A stretch of DNA of 46,179 nt, taken from positions 1 to 46,179 of the forward strand of contig CAMCHP010000016.1 in assembly GCA_945874695.1 (NCBI GenBank), written 5' to 3'. Below the pieces are notes generated by a model, which saw only the letters and a list, made by a program, of their open reading frames with translations, did no database searches and was not told the origin of the DNA. This document shows, piece after piece, positions 1-46,179 of the stretch; position 1 is the stretch's first letter; each line of letters begins with the position of its first letter. The translations under genes and the position numbers were made by a program. This stretch comes from Chryseobacterium gleum. Lineage in GTDB: Bacteria > Bacteroidota > Bacteroidia > Flavobacteriales_D > Sanyastnellaceae.

Positions 1-177
1 GAAGGGGCAAACTACGAAGTGCACGGCAGCGACGGGCGCTTGATCGCGCGCATTAGTGCCGGTTATGCCGGTTTGAGCACGCAATGGTATTTGCCTGAAC
101 TAGCTGCCGGCAGCTACATCCTCTCGCTGCGCCACGCCGGCCGCGTGCTCCAATGGGCCCGGCTGGTGGTGGGGTGA
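1..177 (+). CDS. C-terminal end of a type IX-secreted protein (5' truncated by window)
   Basis: Frame 1 is open from the first base to a TGA at 175-177 and encodes the last 58 residues of a protein. The pattern is that of a type A sorting domain: a short beta-strand with GSDGRLIARI, then a spacer, then LAAGSYILSLRHAGRVLQ and a final strand WARLVVG. This resembles the 'G.Y.l.v..g....k.vk' ending of type IX secretion substrates, so the parent protein is probably exported and attached to or released from the cell surface. Nothing can be said about its catalytic part, which lies outside the window. A repeat-rich intergenic region begins directly after the stop. Confidence 0.6.
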   Translation, partial: EGANYEVHGSDGRLIARISAGYAGLSTQWYLPELAAGSYILSLRHAGRVLQWARLVVG

Positions 178-180
178 GGT

Positions 181-239
181 GTTAGACTGATAGACTTTAG
201 ACTGATAGACTTTAGACTAGGAGACTTTAGACTTTGGAC
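181..239. repeat. TAGACT-type simple repeat, 5' part of composite repeat copy 1
   Basis: TAGACTGA and TAGACTTTAGACT words are repeated about eight times. The same words reappear at 4243-4272 just before the second hairpin array, so the simple repeat seems to be part of a larger composite element. Confidence 0.75.
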
Positions 240-248
240 GGCAACTAA

Positions 249-610
249 GCAGCGTTCAGTTCACCTCGGAGCGGCGATTCCTTTGTAGTGGTGACAATTT
301 TTTCAAGGCCAAAAAATGTGTTACCCGGTTTTGGTTTCGAGTGAGTGGTAACATTTATTTCAAAGCCAAAAAAAGTGTTACTCGATTTTTGATTTCACGC
401 AGTGGTAACCTTTTTTTTGAGGCCAAAAAAAGTGTTACCTGGTTTTTGGTTTCGAGTGAGAGGTAACCATTTTTTCAAGACCGAAAAAAGTGTTACCCAG
501 TTTTTGATTTCGGGTAGGAGGTAACATTTTTTTCAAAGCTTTTGAAAATGTTACCGCGTGTGATTTCAGCAGTTGGTAAACATTTTAAACGGCACGCGAA
601 AATGTTTACC
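249..610. repeat. Composite repeat copy 1: conserved 40-bp block plus six tandem 57-bp hairpin units
   Basis: A conserved block at 249-287 (GCAGCGTTCAG...CGGAG.GGCGATTCCTTTGTAG) is followed by six units starting near 290, 347, 404, 462, 520 and 575. The period is 55-58 bp. Each unit opens with GGTAAC(A) and closes its arm with (TG)TTACC around a T-rich/A-rich stem and a loop containing GCC. The last unit has GGTAAACA paired with TGTTTACC, so both arms change together. No protein is encoded. The array lies between a type IX substrate gene and the 3' end of a glycosyltransferase gene. Confidence 0.85.
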
Positions 611-630
611 ACCCCAAATGCCAACACCCA

Positions 631-1563
631 TCACCCCCCTTGCGGTGCATGCAACCGCGCCAAATATTCCTGTTCCCACTGCCCGGGGGTAGCCTCTAAA
701 CGGGTAGGGGTGAGCCCCAAGGCATGCAAATCCATGAGGCTGCTGTAGCCGCTGCGGCAAACAATCACCTCGGCCTGCTGCAAATGCGCCTTGATCAAGG
801 CCGGAGTCGCATGTCCGTACAAGGTCACATGCCCTTGGGTTTCGACATGCGGGGTCACCGCACCCGTAAAAATCACCGCGCGCTGATTCGAAGCCTTAAA
901 TTCACGCAAGACCTTCGCCAAGAAACGGCTGCGGTGGGGCTCCAATCCTGAAATCAGGGCTACACACGAAACCGACTCATCCAACACCAACGTGGGCGCC
1001 GAAACCAAGTGCGATTGCGGACCAATGTACTCAACTTCGAAATCAAACTCGCCATGCGAAAGCCATCCACCCAAACCCGGAAAATCAGCATAATCAGGCA
1101 CCCAAATGCGATCAAATAACCGAAGCAATTTGTGCAACTGCGCATTTGCAAACCGCCGAAACACACGGGGCACGGGTAAGTTCAATTGGTGGGTGATGAG
1201 GGTTGATTGTACGTTCGGATGCCGAACGCCGTAACAATTGTCGCTGTAAATGTGCGTGATTCCCAAGCGTTCAACCGCGTCGGCCGTAAACGCCAACTCG
1301 CGCTCCACACTGCTTAAAACCTTCCATCCTTGCGAAGCGATGCGCCATCCATTCAGGTAGCGACTGTAACGAATGTCAGGCTGCGGCATTTCAAGTACAT
1401 CCAATGCCGGAAATCGGTCACCCAGCCACTGCAGGGCTTTGCCCCGTGAGGCTAAGGTCACCACGCATCCTTGCGATAGCAAGCCTAAAACCAACGGAAC
1501 ACTGCGCGTAGCATGACCCAAGCCCCAATCGAGAACCGCAAAGAGCACACGTTGACCGTTCAT
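631..1563 (-). CDS. MurG-like (GT28-type) glycosyltransferase, possibly 3'-shortened
   Basis: A 310-aa protein with the N-terminal signature of a GT-B glycosyltransferase (VLFAVLDWGLGHATRS, the glycine-rich acceptor loop) and the C-terminal donor-binding pattern (ALISGLEP, then VIVCRSGYSSLMDL, then TPGQWEQEYLA). Proteins of this type usually transfer a sugar from a nucleotide-sugar donor to a lipid or glycan acceptor; the substrate cannot be told from sequence. The reading frame stops about 25 residues after the PGQ.EQE motif, where relatives I recall continue for another 30-40 residues, and hairpin repeat array 1 begins 20 bp later. The 3' end may have been lost to repeat insertion. The ATG at 1563 has a TAATTTCG box ending 4 nt upstream. 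It is transcribed divergently from trmB. Confidence 0.75.
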   Translation of the reverse strand: MNGQRVLFAVLDWGLGHATRSVPLVLGLLSQGCVVTLASRGKALQWLGDRFPALDVLEMPQPDIRYSRYLNGWRIASQGWKVLSSVERELAFTADAVERLGITHIYSDNCYGVRHPNVQSTLITHQLNLPVPRVFRRFANAQLHKLLRLFDRIWVPDYADFPGLGGWLSHGEFDFEVEYIGPQSHLVSAPTLVLDESVSCVALISGLEPHRSRFLAKVLREFKASNQRAVIFTGAVTPHVETQGHVTLYGHATPALIKAHLQQAEVIVCRSGYSSLMDLHALGLTPTRLEATPGQWEQEYLARLHAPQGG

Positions 1564-1567
1564 ACCC

Positions 1568-1575
1568 CGAAATTA
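1568..1575 (-). promoter_or_regulatory. -7 promoter box TAATTTCG, 4 nt before the glycosyltransferase ATG
   Basis: TAATTTCG is one mismatch from the Bacteroidota -7 consensus TAnnTTTG. It has a TTG 17 nt upstream (1595-1593) and ends exactly 4 nt before the ATG at 1563, which predicts a transcript starting at or near the start codon. Confidence 0.45.
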
Positions 1576-1608
1576 CACTAAATTTACCGCCGCAATGATC
1601 ACGCCGTT

Positions 1609-2292
1609 ATGGGTACCGGAAAACTAAAGAAGTGGAACGAGAATAAAACCTTCTCGCATGTGTTTGAACCACCGCTCGAAAACGCGGTTGACGGCCAAGA
1701 TTTTATGAAGGGCGAGTGGCACGAAAAGGTTTTCGGAAACCAAAACCCCATTACACTCGAACTGGGTTGCGGCAAAGGTGAATACACCGTTGAGCTCGCC
1801 CGACGATACCCCCATCGCAACTTCATTGGTGTTGATATTAAAGGACATCGCTTCAACCGCGGGGCGAAAATTTCAGCGAAAGAAGGCCTAAAAAACGTCG
1901 CGTTTTTGCGCACACGCCTCGAATTCATCAACCGCTTTTTTACCGAAAACGAAGCCGAAGAGATTTGGCTCACATTCTCTGATCCGCAACCGAAAGACGA
2001 AAAGGGGAGCAAGCGCATTACAGGGCCGGCGTTCATCGACCGCTACCGTCAGTTTCTGAAGCCCGGCAGCCTCATTCACGTGAAAACCGACAGCGATTTG
2101 CTCTACCATTGGTCGCTTGAACAGTACCAAGAACAGAAGTACGAAATCTTGCTCGCGAGCGACGATGTGTACGGGAAGTTGGTGCATGAGGTTGACGACA
2201 CCCTGCGCGATATTTTGAACATTCGCACCTATTACGAAACCATGTGGCTCGAGATGGGCAAGAAAATTCACTTCTTGCAAATAAAAATCTGA
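1609..2292 (+). CDS. trmB: tRNA (guanine-N7-)-methyltransferase TrmB
   Basis: A 227-aa class I SAM-dependent methyltransferase that makes m7G46 in the variable loop of tRNAs in the cytoplasm. Motif I is LELGCGKGEYTVELA (about residues 47-61). The acidic end of strand 2 is GVDIKGHR, and the TrmB-specific FSDPQPKDEKGSKR (WP.P...KR-type) motif that binds substrate is near residues 123-136. Close to the C-terminus FLKPGSLIHVKTDSDLLYHW matches the conserved GG....TD region. Length is normal for the family. The MGMT-like gene follows 2 nt after the stop, so the two are probably co-transcribed. A TAAATTTA box at 1579-1586, identical on both strands, could serve this gene. Confidence 0.95.
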   Translation: MGTGKLKKWNENKTFSHVFEPPLENAVDGQDFMKGEWHEKVFGNQNPITLELGCGKGEYTVELARRYPHRNFIGVDIKGHRFNRGAKISAKEGLKNVAFLRTRLEFINRFFTENEAEEIWLTFSDPQPKDEKGSKRITGPAFIDRYRQFLKPGSLIHVKTDSDLLYHWSLEQYQEQKYEILLASDDVYGKLVHEVDDTLRDILNIRTYYETMWLEMGKKIHFLQIKI

Positions 2293-2294
2293 CC

Positions 2295-2642
2295 GTGGCG
2301 CGCTACACCTCGTATGGCGACGATTTTTTCAGTGATGTGTACGATGTTGTTCGGCTCATTCCGCCCGGCCGCGTGACCAGTTACGGCGCCATTGCCCGCT
2401 ATTTGGGTGTTGCGCGATCGTCGCGCATGGTTGGCTACGCCATGAACGCGAGTTTCGGCGTGCTGCCGCCCGTGCCTGCGCATCGCGTGGTGAATCGCTT
2501 TGGGGCGCTGACCGGACGTATGCATTTTCGCGATCCCATGGAGATGCAACACTTGCTCGAGGCTGAAGGCATTGAGGTTGTAGACCATGCGGTGCGTCAA
2601 TTTGATGCGCTTTTTTGGGATCCTGAAACGCTGAATGGCTAA
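2295..2642 (+). CDS. Alkyltransferase-like (MGMT-family) DNA-binding protein
   Basis: A 115-aa protein of the O6-methylguanine-DNA methyltransferase C-terminal fold. It shows V..IPPGRVTSYGAIA (winged helix and recognition helix) and then PPVPAHRVVNRFGALTGR. True MGMT has PCHR with the catalytic cysteine; here the position is alanine (PAHR). The protein therefore belongs with alkyltransferase-like proteins, which bind alkylated bases without repairing them and recruit excision repair. The GTG at 2295, 2 nt after the trmB stop, is preferred because it gives the usual family N-terminus; an in-frame ATG at 2244 would overlap trmB by 49 nt. It probably shares an mRNA with trmB. Confidence 0.9.
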   Translation: MARYTSYGDDFFSDVYDVVRLIPPGRVTSYGAIARYLGVARSSRMVGYAMNASFGVLPPVPAHRVVNRFGALTGRMHFRDPMEMQHLLEAEGIEVVDHAVRQFDALFWDPETLNG

Positions 2643-2710
2643 GCCGCTTCGGGGCTCATGCAACTACAAATGGTGTTTCTTTTTGTTTTGGTTTCCGCTG
2701 CGCGGATGGG

Positions 2711-2738
2711 TTCAGCCGTTGCTATGAAAGGCTGAAAC
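2711..2738. repeat. Inverted repeat TTCAGCC...GGCTGAA between the MGMT-like gene and mrp
   Basis: TTCAGCC and GGCTGAA are separated by about 11 nt. The hairpin lies just downstream of the trmB/ATL unit and upstream of mrp. There is no convincing T-run, so a terminator role is uncertain. Confidence 0.4.
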
Positions 2739-2765
2739 AAAACGGTCATGTCACGCTTTTCGTCG

Positions 2766-2773
2766 TATTTTTG
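2766..2773 (+). promoter_or_regulatory. -7 promoter box TATTTTTG, 4 nt before mrp ATG
   Basis: An exact TAnnTTTG match ends 4 nt before the ATG at 2778. No clear -33 TTG is visible at the expected distance. The position predicts a leaderless transcript for the mrp/NifU-like operon. Confidence 0.55.
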
Positions 2774-2777
2774 CACC

Positions 2778-3905
2778 ATGAGCAAACAAGAGCTGAACCG
2801 TGAAAATGTGATCGCTGCCCTGCAGCATGTCCATGAGCCAGATCTGAAGAAGGATGTCATTGCCCTCAACTTGGTCGATGAATTGAAAGTAGGCGACAAC
2901 CACGTGAGTTTGAAGGTGAAGGTGAGCAACCCTGCCATGCACAGCCGCAAACGCATGGAAGATGCAGTGATTTTCGCGCTCCAACGCCATTTCGGTGATC
3001 AGCTTAAAGTAGATGTCACGGCCATTGCCCTGCCGAAAGACGAGCAAACGGCTGATACACGGCGGGTGCTCCCCGGGGTGAAGCACATCATCGCGGTTGC
3101 GTCAGGCAAGGGCGGCGTAGGCAAATCGACAGTTGCAGCAAATTTGGCTGCAGGCTTGGCTGCGCAAGGCTTCGCGGTAGGTTTGGTTGATGCCGATGTG
3201 TACGGTCCGTCAGCACCGCTCATGTTCGACCTTGTGCATGAAAAGCCCCGCGCGGTTGAAATCGCGGGCAAACAATACATTGAACCGCTGCAAAATTATG
3301 GCGTAAAGGTGTTGTCGATCGGTTTCTTCGCCGATGTTTCACAGGCCATTGTTTGGCGCGGTGCCATGGCCTCCAAGGCACTCAGCCAACTCTTCATGGA
3401 TGCATGGTGGGGCGATCTCGATTACATGATCGTTGACCTTCCACCAGGAACGGGCGACATTCACCTGTCGTTGGTGCAAGCCGTGCCGCTCACCGGTGTG
3501 GTGATTGTATCGACCCCGCAAGAGGTGGCCTTGGCCGATGCCCGCAAGGGGGTTGCCATGTTTCAACTCGACAGCATCAATGTGCCCGTGCTGGGCCTCA
3601 TTGAGAACATGAGTTATTTTTCGCCGCCTGATTTACCCGATCGCAAGTATTATTTGTTCGGACAAGACGGAGCGCGCAACCTCGCCACGCAACTCAACAT
3701 ACCGTTTTTGGGTGAATTGCCCATCGTACAGAGCATTCGCGAGGCGGGCGATGTCGGACGTCCGGCCGTTCTGCAAGAAGGAACCATCCCTGAGGTCGCC
3801 TTCCAGAACATTATCCGTAACTTTGTTAGCGTCGTGCAACAGCGTGTTGAGAATCAACCACCAACCCAAACGGTTGACGTGAAAATGCAATACCCGACTG
3901 CGTAA
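2778..3905 (+). CDS. mrp: Mrp/ApbC (NBP35) iron-sulfur cluster carrier ATPase
   Basis: A 375-aa cytoplasmic P-loop ATPase of the Mrp/MinD family that binds and transfers Fe-S clusters to apoproteins. Residues 1-80 form a MIP18/DUF59 domain (VHEPDLKKDVIALNLV). The ATPase follows with the deviant Walker A GKGGVGKST near residue 105, DADVYGPS, and Walker B MIVDLPPGTGD. A further conserved stretch is GLIENMSYF; the usual CxxC after this stretch is not seen here, because the loop reads FSPPDLPDRKYYLFG. ATG 2778 is chosen over the upstream ATG 2748 because the -7 box ends 4 nt before it and the family start (MSKQELNRENV) fits. The NifU-like gene follows 4 nt after the stop, forming a Fe-S operon. 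Confidence 0.95.
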   Translation: MSKQELNRENVIAALQHVHEPDLKKDVIALNLVDELKVGDNHVSLKVKVSNPAMHSRKRMEDAVIFALQRHFGDQLKVDVTAIALPKDEQTADTRRVLPGVKHIIAVASGKGGVGKSTVAANLAAGLAAQGFAVGLVDADVYGPSAPLMFDLVHEKPRAVEIAGKQYIEPLQNYGVKVLSIGFFADVSQAIVWRGAMASKALSQLFMDAWWGDLDYMIVDLPPGTGDIHLSLVQAVPLTGVVIVSTPQEVALADARKGVAMFQLDSINVPVLGLIENMSYFSPPDLPDRKYYLFGQDGARNLATQLNIPFLGELPIVQSIREAGDVGRPAVLQEGTIPEVAFQNIIRNFVSVVQQRVENQPPTQTVDVKMQYPTA

Positions 3906-3909
3906 GCTC

Positions 3910-4161
3910 ATGAGTGAACGAGACATCATCGAAGAAAAGATCAAGGCATCGCTCGATCAACTGCGCCCGCACCTTCAGTACGACGGCGGCGACATCCGAT
4001 TGCTTGAGATCAGCCCCGAATTTGACGTCCGCGTTGAACTCCTAGGCGCGTGCTCCAATTGCTCAATCAGCGCCACCACCAAGGCGGGCGTACAACGTGC
4101 GATCATGGCGGCTGTACCGCAAGTGCGCACGGTTGAAACCATTTCTGTTCCTGCGTTGTAA
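3910..4161 (+). CDS. NifU-like Fe-S scaffold/carrier (Nfu domain)
   Basis: An 83-aa single-domain NifU C-terminal (Nfu) protein. It has the typical start EEKIKASLDQLRPHLQYDGGDIRLLEI and the cluster-binding C..C in LLGACSNCSISATT, where the two cysteines of a dimer hold a 4Fe-4S cluster. It starts 4 nt after mrp, so the scaffold and the ATPase carrier are made together and probably act in the same Fe-S maturation step. Its TAA stop overlaps the first base of an ACGCGATTTATCGCGT palindromic repeat, so a repeat has landed exactly at the gene end. Confidence 0.95.
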   Translation: MSERDIIEEKIKASLDQLRPHLQYDGGDIRLLEISPEFDVRVELLGACSNCSISATTKAGVQRAIMAAVPQVRTVETISVPAL

Positions 4162-4236
4162 CGCGATTTATCGCGTCTTCGGTATTTATGTCTAGTAGGG
4201 ACGCGATTCATCGCGTCCTCGGCATTTATGCCGGGG
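4161..4236. repeat. Palindromic intergenic repeats (ACGCGATTYATCGCGT and CGGCATTTATGCCG), two tandem copies
   Basis: Two copies of ACGCGATTYATCGCGT lie at 4161-4176 and 4201-4216. Each is followed by a CGG.ATTTATG-type palindrome; the second is a perfect CGGCATTTATGCCG. Related copies occur at about 17862-17935 and 28985-29000. They probably form hairpins in the nifU-like 3' UTR. Confidence 0.8.
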
Positions 4237-4242
4237 GGAGAC

Positions 4243-4526
4243 GTTAGACTTTAGACTGAGAGACTTTAGACGGCCAAAAAGCAGCGTTCAGCTCGCCTCG
4301 GAGAGGCGATTCCTTTGTAGGGGTAACATTTATTTCAACGCCAAAAAAAGTGTTACCCGGTTTTTGATTCGACTGAGCGGTAACATTTATTTCAAGGCCA
4401 AAAAAAGTGTTACCCGGTTTTGACGTTGAGTGAGTGGTAACATTTATTTCAAAGCAAAAAAAGTGTTACCCGATTTTTGATTTCGGTTGGCGGTAAACAT
4501 TTTAAACGCTGCGTGAAATGTTTACC
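4243..4526. repeat. Composite repeat copy 2: TAGACT words, conserved block and four hairpin units
   Basis: TAGACTTTAGACTGA words (4243-4272) are followed by the block GCAGCGTTCAG...GGCGATTCCTTTGTAG (4281-4320) and hairpin units beginning at 4322, 4379, 4436 and 4491. The period is 57, 57 and 55 bp. The order of parts is the same as in copy 1, and the array again ends with the GGTAAACATTTTAAACG/TGTTTACC variant. Confidence 0.85.
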
Positions 4527-4559
4527 CCGTGTTTTGGTTGCGTCGCGTGATGGCAAGGC

Positions 4560-4885
4560 ACACACCCGCCCCAGCGGGGTGAAATCTCGGTAGCCACGGG
4601 TTTCAACCCGTGGATGCGACGCGCGCGCACCTTGAGTGCCGTAGGCACGGCATCTACCTGCTTGGCATTTTTGCCACCCATATCAAAGATTCTATGCTAC
4701 GTGCCTTCTTGCGAGATTAATGAATGACGTTGGTAAACATTTTAAACGGCGCGTAAAGTGTTTACCAGTGGTTTTTTGGTTTTCACTGTAGAGACGCAAT
4801 GCTTTGCGTCTGCTAATAAGAACGGTTGCCCCACTTAATGGCATGGGTAACAATTATTTCAGGGCCAAAAAAGTGTTCCCCATTT
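4560..4885. repeat. Mosaic of short palindromic repeats and single hairpin units
   Basis: This part of the gene-free stretch contains several palindromes. CCACGGGTTTCAACCCGTGG is at 4594-4613 and GTGCCGTAGGCAC at 4636-4648. A lone GGTAAACA/TGTTTACC unit lies at 4732-4766, and AGACGCAA....TTGCGTCT at 4792-4811. A decayed GGTAACA/TGTTCCC unit is at 4846-4880. No coding sequence is evident here; it looks like a landing zone for repeat families. Confidence 0.7.
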
Positions 4886-4913
4886 TTGGCAAACACATGA
4901 TGAAATTTGTCAA

Positions 4914-5327
4914 TCAGTCCTTCGACTTCCGTTCAAATTGAATGTTCGATTGCTCATCGTTTAAAACCAGCTCATACAGCTCATCTGATTCAATACATGC
5001 GAGAACCTTTTTATAGAGGTAAGCCTTGTAATTATCATCAATATTCGATGCTCCTAAAGAACCAGTTTTAGGATGGACGAACATTAGAACTAATTTTTCG
5101 TCTTTAAGCAAGAGTAAATAGTATGCTCTAAACCCTCCACTTCCGTCGAGGCGTTTCTTAATGTACGGAACCTCTGAGCTATGATTAAGCCTCGTCCCAT
5201 TGGCGAGTTGTTCGGAGGTCTTTCCGAAAAAATAGGAGATGACCTGCGTCTCTAATCCCTGATAAGATTTTTTTGATTGAAGCTTCTCAAACTCAACTTT
5301 GAAATCTTCCAAACAATAAATCTTCAT
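4914..5327 (-). CDS. Small protein with RelE/ParE-like features (putative toxin)
   Basis: A 137-aa protein with no confident family. The layout is suggestive of a RelE/ParE-like fold: an N-terminal strand and helix (MKIYCLEDFKVEFEKL), a helical segment, then YIKKRLDGSGGFRAYYLLLLKDEKLVLMFVHPKTG, which looks like the basic beta-hairpin core of such toxins. It begins one base after the stop of the 154-aa gene upstream, so the two are translationally coupled. The pair is visibly AT-richer than the flanking genes and sits between hairpin repeat arrays, which suggests acquisition. Another RNA-binding or regulatory role is equally possible; no catalytic residue can be named. Confidence 0.5.
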   Translation of the reverse strand: MKIYCLEDFKVEFEKLQSKKSYQGLETQVISYFFGKTSEQLANGTRLNHSSEVPYIKKRLDGSGGFRAYYLLLLKDEKLVLMFVHPKTGSLGASNIDDNYKAYLYKKVLACIESDELYELVLNDEQSNIQFERKSKD

Positions 5328-5328
5328 T

Positions 5329-5793
5329 TCAGATTAGCGTAAGCTTCTTGGTGGTTTCTTTAAAATCTGGCATTTCAGGGAGAAAGAAAAACACAGACTC
5401 CAAATCTTCAATTGATTCACGTAAATCATCAATTGCGTATTTGAAGTCTTTAATTTCTTGTTTCGCAATACCTTGCTTTGTGAGTGGGGTTATAGCGACA
5501 TATTGACGCACCAATGAACTTCGAAGGTCTTTAGCAGCAGCAATTAAATCATTAAGCACCATTAAACCCTCTTCATCCACATTATTAAACCAAGTCAATT
5601 GCTCCATTCTGGCATTGACATCAACAAGCTTCCCTGTTTTCTCTTGCAGTTTCGACTTGAGCTCAAGAATTGCATCCAAGAATTGATTAACGCGCTCTTC
5701 AATAATGAGCGGAGAACGTTTTTCTTGGTATGAGAAATCACGAACTCTAGAGAACGTGTCCCTAATCTCAGATTTGTATGATAAGCTCTCCAT
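5329..5793 (-). CDS. Hypothetical helical/coiled-coil protein, first gene of a coupled pair
   Basis: A 154-aa soluble protein rich in heptad-like Leu/Ile/Glu/Lys patterns. Residues about 28-60 (IIEERVNQFLDAILELKSKL) and 115-145 (FKYAIDDLRESIEDLESVFF) look like long helices. No signal peptide, membrane segment or HTH motif is visible. TGA is followed after one base by the ATG of the putative toxin gene, so expression is coupled. By position it could be a partner or antitoxin of that protein, but this is inferred only from gene order. The gene belongs to the AT-rich insert between repeats. Confidence 0.6.
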   Translation of the reverse strand: MESLSYKSEIRDTFSRVRDFSYQEKRSPLIIEERVNQFLDAILELKSKLQEKTGKLVDVNARMEQLTWFNNVDEEGLMVLNDLIAAAKDLRSSLVRQYVAITPLTKQGIAKQEIKDFKYAIDDLRESIEDLESVFFFLPEMPDFKETTKKLTLI

Positions 5794-6085
5794 GCAGATT
5801 CAAATGATCAGTGAAGGTACGCAAAAGTTGGCAATCAGAGGTGAACCGAGCCCATCTGCGCTCTCGCTTACCTTCTTAATACGTGCCAAACAAGAAAATG
5901 TTGCCCACACAGGTTTAAACATGAAGTAAGGAGGGTAAACATTCGTTCAAACGTCATAAGCAACCAAACACGCCGAAGTAAAGTGCGCGCAACTTGCGAT
6001 AAGCGCTTCGTAAAGGCATGCGGAACGGGGCAGTCCTCCACGTCTTTAGTCAAACTCAGAACTGCAATTCGTTGTTTACCAAAAA
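5794..6085. other. Intergenic stretch without a recognised gene
   Basis: This is gene-free sequence upstream of the coupled pair. Short open frames on both strands show no family resemblance and overlap repeat remnants. I see no clear promoter box or terminator. Confidence 0.5.
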
Positions 6086-6250
6086 AGCAGTGCTCCATCC
6101 TCCTCGAAGCGGCGTCCCTATGTCCATAAAACGAAAAGATCAACGCATTTCAAATCGGTGGGGGCACTTTTTTCGAGCTTCTGAAAAATGTTACCGCGTG
6201 CAATGCATTGCAGTTGGTAAACATTTTAAAGGTTGCGTGAAGTGTTTACC
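6086..6250. repeat. Composite repeat copy 3, degraded
   Basis: A diverged version of the conserved block (GCAGTGCTCC...GCGGCGTCCCTATGT) near 6086-6122 is followed by a decayed unit (6159-6194, ending TGTTACCGCGTG). The terminal variant GGTAAACATTTTAAAGG...TGTTTACC is at 6216-6250. Unit order matches the 3' end of copy 1. Confidence 0.7.
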
Positions 6251-6355
6251 CCGCGCCGCCGAGCCATAGCCTTCAACACGCGTCCAAACCCCTTCGCCGC
6301 AAAACATTGCACCGCTACTGGTTTTTTCTTAATATTCGGCTTCCAAAACAATACC

Positions 6356-7606
6356 ATGAGAATTTCTTTACTGACTCTTTGCGCTTGCGCGCTCCTCTCG
6401 ACTGCGGCAATTGCCCAATGCGATGGCAACCGTTACTTCAATCAGGTGTTCAACGACTACACCGTAACCTCAGATATACAATACGGTGCAAACCTTGATT
6501 TGAATGGTGGCAACGTCAACCTGCTCCTCGATGTGTATCGCCCGTTCGGCGACACTGAAGTGGCACGACCGCTCGTGATTTTAGTACATGGCGGCTCGTT
6601 CGTGGGCGGCAGCAAAATTGGAGCAGATGTGGTGCCGTTGGCTGCCGACCTCAGCAAAATGGGGTACGTAGTTGCATCAATCAATTACCGCTTGGGCTTG
6701 CCCTTTGCACTCGAACTTGAGCAAGCGGCTTTTCAAGCTGTGATTCGCGGTTACCACGATGCCAAAGCTGCTGTGCGTTTCTTTAGAAAAGATGTGGCCG
6801 AAAACGGCAATTCATACCTCATTGATCCCGACCACATTTACATGGCCGGCGTTTCAGCAGGCGGATTCGTGGCCTTGCACTGCGGATACCTCGATCAAGA
6901 ATCTGAAATCCCAGCTGTGGTTGACCAGTCGCTGCCCGGTTTAGGCGGGGGCTTAGAGGGCACCAGCGGCAACGAAGGCTATTCATCAGCCATTGCGGGC
7001 GTGGTCAACATCGCTGGTGCACTCGGTGATGCCGATTGGATGCAAGCCGGTGACGTGCCCGTTTTGAGCTTCCACGGCGATGAAGACGGCACCGTGCCTT
7101 ACGGTACAGCCATGTTGCAATTGTTCGGCCTCGTTGATATTACGGTGGTTGATGGCAGCGCTAGCATACATGAACGAGCAGATGAAATAGGTGTTACAAA
7201 CTGCTTCGTTCCCCACTATGGAGCCGACCACGTACCCCACGTTGGCAATGCCATGTACTACGATACCACACGAGCCATCACGGCCAATTTCCTCGGCCAT
7301 TTGGTTTGTCCGCAAGAACCGCTCAGCTGCGAATACCGCGAGGTTACGCTCAATACTCCAGAGCAAATTGCACTCGACTTCGAGGTGTACCCAAATCCCG
7401 CGCGTGAAAGCATCACGTTGGCCAATTTGCCCCTCGGCGTAAAGCGCGTGCAGTTGTTCGATTTGCGCGGTCAACGCGTCATCGATCGGCAAACAACCGC
7501 GGTCACTGAAATCTTACAGCTGAGCGACTTTGCGAAAGGTGCATACATGCTGCGCATCATTTCAGGTGCGGTAACTGAAACCCGCCGAATCGTCATCGCA
7601 GACTAA
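6356..7606 (+). CDS. Secreted alpha/beta-hydrolase (carboxylesterase-like) with type IX sorting domain
   Basis: A 416-aa exported esterase. The start at 6356 gives a clean signal peptide (MRISLLTLCACALLSTAAIAQ); an ORF start further upstream would lie inside a repeat. The hydrolase core shows the oxyanion-hole motif LVILVHGGSFVGG and the nucleophile elbow GVSAGG. A probable acid is in FHGDEDGTVPYG and the histidine in HYGADHVPH. The last ~75 residues (FEVYPNPARESITL ... GAYMLRIISG) are a type A sorting domain, so the enzyme is expected to cross the outer membrane through the type IX system. The substrate is unknown; acyl esters of carbohydrates or lipids are typical. It stands alone on the plus strand. 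Confidence 0.9.
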   Translation: MRISLLTLCACALLSTAAIAQCDGNRYFNQVFNDYTVTSDIQYGANLDLNGGNVNLLLDVYRPFGDTEVARPLVILVHGGSFVGGSKIGADVVPLAADLSKMGYVVASINYRLGLPFALELEQAAFQAVIRGYHDAKAAVRFFRKDVAENGNSYLIDPDHIYMAGVSAGGFVALHCGYLDQESEIPAVVDQSLPGLGGGLEGTSGNEGYSSAIAGVVNIAGALGDADWMQAGDVPVLSFHGDEDGTVPYGTAMLQLFGLVDITVVDGSASIHERADEIGVTNCFVPHYGADHVPHVGNAMYYDTTRAITANFLGHLVCPQEPLSCEYREVTLNTPEQIALDFEVYPNPARESITLANLPLGVKRVQLFDLRGQRVIDRQTTAVTEILQLSDFAKGAYMLRIISGAVTETRRIVIAD

Positions 7607-7625
7607 GTTTTAAGTATTTTTTTCT

Positions 7626-7645
7626 CGGCCTAAACGGCCGGATGG
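7626..7645. repeat. Short GC palindrome CGGCCTAAACGGCCGGATGG, copy 1
   Basis: A 20-bp element preceded by a T-run. An identical copy lies at 19017-19036, and relatives of the form GCGCC...GGCGGATGG occur at 43832-43850 and 45268-45285. It lies in the 3' region of the esterase gene and could form a small hairpin. Confidence 0.75.
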
Positions 7646-7708
7646 GAACATTGAACCCCGCTCATGTGTTCCTCTGACGCAAGTCATAGTTGACTCGTGC
7701 GAATTGAG

Positions 7709-7716
7709 TACTTTTG
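7709..7716 (+). promoter_or_regulatory. -7 promoter box TACTTTTG upstream of the ferredoxin reductase gene
   Basis: TACTTTTG matches TAnnTTTG. A TTGAC is present at 7690-7694 (spacer 16, slightly short). The ATG at 7733 lies 16 nt after the box, giving a short leader. Confidence 0.5.
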
Positions 7717-7732
7717 CCCCAAATTTTCAGAC

Positions 7733-8737
7733 ATGATTGAAACAGATATCCTCATCATCGGTGCCGGTCCGGTAGGATTGTTTACGGTATTCGAAGCAGG
7801 ATTGCTGAAGTTGCGTTGCCACCTCATTGATGCGTTGCCACAAGCAGGCGGACAGTGCAGTGAAATTTACCCGAAGAAACCCATCTACGATATTCCGGCT
7901 TTTCCGGAAATCTTAGCAGGCGATTTGATCGACAACCTACTCAAACAGGCCGAGCCGTTTAAACCCGGTTTTACCCTCGGTGAACGCGCTGAATCGATTG
8001 AGAAAACAGCCGATGACAAGTTCATTGTAACCACCAACAAGGGCACAAAACACCTTGCACCGGTGGTTGCCATCGCAGGCGGTCTCGGTTCATTCGAGCC
8101 GCGTAAACCTCCTGTTGAAAACCTTGATCTGTACGAAGACAAAGGGGTGGAGTACTTCATCAAAGACCCCAACTTCTACAAAGGCAAGCGCGTGGTAATT
8201 TCAGGAGGCGGTGATTCAGCCCTCGACTGGACCATCTTCTTGGCTGAAGGTGTTGCCGCCGAAGTTGCCATGGTGCATCGTCGTTCGTCGTTCCGCGGGC
8301 ACCTCGACAGTGTGCAAAAGGTGATGGATATGGCCGCTGCCGGAAAAATCAAACTCTACACCGACGCTGAAATCATGAGCCTTGAGGGCGATGGTAAACT
8401 CGAAGCGGTAAACATCGAAACCCCGCAAGGCATGGTGCGCCATGAGGTCGATCATTGGATGCCGTTGTTTGGCTTGTCGCCAAAACTGGGGCCAATTGCC
8501 GATTGGGGTTTGAATATTTCGAAGAACTCAATCGAGGTTGATACCTTCGATTACAGCACAAACATCCCCGGTATTTACGCGATCGGCGATGTGAATACTT
8601 ACCCGGGAAAACTGAAGCTGATCTTATGCGGTTTCCATGAAGGAACGCTTATGGTGCAGAGTGCTTTCAAACGCATCTATCCCGATAAAAACTACGTATT
8701 GAAGTACACCACGGTCAACGGGGTTAACGGATTCTGA
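7733..8737 (+). CDS. Thioredoxin-reductase-like ferredoxin--NADP+ reductase
   Basis: A 334-aa FAD/NAD(P)-binding flavoprotein of the YumC type. The FAD-binding motif is DILIIGAGPVGLFTVFEAG near residue 4. The flavin contact region is PQAGGQCSEIYPKKPIYDIPAFP, the NADP-binding motif is RVVISGGGDSALDW near residue 160, and the C-terminal FAD motif is GIYAIGDVNTYPGK. The redox CxxC of thioredoxin reductase is absent, as expected for the ferredoxin-reducing branch. The 2Fe-2S ferredoxin gene starts 2 nt after its stop, which strongly supports ferredoxin as the partner. ATG 7733 is used because it places the Rossmann motif at the N-terminus. Confidence 0.92.
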   Translation: MIETDILIIGAGPVGLFTVFEAGLLKLRCHLIDALPQAGGQCSEIYPKKPIYDIPAFPEILAGDLIDNLLKQAEPFKPGFTLGERAESIEKTADDKFIVTTNKGTKHLAPVVAIAGGLGSFEPRKPPVENLDLYEDKGVEYFIKDPNFYKGKRVVISGGGDSALDWTIFLAEGVAAEVAMVHRRSSFRGHLDSVQKVMDMAAAGKIKLYTDAEIMSLEGDGKLEAVNIETPQGMVRHEVDHWMPLFGLSPKLGPIADWGLNISKNSIEVDTFDYSTNIPGIYAIGDVNTYPGKLKLILCGFHEGTLMVQSAFKRIYPDKNYVLKYTTVNGVNGF

Positions 8738-8739
8738 TT

Positions 8740-9063
8740 ATGGGCATTATCAAAGTAACGGTCATTGACCGAGCAGGGGCTGCGCACGAACTCGATGCGC
8801 CAACCGATATGAACATGAACATGATGGAGCTCTGCAAAAGCTATGAGCTACCGGTTGAAGGTACCTGCGGCGGCATGGCCATGTGCGCATCGTGCCACAT
8901 GTACATTGAGAGTGACCATGCCTTGCATGAAATGGGAGAAGACGAGGAGAATATGCTCGATCAAGCCTTCTTCGTTGAGCGAAACAGTCGTTTAGGTTGC
9001 CAGTTGCACCTCACCGATGACATGGACGGCTTAGTGGTGCGATTGGCTGAAGTTGGTGGCTGA
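8740..9063 (+). CDS. 2Fe-2S ferredoxin (adrenodoxin type)
   Basis: A 107-aa cytoplasmic electron carrier. The cluster ligands are visible as CGGMAMCASC (C..5..C..2..C) with the fourth cysteine in RLGCQLHL. The acidic helix HALHEMGEDEENMLDQA is the usual docking surface of adrenodoxin-like ferredoxins. It is co-transcribed with the reductase upstream (2-nt gap), so the two form an NADPH-to-acceptor electron relay. The final acceptor is not encoded nearby. Confidence 0.95.
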   Translation: MGIIKVTVIDRAGAAHELDAPTDMNMNMMELCKSYELPVEGTCGGMAMCASCHMYIESDHALHEMGEDEENMLDQAFFVERNSRLGCQLHLTDDMDGLVVRLAEVGG

Positions 9064-9071
9064 GTAGGCGC

Positions 9072-9818
9072 CTAGAGGGTGCTGTTCAATAATTTTCCTG
9101 AATCAACCAAGCGATGCAAGTGCGGCGAGGTGCGCACTTCATGAAGTAAATTGAGGTGCCCCGGATGGTGGCAGTCGCTCGCGACATAGCTGATCAATCC
9201 TTGCTCGATGAGCCATTCACCACACTTTTGCACGCCAGGGCCGTAAAAGCCACTCAATGAACCCGTGTTGAGTTGTAAGGTGACGTCACGGTCAACCAAA
9301 TCTTTGAATTTTTGAGGCTCGCGGTGCCAGTAAGCATAGCGCTCAGGGTGGGCTAAAATGGGCTTGTACCCGGCCATTTGCAACTGAAACAAGACGCTTT
9401 TGAGCATGTCAGGCTCGCCCATAAACGGCAATTCAAAAAGTACAGCACGGTTTCCCATGGTGAGGATGTCGCCATCCTCAATGAGTTTCACGAAGTGTTC
9501 ATCGAGGTAGTACTCGGCGGCAACGTCAAATGCGATATCGAGCCCATCCTGCCGGCAGGCAGAAATCACCGCATCACGCCCAGCTAATAAACCCGCTGAG
9601 GTGTTGCGGTAGTAGTCGCTCATGATATGCGGCGTAGTGATGACCTTGCGGTAGCCCAAATCAATGAATCCGCGCAACAAATGCAAGGTAGCCTCCATGT
9701 CAGGCGAGCCATCGTCGACCCCGGGTATGAGGTGCGAGTGCATGTCAATACCCACCACCGATAAATCAAGGGGGCTTAAGGCCTTCGATCGACTAAAAAA
9801 ACGGTTGAGCAGTCCCAT
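9072..9818 (-). CDS. PHP-domain tyrosine-protein phosphatase of the CpsB/YwqE family
   Basis: A 248-aa metal-dependent phosphatase related to the CpsB/CapC enzymes that dephosphorylate BY-kinases of capsule or exopolysaccharide synthesis. The metal ligands are in place: DMHSHLIPGVDDG at the start, ITTPHIMSDYY, the glutamate in AAEYYLDEHF, ILAHPERY, and SDCHH near the end. Length is typical. No kinase or polysaccharide genes are next to it in this window. It ends 8 nt from the convergent ferredoxin gene. A TATCTTTG box lies 7 nt before the ATG. A perfect CTGCCGGCAG palindrome inside the gene (about 9549-9558) resembles an intergenic repeat. Confidence 0.9.
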   Translation of the reverse strand: MGLLNRFFSRSKALSPLDLSVVGIDMHSHLIPGVDDGSPDMEATLHLLRGFIDLGYRKVITTPHIMSDYYRNTSAGLLAGRDAVISACRQDGLDIAFDVAAEYYLDEHFVKLIEDGDILTMGNRAVLFELPFMGEPDMLKSVLFQLQMAGYKPILAHPERYAYWHREPQKFKDLVDRDVTLQLNTGSLSGFYGPGVQKCGEWLIEQGLISYVASDCHHPGHLNLLHEVRTSPHLHRLVDSGKLLNSTL

Positions 9819-9825
9819 GCAGCCT

Positions 9826-9833
9826 CAAAGATA
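9826..9833 (-). promoter_or_regulatory. -7 promoter box TATCTTTG for the PHP phosphatase
   Basis: An exact TAnnTTTG match on the minus strand, ending 7 nt before the ATG at 9818. A clear -33 element was not identified. Confidence 0.5.
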
Positions 9834-9840
9834 CGACGAT

Positions 9841-11082
9841 TCAACTTTCACTCTTCAGCAAGCCCGCTGATTCGGTTAAGCGGTAGGCCAAGACCAGAGC
9901 CAGCAAGGTGCTGCCGGCTGCAATGTAACCAACGGTAGAGAAGTGCTCAAGCGGGGCGCCCTCACCGGCTTGGGTGATGATGCTCCCCGAAAGTAAGGCG
10001 GCCAAACCGCTCGAGAGCGACATGACGCTGGCGTTTAAACTCATAAAGCCGCCGCGGTTCTCGGGACGAACTACCGTGGTGAGCATGGTATTGGCGGGGA
10101 TCATGCGCCCAGAGATAAAGATGAAGAACAGGCCTGAAATCGAGAGCACCAAAGCCAAGGGGGCAGGCCACATGTGTGTGGTTAACAGCAGCGGAATCAC
10201 TGAACCGGTGGCCATGGTATAGAATACTTTTTTTCGTCCGTACCGATCAACCAAGCGGCCAACAATGGGCGAGCTGATCACCGTGCACGCGCCTCCAACC
10301 AAATAGATGAGCGGAATTTGTGCTTGGGTGAGTCCGACGTTATTGATCATGTACGGCGTAATGAATGGAATCACCGTGAACTGCCCCAAAACCAGCAGCA
10401 CCATAAAGAGCAAGGCCATTTGCTGATTGGGCAACTGCCGTGCCTTGCGCAGCACTTCAAAAGGATGCGGCCGTGTGATTTGGGCCTCTAAATGCGTGCG
10501 AATGGGCGGGATGAAAAGCAGAATCATGGCCACAACGAAAGCACCCATGCCACCCACCATATAGAACGGAAGGTGCCAATTGTTGTCGAAGCGATTCACC
10601 AGCTCAAGCGCCATTGGCACGCCCAAAACGGCAGCCAACGAAAAGGCCATGGTGATGTAGCCCATCGCTTTACCGCGACGTGCCAAGGGTATTACATCGC
10701 CCACAATCGACAAAACCAATGCACTCAATATACCCCCCGCCAAACCAGTGATTAAGCGGGTTGCAATGAATAAAATGTAGTTCAATTCTTGGTCGGCCGT
10801 GGTGGGAATGATGGCACTCGAAAGCGTGCCCAAAACGAAGCCTGTGTACGCCACCGCCAACGCTTTTTTGCGGTCGAATTTATCGAGAAAGAACACCCCA
10901 AAGAGGCTGCTCAAAAAAGCTGCCATGGGGTAGGCTGAAACCAATGCTGAAAATTGAAAAGGGGTGATGCTCAGTTCGCGTTGCAAAATGTCGCCCAAGG
11001 GCATCATGATCATGAAATCAACGATGTGCGTGAATTGCGCAGCGGCCAAAATGAATATGAGCAAAGGTTCACGAAGCTTCAT
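9841..11082 (-). CDS. Major facilitator superfamily transporter
   Basis: A 413-aa inner-membrane protein with about twelve hydrophobic segments. The MFS motif A between TM2 and TM3 appears as GVFFLDKFDRKKAL and is repeated between TM8 and TM9 as GRLVDRYGRKKVF. The overall look is that of a drug:H+ antiporter or sugar-efflux type (DHA1), but the substrate cannot be assigned. The gene is not obviously in an operon: the PHP phosphatase starts 22 nt downstream on the same strand and has its own box. A variant -7 box (AACTTTTG) ends exactly 4 nt before the ATG. Confidence 0.9.
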   Translation of the reverse strand: MKLREPLLIFILAAAQFTHIVDFMIMMPLGDILQRELSITPFQFSALVSAYPMAAFLSSLFGVFFLDKFDRKKALAVAYTGFVLGTLSSAIIPTTADQELNYILFIATRLITGLAGGILSALVLSIVGDVIPLARRGKAMGYITMAFSLAAVLGVPMALELVNRFDNNWHLPFYMVGGMGAFVVAMILLFIPPIRTHLEAQITRPHPFEVLRKARQLPNQQMALLFMVLLVLGQFTVIPFITPYMINNVGLTQAQIPLIYLVGGACTVISSPIVGRLVDRYGRKKVFYTMATGSVIPLLLTTHMWPAPLALVLSISGLFFIFISGRMIPANTMLTTVVRPENRGGFMSLNASVMSLSSGLAALLSGSIITQAGEGAPLEHFSTVGYIAAGSTLLALVLAYRLTESAGLLKSES

Positions 11083-11086
11083 TGAT

Positions 11087-11094
11087 CAAAAGTT
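11087..11094 (-). promoter_or_regulatory. Variant -7 box AACTTTTG, 4 nt before the MFS ATG
   Basis: One mismatch from TAnnTTTG on the minus strand. It ends 4 nt before ATG 11082, the same spacing as in mrp, cysQ, gldA and others. Confidence 0.4.
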
Positions 11095-11115
11095 GGAGGT
11101 CAGCACGACCCCGAT

Positions 11116-12375
11116 TTATAACGCGGATGCCACAAAGCTGTAACGCTCTGATTGCACCATTTTTTTGATTTCGGTGACCTTGAATGCCGCATGTGCAGGC
11201 TCAACTTCAGGGCTCAATACCGACGAAAACCAGCGCAACAAGGTGTTTGATGTAGAACTGCTGTGCCGCAAGTAGCTGTACATCTGCACAGGGAAAGCCC
11301 CAACAGTGCTCTTGATCTCCGTGGCGGTTCGTCCGAAATTGATGCGGTCAAAGTCGCCCGCGATGGCCAATTCAATGAAGTGGTACAACATGCGCGGGTA
11401 AATGCCCAAGCTTGCATTGAGGTCGTAGTTGATGCCTACGAAGTGTGCATCGAGGCACTTGCCATTGCGAAAAGTGGTTTGAAATCCGACGAGTTGGCCT
11501 TTAAAAAAATAGCCATACAACGCGAAGTCGTTGGGCATGTATTCGGCAAACAAAGGCAAGGCGTTTGTTCCCAATTCGCCCAGCTTGAAATCGGCTCGAG
11601 CGCGCACATTCAAATACAATTGGTGCAATTGCGCCGCATGCGCCGTGATTTCGGTGCGATTCAAGGCTCTGATTTCAAGGTCTTCAGCGCGCCTCAACGC
11701 GGCTTTGGCCTTGGTGCGGTATTTGGAGATCAGCGCGTGGAGGTAATCGTCGAAGTTGCGCCATTCGGCCAGCACAGGCATGAGGTTATTGGGTGACGAA
11801 GCGACCGATGCATAGCGGGCCGTTTTGAACGGTTTTTCACTGCTGAACGGACCCTCGAAAAAGTCTTTAATCAACGTGCCCTGAATTTTCTCGCCGGTTT
11901 CTTCGGCGATTTTGCGAATCGATGCAGCGGCTTCGGTTACCAGTTTAATTTGGTCAGCTGTGGCTACGCGTTGATCAAAAGCGAAGGCATGTTCACCTGT
12001 GGCGAAGCTGTTGCCGAGAACGAGCACCTGCACGCGCTCATGGCCATGCGTCATGATTTTACGGGCCACTTGGCGAATCACCGATTGCCCCTGCTCTGCA
12101 GGTTCGCCGGAGCCTTGCTCGACCGTTACGCGCTGAAATGCCGCAATGCCCACCACGGTTTTTTGCTGGGTGAATACCACGTGATAACAGGCAATGGCCT
12201 CACTGCCCTCGTCGAGCGCGCGCAAATAGGCTGAGTTCAAAAACACCGAGGCGGGGTGTGCCAAAGCATCCCATGGGGTGACCCAACGACGCGGCAAAAC
12301 ACGATGAATTTCGGTTTGCAGAGATTCTGCGCTCATGTCAGCAGCGATGCGCGGTAATTTCGGTTTACAAATCAT
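11116..12375 (-). CDS. GNAT/FemAB-like acyltransferase family protein
   Basis: A 419-aa cytoplasmic protein whose C-terminal half looks like the BioF2/FemAB-type GNAT fold. It has YRTKAKAALRRAEDLEIRAL, then FALYGYFFKGQLVGFQTTFRNG and LDAHFVGINYDLNASLGIYPRMLYHFIELAI, and ends with DRINFGRTATEIKSTVGA. This pattern is typical of enzymes that move an acyl or aminoacyl group to an amine. The N-terminal half (about residues 20-190) is a degenerate partner domain. Substrate unknown. No signal peptide or TM is seen. The MFS gene follows 33 nt downstream on the same strand, so they may be co-transcribed. Confidence 0.7.
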   Translation of the reverse strand: MICKPKLPRIAADMSAESLQTEIHRVLPRRWVTPWDALAHPASVFLNSAYLRALDEGSEAIACYHVVFTQQKTVVGIAAFQRVTVEQGSGEPAEQGQSVIRQVARKIMTHGHERVQVLVLGNSFATGEHAFAFDQRVATADQIKLVTEAAASIRKIAEETGEKIQGTLIKDFFEGPFSSEKPFKTARYASVASSPNNLMPVLAEWRNFDDYLHALISKYRTKAKAALRRAEDLEIRALNRTEITAHAAQLHQLYLNVRARADFKLGELGTNALPLFAEYMPNDFALYGYFFKGQLVGFQTTFRNGKCLDAHFVGINYDLNASLGIYPRMLYHFIELAIAGDFDRINFGRTATEIKSTVGAFPVQMYSYLRHSSSTSNTLLRWFSSVLSPEVEPAHAAFKVTEIKKMVQSERYSFVASAL

Positions 12376-12407
12376 GCAATGGTCAAGGCTCCAGAAAGAG
12401 TTGGTGC

Positions 12408-12415
12408 CAAAGGTA
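12408..12415 (-). promoter_or_regulatory. -7 promoter box TACCTTTG for the acyltransferase
   Basis: An exact TAnnTTTG match on the minus strand, about 32 nt before the ATG at 12375, which would give a leader of roughly 25 nt. Confidence 0.45.
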
Positions 12416-12487
12416 ACATTTGCCTTTGGCTTAAGTTTTCACGAAAAGTTAAAAATAGATGAATGGTTTTCGCGCCCGTGAACATCG

Positions 12488-12495
12488 TATTTTTG
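12488..12495 (+). promoter_or_regulatory. -7 promoter box TATTTTTG, 4 nt before the DCC-family gene
   Basis: An exact TAnnTTTG match ending 4 nt before ATG 12500, identical in sequence and spacing to the mrp box. The upstream TTTT at 12467-12470 is a weak -33 candidate. Confidence 0.5.
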
Positions 12496-12499
12496 GTTC

Positions 12500-12889
12500 A
12501 TGCAGCGCATCCTCTTCTTCGACGGGTATTGCAATTTGTGCAACCGCTCAGTTGATTTCTTGATTCGTCACGATCATCAAAAACACTTGCTTTTTGCCCC
12601 TCTGCAAGGTAAAACCGCGGCTGAACTGCTGCCTGAAGCCTTGCGTGCACAGGTTGATACGGTGGTTTTTTATGACGCCGGTGCCGTGTACACGCAATCA
12701 ACAGCTGCTTTGAAAGTTGCTAAATTGCTGGGTTTCCCATGGTCATTGGCGCGGGTGTTTTTTTTATTTCCGCCGAAATGGCGGGATGCGTGCTACCGTT
12801 ACATCGCGAACCGGCGTCTGAAGTGGTTCGGGCAACGGAGCACTTGCCGCATGCCTTCGCCCGAGGAGCGTGCGCGCTTTTTAGATTAG
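12500..12889 (+). CDS. DCC-family (DUF393) thiol-disulfide oxidoreductase-like protein
   Basis: A 129-aa protein of the DUF393 'DCC' family. The N-terminus RILFFDGYCNLCNRSVDFLIRHD carries the family D-G-x-C-x-x-C motif, a thioredoxin-like redox pair. The hydrophobic stretch FPWSLARVFFLFPPKWRDACYRYIANRR is also conserved in the family. The physiological substrate is unknown; these proteins are widespread in aerobic bacteria. A T9 run (12758-12766) lies inside the coding region. It converges with the polytopic membrane protein gene, overlapping it by 4 nt at the stops. Confidence 0.88.
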   Translation: MQRILFFDGYCNLCNRSVDFLIRHDHQKHLLFAPLQGKTAAELLPEALRAQVDTVVFYDAGAVYTQSTAALKVAKLLGFPWSLARVFFLFPPKWRDACYRYIANRRLKWFGQRSTCRMPSPEERARFLD

Positions 12890-14265
12890 CGGTTTCGTTG
12901 CTGGGCAACCTGTAAAAGGATGCGGTCAAGCACCAAGCCGACCAAAGCACCAAAAAAGAGGAGTACCGGTAACTTGTAACGCACCAGGGCGCCTAACACG
13001 GGCACCGTTGATCCGGCGATGGCGCCAAATGTTAAAGCAAAGGCCACGACAAACCAGAATAGGAGCGACAATTCGCGATGCGGTGCAGCACCGTCGGGGT
13101 CAGACCATCCGCCCGCTAGGGCGCGAGAAAAACGCCCGAAATAGAACACGATACCTAAGAAACAGAACAAAAAAATGAAGTTTTCAGCGGCCGCCAGCGC
13201 TTGCAACGCGTTGCGCACCTCGCTGGGAAAGGGCCGCAGGTAGGTCAGTGTTACGCGCTCGGGCAGGTCGCGAAGAAAGCCTATTGGATGTTGATCAACC
13301 GGCGATATGCTCACCGTGCTGCCCGCATCATTTGCGCGTGCGACGTTGTAAAAATCAGTTTGCTTTTTTTGCAGGATGTAGAGCAGGTCTCCCGGTGGAT
13401 AAACCACCGCAGCGTTCACGGCAAGGGCGTATGCGAGAACGAGCACAGCAGGAAAAACGAGGGCTGGCCGCCAATTTGTGCGCTGTACAATCACCCATGC
13501 GACCAATGCAGGGAGCAAGGTCACCAGTACATAGGGCTTGATGTTGAGCAATAAAAGCAGGGCCAAAAACAAGGTCACCAGGTGCCACCACTGCTTGTGC
13601 AAAACACCGGCCAGCGCCAGAATGAGCATGCCCAAGCCGAAAACCAGGGGGACTTCTTTGAGCACCGAGGAGCTCCAAAACAGCACCGTTGGGAAGAGCG
13701 CCATGCCAGCAAAGGCCAGGTTCACCGCACGCTGGCGGCTGAAGAGGCTCGGGAAAAGTTTGTGCAAACCCCGGTGCAAGGCCAACAGGCCAATCAGCGC
13801 AAGAAAACAATGGAAGACAACATGTGTGCCGTACCCTCCGCCGCTGACCAAGCCCAGGAGCATATTGAGGCGGATGATGGTCGGATTGTCGTTGGCAATG
13901 CCATAGCTGTAGCTCGACTGCCAGCAGCACAAGCCATCATACACCGACTGCAACGTGGCCTGATCGAGTTTGTAGCCAAAGAAAAATTGGAACCAGACCT
14001 GGGGGTGATCTTTTCCCCAGGCATTGATGCGCATGGCGTCGTCGAAGTAGCGAAACGAGTCGCTGGTGCTGCGGTAAGGGAAGTAGGCCGTGTAGATGTA
14101 CCACAAAGCACCTCCAGCCAACAGCTTCAGCGCAAATAGGGTAACGAGCCAACGGCGGTCGGGTGCTGTGCTGCGAAAGGGTGTTTTGAAATAAAGCACA
14201 AGGCCCAACACGAGGGCCCAGCACAGCGGAAGCGCAACATCGGTGCCGATGTTAAGCAACATCAT
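12886..14265 (-). CDS. Polytopic inner-membrane protein of unknown function, partner of YfhO-like protein
   Basis: A 459-aa protein with roughly ten to eleven hydrophobic segments (LPLCWALVLGLVLYF near the start, IGLLALHRGLHKLF, ALAGVLHKQWWHLVTLFLALLLLL, NFIFLFCFLGIVFYF, and VLGALVRYKLPVLLFFGALVGLVL at the end). No catalytic motif is recognised; the organisation is reminiscent of GT-C-type or polysaccharide polymerase-like proteins, but this is only an impression. ATG 14265 (or the adjacent ATG 14262) is preferred to the far upstream start because it overlaps the stop of the YfhO-family gene by 14 nt, typical of translational coupling. The two are therefore likely one functional unit. Confidence 0.7.
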   Translation of the reverse strand: MMLLNIGTDVALPLCWALVLGLVLYFKTPFRSTAPDRRWLVTLFALKLLAGGALWYIYTAYFPYRSTSDSFRYFDDAMRINAWGKDHPQVWFQFFFGYKLDQATLQSVYDGLCCWQSSYSYGIANDNPTIIRLNMLLGLVSGGGYGTHVVFHCFLALIGLLALHRGLHKLFPSLFSRQRAVNLAFAGMALFPTVLFWSSSVLKEVPLVFGLGMLILALAGVLHKQWWHLVTLFLALLLLLNIKPYVLVTLLPALVAWVIVQRTNWRPALVFPAVLVLAYALAVNAAVVYPPGDLLYILQKKQTDFYNVARANDAGSTVSISPVDQHPIGFLRDLPERVTLTYLRPFPSEVRNALQALAAAENFIFLFCFLGIVFYFGRFSRALAGGWSDPDGAAPHRELSLLFWFVVAFALTFGAIAGSTVPVLGALVRYKLPVLLFFGALVGLVLDRILLQVAQQRNR

Positions 14266-16918
14266 CGTTTGTGCGTGTGCGGAAGGCGACAAACAAACTG
14301 CTTGCCAGCAAGAGCACAAACAAACCTGAACCGATGCCCGCAAGTGTTTGTCCGCTCGCATAGGATGCAGGCTCAAACGTGAAGGTGATCGTATGTTTTC
14401 CTGGAGGGACACGCAAAGCCCGCAAAACATAGTTGGCGCGGATGTGCTCTACCGCCTCGTTGTCGATGGATGCTTGCCAGCCATCGGGGTAATAGATTTC
14501 TGAGAATACGGCAAGTTGCTCGGTTGCGCAGTTGGTGGTGTACTCTAAATGATTGGGCAGGTATGCCACCAGCTCAATTGTAGCGGTTGAATCGGGTACG
14601 ATGGCTGCAGGCGCGAGGGCTTTGAACGAGCGGTTGACGACCGCTGTTGCCTTCGAATCGAAGTTGACCATGAAGTCGATTTCTTCGTCGCCGTTGCCGG
14701 CCCAATCGACTTCGCCAACGAACCATGCGTTGCCATTGGCGTAGGGGTTGGTAATCGGCTCTCCGTTTACATCGTAAATCAGGTACTTGGCATTGAGCAT
14801 GTTGATCACCGGCAGCTCTTCGAGTACAACCAAGCCCACCTCATTGACCTTGCTGAAGAATACTTCAAGTTCGTTGTTCAAGTGGAAGTCGATGAGTTCT
14901 TGGTAGCGGCGCAATTTCGCTCCGTGGTACCCGCCGAGCGATTTGTGGAAATAGCTGGTGCGGGCATCGGCAAACGGATTGCGTAAATTGAGCACACGGT
15001 AGTTTGAGTTGAGGTTCAATACGCCCGATTGCGCAGCCGCCGCGATGCGGTCGCGATACAGTTCGCGTTCTTGACGATTCAAGACTTCAATGTTTTCTTT
15101 GGCTTCGTCTTGCGCTGCTTTGGCCTGCTCATTTACCTCGGGTAACAGGGCCGTGCGGCTATCGAATTCGAGCGATTGAATGATTTGATCAGCCGGGGTG
15201 GGGTGATGCGGGTATTGCTTCTCGATGGCGGGTTGCCAATGCGCATAGTCTTTGCCGACTTTTTCGTTGTTGAGGTAGCGGCGGTTGACGCTGTATTGGT
15301 CGATCAACACGAGCAAGGCCAGCGCAACAAAGGCAGCCGGCAGCGGCAGTTTTTTGCGGTCAAGGGCAAACACCAAGCCGATGGCTAAAATGGCAAAAAG
15401 AAGCGAGCGCAGTGCGTCGGTGCGCATGATGCCTTGGCGCACCACTTCAAGTTGGTCAATGAAGCCTTGAATGTAACGCTCAGTTTGGGCATCGCCGTTT
15501 GATTCAGTGATGTAATTGTCAAACTGTGCATGTTCTTGGGGCGAAATAAAATCGAACAATGCACCGGGCGCCGCGACGAATAAAATCAGAAGCACAAGCA
15601 CCACGCCACTGCCCGCCAAGATGAGCTTTTGGCGGTTTGCATCGGCGCGATCGAGCAACTCTTGCATGAAGAGCAGGGCCAAGGTGGGAGCCATGATCGA
15701 AACCAGCACCAGCATCATTTTCGTGTCGCGGAATTTTGAGAACATCGGTACATGGTCGATGAAGAAGTTCCCGATGAAGTTGGGGGCCTTCCATGACAGC
15801 ATAATGGCCAAAATGGTCAGCAATAAAAACGGCCATTTGAGGCGATCGCGCGCTGCAAACAACGCGATGATGAACAAGGCCATAATGAATGCACCGAAAT
15901 AAAAGGCTCCGCCGGTAAACAATTGGTCGCCCCAATACCGGTTTGACTGGGCAACGTTTTCGGCGTATTCGGGACTTACTTTATCGAGGTTTTGGCGGTC
16001 GGCTCCAATGGCGCCCGACTGTCCGCCTTTGATGTTGGGCACGAGCATCGACCAGAATTCACCGCGCGACATGCTGTATTCGAGCATGTATTCGCGGTTC
16101 AATCCTTCGCTGGTAGCCGCTTGGCCGTCGGCTGTTCGGGTGAGTTCGGTTGTGCCGCGCGTCGTGTATTTGCTGTACCCATAGGTAGTGATCATGGTGG
16201 TCATGTTTGGGAGCACCGCAATGAGCGCAGCCCCCGCCAAGGCGGCCGCCGCGACGATTGCACGTTTTGCTTCCTTCGCCATGAACAAGCGAATCATCTC
16301 TGCAATTGCAACAAATGCTACCAAGAATACGAGGTAGTAAGTCATTTGCAAGTGGTTGGCTGCGATTTGCATACCCAAAAAGAGGGCGGTAACGGCTGCG
16401 CCTGTGAGAATCTTGCCTCGAAAGGTCAAGATTACGCCGCCTAAGACACCGGGCATCAAGGCAATGGCATTGACTTTAGAAAGGTGGCCCGCACCGAGGT
16501 ACAAAATGTGAATGCTTGACAAACCGAAGGCGATGGCGACACCCATGGCGAGCCACGGATTGGCGCGCAGGCACAATCCTAACACGTAGAAGCTGAGCAT
16601 GGCCAAAAAGAGGGCGCCAACAGGCCCAGGAAAAAGGTGCCGCACGGTATGCTGAATGAGGTGCGGCACATTGCGGGTTTGTGCGAGCGAAATTTGGTAG
16701 GCCGGCATACCCCCAAACATGCTGTTCGTCCACAGAGGTTCTTCACCGTAAGTGTTGCGGTAGTCGACAATTTCTTTCGACATGCCTTTGAACTGAGCGA
16801 TGTCGCCTTGGCGAAGGTCGTAGCCTTCGTAGGCAAGACTGAAGAACGACGAGGCCACAACGGCGAACACGATAACGGCAACGAAGTGCGGTAAAATGCG
16901 AAGCAACAGGCTTTTCAT
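14252..16918 (-). CDS. YfhO-family large membrane protein (GT-C-like)
   Basis: An 888-aa protein with a basic N-terminus, a first TM (LLLRILPHFVAVIVFAVVASSFF), the conserved extracytoplasmic acidic loop with YEGYDLRQGDIAQFKGMSKE and the GEEPLWTNSMFGGMPAYQI motif. About twelve further TM segments follow, then a long C-terminal soluble part (about residues 580-860). This is the layout of the YfhO family, whose characterised Gram-positive members act in glycosylation of cell-envelope polymers. Here a lipid-linked sugar transfer role in the envelope is inferred. ATG 16918 is used, as the upstream extension lacks family similarity. It is coupled to the 459-aa membrane protein downstream. Confidence 0.85.
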   Translation of the reverse strand: MKSLLLRILPHFVAVIVFAVVASSFFSLAYEGYDLRQGDIAQFKGMSKEIVDYRNTYGEEPLWTNSMFGGMPAYQISLAQTRNVPHLIQHTVRHLFPGPVGALFLAMLSFYVLGLCLRANPWLAMGVAIAFGLSSIHILYLGAGHLSKVNAIALMPGVLGGVILTFRGKILTGAAVTALFLGMQIAANHLQMTYYLVFLVAFVAIAEMIRLFMAKEAKRAIVAAAALAGAALIAVLPNMTTMITTYGYSKYTTRGTTELTRTADGQAATSEGLNREYMLEYSMSRGEFWSMLVPNIKGGQSGAIGADRQNLDKVSPEYAENVAQSNRYWGDQLFTGGAFYFGAFIMALFIIALFAARDRLKWPFLLLTILAIMLSWKAPNFIGNFFIDHVPMFSKFRDTKMMLVLVSIMAPTLALLFMQELLDRADANRQKLILAGSGVVLVLLILFVAAPGALFDFISPQEHAQFDNYITESNGDAQTERYIQGFIDQLEVVRQGIMRTDALRSLLFAILAIGLVFALDRKKLPLPAAFVALALLVLIDQYSVNRRYLNNEKVGKDYAHWQPAIEKQYPHHPTPADQIIQSLEFDSRTALLPEVNEQAKAAQDEAKENIEVLNRQERELYRDRIAAAAQSGVLNLNSNYRVLNLRNPFADARTSYFHKSLGGYHGAKLRRYQELIDFHLNNELEVFFSKVNEVGLVVLEELPVINMLNAKYLIYDVNGEPITNPYANGNAWFVGEVDWAGNGDEEIDFMVNFDSKATAVVNRSFKALAPAAIVPDSTATIELVAYLPNHLEYTTNCATEQLAVFSEIYYPDGWQASIDNEAVEHIRANYVLRALRVPPGKHTITFTFEPASYASGQTLAGIGSGLFVLLLASSLFVAFRTRTNDDVA

Positions 16919-17023
16919 GGGGTCAACTTTGCCGCGCAAGATAAGAACTTCGGCGCTTTGGTGCGGCAGGCGAGCGCCGCAACCCGTGAATTGATAAACA
17001 GCCAAATAAATCACCGCTGAATC

Positions 17024-17056
17024 TTTGCAATGCGGGGGTAATGCGCCTTATCTTTG
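17024..17056 (+). promoter_or_regulatory. cysQ promoter: TTTG -33 and TATCTTTG -7
   Basis: TTTG at 17024-17027 and TATCTTTG at 17049-17056 are separated by 21 nt, a good match to the Bacteroidota primary-sigma consensus. The -7 box ends 4 nt before the ATG at 17061. Confidence 0.65.
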
Positions 17057-17060
17057 GGCT

Positions 17061-17864
17061 ATGCGAAAAGACGACAGTGGAATTTCATTTTTGTATCTCA
17101 ATGTAGCCATTCACGCCGCCTTGGATGCCGCTGAGCAGCTGCGAAAGGCGCGAAAAGAAGGTTATACAACCACCACCAAGCCCGATGCGTCGCTCGTGAC
17201 CAGCGCCGATTTGCAAGCCGATGCCATCATCACAAAACATCTTGAAACCACAGGTATTCCGATTTTAACCGAAGAAACTGAAACGCAAGTGTCAGATGCG
17301 CAACGCGCAGATTGGAACCGGTTTTGGATCGTCGATCCACTCGATGGTACCCGCGAGTACGTAGATGGCAAAGACGAATACACGGTCAATATCGCCCTCA
17401 TTGAACGCGGCGTTCCAACATTGGGCATCATTGGTATTCCTGAGCAGCGCATTTGCTACCTCACGCATCCTGCGATGGGTCCGGTGCGCGCGACGGAGGC
17501 TGATTTACGTCGCTTGGGTGCGTCGGCCGCTTATGTGGCCTTGCCTGATCAAACCACCGAGAGTTTGACCGCGGTGGTGAGTCGTTCACATTTGCGAGAG
17601 TCAACCATGAATTACATTGAGAAATTGCGCGAAGAGCACGACGGGCTGGTTGTAGAGCGATCGGGCAGCGCGCTCAAGTTTTGCCGCATCGTTGAGGGCA
17701 GCGCCGATTTGTACCCGCGTTTTTCGCCTTGCATGTTGTGGGACATTGCTGCGGGGGAGGCCTTGTTGCGTTCAGCCGGCAAGAGCCTGAAGAAAGTTGA
17801 CGACGGCCTCGAAATCGATTACCGCACCGCGCCGCTGCTTGTCCCGGCGTTTGTGGCAGAGTAG
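17061..17864 (+). CDS. cysQ: 3'(2'),5'-bisphosphate nucleotidase CysQ
   Basis: A 267-aa Mg-dependent phosphatase of the inositol monophosphatase superfamily. It removes the 3' phosphate from PAP (and PAPS), recycling the by-product of sulfate assimilation in the cytoplasm. Motifs seen: SADLQADAII, then ILTEET (first metal ligands), WIVDPLDGTREYVDGKDEYTVNIAL (the D.LDGT signature), and near the C-terminus LWDIAAGEALL. ATG 17061 is favoured over an upstream in-frame ATG at 17025 because the -7 box at 17049-17056 lies between them. The TAG stop falls inside a GTAGGGGC...ATTTATCGCGCC repeat, so the repeat may have set the present end. Confidence 0.93.
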   Translation: MRKDDSGISFLYLNVAIHAALDAAEQLRKARKEGYTTTTKPDASLVTSADLQADAIITKHLETTGIPILTEETETQVSDAQRADWNRFWIVDPLDGTREYVDGKDEYTVNIALIERGVPTLGIIGIPEQRICYLTHPAMGPVRATEADLRRLGASAAYVALPDQTTESLTAVVSRSHLRESTMNYIEKLREEHDGLVVERSGSALKFCRIVEGSADLYPRFSPCMLWDIAAGEALLRSAGKSLKKVDDGLEIDYRTAPLLVPAFVAE

Positions 17865-17960
17865 GGGCACGATTTATCGCGCCCTCGGCATTTATGCCGC
17901 GAATCATATCCCCACCGCGCCCTTGGCATTCATGCCGTAAATAAAATCACCACCGCGTTC
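17862..17960. repeat. Palindromic repeats between cysQ and rsgA
   Basis: GTAGGGGCACGATTTATCGC is followed by CGGCATTTATGCCG (17886-17899), then a decayed copy with TTGGCATTCATGCCG and a CCGCG...CGCGG element. These belong to the same families as 4161-4236. The space is shared by two convergent genes, so hairpins here could end both transcripts. Confidence 0.7.
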
Positions 17961-17977
17961 TATCACGCGGCTCCCCA

Positions 17978-18901
17978 TCACAACCGATACGGCCCTTCAT
18001 CTTCGTAATACATGCTCAAATAATTGTCGTACCGCTCTTGCGGAACATCGCCCGTTTCGAGGGCTTTCCGCACGGCGCAACCGGGCTCATTGATGTGTAA
18101 ACAGTTGTGAAACTTGCACTCAGGCAGCAGATTAAACAGCTCGGGGAAATGGTGGTGCAGCTCTTCCTTGGGCAAATCAACCAAGCCGAAGCCTTTGATG
18201 CCCGGCGTGTCAATAATAAATCCGCCTTCCGGCAAAAGATGCATCTCGGCAAAGGTGGTTGTGTGTTTCCCTTTTTTATGGGCAACCGACACTTCGCCGG
18301 TTTTGATGTTCTTCCCGGGGATCAAGCGATTGATTAATGTACTTTTTCCAACCCCTGAATGGCCTGATACCATGTTCAACTGCCCGCGCATCTGGCCGGC
18401 TAGGCCGAGAACACCCTCACCTGTAAGCGCAGATACGCGTAGGGTTTCATAACCGCACATGCCGTAAATTTCTTCGCGGTACTCGAGCATGTCGAGCGCA
18501 TTTTCTGAGTAGGTGTCGATTTTGTTAAAAACCAAGGTGGTCGGCACGCCATACGCCTCGGCAGTGACCAAAAATCGATCAATGAAACCCGTTGAGGTGG
18601 GCGGATCAGCCAGCGTGACCACCAAATATGCACGGTCAATGTTGCACGCCACAATGTGCGCTTGGTGACTCAAATTTACACTCTTGCGAATGATGTAATT
18701 TTTGCGCGGCGCAATGGTATGAATCACCCCGCCGCCGTCAACTTCAACGCTGTACTCAACCAAATCGCCCACGGCCAGCGGATTCGTGGTCGTAAGCCCC
18801 TGAATGCGGAATTTGCCCTTTACGGCGCAGCTGATTACGCTGCCGTCGTCGGTTAAGACGTCGCAAAACTTGCCTGTTGATTTAATGACGCGACCTTTCA
18901 C
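17978..18901 (-). CDS. rsgA: Ribosome small-subunit-dependent GTPase RsgA
   Basis: A 307-aa circularly permuted GTPase that acts in late 30S maturation. An N-terminal OB-fold (KGRVIKSTGKFCDV ... GKFRIQGLTTTNPLAVGD) is followed by the permuted G motifs: G4 LVFNKID, G1 GHSGVGKST, G3 DTPGIKGF. The C-terminal zinc-binding knuckle CKFHNCLHINEPGC completes the family pattern. The GTG at 18901 is chosen because relatives begin M-K-G-x-V-x-K-S-T-G; an ATG at 18970 would add 23 unrelated residues and lies upstream of the TACCTTTG promoter box. A 7-codon upstream ORF overlaps this GTG (see findings). Confidence 0.93.
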   Translation of the reverse strand: MKGRVIKSTGKFCDVLTDDGSVISCAVKGKFRIQGLTTTNPLAVGDLVEYSVEVDGGGVIHTIAPRKNYIIRKSVNLSHQAHIVACNIDRAYLVVTLADPPTSTGFIDRFLVTAEAYGVPTTLVFNKIDTYSENALDMLEYREEIYGMCGYETLRVSALTGEGVLGLAGQMRGQLNMVSGHSGVGKSTLINRLIPGKNIKTGEVSVAHKKGKHTTTFAEMHLLPEGGFIIDTPGIKGFGLVDLPKEELHHHFPELFNLLPECKFHNCLHINEPGCAVRKALETGDVPQERYDNYLSMYYEDEGPYRL

Positions 18902-18921
18902 TGCGTGCACCTCGATTTCAT
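18898..18921 (-). other. Putative leaderless 7-codon upstream ORF overlapping the rsgA start
   Basis: An ATG at 18921, 4 nt after the -7 box, opens a frame encoding MKSRCTQ and stops at TGA 18900-18898. That stop overlaps the rsgA GTG (18901-18899) as GTGA. This is seen directly; its translation is inferred. Confidence 0.35.
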
Positions 18922-18925
18922 GCCG

Positions 18926-18933
18926 CAAAGGTA
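18926..18933 (-). promoter_or_regulatory. -7 promoter box TACCTTTG for rsgA
   Basis: An exact TAnnTTTG match on the minus strand. It lies downstream of the most distal possible ATG (18970), which argues against that start and for a start at GTG 18901. Confidence 0.55.
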
Positions 18934-19016
18934 GCGATGTCGCGCGCTTTTCAGACCATTGATTTGGCACGCGTTAATCAAGCGATTCAGCGTACATTTG
19001 GGTGTTTATTGGTTTT

Positions 19017-19036
19017 CGGCCTAAACGGCCGGATGG
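19017..19036. repeat. Short GC palindrome CGGCCTAAACGGCCGGATGG, copy 2
   Basis: Identical over 20 bp to 7626-7645, again preceded by a T-run. It ends one base before the -7 box of gldA, so it fills the promoter spacer. Confidence 0.75.
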
Positions 19037-19037
19037 C

Positions 19038-19045
19038 TAAATTTC
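19038..19045 (+). promoter_or_regulatory. -7 promoter box TAAATTTC, 4 nt before gldA ATG
   Basis: One mismatch from TAnnTTTG, ending 4 nt before ATG 19050. A TTTT at 19013-19016 lies 21 nt upstream and may act as the -33 element. Confidence 0.45.
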
Positions 19046-19049
19046 AAGT

Positions 19050-19961
19050 ATGTCGATAGAAATTAAAGAGATAAGTAAGTTTTACGGCGAACAGAAGGCG
19101 CTTGATTCGATTTCATTCAGCGTGAAAACGGGTGAGGTGATTGGATTTTTGGGTCCGAACGGAGCCGGGAAATCAACCTTGATGAAGATCCTTACCTGCT
19201 TTATTCCGCCATCAGGGGGCAGCGCCAAGGTGTGCGGCTTTGATGTGATGGATGATCCGATGGAAGTGCGCCGCAGGGTGGGCTATTTGCCCGAACACAA
19301 TCCGCTCTACCTCGACATGTACGTGAAAGAATTTTTGCAGTTTGTCGGCGGCATGAACCGCGTGCCGAACCTCAATCGCCGCGTTGATGAAATGATTGAG
19401 TTGGTGTCGCTGGGTCGCGAGCAGCACAAACAGCTTGGCGCGCTTTCAAAAGGGTACCGTCAGCGGGTCGGATTGGCGCAGGCTATGATTCACGATCCAG
19501 AGGTGTTGATCTTGGATGAGCCGACGTCAGGATTAGATCCGAACCAGTTGGTTGAAATCCGTTCGCTCATTAGCACCATCGGTCAATCGAAAACCGTGAT
19601 GCTGTCAACCCACATCATGCAAGAGGTTGAAGCCATTTGCAACCGCGTAGTGATCATCAATCGCGGCGAAATAGTGGCCGATGACAGCGCTGATCGCATC
19701 AGTAAGTACACCGAAGGCAGTGTGGGCGTGCTTCATGTTGAATTTGACGGCGCGGTAGATATGCAAGCCTTATTGGCCCTTGAAGGGGTGAAAAAGGTTG
19801 AACCCGCAGGTACGCATGCTTGGCGCATTGAAACCTCAGGCGATGGCGATCACCGCAAGCGCTTGGCAGCGTGGGCCCAGACCAATCAACGCCTCATTTA
19901 CACGCTTCGCGAAGAAGAACAGAAGTTAGAAGATGCTTTTAAGCGCTTGACTAATAAGTAG
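19050..19961 (+). CDS. gldA: GldA-like ABC transporter ATP-binding protein (gliding motility)
   Basis: A 303-aa ABC ATPase. Walker A is LGPNGAGKST near residue 38 and the signature motif has the GldA-type form LSKGYRQRVGLAQAM in place of LSGGQ. Walker B is VLILDEPTSGLDPNQ, and the H-loop is in LSTHIMQEVEAIC. The C-terminal extension (VGVLHVEFDG ... LREEEQKLEDAFKRLTNK) is also typical of gliding-associated GldA. GldA partners with GldF and GldG at the inner membrane; those genes are not in this window. Start ATG 19050 follows the -7 box by 4 nt. Confidence 0.85.
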   Translation: MSIEIKEISKFYGEQKALDSISFSVKTGEVIGFLGPNGAGKSTLMKILTCFIPPSGGSAKVCGFDVMDDPMEVRRRVGYLPEHNPLYLDMYVKEFLQFVGGMNRVPNLNRRVDEMIELVSLGREQHKQLGALSKGYRQRVGLAQAMIHDPEVLILDEPTSGLDPNQLVEIRSLISTIGQSKTVMLSTHIMQEVEAICNRVVIINRGEIVADDSADRISKYTEGSVGVLHVEFDGAVDMQALLALEGVKKVEPAGTHAWRIETSGDGDHRKRLAAWAQTNQRLIYTLREEEQKLEDAFKRLTNK

Positions 19962-20006
19962 TTTCGTGTTCAAACTTAAATCTAGCGCATTTTTTTTGCG
20001 GTATTC

Positions 20007-20036
20007 TTGACAAAACGAGAATATCTCTTAAATTTG
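20007..20036 (+). promoter_or_regulatory. tRNA-Gly promoter: TTG-N19-TAAATTTG
   Basis: TTG(A) at 20007-20009 and TAAATTTG at 20029-20036 are separated by 19 nt, the cleanest consensus promoter in the window. The tRNA begins at 20070. Confidence 0.75.
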
Positions 20037-20069
20037 CATCCGCCTTTGAACGAAAGGTGGAATCGTAAT

Positions 20070-20142
20070 GCGAGAATAGCTCAGTTGGTAGAGCACAACC
20101 TTGCCAAGGTTGGGGTCGCGAGTTCGAGTCTCGTTTCTCGCT
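20070..20142 (+). tRNA. tRNA-Gly (anticodon GCC)
   Basis: A 73-nt cloverleaf. The acceptor stem is GCGAGAA paired with TTCTCGC, the D arm is GCTCAGTTGGTAGAGC, and the anticodon stem CAACC/GGTTG encloses the loop TTGCCAA with anticodon GCC. The T arm is GCGAGTTCGAGTCTCGT-like with the GTTCGAG core. The 3' CCA is not encoded. It reads glycine codons GGC and GGU. A consensus promoter lies upstream and a strong terminator directly downstream. Confidence 0.95.
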
Positions 20143-20146
20143 CAAG

Positions 20147-20176
20147 AACCGTCCGATGATCGGGCGGTTTTTTTTT
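20147..20176 (+). terminator. Rho-independent terminator of tRNA-Gly
   Basis: A 10-bp stem (AACCGTCCGA pairing with TCGGGCGGTT, one G-T pair) with a 3-nt loop, followed by a run of nine T. It starts 5 nt after the tRNA. Confidence 0.85.
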
Positions 20177-20456
20177 GCCCTTTATTTTCCCGGGCGTAGC
20201 TCTCCTTATGAAGGTTAGTTTGTAGAAGATCAGGGATCGCGCGCGGCATCCCCATCCATGCGTTAGCATGAAAACAGAAAAGCCCCGAACATTATCGGAG
20301 CTTTTCAAATACCTTAACCAAAGGACTTGCTTAGTTTGAGAAATTTTCTTCTAGCACTTGAAATTTCTTACCTCCTTTAACGGGAGAAGCAAGGTAGGGT
20401 TACACTTTTTCAGAAAAAACGGCACATTCATATTTAATTCGCTGAAAATCATTGGA
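20177..20456. other. Intergenic stretch between tRNA terminator and creD
   Basis: No gene is recognised here. It contains the candidate creD terminator at 20278-20305. A remaining palindrome-like AT-rich segment near 20385 (CCTCC...GGGAG) is weak. Confidence 0.5.
20278..20305 (-). terminator. Candidate creD terminator (bidirectional hairpin)
   Basis: AAAAGC.CCGA and TCGG.GCTTTT form an A/T-flanked stem with a 6-nt loop. Read on the minus strand it ends in TTTT, about 150 nt past the creD stop. Confidence 0.5.
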
Positions 20457-21797
20457 TTATCTTTCAATGTTCGGGTCAGCGTCGGCTTTGGAGAAGGTGA
20501 CATTGCTCCAGTCGATCTTGCGTGAGTAGAACATAGTGAGCGCAATCACTAAGAAAATGCCGATGCTTCCCATCAAGAGCGCGAAATCTTGCAGTTGAAT
20601 CACGATGTAAATGAAGCCATACAACACGGTGAGGATGCCCGTGATCAGGGTGGTGAGACGCCGCGACCGCAGCACGGCAAACATGTAGCTGCCGATCAAC
20701 ACGAGGGTTGCGCTCGCCGCGATGGCGAATGCGGCGTTGAAGTTCAAATGTTCAGAGATCGATAACAACAGCGTATAAAAAACCACGAGGGCAATGCCGA
20801 CAAGTAGGTATTGAATCGGGTGAATGGTCACCTTGCGCATGACTTCGATGAAGAAGAACACCATGAAGGTGAGTCCGATAAATAGAATGGCATAGCGAAT
20901 CGAGCGGTAGGTTTTTTGGTAATCGTCGATGGGCAAGAGCAGGTCGACGCCAAAAGCTGATTCTTCGAGGGCATGTTGCTGATTCGTCCACCACTGCGGA
21001 TAATTTCGGTTGAGGTCGAGTACCTCCCAATGGGCGCTGAAACCAGCGGCATCAACGTGGTGGGTATCGGGCAAGAAGGCCCCGTTGAAGCTCGGATTTT
21101 GCCAGGTTGATTTCAGGTCGATGCTGGTTTCTTTGCCAACGGGCACGAAAAAGAGTTGTTGGCTGCCCTTCAAATCGAGTTCGAAGGCGAAGGTGTAGGT
21201 GTTGTTTGAATCGTTGGTCATGGCGACATCGGCGCTGAGGCCGCCCCACACCACGTCTTTGGTTGGAACACCTGAACCAAAAGGTATGGCGGCATTGTTC
21301 CAGTTGAGCGTGACCTGTTTTTCGATGCCTCGGAGGTCGCGAATACCGATGGCCAGTTCGGCTTTGTCGAATTCAAGGTCTTCGAGCGGCACGTCGATCG
21401 CACTCAAATCAGGCAGTTCAAAACGGCCGTTGATTGCGATGTTCGATTGATACACCGCCACTTTATAGATGCCGCGTTCACGGGTTTGGGGAGTGAGTTC
21501 ACCTTGGACGTTGAGGTCAGCGGGCAAGATGTAGAGGTGTTCACGGCTTTCAGTGACAGATCGGCTGAGGTTGGTATTTTCTTGAACGATGTAGCGCGTG
21601 TAGGGAATGGTGAGGTAGGGACCGGTAATAATTTGGGCATTTCCCCATTTGGCGCTCACTTCTTCAATGGCAGTCATGCGTGTAACCTCGCGTTCGTGCA
21701 CGAGTTCTTCAATCATGGCGGTGGGGATGAGCAGGAGGAGGGCGAGGAGCACAATGCTACCCAGCTTAAAATAGATGTTGGTTTTGGGTGATCGCAT
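20457..21797 (-). CDS. creD: CreD-family inner-membrane protein
   Basis: A 446-aa membrane protein with one N-terminal TM (FKLGSIVLLALLLLIPTAMI) and the conserved MIEELVHERE stretch. A periplasmic domain of about 280 residues includes GPYLTIPY and YILPADLNVQGEL. Five to six C-terminal TM segments contain IRYAILFIGLTFMVFFFIEV and HPIQYLLVGIALVVFYTLLLSISEH, the most conserved part of CreD. In enterobacteria creD is induced by CreBC and affects colicin tolerance and envelope properties; its molecular activity is unknown, and no creBC genes are nearby here. A TAATTTCG box on the minus strand near 21863-21870 may be its promoter. Confidence 0.9.
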   Translation of the reverse strand: MRSPKTNIYFKLGSIVLLALLLLIPTAMIEELVHEREVTRMTAIEEVSAKWGNAQIITGPYLTIPYTRYIVQENTNLSRSVTESREHLYILPADLNVQGELTPQTRERGIYKVAVYQSNIAINGRFELPDLSAIDVPLEDLEFDKAELAIGIRDLRGIEKQVTLNWNNAAIPFGSGVPTKDVVWGGLSADVAMTNDSNNTYTFAFELDLKGSQQLFFVPVGKETSIDLKSTWQNPSFNGAFLPDTHHVDAAGFSAHWEVLDLNRNYPQWWTNQQHALEESAFGVDLLLPIDDYQKTYRSIRYAILFIGLTFMVFFFIEVMRKVTIHPIQYLLVGIALVVFYTLLLSISEHLNFNAAFAIAASATLVLIGSYMFAVLRSRRLTTLITGILTVLYGFIYIVIQLQDFALLMGSIGIFLVIALTMFYSRKIDWSNVTFSKADADPNIER

Positions 21798-21933
21798 GGT
21801 TTGGTGGTGTTTAACACTCGTATGAACGGCGAGGCATGGCCACGTGGTGTGTGGGTGGGGCGAAATTATGAAAAGTTAGGAAGTGGGTTATTGCGGGCTA
21901 TGTTTTGAACGCATGGTTTATGCGGTGGAGACA

Positions 21934-21964
21934 TTGGTTGGGGGGGGGAGGAGAGGTAGGTTTG
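21934..21964 (+). promoter_or_regulatory. Promoter with G9 tract in the spacer (TTG-N20-TAGGTTTG)
   Basis: TTG at 21934-21936 and TAGGTTTG at 21957-21964 are 20 nt apart, matching consensus spacing. The spacer contains nine consecutive G (21940-21948). The start codon at 21978 lies 13 nt after the -7 box. Loss or gain of G would change the spacer length. Confidence 0.55.
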
Positions 21965-21977
21965 TTTTCACAGGATT

Positions 21978-22811
21978 ATGTATTTTCTTATGCGACTAAT
22001 TACCTTGTTTTGCCTGATTGTATTTGCAAATGCCATGAGCGCTCAATCAGAGTTTGCCCGTGGATACAACGACGGTTTTAAAAAGGGCTTTTGTCAGGAG
22101 CAATATTCTTGCACACCTCCAGCAGTGACTCCACCAACGCCTAACTCTGGCTACAGGACTTATAGTGATGGATATGCCCGAGGTGTAGAAGATGGTGCTG
22201 AGCGGCGCAAGTCACCTAACAAAACGAGCGAGGCGATCGAAGCAGGTTACCGCTCTGCGCGTACTGGCCAATATACAGCGCGTTCGGAGGCTGTTCAACA
22301 GAATGCAAGCAAGCCTAGAGAAGGCACATTTATTGACTTAGAACAATCCAGAAGGTCCTTTGAAGCCATTGCTGCTGCTCAAACGCCATTGAATAGAAGA
22401 AGTTCTCCTGTTTACTCGCCTCATCCGCGTAGAAAAATAAAGCCGTTGAAAGGGCTAAAGGTTCAAGTGCTAAGTGATTTTGATTCACTGTCGATAGCAA
22501 TGAATACTGAGGGATGGTCGGAGCAGGATCCGATGTTCATTGGGAGCAAACTTGGGCAGGCTTTTGCTGAGCATGCGGTTAAAGTAAATGACGCGGCGCC
22601 CTATAAAGCTTCTTTCAGCTATAGTTTTCGATCGGATAGTGGCTGCGGAGGTGTTGTGCTTTCCCAGTTGTCGTTGATCATTAGCGACAAAAACTCGAGC
22701 GAGATATTAGCTACTGCGTCATTTACGCAATCTCCGTTTAGCGGAAAGTGCATAGACGATGTTCTTTATCAGTTGGTTAACACGATGATGCAGACACCTT
22801 TAAATAAGTAA
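21978..22811 (+). CDS. Secreted hypothetical protein with GY.DG..KG repeats
   Basis: A 277-aa exported protein of unknown function. The signal peptide ends near ANAMSAQ; an in-frame ATG at 21990 gives a better signal sequence (MRLITLFCLIVFANAMSAQ) and may be the true start. Residues about 25-75 contain tyrosine/glycine motifs (GYNDGFKKGFCQEQ, YSDGYARGVEDGAER, GYRSARTGQY) that I recall from uncharacterised Flavobacteriia proteins, with a proline-rich linker between them. The C-terminal ~130 residues look like a small mixed alpha/beta domain with two cysteines that could form a disulfide (SGCGG and GKCID). Expression may be phase-variable because of the G9 tract in its promoter. Confidence 0.65.
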   Translation: MYFLMRLITLFCLIVFANAMSAQSEFARGYNDGFKKGFCQEQYSCTPPAVTPPTPNSGYRTYSDGYARGVEDGAERRKSPNKTSEAIEAGYRSARTGQYTARSEAVQQNASKPREGTFIDLEQSRRSFEAIAAAQTPLNRRSSPVYSPHPRRKIKPLKGLKVQVLSDFDSLSIAMNTEGWSEQDPMFIGSKLGQAFAEHAVKVNDAAPYKASFSYSFRSDSGCGGVVLSQLSLIISDKNSSEILATASFTQSPFSGKCIDDVLYQLVNTMMQTPLNK

Positions 22812-23080
22812 ATAGAGGTTTGAATCACGCCAGGTTTTAATGTTTGAATTCGCTACTCGTAAGCGCAATTTCCCCTTTAAAAGAAGGCGCCCTTCAAGTA
22901 GGGTTTTTAAATGCTCATTTTATGAATAAGGCTGCGTTTAGGTTTGGCTGGGATGATATTTTGTATTTCAAAATGCCTGTTGAGGCATGCATGTTTTTAA
23001 AACTATGAACTCTAATTGCCATTCTGCATGTTTTGAGATCTTTTTAGCAGGAGAATGGGCGATTTAAAAATGAAGCAATT
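22812..23080. other. AT-rich intergenic region, no gene seen
   Basis: A weak hairpin CCCT......AGGG followed by TTTTT (about 22890-22908) may terminate the upstream gene. Otherwise nothing recognisable. Confidence 0.4.
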
Positions 23081-23857
23081 ATGAAGCAGTTTCTTGTATC
23101 TCTATTTTTTTTAACAACCACAATAATTGCATTTGGTCAAAGTGAATACTATGAAGTAGTTTATTTAAAGACAGGAAGTGTTATTCGAGGAGTAATTGTT
23201 GAGCAAATTCCAAACAAACAAATCAAGATTGAAACAGCAGATGGAAATATTTTTGTTATCCAAATAGATGAAATTGAAAGAATTACAAAAGAACCTGTAA
23301 ATAATAGAAATTCGAGAGCCAAAAGCACTACAGAAGGCGGCGGCGGCTTCATCGGCTTGTCCTTATGCGCTTCATTGCCTGTTGGAGATTTCGCTGATGT
23401 TGCAGAGACGGGCGTTCAGTTGAATTTGGTGAATTTTGGATATTTGTTTTCGGACAACATAGGGGTTTCGGCGACGTGGTTCGGTGCAGCGAATTCAATG
23501 GGGGTTAAACGCCTTGACCCATGGTCTTATGGGGGGCTTATGGTTGGGCCAATGTTGTCATTTCCTATTTCTCAAGAAGTTGATTGGGTCTTGCGGCCAA
23601 TGATAGGCCTTTCGGTTGCTACGCTGCCTGTCGTAGTATTTGACAACACAGGCACGGCCATCGGAAGAGGCCCCGAGGACGCATTTTCGTTCGCATTGAA
23701 GGTCGGGACAGTTTTTAAGGTTAACGTAAGTCGCAAAGTGTCGCTGTTATTGAGTGCCGATTACTTTTCTGTAAATCCTGAATTCATTGATGCGAATTAC
23801 ACACAGCGAATAACAACCGTTTCGTTGGGTTGCGGTATAGCATATCGTCTAAAATGA
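23081..23857 (+). CDS. Outer-membrane beta-barrel-like protein with N-terminal strand-rich domain
   Basis: A 258-aa protein with a signal peptide (MKQFLVSLFFLTTTIIAFGQ). Residues about 22-75 form a small domain (YEVVYLKTGSVIRGVIVEQIPNKQIKIETADGNIFVIQIDEIERITKE) that is common at the start of Bacteroidota outer-membrane proteins. After a glycine-rich linker the last ~165 residues alternate hydrophobic and polar residues (GFIGLSLCASLPVGDFAD, NLVNFGYLFSDNIGVSATW, TTVSLGCGIAYRLK), the pattern of an eight-stranded barrel. The role is unknown. No clear promoter box is seen upstream. Confidence 0.7.
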   Translation: MKQFLVSLFFLTTTIIAFGQSEYYEVVYLKTGSVIRGVIVEQIPNKQIKIETADGNIFVIQIDEIERITKEPVNNRNSRAKSTTEGGGGFIGLSLCASLPVGDFADVAETGVQLNLVNFGYLFSDNIGVSATWFGAANSMGVKRLDPWSYGGLMVGPMLSFPISQEVDWVLRPMIGLSVATLPVVVFDNTGTAIGRGPEDAFSFALKVGTVFKVNVSRKVSLLLSADYFSVNPEFIDANYTQRITTVSLGCGIAYRLK

Positions 23858-23994
23858 AGTGTCAGTGCGTTGGGTGATGTGTTTCGTTATCGAAGTGTTC
23901 GCAGATTGTCGATTCAGTTCGAGCATTACGTGCTGATATTGTACAACATATTAGAGGATATTTTTTAGAGTGAATTCGTGAATTGCAATGACTT

Positions 23995-24564
23995 GTGAAG
24001 AATTATTACGAGATATTGGAGATTAGCTTTGGTTCAGAAATTCCTGATGTAAAAAAGGCATACAGGCGGTTAGCCTTTAAATACCACCCGGATAAGAATA
24101 GTTCTGAAAATGCTTCAGAGATATTTATTGAACTCACAGAGGCATATGAGGTTTTGAAGGATAGCTATGCAAAAAGCGAGTACGACCGTATGTATGAGCG
24201 GTTTTTTCTTCGAAATACGAAGGAAGCCGAAGGGTTGGGGTATATGTATTACGAGCAAACAAAGACCTGGGCAGACTTGGGTAGAAGGATGGCGAAAGAA
24301 TATGCTGCCATGAATTTTGATGACTTTTTAATGAGAATTTACGATGAGTTCAAGCTTGGTTTGAGCTATGTGCCAAGTATATTGTTTATTCTTTTTTGTG
24401 TTGGTGGAGCGTTCGTGTCGGTTATGATTATGGTGAAAGCTCATGTTTTAATAGGGTTTTTTTTCTTTTTGACATATGCTACAGTGAGTTACTATTTATA
24501 TGAGCGAGCGAAGAAAGACTATCTCTTGGAACGAAAGCATCGGATTTTGAATAAATACAATTGA
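23995..24564 (+). CDS. J-domain membrane protein
   Basis: A 189-aa protein with an N-terminal J domain (YYEILEISFGSEIPDVKKAYRRLAFKYHPDKN, HPD at residues 31-33, then ELTEAYEVLKD and YDRMYE). A linker is followed by two TM segments at about 124-146 and 149-169. A short basic tail ends the protein. It should recruit DnaK/Hsp70 to the membrane; it lacks the Gly/Phe and zinc domains of DnaJ. The start codon is GTG 23995; a nearby ATG at 23988 is out of frame. It is the first gene of a closely spaced same-strand cluster: the next gene starts one base after its stop. Confidence 0.85.
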   Translation: MKNYYEILEISFGSEIPDVKKAYRRLAFKYHPDKNSSENASEIFIELTEAYEVLKDSYAKSEYDRMYERFFLRNTKEAEGLGYMYYEQTKTWADLGRRMAKEYAAMNFDDFLMRIYDEFKLGLSYVPSILFILFCVGGAFVSVMIMVKAHVLIGFFFFLTYATVSYYLYERAKKDYLLERKHRILNKYN

Positions 24565-24565
24565 A

Positions 24566-24751
24566 ATGGAGGCAATTTTTCTTTTAATAATTAATGTTGG
24601 GATTTGTTTCTTAATCGCAACAGCTGGAAAAAAGCGAAAAATAGGGTTTTGGTGGAGTTTCTTCCTGAGTTTTTTTCTTAGCCCGATTGTCGGTGGAATA
24701 ATAACAATGCTGAGTCCAAAAGTTTTTGATTTTGAAGAGAATAACAACTGA
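24566..24751 (+). CDS. Small two-TM membrane protein
   Basis: A 61-aa protein with two hydrophobic segments (EAIFLLIINVGICFLIATAG and WWSFFLSFFLSPIVGGIITML) separated by a basic GKKRKIG turn. I recall similar small proteins in Bacteroidota but no known function. Its ATG follows the J-domain gene stop by one base, so it is probably translated from the same message. Confidence 0.7.
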   Translation: MEAIFLLIINVGICFLIATAGKKRKIGFWWSFFLSFFLSPIVGGIITMLSPKVFDFEENNN

Positions 24752-24765
24752 TAAATAATTGCAAA

Positions 24766-24966
24766 ATGAAAAAAGGTTTTGGTATATTTTTTCTTGTCGT
24801 AGGGCCATTGAATCTTATTATTGCTATGGCCACCATTATTGGCGCCCCTGAAACTGCGGCAAACTTTGCAGATAAAATAGGGCGGCAGATCTTAATGGGC
24901 ATCGGGTTCATAGGATTGGGCTATTGGCTTTACAATTCGGCGAAATCTTCAAATGATAATGGTTAG
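24766..24966 (+). CDS. Small two-TM membrane protein
   Basis: A 66-aa protein with two predicted TM helices (GIFFLVVGPLNLIIAMATIIG and QILMGIGFIGLGYWLY) and a short polar linker. The start ATG 24766 lies 14 nt after the previous stop. No family is recognised. It could be a structural subunit of a membrane complex with its neighbours, but only position suggests this. Confidence 0.65.
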   Translation: MKKGFGIFFLVVGPLNLIIAMATIIGAPETAANFADKIGRQILMGIGFIGLGYWLYNSAKSSNDNG

Positions 24967-25016
24967 AGCTCACAACGGAGCTCCATGGGTTATTTGGATG
25001 CGTAAATTAGACTCTT

Positions 25017-25364
25017 ATGAAAGATTGGGGTAATTTCAGCCGCATTGTTCGCACGGTTGAGAAAAGTTCAGGTTTTGCACGGCATGAACCAGAGAGCGAC
25101 GATTTTTTTTATAGTGCGCTGTTATCCAGGCCTGAGTGGCAAACAAAACGCTTAGAAATCTTTCACCGTGATGCTAACAGGTGTGCTTTTTGCCAATCAG
25201 CCAAAAACCTTGAAGTCCATCACCGACAATACCATTATTCCGAGTCTACTGGGCAACATCTCCCGCCTTGGCAATACGCAGACGCTCTATTGATTACGGT
25301 TTGCAAGAAATGCCATGATAAAGGTCATCAAAGCTTTCGCGTACCAACGTATAAAGTAAAATAA
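25017..25364 (+). CDS. HNH-type nuclease
   Basis: A 115-aa protein with a compact HNH/zinc domain. C56 and C59 (CAFC), H68-H69 (LEVHHRQY), and C96, C99, H100 and H104 (CKKCHDKGH) provide a four-Cys zinc site and the catalytic histidine pair of the HNH beta-beta-alpha fold. The N-terminal 45 residues show no known domain. Such nucleases cut DNA and occur in defence systems, prophages and homing elements; no phage genes are nearby. The next gene starts one base after its stop, so it is part of a cassette with the helical and DUF4407 proteins. Confidence 0.8.
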   Translation: MKDWGNFSRIVRTVEKSSGFARHEPESDDFFYSALLSRPEWQTKRLEIFHRDANRCAFCQSAKNLEVHHRQYHYSESTGQHLPPWQYADALLITVCKKCHDKGHQSFRVPTYKVK

Positions 25365-25365
25365 T

Positions 25366-25917
25366 ATGGGTCTAATTGATTGGTTTCGATCATCAAAACG
25401 AAACGAGATACAAAACGGTGAGATCGATGAAGAGCGTTTCATTGAGAACACTCCTCCCCTGAATGGCATTGGTGAACAGGCCGTCTTAGAAAAGGCTGAA
25501 GCTCCAAGTGAAGGAATTGAACTGATCTTCAGTTATCTAGCTCAAGACTTTGAAGAGCGAGGTTACAACGATGCAATGACCAACCCTGATACGACCTACA
25601 AAGAAGACAACATCAAACTGCTGCGTTATGATCTCGCATTGCGTATTGACCAGGTTGATAGTTACTATTCAGACATGAAGAATACCTTGGACTTTCACAT
25701 CAAGACGCGTTCGCGTTCGGGCTTAATAGACATGGTAGAGGCTCTTCAAACAAAACTGTTCTTGCTTAACGAACATATCGAGAAACTCAACAAATTCAAG
25801 ACAGAGTCAGAGAGTCAAACAGGTGTCTCTGAACGTGTGGTGCTTTCATACAAGCGCGGCTTTTCACGGGGTTTGGCGGCGCTATCACATGCCCAAATTT
25901 TGAATAAACCTCTTTGA
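25366..25917 (+). CDS. Helical hypothetical protein, middle gene of the HNH-DUF4407 cassette
   Basis: A 183-aa soluble protein without signal peptide or TM. The N-terminus (MGLIDWFRSSKR) is followed by an acidic stretch. Residues about 65-165 are predicted helical (IKLLRYDLALRIDQVDSYYS, LIDMVEALQTKLFLLNEHIEKLNKF) and may form a coiled coil. The ending has a basic aromatic motif (SYKRGFSRGLAAL). No family recognised. It lies between an HNH nuclease (1-nt gap) and a DUF4407 membrane protein (2-nt gap), so it may connect them physically. This is inference from gene order. Confidence 0.7.
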   Translation: MGLIDWFRSSKRNEIQNGEIDEERFIENTPPLNGIGEQAVLEKAEAPSEGIELIFSYLAQDFEERGYNDAMTNPDTTYKEDNIKLLRYDLALRIDQVDSYYSDMKNTLDFHIKTRSRSGLIDMVEALQTKLFLLNEHIEKLNKFKTESESQTGVSERVVLSYKRGFSRGLAALSHAQILNKPL

Positions 25918-25919
25918 AT

Positions 25920-26906
25920 ATGAAAGACTGGTGGCTAAGGTTTGGATGCTTTCTCACAGGGTATAACTACAAGATTGTGCGCAATTGTAGTGAAGCTGCT
26001 GCGAAAACCGTCAAGAAATACACCGCTGCAATGCTTATTGTAATGATTGTTTGGGCTCTAGTCGGGTACATTTTCGCAGAAGTTTATATGGGGCTGCAAG
26101 CATTTGGGGCTGCAGTGACTTCAATTGTTGCAGTCATTATTATTGTGCAAATTGAACGGCAAATCATCTTAAACATTGAAACTTCAAATTGGGCCCTTGG
26201 CTTTAGAGGGGCGATTGCACTTATCATGGCCGCCATAGGTTCAATGGTAATTGACCAAATTATTTTCAAAGATGACATCGATATTGAGAAGTCAAAGCAA
26301 CTCGGACAATTGGTAAATGAGACGACAGCCACTCGGCTTGAATTGTTAAATGCAGAAATAGAATCATATCAAGGGCAAGTAGATACCTTGAATATTGAGA
26401 AAGACATGCTTTTAGCTGAGTTAATAGCCATGCCCAATATACCGTCGACGCAAATCAATGAGATACCAACGCCATACAAGTACCCAGAGATCAAACAGAT
26501 TAACGGTCGTGATACACTTGTTGAGAAGAGTGGTATGCGAATGCAAAAGAGTACGACAATTATTGAGATACCTAACCCGCAATGGGAAAGAGTTGACGGC
26601 TTTGATGAAAATATCACTGCAATTAATGCTCAGATCGACACACTCAAACAAATAAAGCTCAAGACGCGAGATGCTGTTGAACTTGAATTGAAAAGTAAGC
26701 GTGGTTTACTACAAGAACTCCAAGCTCTTAAAACAGTAGTCGGCAAATCATGGATCAGCATGGCGGTCTACCTTATGTGGTTTCTACTGTTCTTTTTTAT
26801 TGAACTCTTTGTCTTGGTTTCCAAAGTCTCAGATAGGAACTCAGACTACGAACGAACAGTACAGCACCAAATTAACACGAGAATTAGAGCGATTGAGCAG
26901 CTTTAG
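25920..26906 (+). CDS. DUF4407-like membrane protein with long coiled coil
   Basis: A 328-aa protein that fits the DUF4407 layout. There is a short N-terminal WWLRFGCFLTGYN motif, three TM segments between about residues 34 and 115 (AMLIVMIVWALVGYIFAEVY, AVTSIVAVIIIVQIERQIIL, FRGAIALIMAAIGSMVID), and a long coiled-coil region (about 120-275). A last TM (MAVYLMWFLLFFFIELFVLV) precedes a polar tail. The function of DUF4407 is unknown. ATG 25920 is used, 2 nt after the previous stop. Together with the HNH and helical proteins it could form a membrane-sensor-plus-nuclease system. Confidence 0.75.
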   Translation: MKDWWLRFGCFLTGYNYKIVRNCSEAAAKTVKKYTAAMLIVMIVWALVGYIFAEVYMGLQAFGAAVTSIVAVIIIVQIERQIILNIETSNWALGFRGAIALIMAAIGSMVIDQIIFKDDIDIEKSKQLGQLVNETTATRLELLNAEIESYQGQVDTLNIEKDMLLAELIAMPNIPSTQINEIPTPYKYPEIKQINGRDTLVEKSGMRMQKSTTIIEIPNPQWERVDGFDENITAINAQIDTLKQIKLKTRDAVELELKSKRGLLQELQALKTVVGKSWISMAVYLMWFLLFFFIELFVLVSKVSDRNSDYERTVQHQINTRIRAIEQL

Positions 26907-27166
26907 GAGAATATAATCCAATGCTTTTTTGCTTTATTATCCCGATTGCAAGTTTTTAGGGTGTATCGATATGGCGTCGCCATCGCACGCAGTCAAACCT
27001 TCTTTGCTCCATGTTGATCATGTGCTAACGGCATATTATATACCATCAAGACATTGTGTTAGCATTAGCCGCGCCATACGTTTGCACCAACTTTGTTTGA
27101 CTCGCCACGTTTTCTACAGCTTGATTTGACAATTGATGTTTTTTTTAAACCTTATTAACTCCGAAA
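26907..27166. other. Intergenic, inverted repeat TGCTAAC ... GTTAGCA
   Basis: A distant inverted repeat (TGCTAAC near 27020, GTTAGCA near 27058) is the only structure noticed. No gene seen. Confidence 0.3.
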
Positions 27167-27832
27167 ATGATAAAATCATCACGCCCCGTATTGTTTTTTT
27201 TCTTTACCTTTTTTATTGGTTTTACTTCGTGTACAGTTGAAAAGCGCGTTCACCTGCCTGGTTATCATGTTGAATGGAATCACAAGACCAAGAAAATTGA
27301 TAGCACTACAAATCCATCGGCAGTAGACGATTTGATGGAATCAGTTGCTTTGGCGATACCTGTGGAAATTGACGTTGATTCGCAAGTAGTTACGGCCTCA
27401 TCAAATGATGATGACATAATGCCGATAATAGGTTCAGCACCTTCATTTATCGATGTGAAGGCAGGCAGTAATGATAACACGAGTCGAACATCGCAAATTC
27501 ATTCAGAGGCAATGACCACTTTCGACGATGCGATAACTACGGCACCGTTGATGTCTAAGAATGAAGTAAGAAATGCAAAACGCAGTGCTAAAATTGAGGT
27601 GAAAGCCGCAAAGAAGACTAACTCTAGTGGAAAGAGTCAATTAGTGGCGCTTGTTTTGGTTTTGCTCGTAGGGGTGCTTGGCATCCATCGTTTTTATTTG
27701 GGCCATATCGGCATAGGAATCCTTATGTTACTCACAGGGGGGCTCTGCGGAATACTCGTGTTGGTAGATTTAATTATGATTCTTACCGGTGACCTAAAGC
27801 CGAAGGGTGGTGAGTATACTACAACACTTTAG
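27167..27832 (+). CDS. TM2-domain lipoprotein-like protein
   Basis: A 221-aa protein with a lipoprotein-type signal (FFFFTFFIGFTSC, lipobox cysteine near residue 22) followed by the TVEKRVHLPGYHVEW motif seen at the start of a Bacteroidota family. A long polar linker leads to a C-terminal TM2 domain (LVALVLVLLVGVLGIHRFYLGHIGIGILMLLTGGLCGILVLVDLIMIL) with the typical G-x-HRFYLG turn. Its function is unknown. A DUF2752 gene starts 22 nt after the stop. A strong hairpin (27863-27892) directly follows this gene and overlaps the next one. Confidence 0.85.
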   Translation: MIKSSRPVLFFFFTFFIGFTSCTVEKRVHLPGYHVEWNHKTKKIDSTTNPSAVDDLMESVALAIPVEIDVDSQVVTASSNDDDIMPIIGSAPSFIDVKAGSNDNTSRTSQIHSEAMTTFDDAITTAPLMSKNEVRNAKRSAKIEVKAAKKTNSSGKSQLVALVLVLLVGVLGIHRFYLGHIGIGILMLLTGGLCGILVLVDLIMILTGDLKPKGGEYTTTL

Positions 27833-27854
27833 GCCGTCAATTTTTTGGTATAGA

Positions 27855-28139
27855 ATGAAATTAGGAGGATTGGTTTTAGCACCAATCCTCCTTTTAATTC
27901 TTCCGGCTGATTACTTTGACTCCGGGGAGTCAGTGTGCTTGTCGGTGCGGTTTTTCGATCAAACATGTTATGCTTGCGGTCTAACTAGGGCAATGCAGCA
28001 TATGATTCATTTACATTTTACAGAGGCATATACCTATAATAAGCTGGTCTTAGTTGTTTCCCCTCTTATTTGTGCTCTTTATTTGAAGGAGGTATGGGTA
28101 ACGCTAAAGTGGTTATTATCTAATCGAAGCGTGTCTTAA
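27855..28139 (+). CDS. DUF2752 small membrane protein
   Basis: A 94-aa protein with the DUF2752 core CLSVRFFDQTCYACGLTRAMQHMIHLHFTEAY, including the conserved C.ACGLTRA motif, flanked by two hydrophobic segments. DUF2752 proteins are integral membrane proteins of unknown function and I recall them next to TM2-domain genes, as here. ATG 27855 is preferred to an overlapping upstream start. Codons 3-13 form one of the strongest hairpins in the window, followed by TTTT, so expression may depend on read-through or unfolding. Confidence 0.8.
   Translation: MKLGGLVLAPILLLILPADYFDSGESVCLSVRFFDQTCYACGLTRAMQHMIHLHFTEAYTYNKLVLVVSPLICALYLKEVWVTLKWLLSNRSVS
27863..27895 (+). terminator. Perfect 11-bp hairpin with T-run inside the DUF2752 5' coding region
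   Basis: AGGAGGATTGG (27863-27873) pairs perfectly with CCAATCCTCCT (27882-27892) across an 8-nt loop, followed by TTT. It would terminate the TM2 transcript, yet it also encodes LGGLVLAPILL. Confidence 0.6.
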
Positions 28140-28342
28140 CGCGATTCGATTGGATGAATCTTGGGTTGGTCAATCGGCTGCTTTTCGAACTGTTCCTCAA
28201 CTATTTTTGGTCGAGCCAGGTGCTACCATATAAAACGCCCTGTCGAGTTTTGATTAAACGTTTGTTTATTCAAAAAAGACCAGTTGATTAGGTTTGTTAG
28301 AAAAATGCAACTGTTATAAGAAAGTAATTTGTAATCGGGTTA

Positions 28343-28831
28343 TTGACGATACTGTTAGGATCCTTCGGCTGCAAGAAAAGCAAACTGTCGAAGGAAATTT
28401 GCCATTGTGCTGAATCGGGAGGGCTGCAGTCTGTCTTGACATTTGAGTATTATGATAGGGATGTTTTGGTGGTAGAAGAAATTAGCTTTACCATACCCCA
28501 CGTCGTCACGCCTAACAATGACGGAATAAACCACACCTAAACGATCAACGGCGGCATCAACGCTGGACCTTTGCAAGTCAAAATCTACAATCGACGAGGG
28601 GTTTTAAGAAATATCGTATACGAGGACAAAGATTATAAGGGTAATTGGAGAGCAAATGGAGTAAAAGATGGTAAATACGATTACGAAGTGATTATTTATG
28701 ACGGCAGAAGGTTCACCGGACACGTCTGCGTTTTTCGAGAAAGTATCGAGACTACACCGGAGGTCTGCAAATCGGGTTTGTTTCCGCCGGACGGTAAGCA
28801 ATCGATTTATTTGGATCAATTGCTGTGGTAA
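28343..28831 (+). pseudogene. Lipoprotein with gliding-motility-type C-terminal domain, interrupted by one TAA
   Basis: The reading frame is open from about 28328 (TTG 28343 is a possible start) to 28831 except for TAA at 28538-28540. Upstream the frame encodes a lipoprotein-like start (LLGSFGCKKSK). Then it continues into HVVTPNNDGINHT, the usual beginning of the gliding motility-associated C-terminal domain. After the stop the same frame continues with INGGINAGPLQVKIYNRRG, GNWRANGVKDGKYDYEVIIYDG, which completes that domain. A single substitution probably created the stop. The product would be a type IX-secreted surface lipoprotein if repaired. The start is unclear, so a 5' truncation is also possible. 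Confidence 0.7.
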
Positions 28832-29255
28832 AGCGTTCTGTTTGTCAAGGAAATATGGTGTCTATCCGTAGAAAAAATGATTGTCCGTAAAGGCATGATA
28901 ATGAGGGCTTAAAATGGATTAACGGGTTATTTTGTGCGTGAAGACGATGACGGACTTATTTTTTGGCGCATACTGCGTACGCAAGCGCGATTCATCGCGC
29001 CACACATCACCAACGATGACAGCTGTAGGGTAGCCGGTTTACTGCGGCCGCAGCATTTATTCCGCTTTGAGTGTGCATTGAAGACGGTGGTTTATTTCAT
29101 TATAAGTCGGGAATTTCTAGACAATAACGGGTAGTCACCTGTAAAAAAAGCAGTTGTATAATTCCTCTTGTCGACATTGGGCAAGCGATAGCATAGCCGG
29201 CCACGCATGACTATAAGGTTTATAAGTTCACCCCGTATTGTTCGCGTGTGCCGGC
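28832..29255. other. Gene-free stretch with one palindromic repeat
   Basis: GCGCGATTCATCGCGC at 28985-29000 belongs to the same family as 4161-4216 and 17862-17880. No promoter or gene is recognised in the rest; the 66-aa frame covering the repeat is not convincing. Confidence 0.6.
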
Positions 29256-29606
29256 TTACTTCGTTTTGTGAGTAACTTGTGCCTTCAACACCGCTATCAT
29301 TTCATCCTTCTCGCGCAGCCGGGCTTCGTACTGCTCAATAAGCTTATCTGGCAGGTATACGTACTGCCCAAAATTACCACCACTTTGGTTGTTCGAGGTA
29401 AAAATGGTGGTGCTGTCGTTGAACAATTCAGCGATTTCGATGCCCAGCACCTCGGCCAAGCGCGCGATTTCCTGTGCTCGAAAATCAACCTGCCCCGTCT
29501 CACGTCGGCTGTATTGCGATTGCTCTAAACCGAGTAAATCACTGATGTACTCTTGTGAATACCCGCGTTGCATGCGGTAAAACTGGACTTTTTCGTTGAG
29601 CTGCAT
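29256..29606 (-). CDS. XRE-family transcriptional regulator
   Basis: A 116-aa protein. The N-terminal helix-turn-helix is KVQFYRMQRGYSQEYISDLLGLEQSQYSRRETGQVDFRAQEIARLAEVLG, a classic XRE/Cro domain. A short linker and a C-terminal helix (LIEQYEARLREKDEMIAVLKAQV) probably form a coiled-coil dimer interface. It likely represses or activates nearby genes and possibly itself. A TATATTTG box is at 29633-29640. It lies 94 bp downstream of the broken hipA on the same strand, so it could have become part of the residual hip region. Confidence 0.85.
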   Translation of the reverse strand: MQLNEKVQFYRMQRGYSQEYISDLLGLEQSQYSRRETGQVDFRAQEIARLAEVLGIEIAELFNDSTTIFTSNNQSGGNFGQYVYLPDKLIEQYEARLREKDEMIAVLKAQVTHKTK

Positions 29607-29632
29607 GGTTATTCGAGATTCGCGTAAGCCTA

Positions 29633-29640
29633 CAAATATA
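29633..29640 (-). promoter_or_regulatory. -7 box TATATTTG for the XRE gene
   Basis: An exact TAnnTTTG match on the minus strand, 26 nt before the ATG at 29606. A -33 element was not identified clearly. Confidence 0.5.
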
Positions 29641-29699
29641 GCGATTCTTGACTTTAACAGCAGCCCAGGGTCTCGCTACGTATTTCAGCAGAATGCGCA

Positions 29700-29972
29700 T
29701 TAATGCCTACCCCAACGATCAGGTGAGGAGTCAAGGAAAGCACCGAAGTTCGTTTTGTCGTCGTTGAGATAGTGCGGTCCTGAGAACAATTCCAAATCGG
29801 GATCGAGAACTTGGGCAAAACCTGATTGTAGCCACTGAGGGTCATATTCAAATGCGAATACTTCCTTTCCGCGCAGCAATTCGGAATGGAGCACCCCCAT
29901 TGGCTGAGGGCCATTCACGCCGTCCCAGTCGGCAAAAACGTAAATGTCACGGCGCGAGGTAAGCTTGCTCAT
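29700..29972 (-). pseudogene. hipA: HipA N-terminal fragment (truncated toxin kinase)
   Basis: A 90-aa frame matches only the beginning of HipA: VFADWDGVNGPQPMGVLHSELLRGKEVFAFEYD, LDPDLELFSGPHY, FGAFLDSSPDRWGR. A full HipA has more than 400 residues with the kinase core; none of it follows. After WGRH a TAA ends the frame, but shifting the frame gives ALMR, the residues expected after 'DRWGR'. This points to a frameshift plus deletion of the remainder before 29606. The start overlaps the hipB stop by 4 nt, as in intact operons. An alternative is a HipS-like small antitoxin as in three-gene hipBST systems, but no hipT is present. Confidence 0.7.
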
Positions 29973-30292
29973 GTTGACTTCTTTCGTTTAGGCGCCCGTT
30001 TACCAGGTTCCAAATTCGCGTCTTGGAGCTTTCTCCCCAGCACATCATCCTTTGCCAATAGTAAGAAGTCCTTTTCCAGACCCAAGACCTTGAGTACATT
30101 CAGGTACTGACCAATTCCAACTCCGGGGTGCCCTTGTTCGATTTTCGCCAAAGTGGTTCGACCCATTCCGGCGCGTTCAGCCACTTGAATGGTGCTTAAC
30201 TTTCTGCGAAGGCGAGCCAGTCGAATGTTCTCACCAAGTTCAGCCAGTATGGACTGAATTCTTGGTAGCAAAGTGGGAGTCTTGTTCGGCAT
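29969..30292 (-). CDS. hipB: HipB-like XRE antitoxin/regulator
   Basis: A 107-aa protein with an XRE helix-turn-helix (LGENIRLARLRRKLSTIQVAERAGMGRTTLAKIEQGHPGVGIGQYLNVLKVLGL) and a C-terminal tail ending in basic residues. The phrase 'ALDDVLGRKLQD'-like (AKDDVLGRKLQDANL) is common in HipB proteins that pair with HipA of this type. HipB dimers bind operators in their own promoter and neutralise HipA. Here HipA is truncated, so hipB may persist as an orphan repressor. The ATG at 30292 follows a TATCTTTG promoter at 30318-30311, which is flanked by TCAATnTTGA-like palindromes. Confidence 0.8.
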   Translation of the reverse strand: MPNKTPTLLPRIQSILAELGENIRLARLRRKLSTIQVAERAGMGRTTLAKIEQGHPGVGIGQYLNVLKVLGLEKDFLLLAKDDVLGRKLQDANLEPGKRAPKRKKST

Positions 30293-30298
30293 AATGAG

Positions 30299-30328
30299 TC
30301 AATATTGATTCAAAGATAATCAATTTGA
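30299..30328 (-). promoter_or_regulatory. hipB promoter with candidate operators
   Basis: TATCTTTG (-7 box, 30311-30318 on minus) lies between a perfect palindrome TCAATATTGA (30299-30308) and a near-palindrome TCAATTTGA (30320-30328). This is a plausible autoregulation site for HipB. Confidence 0.45.
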
Positions 30329-30634
30329 CGCATTAAATAAGCATTATCTGAGTTTCGGGTTAAGCATGACGCATGGTGAAGCATGTGAAAATGGCCTTGC
30401 TTACCCCGCGCATTTGTGCGGAATACGCATTTGATTTTGGCGATGTATAAACTTGAAATGACCTTTTTAATACGCCTGCACGAGTTCTTCAAACAACGTG
30501 GTTCAGTGGTATGCAGGTGTGGCGAAATTGTGAAAAGTTAGCAGATTGTTACGTCGTGTACTGCAGAACCAATGCTTGAGTAAAGTAATCATTAAATATT
30601 GAAGAATGAGCCTTTTAGACTTTGATTTACGACT
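30329..30634. other. Gene-free stretch upstream of the giant lectin-like gene
   Basis: Nothing coding is recognised. The segment 30512-30540 (TGGCGAAATT.TGAAAAGTTAG) resembles 21855-21881, upstream of creD, and read on the minus strand both include a box like TAATTTCG or CAATTTCG. They may be promoter-like elements, but the match is short. Confidence 0.4.
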
Positions 30635-30642
30635 TAAATTTG
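30635..30642 (+). promoter_or_regulatory. -7 promoter box TAAATTTG for the 2079-aa gene
   Basis: An exact TAnnTTTG match 24 nt before ATG 30667. TTTT at 30613-30616 lies 18 nt upstream and is a weak -33 candidate. Confidence 0.5.
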
Positions 30643-30666
30643 AGGCCCTGACCAAAATTTACTTCT

Positions 30667-33600
30667 ATGCGCTCGTCACGAACGATTCTTTTCGCAACCC
30701 TTGTATTCGGTTTCATTGCACCGCGTTTATTAGGGCAAGATTGCAGTTTCCAATTTTTAGCCGATAGTGTTTTTGAATGCAACACGGCTTCCTACTTGCT
30801 CGAAGGCCCTACAGGATTTGACAACTATGTATGGAGTACAGGTGACGCCACGCAAAACTTGGTTGTAACAGAAAGCGGCATGTATTCATTTGTTGCCACT
30901 TCACAACTTTGTTCTGTTGAAGACAGTGTTTTTGTTGATCTGTTAAATGGTCATATTGAACAAATTGATACCACAATTTGCATCGGAGAGAGTTTGCATT
31001 TGAGCGTTTCTTTGTTGAATTCAGCCAGTTTTAATCCCGACGGATTTTCATTTTATGGTGAACTCGAGGGGCACCTTTATTTCCGTGCTCAACAACCGGG
31101 CACTTGGTTTCAAGCGCGAGATCTTTCAACTTCAGCCGGCGGTCACCTAGTAACCATAACAAGTGCGCTTGAGAATGCTTTTGTTCACGGGGCATTTCCT
31201 GCCCAACATCAATGGATCGGTTTCACCGATGAGCTGGGTGAAACCAATTGGCAATGGATTACAGGTGAACATGTGGTGTACACAAATTGGCAAGTTGGTG
31301 AGCCAAATAATCAAAACATAGAGCATTATGGAGAAATGCAAGTCGATGCCGGTTGGAATGATTTGAACGGTACGGCGATCTATCCTTTTCTGCTTGAGTT
31401 TGATAACCCCGCTAATGTGGATATTACATGGAGTACTGGTGACGTAGGAACAAATATCGTTGTATCTCCAACTGAAACAACGACTTATTATGTAACCTTC
31501 GATAATGGGCTACAAAGCTGCACCGATAGCATCGTTGTTAGCGTTGAGAGTCTTGAATTCAGTTTTCAGCAAGACACCCTCTACGCTTGTGGCCCGCTGG
31601 CAACCTTAGATGCCGGTATTGCCGATTCGTATGCGTGGAGCACGGGAAGCACAACACAAACAATTGAGGTAGGTGAAGGAAGCTACTCAGTTGAAGTGAG
31701 TGAAGGCGCTTGCAGTGCCGTCGATACCATTGAAGTGGTAATTCTAGATCCGAGCATTAACGAAGGCAATCAGCAGATTTGCCTTGGTGAAAGCGTAACC
31801 TTGACCTCTGCTACCAGTGGTTCAGTTTTAGCTGGAGGTAATTTCCCTGGGTTCAGTTTTCAAGGAGAGTTCAATGGCAGCAATTACTACTATTCGAATG
31901 GGTCTTCGAACCTGAGCAATGCACGAAACAATTGCTCAAACATTGGAGGCTACCTTGTTTCGATCAGCAGTGCTGCTGAAAACAATTTTGTACGCAACTT
32001 TCTAGGGGGGGCCTCAGCCTACATTGGCTTTACCGACGAGGTCATTGAAGGTAGTTTTGGTTGGATGAATGGCGACCCTGTAACCTATACCAACTGGTCT
32101 GCAGGCGAACCCAACGACTTAGATTTCGGGGGTGAAGACTACACAGTTTTGTTGTCATCAGGCCTATGGAATGATGTCTCAGGTATGGCATCCACTCGTT
32201 TTGTATGTGAAGTGTCGATAACCAATCCGGTAAGTTTGCTTTGGAGCACAGGTGCAACAAGCAATAGCATTTCAGTTCAGCCCACTGAAGCTACCTGGTA
32301 CAGCTTAACTTTAAGCGACAATTTTCAAACCTGCACTGATTCAGTGCTGGTCGAAGTATTTGTGCCAAGTTTTTCTTTGCCACAAGACACTGTATTTGTG
32401 TGTGGTCCTGAGGCGATACTTGACGCTGGGCCAGGTTTAGTTTCCTACGCATGGAGCACAGGAGGCAATACTCAAACAATCACAGTCACTGAATCAGGTG
32501 AGTACACGGTTACCGTTGATGAAGGCGCCTGTATTTCTTCCGATACCATTGAGGCGGTTCTGCTTGATGCGAGCATTGTTGAAGGTGATCAGCAAATTTG
32601 CCTTGGTGAAAGCGTTACGTTGACTTCTGCCACCAACGGATCAGTACAGGCTGGGGGTAATTTCCCAGGGTTCAATTCGCAAGGCGAGTTCAATGGCAGC
32701 AACTACTATTACTCGACTGGTTCAGCGAGTGTGAGCTCTGCACGAAACAGTTGCACGAACATTGGTGGCTACCTTGTTTCGATCAACAGTGCGGCTGAAA
32801 ACAGTTTTATCAGCAGCTTTACAGGTGCTACTGAAGTTCTGATTGGGCTTACAGATGAAGTTGCTGAAGGTAGTTTTGTTTGGATGAATGGTGACCCCGT
32901 AACCTACACCAACTGGAATCCAGGAGAGCCGAATAACGCAGGTAACGAAGATTACACAGTAAAGACTTCTTCGGGAGGATGGAATGATGTTTCGACGTCG
33001 AGTTCATTTCGCTTTGTGTGTGAAGTGTCAATCACCAACCCAGTTAGTCTACTTTGGAGTACAGGTGCAACGACTAACAGCATTTCGGTTCAGCCTACTG
33101 AGGCTACCTGGTATAGCCTTACGCTAACTGACAGCTTCCAAACCTGCACTGATTCAGTCTTGGTTGAAGTATTTGTGCCTAACTATTCATTGCCACAAGA
33201 CTCATTGTTCGTATGTGGTGCCGAGGCGGTGCTCGACGCTGGTCCGGGCATGACTTCTTACACCTGGAGTACAGGAGGCAACACCCAAACGATCACAGTC
33301 ACGGAATCAGGTGAGTACACAGTTACTGTGGATGAAGGTGCTTGCATTACTTCCGATTCGGTAGAGCTCTTTTTGTTGAATTCAACCATTGTTGAAGGTG
33401 ATCAAGACATTTGCTTGGGTGAGACTGTTAACCTGAGCGTTAACCCCGGATTTCAATCACCAACAAGTATCAATGGTTATAATTATGGTGGCGAATTTCA
33501 GGGCAGTGTGTACTTCATTAACCCGCAACCGACAAGTTGGACTGGGGCAAACAGTGCATGCAATGGCATTGGAGGCCATTTAGTTTCAATCGGCTCTGCG

Positions 33601-36600
33601 CAAGAAAACAGTTTCTTACTCTCAATTTATGCGCCCGCGAGGCAGTGGATTGGTTTTACTGATCAAGCTCAAGAAGGCAACTGGCAATGGGCTTCTGGAG
33701 AGCCTGTTGCATATACAAATTGGAACGCGCCAGTAGAGCCCAACAATTCAGGGGGCGTTGAGCATTACGCTGAAATAACTGGCGCAACAGGCTTGTGGAA
33801 TGATATGCCGAATGCGCAGATCACAAGTCCTTTTGTGTGCGAGTTCAGCAATCCAACTACAGTGAGCATTGAATGGTCTACGGGAGAAACTGCAGAAGAA
33901 ATAACAGTTTCGCCAACAGCAGACGCTACGTTTTTTGTGAATGTAACAGATGAGGTTCAAACCTGCACTGATACTGTAAGGGTGAATGTTTTTGAGCCGC
34001 AGTTCAACTTTGGCTTAGACTCGTTACTCGTATGTGCAGGCGAAACCGTTTTGGATGCAGGCAGCGGATGGAACTCTGTATTATGGAGCACAGGTGCCAG
34101 CGGCCAAACACTCACGGTGAATGCTTCAGGAGACTACAGCGTTACTGTTGATGAAGGTGCGTGCATAACCCAAGATACCCTCGCGGTTTTCTTGCTTGAC
34201 GCAACAATTCTAGAAGGAGACCAAGAGATTTGCGCAGGAGAAAGTTTAACCTTAACAACTGCTGCGGAGGGTGTTGAACCGCCCAATAATTTCGTGAACC
34301 TTGCGTTCGCTGGAGAGTTCAATGGGAACTATTATTACCGGTCTACAGTTCAAAGCACATGGGCTTCTGCAGTAGCTTCGTGCGCTACCAATGGAGGTCA
34401 CCTTGCGGCGATTGCCTCGGCTGCGGAGAATAACTATGTGCGTTCATTATTCCCGTCGAGCGAGCAGTGGATTGGTTTCACAGACGAAAATAGCGAGGGC
34501 GTATTTGCTTGGGTAAATAGCCAACCTGTGACTTATACCAACTGGGGCCCAGGTGAGCCGAACAATTCAGGCGGTATTGAAGATTACACGCACTTAACAA
34601 CGTCGGGAACATGGAATGACGTTTCTGGCGGAGCACCGCGATTTTACACTTGTGAATTCGATAACAATCTTGGATTAGACATTCTTTGGTCAACCGGCGA
34701 TACGACAGCGGCCATTGCTGTGACTCCTGATGTAACAACAACGTATTTCGTGACAATCAACAACGGCATTCAAATTTGCAGCGATACCGTACAAGTTGTT
34801 GTCAATATCCCGCAGTTCGCTTTTGAAAGCGATACGGTACAGGTTTGTGGTTCAGAAACCGTTTTAACAGCTGCTGAAGGGTTTAATAGCTACCTCTGGA
34901 GCACGGGGTCAGATAGCACATCGACAACCGTAAATCAAAGCGGGCAATACACCATCGAGGTCAATGAAGGGGTGTGTACAACTTCTGACACGCTTTACCT
35001 CAGCTTGGTTGATGCTACTATCGCCCAAAACGATACCACCCTTTGTTTTGGACAAGAACTCATTTTGAACACTGTAAACTCAACCGTCAATCAGAACAGT
35101 CAGCTGGCAGGTTACAATTATGGCGGCGAGCTCAATGGCAGTTACTATTTCATCTCAACTGGGGTTTCGAATTACTTAACCGCTGAAGCGAATTGTATAG
35201 GCTTGGGCGGACACTTGGCAACCATCGGCTCTGCCGCTGAACAGAATCTTGTCGCTTCGCTATCAACGGGCAACATTTACATTGGACTGAACGATATTGC
35301 GAGCGAAGGCACCTTTGAGTGGGTTACAGGTGAGCCAGTTACCTACACAAACTGGGCGAGTCTTGAACCAAGTAATTCACTGGGAAATGAAGACTACACG
35401 CACATTCGACCTGACGATTTTTGGAATGATGTTAGCGGTGCTGAACTTTATTTTAACGCTTGTGAATTTAGCGGGGGCGGCGATCTTGAAATCGTATGGT
35501 CAACCGGCGATGCACAGCCCGAAATTGCATTTGCAGCAGAATTGACAGGGTTTTACGGTGTGAGTGTTTCGGATGGTGTTACCGTATGCACCGACAGTAT
35601 TTTCGTGGAGGTGAGCCCGCTGCCCCAGCCCTTCCTCGGTGGCGACACGCTTTTTGTTTGCGAAGACGGCAGCTTGGTTTTAGATCCGCAAGTGCAAGCA
35701 GAGCTCTTTACTTGGAGCACAGGCAGCACCAGCACATCCATCGAAGTTAGCACTGATGGCGATTATAGCGTTACAGTAACGGATACACTTGGGTGTGTGA
35801 ATACCGACGCTACCTATGTGCACTTTTTTGTCTCTCCACCGATCAATGTAGCAGACACAATCATCTGCATTGGCGAACAAGTGAACCTCGAGCTTGCGCT
35901 GAACTTAGAGTTGGTTACATGGCCAGATAACAGCACAGGGGCATCGTTCTCGATTATGCCTTCGGTTGATACCTTAATCGTGTACACAGTTTTCGACGGC
36001 ATTGCCACATGCACAGACTCTGCAACCGTGCGGGTAAGTGATATCGCCTTGCAGATTGCCACAACCCTGCCAAGTTGCTACGATGATCTCAATGGCGCAT
36101 TCAACGTTGTACCTTCGTCGGGAATTGAACCGTACAGCTTTGATTGGAATGGATTTAACCCAAATCAACTTGGAAAAGGCAGTTATCTTCTGACTGTTTC
36201 AGATGCGATCGGTTGCGCTGTTGACACCGTGCTGCAAATGGCTGAGCCAGCGCCATTCTTCCTCTTCAGTGTCGGTTTACCGCCGTTTTGCGAGGGCGAA
36301 ACAGGAGTAATTATTCCACAAGCCACTGGAGGTACGATGCCTTACACATTTGATGCTGGCGGTGTTGACATGAACGCAGTTGTTTCGGGTGTGTATGTGA
36401 TTACGGCTCAAGATGCCAATGGCTGCGATGCAAGTCAATCGGTAATTGTGGGTGATGCGACTGAGGTTTGCGGTTGTACCTATGAAGTTGCATGTAATTA
36501 CAATGCGCTAGCAACCTCTGATGATGGTACTTGCGTTTATCCTGCTGCTGGGTTTGATTGCGCGGGTAATGCCATTTGTCCTGAATTAGGTTTAGAAGGT

Positions 36601-36906
36601 TGTGTTTATTCAGATGCTTGTAACTATGATCCTTCAGCTCTTTCAGACAATGGCAGCTGTATTTATCCTGCCGTGGGTTACAATTGCGATGGTATTTGTG
36701 TGGCCGATTTTAACAACAACGGCATTTGCGATTTTGACGAAGTCTTTGGTTGTACTTATGAAGAAGGCTTTAATTACGACCCAAATGCCACGCTTGATAA
36801 CGGAAATTGCGAGTTTTCTTGCCCCGGCGACTTCAATGGTGATGGAATTATCAACTCTGCTGACTTGCTTAGCTTCCTTGGAACCTTCGGGACATTTTGC
36901 CCATGA
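30667..36906 (+). CDS. Giant secreted protein with six C-type-lectin super-repeats
   Basis: A 2079-aa exported protein with signal peptide (TILFATLVFGFIAPRLLGQ). After one beta-sandwich module come six repeats of about 270 residues. Each contains a C-type lectin domain: a WIGFTDE-type core, an EPN motif (EPS in the sixth) and GxWND, the two loop motifs that bind calcium and sugar in animal lectins. Two 'WSTG...CTDS' beta modules follow each lectin. The C-terminal part holds SprB-like segments (GSYLLTVSDAIGC), three Cys-rich repeats (CTYEVACNYNALATSDDGTC) and a final dockerin-like module (CPGDFNGDG...). It is probably a surface adhesin or matrix protein binding glycans. No type A sorting domain is seen. 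The next gene ends with the same module. Confidence 0.85.
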   Translation: MRSSRTILFATLVFGFIAPRLLGQDCSFQFLADSVFECNTASYLLEGPTGFDNYVWSTGDATQNLVVTESGMYSFVATSQLCSVEDSVFVDLLNGHIEQIDTTICIGESLHLSVSLLNSASFNPDGFSFYGELEGHLYFRAQQPGTWFQARDLSTSAGGHLVTITSALENAFVHGAFPAQHQWIGFTDELGETNWQWITGEHVVYTNWQVGEPNNQNIEHYGEMQVDAGWNDLNGTAIYPFLLEFDNPANVDITWSTGDVGTNIVVSPTETTTYYVTFDNGLQSCTDSIVVSVESLEFSFQQDTLYACGPLATLDAGIADSYAWSTGSTTQTIEVGEGSYSVEVSEGACSAVDTIEVVILDPSINEGNQQICLGESVTLTSATSGSVLAGGNFPGFSFQGEFNGSNYYYSNGSSNLSNARNNCSNIGGYLVSISSAAENNFVRNFLGGASAYIGFTDEVIEGSFGWMNGDPVTYTNWSAGEPNDLDFGGEDYTVLLSSGLWNDVSGMASTRFVCEVSITNPVSLLWSTGATSNSISVQPTEATWYSLTLSDNFQTCTDSVLVEVFVPSFSLPQDTVFVCGPEAILDAGPGLVSYAWSTGGNTQTITVTESGEYTVTVDEGACISSDTIEAVLLDASIVEGDQQICLGESVTLTSATNGSVQAGGNFPGFNSQGEFNGSNYYYSTGSASVSSARNSCTNIGGYLVSINSAAENSFISSFTGATEVLIGLTDEVAEGSFVWMNGDPVTYTNWNPGEPNNAGNEDYTVKTSSGGWNDVSTSSSFRFVCEVSITNPVSLLWSTGATTNSISVQPTEATWYSLTLTDSFQTCTDSVLVEVFVPNYSLPQDSLFVCGAEAVLDAGPGMTSYTWSTGGNTQTITVTESGEYTVTVDEGACITSDSVELFLLNSTIVEGDQDICLGETVNLSVNPGFQSPTSINGYNYGGEFQGSVYFINPQPTSWTGANSACNGIGGHLVSIGSAQENSFLLSIYAPARQWIGFTDQAQEGNWQWASGEPVAYTNWNAPVEPNNSGGVEHYAEITGATGLWNDMPNAQITSPFVCEFSNPTTVSIEWSTGETAEEITVSPTADATFFVNVTDEVQTCTDTVRVNVFEPQFNFGLDSLLVCAGETVLDAGSGWNSVLWSTGASGQTLTVNASGDYSVTVDEGACITQDTLAVFLLDATILEGDQEICAGESLTLTTAAEGVEPPNNFVNLAFAGEFNGNYYYRSTVQSTWASAVASCATNGGHLAAIASAAENNYVRSLFPSSEQWIGFTDENSEGVFAWVNSQPVTYTNWGPGEPNNSGGIEDYTHLTTSGTWNDVSGGAPRFYTCEFDNNLGLDILWSTGDTTAAIAVTPDVTTTYFVTINNGIQICSDTVQVVVNIPQFAFESDTVQVCGSETVLTAAEGFNSYLWSTGSDSTSTTVNQSGQYTIEVNEGVCTTSDTLYLSLVDATIAQNDTTLCFGQELILNTVNSTVNQNSQLAGYNYGGELNGSYYFISTGVSNYLTAEANCIGLGGHLATIGSAAEQNLVASLSTGNIYIGLNDIASEGTFEWVTGEPVTYTNWASLEPSNSLGNEDYTHIRPDDFWNDVSGAELYFNACEFSGGGDLEIVWSTGDAQPEIAFAAELTGFYGVSVSDGVTVCTDSIFVEVSPLPQPFLGGDTLFVCEDGSLVLDPQVQAELFTWSTGSTSTSIEVSTDGDYSVTVTDTLGCVNTDATYVHFFVSPPINVADTIICIGEQVNLELALNLELVTWPDNSTGASFSIMPSVDTLIVYTVFDGIATCTDSATVRVSDIALQIATTLPSCYDDLNGAFNVVPSSGIEPYSFDWNGFNPNQLGKGSYLLTVSDAIGCAVDTVLQMAEPAPFFLFSVGLPPFCEGETGVIIPQATGGTMPYTFDAGGVDMNAVVSGVYVITAQDANGCDASQSVIVGDATEVCGCTYEVACNYNALATSDDGTCVYPAAGFDCAGNAICPELGLEGCVYSDACNYDPSALSDNGSCIYPAVGYNCDGICVADFNNNGICDFDEVFGCTYEEGFNYDPNATLDNGNCEFSCPGDFNGDGIINSADLLSFLGTFGTFCP

Positions 36907-37060
36907 TGAACAATGAGTCGGCGATAGTCATCTGTTAATGAGTTACGCGATCCGCAATTCGTCGGTTTTAATTGATGGTTCGTCGAATCTAAGGATTAGT
37001 TAACCTTGCCTTAGGTGTTGATTGAAATTGAATGACTTAATTGCAACAAAGAATAAGAAA

Positions 37061-40000
37061 ATGAAGAACGCGTTGATATTTTTGATTTTGTGGATGGGTG
37101 CGGCTTTGTCTGGAAGCGCCCAATGCAATTCAATTGACTTTAATCAAGGAACTCAGCATGTTTCAATTGCTGGTGATTTGTCGCAGTTTTCGAATTATTC
37201 GAAGTTTATCCGGTTTAGTATTGACAGCCAAATTGCCAATCCTGCTGCGATTTTAGTGCTGTATCACTCGCCCAATGGAACATTGTACTATGTGCCAGCG
37301 AGTAATCATTTTGCATACAATATCACGAATCGTCAAGGATGCAATTGCTGTGGTCAAGGATGCACTCCCGTCACTACGTACACGTTTGGCGCTGGCGTTA
37401 GCCTCAATGCATGGCACAGTTTGGCGCTGTCTGTGACTGGTGCGAATGCCTTAACCGTTTATTTGGATGGCAATTTGGCTGCTTTAAGCAACCCTTCCTT
37501 CGACGGATGTTGCAGTGGAAACTACAATTATACTTCACTCGGAAATGTTGGAGGAGCAACCATCGGTTTCAACGGGCTCATCGAAGAGGCGGCCATTTGG
37601 AATTCAGCCCTTTCGGGCGCACAATTGCAACAAATGCACGCCTGCGCCAATCCGCACTTATCAAGTGCACGCGCTTGGTGGAGATTGAATGCTTCGGCAA
37701 CCGCAGTAACTGATTTAACGGGTAACGGATTTAATGGAACCTTCGTTGGCGCGGTGGGTGTTTCAAATGAAACCTCAGTGTGTTGCGTGGCCGGTTGCAC
37801 CGATCCGCAGGCGTGCAATTACAATGCGTCGGCAACCATAGATGACCAATCGTGCACCTTCCCGGGCTGCACCCTGCCTGAGGCATGCAATTACGATCCG
37901 AACGCCGCTTGCGACAATGGTTCGTGTGTGTTATTCATTGACTGCAACGGGGTTTGTGGAGGCAATGCAGTACAAGACGCCTGTGGCAACTGCTATGATC
38001 CTAGCGTTACACTCGTCGATCAAGATCTAACTTTCGAGTATACAGGTTCTGCCCAATCATGGATTGTGCCGTCAGACGTATACACAGTGGCAATAGATGT
38101 CTACGGTGCGCAAGGAAGTGACCAAGCACATGGTGGTTTGGGCGGCCGGGCACAAGGTACTTTGACAGTTACACCAGGGCAAGAACTTTTCATTTACGTT
38201 GGCGGTAGCGGCTGGACGGGCGGCTGGAACGGAGGTGGTAACACCCTCTCCGGAAATGAACGGCGTGGTGGCGGTGCGTCAGATGTGCGTATCGGAGGTT
38301 CTGCGCTTGCCAATCGGGTTATTGTGGCCGGTGGCGGTGGTGTGAAGGGCAATGCCACGGTAGGCGGATGCAATGGCACTGAAATTCCGCTATTTGGCGG
38401 TGCAGGTGGAGCAGAAATTGGAGGCGCCGGCCAGAATGGCAACAATGGCGTTACCGGTGGAACAGGTGGTACTCAAGTGAGTGGTGGTTCACCAGGCACA
38501 GGCAATATCGGATCAGGAACCCCGGGTACCTTGGGTCAAGGAGGCAATGGGTATAGCACTGACGCTTTTGGCGGTGGTGGTGGTGGTTTTTATGGCGGCG
38601 GCGGCGGCGGTTCATCAGGCAGCTGCAACAGAGGCGGCGGCGGTGGCGGCTCAAACTACCTCGGGGGCGTATCTCCCGTGTTGTCGCAAGCGGGTGTTAA
38701 TCCGGGAGCCGGCCGGGTAGTGATTTCGTATCAAGTGTCGTTGGTGCCAGAGTGTACACCGGGCTGCACCGATCCAATCGCTGCAAACTATGACCCCCAA
38801 GCCAATTTTGACGACGGGTCGTGCATTTTCTTAGGTTGCACCGATCCGCTTGCGGCCAACTATAACGCGCAAGCCAACAGTGACGATGGTTCTTGCATTT
38901 ACTTGGGTTGCACTGACCCGGCTGCTTCGAATTACGATTCAAATGCCAATACCAATGATGGTAGCTGTGTGTACATAGGCTGTACCGACCCATTGGCTGA
39001 CAATTTCAATCCTACAGCCGCCACAGATGACGGTTCTTGTTTATATTCAGGTTGCACAAATCCGCTCGCTGCCAATTATAGCGCACAGGCAAACGTCGAT
39101 GACGGATCATGCGAGTTCCCCGGTTGCACAGATCCGATTGCATGCAACTATGACGCTGCAGCAAACCTGAACGATGGAAGTTGTTTATTTCCGGGTTGCG
39201 CTCAAATTGAGGCTTGCAATTATGACCCGAATGCCGCTTGTGACGACGGTTCTTGCTTGTTTGTAGTTGACTGCAATGGGATTTGCGGTGGCAATGCTGT
39301 GCTAGACCTTTGTGGAAACTGTTATGATCCGAATCAAACACAAATCGAGCAGCAAATAACCTTCGAGTACACCGGAAGCGCCCAAACATGGATGGTTCCT
39401 GATGGTGTTGAAGAGGTGACGTTTGATCTCTATGGCGCCCAAGCGAGTAATGCTGATTTTGGTGGATGGGGTGGCCGCGCACAAGGCACGATTCAAGTTT
39501 CGTCAGGGCAAGAGTTCTTTATTTACGTAGGAGGCAGCGGTTGGACAGGTGGCTGGAATGGTGGAGGTAACCTTCTCGATGGAAATGGAAGAAGAGGAGG
39601 AGGAGCATCTGATGTGCGTTCAGGGGGAACAGCATTAGCCAACCGAATTGTTGTTGCTGGTGGCGGTGGTGTTCAAGGCTTATCTACTAACGGTGGTTGC
39701 AATGGTGTTGAAACTCCGCTTCAAGGTGGCGCAGGTGGCGCAGATGTAGGAGGAACTGGCCAAAGCGGTAATAATGGTGTTACAGGAGGTACTGGAGGTT
39801 CGCAAGTGAATGGTGGAACGCCAGGGACCGGTACGCTTGGCAGCGGCACGCCTGGAACTTTAGGTCAGGGTGGAAATGGTTTTAGCAGTGATTTAGGTGG
39901 TGGCGGTGGCGGCTACTATGGGGGAGCCGGTGGTGGTTCATCGAGTGGATGCAATCGCGGTGGCGGCGGTGGCGGCTCAAACTACCTCGGGGGTGTATCT

Positions 40001-40780
40001 CCCGTGTTGTCGCAAGCTGGCGTTAATCCAGGAGCAGGCCGGGTAGTGATTTCGTATCAAGTGTCGTTGGTGCCAGAGTGTACACCGGGCTGCACCGATC
40101 CAATCGCTGCAAACTATGACGCCCAAGCCAATTTTGACGACGGGTCATGTATTTTCTTAGGTTGCACCGATCCGCTTGCGGCCAACTACAATGAACAAGC
40201 CAACAGTGACGATGGTTCGTGCATCTACTTGGGTTGTACTGATCCGGCTGCAGCGAATTATGATGCGCAAGCCAACAGTGACGATGGTTCATGTATCTAT
40301 CCAGGTTGCACCGATCCAATCGCTGCAAACTATGACGCCCAAGCCAATTTTGACGACGGGTCGTGTATTTTCTTAGGTTGCACCGATCCGCTTGCGGTTA
40401 ACTACGACGCTCAAGCCAACAGTGACGATGGTTCGTGCATCATTTTGGGTTGTACTGTTTCATTTGCATGCAATTTCAATCCGAACGCAAACCAAGAAGA
40501 CGGTAGCTGCGAAAATCAAAGCTGCGCGGGTTGCACCTATGCAGATGCAGCGAACTACAATGCATTGGCAACCATCGACGACGGCTCATGTGTATATCTC
40601 GAGCTGTTACCTGGCTGCACTTATGCCGATGCTGTGAACTATGACCCTATGGCTGAATTTGACAATGGAACCTGCATCTTCCCAGCTGAAAACTGCCCAG
40701 CAGATTTCAACCAAGACGGTGTGGTGAACGTGGGTGACTTGATTATTTTCTTGGCTGCAATCGGCACCGCTTGCCCATAA
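37061..40780 (+). CDS. Secreted LamG/glycine-rich/Cys-repeat protein
   Basis: A 1239-aa protein with a signal peptide (MKNALIFLILWMGAALSGSAQ). Residues about 20-240 look like a LamG/concanavalin-type domain (VSIAGDLSQFSNY, LVLYHSPNG, EAAIWNSALSGAQL). Then come Cys-rich 24-residue repeats (GCTDP..ANY...A..DDGSC), about 17 in all, in three blocks. Between the blocks are two glycine-rich domains of the ALK/LTK type (WIVPSDVYTVAIDVYGAQG ... RRGGGASDVRIGG ... GGGGGSNYLGG). DCNG.CGG..V.D.CGNCYDP modules precede each glycine-rich domain. The end CPADFNQDG...GTACP is shared with the preceding protein. ATG 37061 is chosen for the signal peptide. The role is likely structural or adhesive at the cell surface. 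Confidence 0.8.
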   Translation: MKNALIFLILWMGAALSGSAQCNSIDFNQGTQHVSIAGDLSQFSNYSKFIRFSIDSQIANPAAILVLYHSPNGTLYYVPASNHFAYNITNRQGCNCCGQGCTPVTTYTFGAGVSLNAWHSLALSVTGANALTVYLDGNLAALSNPSFDGCCSGNYNYTSLGNVGGATIGFNGLIEEAAIWNSALSGAQLQQMHACANPHLSSARAWWRLNASATAVTDLTGNGFNGTFVGAVGVSNETSVCCVAGCTDPQACNYNASATIDDQSCTFPGCTLPEACNYDPNAACDNGSCVLFIDCNGVCGGNAVQDACGNCYDPSVTLVDQDLTFEYTGSAQSWIVPSDVYTVAIDVYGAQGSDQAHGGLGGRAQGTLTVTPGQELFIYVGGSGWTGGWNGGGNTLSGNERRGGGASDVRIGGSALANRVIVAGGGGVKGNATVGGCNGTEIPLFGGAGGAEIGGAGQNGNNGVTGGTGGTQVSGGSPGTGNIGSGTPGTLGQGGNGYSTDAFGGGGGGFYGGGGGGSSGSCNRGGGGGGSNYLGGVSPVLSQAGVNPGAGRVVISYQVSLVPECTPGCTDPIAANYDPQANFDDGSCIFLGCTDPLAANYNAQANSDDGSCIYLGCTDPAASNYDSNANTNDGSCVYIGCTDPLADNFNPTAATDDGSCLYSGCTNPLAANYSAQANVDDGSCEFPGCTDPIACNYDAAANLNDGSCLFPGCAQIEACNYDPNAACDDGSCLFVVDCNGICGGNAVLDLCGNCYDPNQTQIEQQITFEYTGSAQTWMVPDGVEEVTFDLYGAQASNADFGGWGGRAQGTIQVSSGQEFFIYVGGSGWTGGWNGGGNLLDGNGRRGGGASDVRSGGTALANRIVVAGGGGVQGLSTNGGCNGVETPLQGGAGGADVGGTGQSGNNGVTGGTGGSQVNGGTPGTGTLGSGTPGTLGQGGNGFSSDLGGGGGGYYGGAGGGSSSGCNRGGGGGGSNYLGGVSPVLSQAGVNPGAGRVVISYQVSLVPECTPGCTDPIAANYDAQANFDDGSCIFLGCTDPLAANYNEQANSDDGSCIYLGCTDPAAANYDAQANSDDGSCIYPGCTDPIAANYDAQANFDDGSCIFLGCTDPLAVNYDAQANSDDGSCIILGCTVSFACNFNPNANQEDGSCENQSCAGCTYADAANYNALATIDDGSCVYLELLPGCTYADAVNYDPMAEFDNGTCIFPAENCPADFNQDGVVNVGDLIIFLAAIGTACP
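38641..40445 (+). repeat. Internal in-frame duplications within the 1239-aa gene
   Basis: 38641-38866 matches 39967-40192 with about eight differences (offset 1326 bp, 442 codons). A second, closer duplication lies at offset 216 bp (about 40088 versus 40304; 72 codons, three Cys-rich repeats). Both offsets are multiples of three. Confidence 0.8.
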
Positions 40781-40930
40781 TATCAAAGCTGAATTTGTCG
40801 GCCCGATTCCAAACATCCTAAGCCATGCGTAACAATTCGTTTGCATGAACGGTTTTTGATAAGGTGCTCCTTTACACAGTGTTGAAGTAGGGTTGACGTA
40901 GAATTTTCTTTCAAGGGGTAGCTTCGGAGT

Positions 40931-42178
40931 ATGAATCTTCGGCGCTTCATTTTTCGTCCATTCCTCTTGGCATTGAAGGCTATTGGCTTGTTCGTACTGG
41001 CGCTCATTGCGGCCAACTGCTTGCTGACCTTGGTGGTTAGTCCTGTGTATGACTTTCCTGAAACAAAGCCCTTCAGTGGCAAGGCCTGGCACAATCCTTA
41101 TGCTCAAGTGGAGGACTATACCTGGCGACTTGGGAATTTTCAAATTCAATCAGCAGCGTGGGGGGGCTTAACAAACGGACAGAACAACCCCTCTGATCGG
41201 GTATTCGACGTGTATAAAAAGTTAGGTTATGAGGTGATCACCATCTCTGACTACATGAAAATCAATACCTATCACCCCGAAGATGTTCCGCTAGTTCCGG
41301 TTTATGAGCACGGGTATGGACTTCAGAAAACGCATCAGGTGTGCATCGGAGCGCACAGCGTAGTACCCTTAGATTATCCGCTTTTTCAAACCTTGAATAG
41401 CAAGCAGTACATCTTAGAGCAATTGAGTGAAACCTCTGATTTGGTTGCGATTGCTCATCCCAGCGTGCGAAATGCCTATCGTTTATCTGACATGGAGAAG
41501 CTCACCCATGTTGAACTGATTGAAGCCTTGAGCAACTTTCAACACAGCATTGCCCACTGGGATGCTGCGCTTTCAGCCGGTCGCCCCATGTATCTCTTGG
41601 CCAATGATGACACCCACAACCTCGACAACCCCTTCGATTACGGCAAAGTGGCGACCGTGCTGCATTGCGATTCGATTTCTACCGAATCGGTGGTTGAAAG
41701 CTTGCGCAAGGGAACAGCCTATGGTTTGGTGATTCACACACCCGGAAATGAAAACCATGAACGTAAAATTGAGCGCTTTCGCGATTTGCCGCATTTGAAC
41801 GCTGTTTCAATTGTGGGAGACACCTTGAAAATTGTCGCTGATCGACCCATTCAGGAGGTTCGTTTCATTGGTCAAGGTGGCCGGGTGTGCGCAACATCAA
41901 CCGGAGATGGCACAGCAGTGAATTATCTACTCGCTGCTGATGACAGCTACATTCGTGCAGAGATCACCTTCGACCCAGGGCATATAATTTATACCAATCC
42001 GGTCTTCAGAACCGACAATGGCCTCAAACCAATGCTCGCAAAAGCCTCCATCAATTGGCCGCTCACCTTGCTGTACCGTGCCGGTTTCATGTTACTTTTG
42101 GCGATACCCTTAACGTGGTTGGTTAGAAGAATAGTTCCTTCTGTTTCCCGCGTTAAGCGCGAAAGAGCAATCGGTTAA
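40931..42178 (+). CDS. Membrane-anchored PHP-like phosphoesterase domain protein
   Basis: A 415-aa protein with an N-terminal TM (FRPFLLALKAIGLFVLALIAANCLLTLVV), a PHP-like domain (about residues 60-240) and a C-terminal TM (LLYRAGFMLLLAIPLTWLV). The PHP pattern GVxDG..S...V.......GY....ISDY appears as WGGLTNGQNNPSDRVFDVYKKLGYEVITISDYMKIN, followed by IAHPS and ANDDTHNL. However, the first metal motif, expected as H-x-H, reads QIQS here, so the first two ligands are missing. It may be inactive or use other residues. The GT39-like gene follows 11 nt later, suggesting a shared role in surface glycan processing. Confidence 0.75.
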   Translation: MNLRRFIFRPFLLALKAIGLFVLALIAANCLLTLVVSPVYDFPETKPFSGKAWHNPYAQVEDYTWRLGNFQIQSAAWGGLTNGQNNPSDRVFDVYKKLGYEVITISDYMKINTYHPEDVPLVPVYEHGYGLQKTHQVCIGAHSVVPLDYPLFQTLNSKQYILEQLSETSDLVAIAHPSVRNAYRLSDMEKLTHVELIEALSNFQHSIAHWDAALSAGRPMYLLANDDTHNLDNPFDYGKVATVLHCDSISTESVVESLRKGTAYGLVIHTPGNENHERKIERFRDLPHLNAVSIVGDTLKIVADRPIQEVRFIGQGGRVCATSTGDGTAVNYLLAADDSYIRAEITFDPGHIIYTNPVFRTDNGLKPMLAKASINWPLTLLYRAGFMLLLAIPLTWLVRRIVPSVSRVKRERAIG

Positions 42179-42189
42179 ACCGTTCAAGA

Positions 42190-43683
42190 ATGAGGATAAG
42201 GCTGCTTATTGGGATCGCCGTAGTGGTCAAATTGCTGGTCTCATTTTTTGTAGAACTTGGCAACGACGAGGTGTACTACGTAACCTACGCGCGCTATCCG
42301 GCATGGAGCCACTTTGATCATCCGCCAATGATTGGTTGGGTTTTGCAATTGTTTACACTCAATTTAACCTTCACCCATGATTTAGCCTTGCGTTTGGGCA
42401 TGGTTGTATTGGGTGCCGGGTCGCTTTACTTCCTTTACCGCATCGGTTCGTCCGTGATGAATCAAAAGGCAGGCGTTTTGACCGCTTTGTTGGGTGCCAC
42501 CTCGGTGTACACGGGCATTATCGCGGGCATGTTTGTGATGCCCGATGTGCCACAAATGTTTTTCTGGACAGCCGCATTGTTCACTTTTATCAATGCATTG
42601 ACCGATGTTCCGCGCACCAACCGCTGGCTTTTTTTCACGGGTTTGGCAATGGCCGGCGCAATGGCTTCGAAGTATCACAGTGTTTTTTTGGTGGCAGGCC
42701 TCTTTGCATTTGTTGTCTTCAATCGCCCCGATTTGCTCAAGAAAGGAATGCTTTGGGCAATGTTTTTAATGGCGGGCCTGGGTCTTCTGCCAACCTTGAT
42801 TTGGAATTTGGGCAATGATTTTGTCAGTTTCAGCTTTCATTCGGAGCGCGTTTTACCCGAATCTTGGCTGCCCAATTTTGAAACCTTCGGAATGGAAATT
42901 TTGGGCCAATTTCTGTACCAGAACCCCGTCATTTTTGTGGTACTGTTGTTCGCGGTAGGGAATATGGTAAGGCAGCGGAAGCATCTGCCCCCTGCAACAC
43001 GCATGCTGCTTTGGGTGGCTGTGCCACTCTACCTCGTGTTTACGGGTTTTGCGTTGTATCGACGAACATTGCCGCATTGGACAGGGCCCGCATTTGTGTC
43101 GCTTTTGCCCTTGGCCGCCGCTTATGTTACCGCCCGAAGCACAAAGTTTTACCAACGCGTTGCCTGGGGTACAACGGCCTTCGGTTGCTTGGTCGTTGCA
43201 TTGGGCGCACTGCAAATTCAGACCGGTTTTATTACCCTCGATCCCATCCACCGCGATCCGCACAACCTCATGAAAGACGATGCCACGCTCGATATGTACG
43301 GGTGGAAGCAAGCCGCGGAGGCAATCGCACAGCACGTGGCCAAAGGAAACGACGTGGTTTTACTTGCCAATGGCTGGTTTCCTACCGCACATGTTGATCA
43401 TTACATCAGCCGTCCCCTTGGTTTCAGAACCCTTGCGTTGGGCAAGCCTGAACAGATTCACAAATTCTGGTGGATCAACAGCACCGTGCCCATCATGCCA
43501 AACCAGCGCTTCATTTATTACACCGATAGCCGAAACTATAAGCATCCTGCTGATGCTATAGCCTGCGATGCGGGCATTGGCCGTTGCGACACCTTGTGGT
43601 TGAGCCGCGGTGGCACAAGCTCCAAAGCGATTTTTCTTTTTGAAATTGAGAATTTCACGACTGACTGTTTTTCAAGTCAATAG
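42190..43683 (+). CDS. GT39-family (ArnT/PMT-like) glycosyltransferase
   Basis: A 497-aa polytopic membrane protein with about ten TM segments and the first extracytoplasmic acidic motif in GNDEVYYVTYARYPAWSHFDHPPMIGW. This D-E...HFDHPP motif is the hallmark of the ArnT/PMT_2 group, which transfers a sugar from a polyprenyl-phosphate donor to lipid or protein. SKYHSVFLVAGL and PDVPQMFFWTAAL further fit the family. The C-terminal ~110 residues are a soluble periplasmic domain. It is in an apparent operon with the PHP-like gene (11-nt gap). The acceptor is unknown; the giant secreted glycine-rich proteins next door are one possibility. Confidence 0.88.
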   Translation: MRIRLLIGIAVVVKLLVSFFVELGNDEVYYVTYARYPAWSHFDHPPMIGWVLQLFTLNLTFTHDLALRLGMVVLGAGSLYFLYRIGSSVMNQKAGVLTALLGATSVYTGIIAGMFVMPDVPQMFFWTAALFTFINALTDVPRTNRWLFFTGLAMAGAMASKYHSVFLVAGLFAFVVFNRPDLLKKGMLWAMFLMAGLGLLPTLIWNLGNDFVSFSFHSERVLPESWLPNFETFGMEILGQFLYQNPVIFVVLLFAVGNMVRQRKHLPPATRMLLWVAVPLYLVFTGFALYRRTLPHWTGPAFVSLLPLAAAYVTARSTKFYQRVAWGTTAFGCLVVALGALQIQTGFITLDPIHRDPHNLMKDDATLDMYGWKQAAEAIAQHVAKGNDVVLLANGWFPTAHVDHYISRPLGFRTLALGKPEQIHKFWWINSTVPIMPNQRFIYYTDSRNYKHPADAIACDAGIGRCDTLWLSRGGTSSKAIFLFEIENFTTDCFSSQ

Positions 43684-43691
43684 CTCGTGAA

Positions 43692-43907
43692 TCACCGCCG
43701 GCCACACCGGCTTTGCAGCAAATAGCTGTTGTTGCTGCCCACCGCGCGTTTGACCTTGCGTTCACGGGTACGCATCGCCCGTTTCTTCTTTCGGTGCCGA
43801 TCAACCTGCTCGGTTTCAATCTTTTTTTCTTGCGCCTGACCGGCGGATGGGTGCGCCGATGCCGGAAGGGCCATAACCAACAGCAAAAGGATGAGGTAAA
43901 TGCGCAT
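43692..43907 (-). CDS. Small basic secreted protein (tentative)
   Basis: A 71-aa frame with a plausible signal peptide (MRIYLILLLLVMALPASAHP) followed by a highly basic stretch (RHRKKKRAMRTRERKVKRA). It lies 8 nt from the convergent GT39 gene. Part of it (43832-43850) coincides with a short repeat GCGCC...GGCGGATGG, which weakens the case for a protein-coding gene. No family recognised. Confidence 0.35.
   Translation of the reverse strand: MRIYLILLLLVMALPASAHPSAGQAQEKKIETEQVDRHRKKKRAMRTRERKVKRAVGSNNSYLLQSRCGRR
43832..43850. repeat. Short palindrome GCGCCTGACCGGCGGATGG
   Basis: A relative of CGGCCTAAACGGCCGGATGG with a T-run upstream (TTTTTTTCTT) and GGATGG at the end. Confidence 0.55.
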
Positions 43908-44037
43908 AGGGTGCGTTTATTGTAGTACGCACTTGCACGGTTGGATATTGTGTGGGAGGGGGAGCACTAATGCTGTAAAAGGTGAGCAGGGCTTCGCGGG
44001 GGCATGAAAACTCTGAGAGGCGAGGGATACGCTTTCT

Positions 44038-45162
44038 CTATAACAGAAACTCGAAAGCATTTGCGGGATTAACGACTGTAAACTTCGCATTTGGATAACC
44101 TTTCGTGAATGACGCTGGTGCTTTTGTTTTCTTATTCAACTGCCATTTGAATTCAAATGCATGTACCGTACCGTCAACCTCCTCGATGTAATCTATTTCA
44201 TGTTGGGCAGTTGTTTTCCAGAAATAGGATCTGATCAATCGGTTGGTATACGCATTGCGTTTGATGCGTTCAGCAACTATGAAGTTTTCCCATAATGCGC
44301 CAAAGTCATCGCGTTGCTCAATTGGCTCAAATCGACCTATTACGGCATTGCGGATTCCATTATCATAGAAGTAGATCTTTCGGCTGCTCTTTAACTCGTT
44401 TCTCAAGTTCCGACTGTACGAACCTAAGCGAAAGACGACAAATGCCTTTTCTAATAAATCGATGTACCGCTCGACCGTTTTAGCGTCGATGCCGCAAATT
44501 TGCGCGAGCTCGTTATATGAAACCTGAGACCCAACTTGATAGGCAAGCGCCTGTAATAAGAGGTTGATTTTTTGAGGTTTCAAAATCCGCTCCCACGATA
44601 GTATGTCTTTGTAGAGATAGCTATCGGCCAGTAAACTAAGGCGCTCAGGTTCATCGCCTGGATGGGTTACGATCTCCGGGTAGTATCCATAGATTAAGCG
44701 CCGATGAAGTGCACTTTGTTCTGTAAGAACACCGGTGTGTGAAGCCATCTCAGAAAATGAAATCGGGTAAAGCCTGAATTCCCACTTTCTTCCGGTCAAG
44801 GGTTCATTGGTGATGTTTGACAATTCGAACGATGAACTGCCTGTAGCGATGATTTGTACATCCGGCAAACCATCGACAAGGATTTTAAGTTTTAGTCCTA
44901 TATCGGTGATGCGCTGGGCCTCATCGATGATCAGTAGCTTGCGGCTGTTGAGTAACAGACGAAAACGCTCGGGCGTTGGTTCGTCGAGCATGCGATGGTG
45001 CGCTATTAAATCGCCGTTCAACCATAAGGCATCAGTTTCATTCTGAATCAAAGCGCGCAACAGGGTGGTTTTTCCTGCTTGGCGCGGCCCAAACAGTAAA
45101 ATCACTTTTCCCGTGAACATGCGTTCGCGAATGACTTGGAGTATAATGCGTGGAATTTCCAT
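44038..45162 (-). CDS. AAA ATPase with C-terminal DUF4143
   Basis: A 374-aa protein of the AAA_14/DUF4143 type. Walker A is LLFGPRQAGKTTLL near residue 23, Walker B LLIIDEAQRI near residue 78, and sensor-1-like IATGSSSFELSN. LTGRKWEFRLYPISFSEM follows, and the DUF4143 part has SYLYKDILSWERILKPQKINLLLQAL, GIDAKTVERYIDLLEKAFVVFRLGSYSRNLRNELK and KIYFYDNGIRNAVIG. These proteins are abundant in Bacteroidota; their role is not settled, but a DNA-related or nuclease-coupled function is suspected. Two palindromic operator-like sites lie upstream. A second paralogue lies just upstream in the window, on the same strand. Confidence 0.9.
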   Translation of the reverse strand: MEIPRIILQVIRERMFTGKVILLFGPRQAGKTTLLRALIQNETDALWLNGDLIAHHRMLDEPTPERFRLLLNSRKLLIIDEAQRITDIGLKLKILVDGLPDVQIIATGSSSFELSNITNEPLTGRKWEFRLYPISFSEMASHTGVLTEQSALHRRLIYGYYPEIVTHPGDEPERLSLLADSYLYKDILSWERILKPQKINLLLQALAYQVGSQVSYNELAQICGIDAKTVERYIDLLEKAFVVFRLGSYSRNLRNELKSSRKIYFYDNGIRNAVIGRFEPIEQRDDFGALWENFIVAERIKRNAYTNRLIRSYFWKTTAQHEIDYIEEVDGTVHAFEFKWQLNKKTKAPASFTKGYPNAKFTVVNPANAFEFLL

Positions 45163-45198
45163 TTGTACATACTTCTTTCGCTAAAAATATAATAATTT

Positions 45199-45244
45199 CG
45201 GATTTGAATCCTCAAAAACTAGAATAAATCAGGAATATAATCCT
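45199..45244 (-). promoter_or_regulatory. Twin palindromic operator-like sites upstream of the ATPase
   Basis: GGATTTGAATCC (45200-45211) and GGAATATAATCC (45232-45243) share the form GGA.T..A.TCC. Their centres are 32 bp apart, about three helical turns, so dimers could bind on the same face of the DNA. They lie 38 and 70 nt upstream of the start. Confidence 0.45.
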
Positions 45245-45267
45245 TAAATATTTCATTTTTCTGTTTT

Positions 45268-45285
45268 GCGCCTACCGGCGGATGG
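45268..45285. repeat. Short palindrome GCGCCTACCGGCGGATGG
   Basis: A fourth member of the GCC...GGC GGATGG family, again with a T-rich stretch (TTTTTCTGTTTT) before it. The remainder of the gap to 45464 shows no gene I can support. Confidence 0.55.
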
Positions 45286-45464
45286 GTGGGCGGATGCCTA
45301 CAACGCCGTCGCCATCAATACCGCGAGAAGGCTTGTTCGATGGAGGGGTAATACTACGCAATGTTGGATGGATCTTGGGGGATGAATCAGCTGGGGTACC
45401 GCATGGAATCAAATGCGATCCAAACGTTGCAAATTCAATCGAGCCTGAATGCAATCGAAGTTGT

Positions 45465-46179
45465 TCAGTCGAGTAGCCGTTGCTCGAGCGTGCTGAAGAA
45501 GCTAAATGCGGGCTCCACGCTGATGCGGTGATCTCCCACAGCCAGGCGATCAACCTGATTCAACGTGATAATGGTGCCTTCGGTGAGGCCAAAAAAGCGC
45601 ATAGCCTCGAGTAATCCATCGATTTCTCGGTTTTCATTTTCTGCGTCAAGCACAGCACATACCTGAATCACTTGTTCGATGTGTTCTCCTTTGCAAACCA
45701 CAAAGTCACATTCCTTACCTGATTCTGTGAAGTAGTAGAGGGTTTTTCCGCATCGCCTGAGCTCCCAGAACACGGCGTTTTCAAGCCGACGGCCGATATC
45801 TTCGTTGAAGCTAGCCGTAATGGTTTGCTGCAAGCCATTGTCAATGAAGTAAACCTTGCGCGGATTAACCAATTGGACTTTGTGCGCATAAGCGAATTTC
45901 GGGACCAACTGTATCAAATACGAGGCCTCGAAGTAATTCAGGTATTCAAGCACGGTCGTTGTGCTTTTTATCGAAAGGTACTGCTTCAGCTTACTGGCCG
46001 AAAATGGTTTAGCGCAATTGGTGGCAAGGAAGACCAGCAGCCGCTTCAGTGATTGGACATCGCGAATGTTGTAGCGAACGGCAATGTCGCGGTAAACAAT
46101 GTCATCAAGCAAAGCTGAATGAATGTCGACATTTTCGTGCGCTAAGAAACCGGGAAAACCGCCAAGGTCCAAGTAGGCC
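45465..46179 (-). CDS. Second AAA/DUF4143 ATPase, N-terminus outside window
   Basis: The minus-strand frame is open from the right window edge (codons readable from 46178) to the stop at 45465-45467. About 237 residues of the C-terminal part are visible. The start AYLDLGGFPGFL corresponds to the segment after the ATPase core. Then come ALLDDIVYRDIAVRYNI, FSASKLKQYLSIKSTTTVLEYLNYFEASYLIQLVPKFAYA (winged-helix part of DUF4143), and KVYFIDNGLQQTITASFNEDIGRRLENAVFWELRR with TESGKECDFVV, the nuclease-like end. It has the same architecture as the neighbouring ATPase but a clearly different sequence. The Walker motifs lie beyond the edge. Confidence 0.85.
   Translation of the reverse strand, partial: AYLDLGGFPGFLAHENVDIHSALLDDIVYRDIAVRYNIRDVQSLKRLLVFLATNCAKPFSASKLKQYLSIKSTTTVLEYLNYFEASYLIQLVPKFAYAHKVQLVNPRKVYFIDNGLQQTITASFNEDIGRRLENAVFWELRRCGKTLYYFTESGKECDFVVCKGEHIEQVIQVCAVLDAENENREIDGLLEAMRFFGLTEGTIITLNQVDRLAVGDHRISVEPAFSFFSTLEQRLLD

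Follow-up and report, generated by a model that had tools for sequence, protein, structure and literature searches.

Modular hairpin arrays of BOX-like build, probably non-autonomous interspersed repeats, in a Flavobacteriales genome

The first few hundred positions of the window, by which we mean the whole 46,179-nt stretch of DNA analysed here, hold an array of regularly spaced hairpins, and the question raised by this locus is what such an array is and how it came to lie there. An earlier note, made from the letters alone, had described at 181-610 a composite that encodes no protein, whose hairpin arms seemed to change together, and had left the choice between a non-autonomous mobile element and a structured RNA.

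The arrays of the window

Sequence reading and a repeat finder place the hairpins of this array (copy 1) at starts 290, 347, 404, 462, 520 and 575, with steps of 57, 57, 58, 58 and 55 bp, which confirms the six units and the 55-58 bp step claimed before. All features of the arrays are given on the plus strand. Sequence reading finds 5' of copy 1 a tract of TAGACT words (heptad-like GACTTTA words; 181-240). Such words are found outside the arrays too, e.g. at C56:15477-15514, and in a few relatives; therefore, they are a tract separate from the element. The element proper opens with a 5' block, termed A (247-288; 42 of 50 bp, 93% to copy 2 by sequence comparison), whose GTAG end stands directly before the first hairpin. 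Then come four R units, at 290-325 (the GGTGAC variant typical of first units), 347-382, 404-439 (arm position 7 unpaired, C opposite T) and 462-497, followed by an R' unit (520-555; core CAAAGCTTTTG), R' being the last R unit in seven arrays, and by the terminal hairpin T (GGTAAACA...TGTTTACC; 575-610). The stop of the neighbouring glycosyltransferase-like gene lies 20 bp beyond this last hairpin.

The recurrence of the composite at 4243-4526 (copy 2) and, decayed, at 6082-6250 (copy 3) was likewise borne out, both having the plan of copy 1. Copy 2 is preceded by a GTAG-tagged REP hairpin (4195-4218) and a second TAGACT-word tract (4243-4271). Its block A (4272-4321, including the block of about 40 bp at 4279-4321) folds no better than shuffles, and its three GGTAAC units and GGTAAACA terminal hairpin start at 4322, 4379, 4436 and 4492 (R units at 4322-4357, with the commonest core, 4379-4414 and 4436-4470; T at 4492-4526). 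The copy extends past the limits first given to it, with a 205-bp module M (4527-4731) that holds GCCCC-GGGGC and REP hairpins, among them the GTAG REP GTAGCCACGGGTTTCAACCCGTGG (4590-4613), and that has other copies in contigs C45, C53, C64, C65 and C82; a second T hairpin (4732-4766) closes this module. There follow another GTAG REP (GTAGAGACGCAATGCTTTGCGTCT; 4788-4811), a 5' block C (4813-4845), which has a similar counterpart ahead of the C53 and C110 arrays, and a lone R unit at 4846-4880 whose 3' arm reads GTTCCC. Copy 3 is reduced to a decayed block A (6082-6114), one remaining unit, a decayed R' (6160-6195), and a perfect T hairpin with both arms intact (6216-6250).

Between copies 2 and 3 lie two adjacent minus-strand genes (4914-5793) matching nothing in Pfam, NCBIfam or PADLOC, whose layout suggests a candidate toxin-antitoxin-like pair. 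At 6356-7606, beside the decayed array, stands a lipase-like gene with a secretion-tail domain, inverted with respect to the orthologous locus of a relative (L068).

A repeat family dispersed over one genome

BLAST searches with the element through the draft genome (3.09 Mb in 128 contigs, 97% complete) returned 28 matching places, and the genome contains about 15 R arrays, 48 R units of 35-37 nt and at least 24 T hairpins, the array and copy counts being minima because several arrays sit at contig ends. The pattern GGTAACA-N(10,40)-TGTTACC occurs 29 times versus 2 for its backward control, GGTAAC-N(21,26)-GTTACC 43 times versus 5, and GGTAAACA-N(18,21)-TGTTTACC 24 times versus 0; chance is therefore excluded. 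Further copies had been expected in the genome or in relatives. They abound in the genome itself, where block A alone has 11, and this supports the non-coding, dispersed composite claimed for the locus; from the relatives they are indeed absent. Among 60 relatives, BLAST gave no match to the element at E <= 1e-5; among 395 genomes of the class the three-arm pattern was found in the present genome only; and among 299 genomes of the order the single-unit pattern had at most one match elsewhere. This comparison set includes one genome of the genus, the present one, the nearest named relatives being Flavobacteriales MAGs. A plasmid or phage origin was rejected, blastn of both collections giving no match, and nothing related was found in the literature on the arm heptamers.

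The family follows a modular plan, in which a 5' block (A, B or C) leads into one to six R units, whose starts are 56-59 bp apart within arrays genome-wide, and these into T, the 3' end consisting of R' and T or of T alone. T is often followed by modules of about 200 bp bearing GTAG-type REP hairpins, with further T hairpins between them; T hairpins also close the modules M and M2 (about 200 bp), which in C45 stand in tandem, repeating every 240 bp or so. The same units are found combined with three alternative 5' blocks and with two M modules, R or T hairpins standing at the module junctions that were read. In most copies the GTAG end of block A and the first hairpin are 0-1 nt apart, and in one C82 element block A passes directly into T, the R unit being absent. 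First units are alike between arrays and R' units likewise, which would look as if whole arrays had been copied.

The usual place of an array is behind a gene or between two convergent genes, not in a promoter, and elements often start within a few bases of the stop codon of a gene of the same direction. Their Pfam-classified neighbours are mostly ordinary (a RarA-like ATPase, a cytidine/TadA-like deaminase, a fumarase-like lyase, a response regulator, a methyltransferase). Contig C78 (L051) holds two arrays with GGTAAC/GTTACC arms and largely different cores. The one at 6346-6497 has three units spaced in 58-bp steps and is flanked by an XRE-like gene and by a gene whose match to an Mrr-type nuclease is weak; the other (8305-8465), behind another gene, has four units at steps of about 42 bp. 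In C82, a RhuM-family gene (3625-4308, L044; a match to the PADLOC candidate PDC-S05) is flanked by two composite elements, and lone T hairpins (L163, L164 and L161, in C89, C2 and C83) often have another REP-like palindrome, GTAGGGGCGGAAAATTTTCCGCCC, in their vicinity.

Arms, folds and the readings they bear on

That the arms change together, as the earlier note had it, stands as a difference between the GGTAAC and GGTAAAC classes and falls within either class. Alignment of the units, by which that note proposed to check covariation, gave no pair altered on both sides, whether among 30 distinct R units (shuffled mean 1.0) or among 21 distinct T units (shuffled mean 0.4). Arm position 7 may carry any of the four bases, its partner being almost always T, and is unpaired in 12 of the 30 R units, and the arm columns have an entropy of 0.11 bit versus 0.46-0.83 elsewhere. 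Therefore, what is conserved in the arms is their sequence, unless recent common descent explains their constancy, and GGTAAC versus GGTAAAC is a class difference that goes back to one or a few events and not to compensation occurring repeatedly. Co-change of arms between two repeat classes can thus pass for covariation where 51 distinct aligned hairpins have none.

Folding is where a structured RNA finds its evidence. On the plus strand single units beat their shuffles (z -4.2, -4.6 and -4.0), the whole array folds better on this strand (-115.9 kcal/mol, z -5.4) than on the minus strand (-92.3, z -4.0), and R stems contain 32 G-U cells versus 5 A-C cells; the frequent start close to the stop codon of a same-direction gene agrees with arrays transcribed with the upstream gene, as a 3' UTR, or alone, whose hairpins would act in stability, processing, as a sponge or as an attenuator. 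The units thus fold well, but the covariation side of this option fails by the refuting condition that the earlier note had set: compensatory changes are absent, slightly below the shuffled expectation, and position 7 is often unpaired, so that an RNA is not shown. Moreover, the strand difference may reflect base composition and shared descent, most of the well-read sites are convergent, which makes reading direction weak evidence, and the arrays were not found in relatives. Known RNA families were rejected, since Rfam at gathering scores recognised only a tRNA in the window. We consider this reading quite unlikely. Hardly better placed, and likewise unlikely, is an array of putative GGTAAC/GTTACC half-sites, alternating every 28-30 bp or so, for a regulator, a nucleoid protein or a recombinase acting on double-stranded DNA. 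No other columns are nearly as conserved as the arms, which decay one at a time, without compensation, and which the C78 arrays retain together with a unit length of 35-36 nt, in spite of largely different cores and whether the step is 58 or about 42 bp. As far as sequence comparison goes, this retention points to the arms as a recognised feature. On the other hand, the placement of the arrays away from promoters and the one additional base per arm in the terminal class speak against such binding sites.

The presence of R or T hairpins at module junctions and of accessory genes between elements (the RhuM-family gene of C82 and the pair at 4914-5793) could also be taken for an integron-like or other site-specific array of cassettes, whose modules would be exchanged by recombination at the hairpins. 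This is highly improbable, as the modules have no genes and no integron integrase was found in the genome, the best score against TIGR02249 being 78 bits for a cut-off of 265; the integron is accordingly not supported. The R boxes of attC sites read RYYYAAC/GTTRRRY, and the arms of the element do not fit them. Gene cassettes were rejected as well, given the mostly ordinary nature of the classified neighbours, and CRISPR too, the stretches between units being related to one another and not unique spacers, as had been claimed. Distinctly improbable, in our judgement, is also that some recombinase or transposase yet to be named joins gene-less modules at the alternating arms (at about 28-30 bp), making integron-like mosaics without an integron integrase, in which case the C78 arrays would be products of that machinery too.

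Mobility, the Y1 transposase and known repeat systems

What favours a mobile element is the comparison of orthologous loci. The gene order at copy 1 (glycosyltransferase-like gene, trmB, methyltransferase, mrp, nifU) is conserved in relatives, and in two of them (L068 and L071) the glycosyltransferase-like gene overlaps the convergent gene (2890/2883 and 2834/2824) and the array is absent, whereas in the present genome 455 bp, nearly all of them array, separate these two convergent genes. The non-autonomous mobile element put forward in the earlier note fits this absence from the orthologous junction. The glycosyltransferase-like protein has 310 aa here versus 347-359 aa in four relatives, 37-49 C-terminal residues having been lost, a shortening that could come from a deletion separate from the insertion; as to a target-site duplication, the relatives are too diverged for base-by-base alignment of the junction. 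At the locus of copy 2 the interval between nifU and the lipase-like gene holds another gene in L068, with the lipase-like gene oppositely oriented; this region has undergone rearrangement, and the gene pair at 4914-5793 lies between arrays.

One Y1 transposase gene was detected in the genome, in a REPtron-like locus (L067, contig C123, 2560-3600) where inverted GTAG REPs flank it, GTAGGGATGACATTTATGTCGTCC standing twice on either side in inverted orientation; its protein scores above the IS200 cut-off and below that of the NCBIfam REP-transposase. By k-mer match, 33 nt of its flank (AATCTCGGTAGGGATGACATTTATGTCGTCCGT) recur within the composite at C45:26230-26262, and the GTAG REPs carried by M and M2 have the same 24-nt design as those flanking the Y1 gene. 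The GTAG tag stands 0-2 nt before the hairpin foot in the REPs of the M modules and in the first hairpin after block A. These GTAG ends and the shared REP stretch would fit an action of Y1 on the hairpins, direct action on R or T being what we infer. Against mobility by this route it counts that the transposase is tied to the REP modules rather than to the R and T hairpins, since it is flanked by REPs and not by R/T hairpins, and that most R and T units carry no GTAG.

Even so weighed, we hold it probable that these arrays, which are demonstrably spread over about 15 loci, share modules, occupy intergenic DNA and are absent at the orthologous site in relatives, form a family of interspersed repeats that are small, non-coding, modular and non-autonomous, with a BOX-like build and REP (BIME-like) pieces. 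The elements would have spread as non-autonomous copies, probably via single-stranded hairpin intermediates on which a Y1 transposase (IS200/RAYT type), or a lost relative of it, would have acted; tandem units may have gained or lost copies through slippage or unequal recombination, and whatever copied or joined the modules would have recognised the invariant arms. A host function is unnecessary to explain the data. The 33-nt REP stretch, in linking the repeat to the resident Y1 transposase, makes this spread testable.

Three known systems invite comparison. The GGTAACA iterons of P4-like satellites and other viral contigs share the identical heptamer, in both orientations, but are mostly short-spaced direct repeats with no cores or blocks in common with the present arrays; P4-type iterons were rejected as an identity for the element, the heptamer being common in viral contigs (58 stretches) in other arrangements beside other genes. 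Within those contigs (L103-L160) GGTAACA/TGTTACC clusters recur and look like replication iterons, as in a P4-like example (L108) where the cluster lies beside a large primase/helicase-like gene. GTAG REPs and BIMEs with their Y1 (RAYT) transposases are known families (PMC3733652, PMC6006769), and the composite resembles them in holding 24-nt GTAG-tagged palindromes, with one Y1 gene between inverted copies of such a REP; its R and T hairpins differ in being longer and mostly without the GTAG tag. The closest architectural analogue is BOX of Streptococcus pneumoniae and S. suis, proposed to be a parasitic non-autonomous element, in which a 5' module, variable tandem middle modules and a 3' module form intergenic stem-loops, the same boxB units occurring in S. 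suis between different end modules (PMC3049150). The boxA-boxB(n)-boxC plan is matched by that of block A/B/C, R(n) and T, with or without M modules, a likeness by analogy that is drawn from plan and not from sequence, in a different host phylum. Here, the middle units are individual 36-nt hairpins, each with invariant arms, and REP-bearing modules are attached. An uncultured Flavobacteriales lineage would thereby gain a BOX-like mosaic repeat of its own, known in its general kind and its own in sequence.
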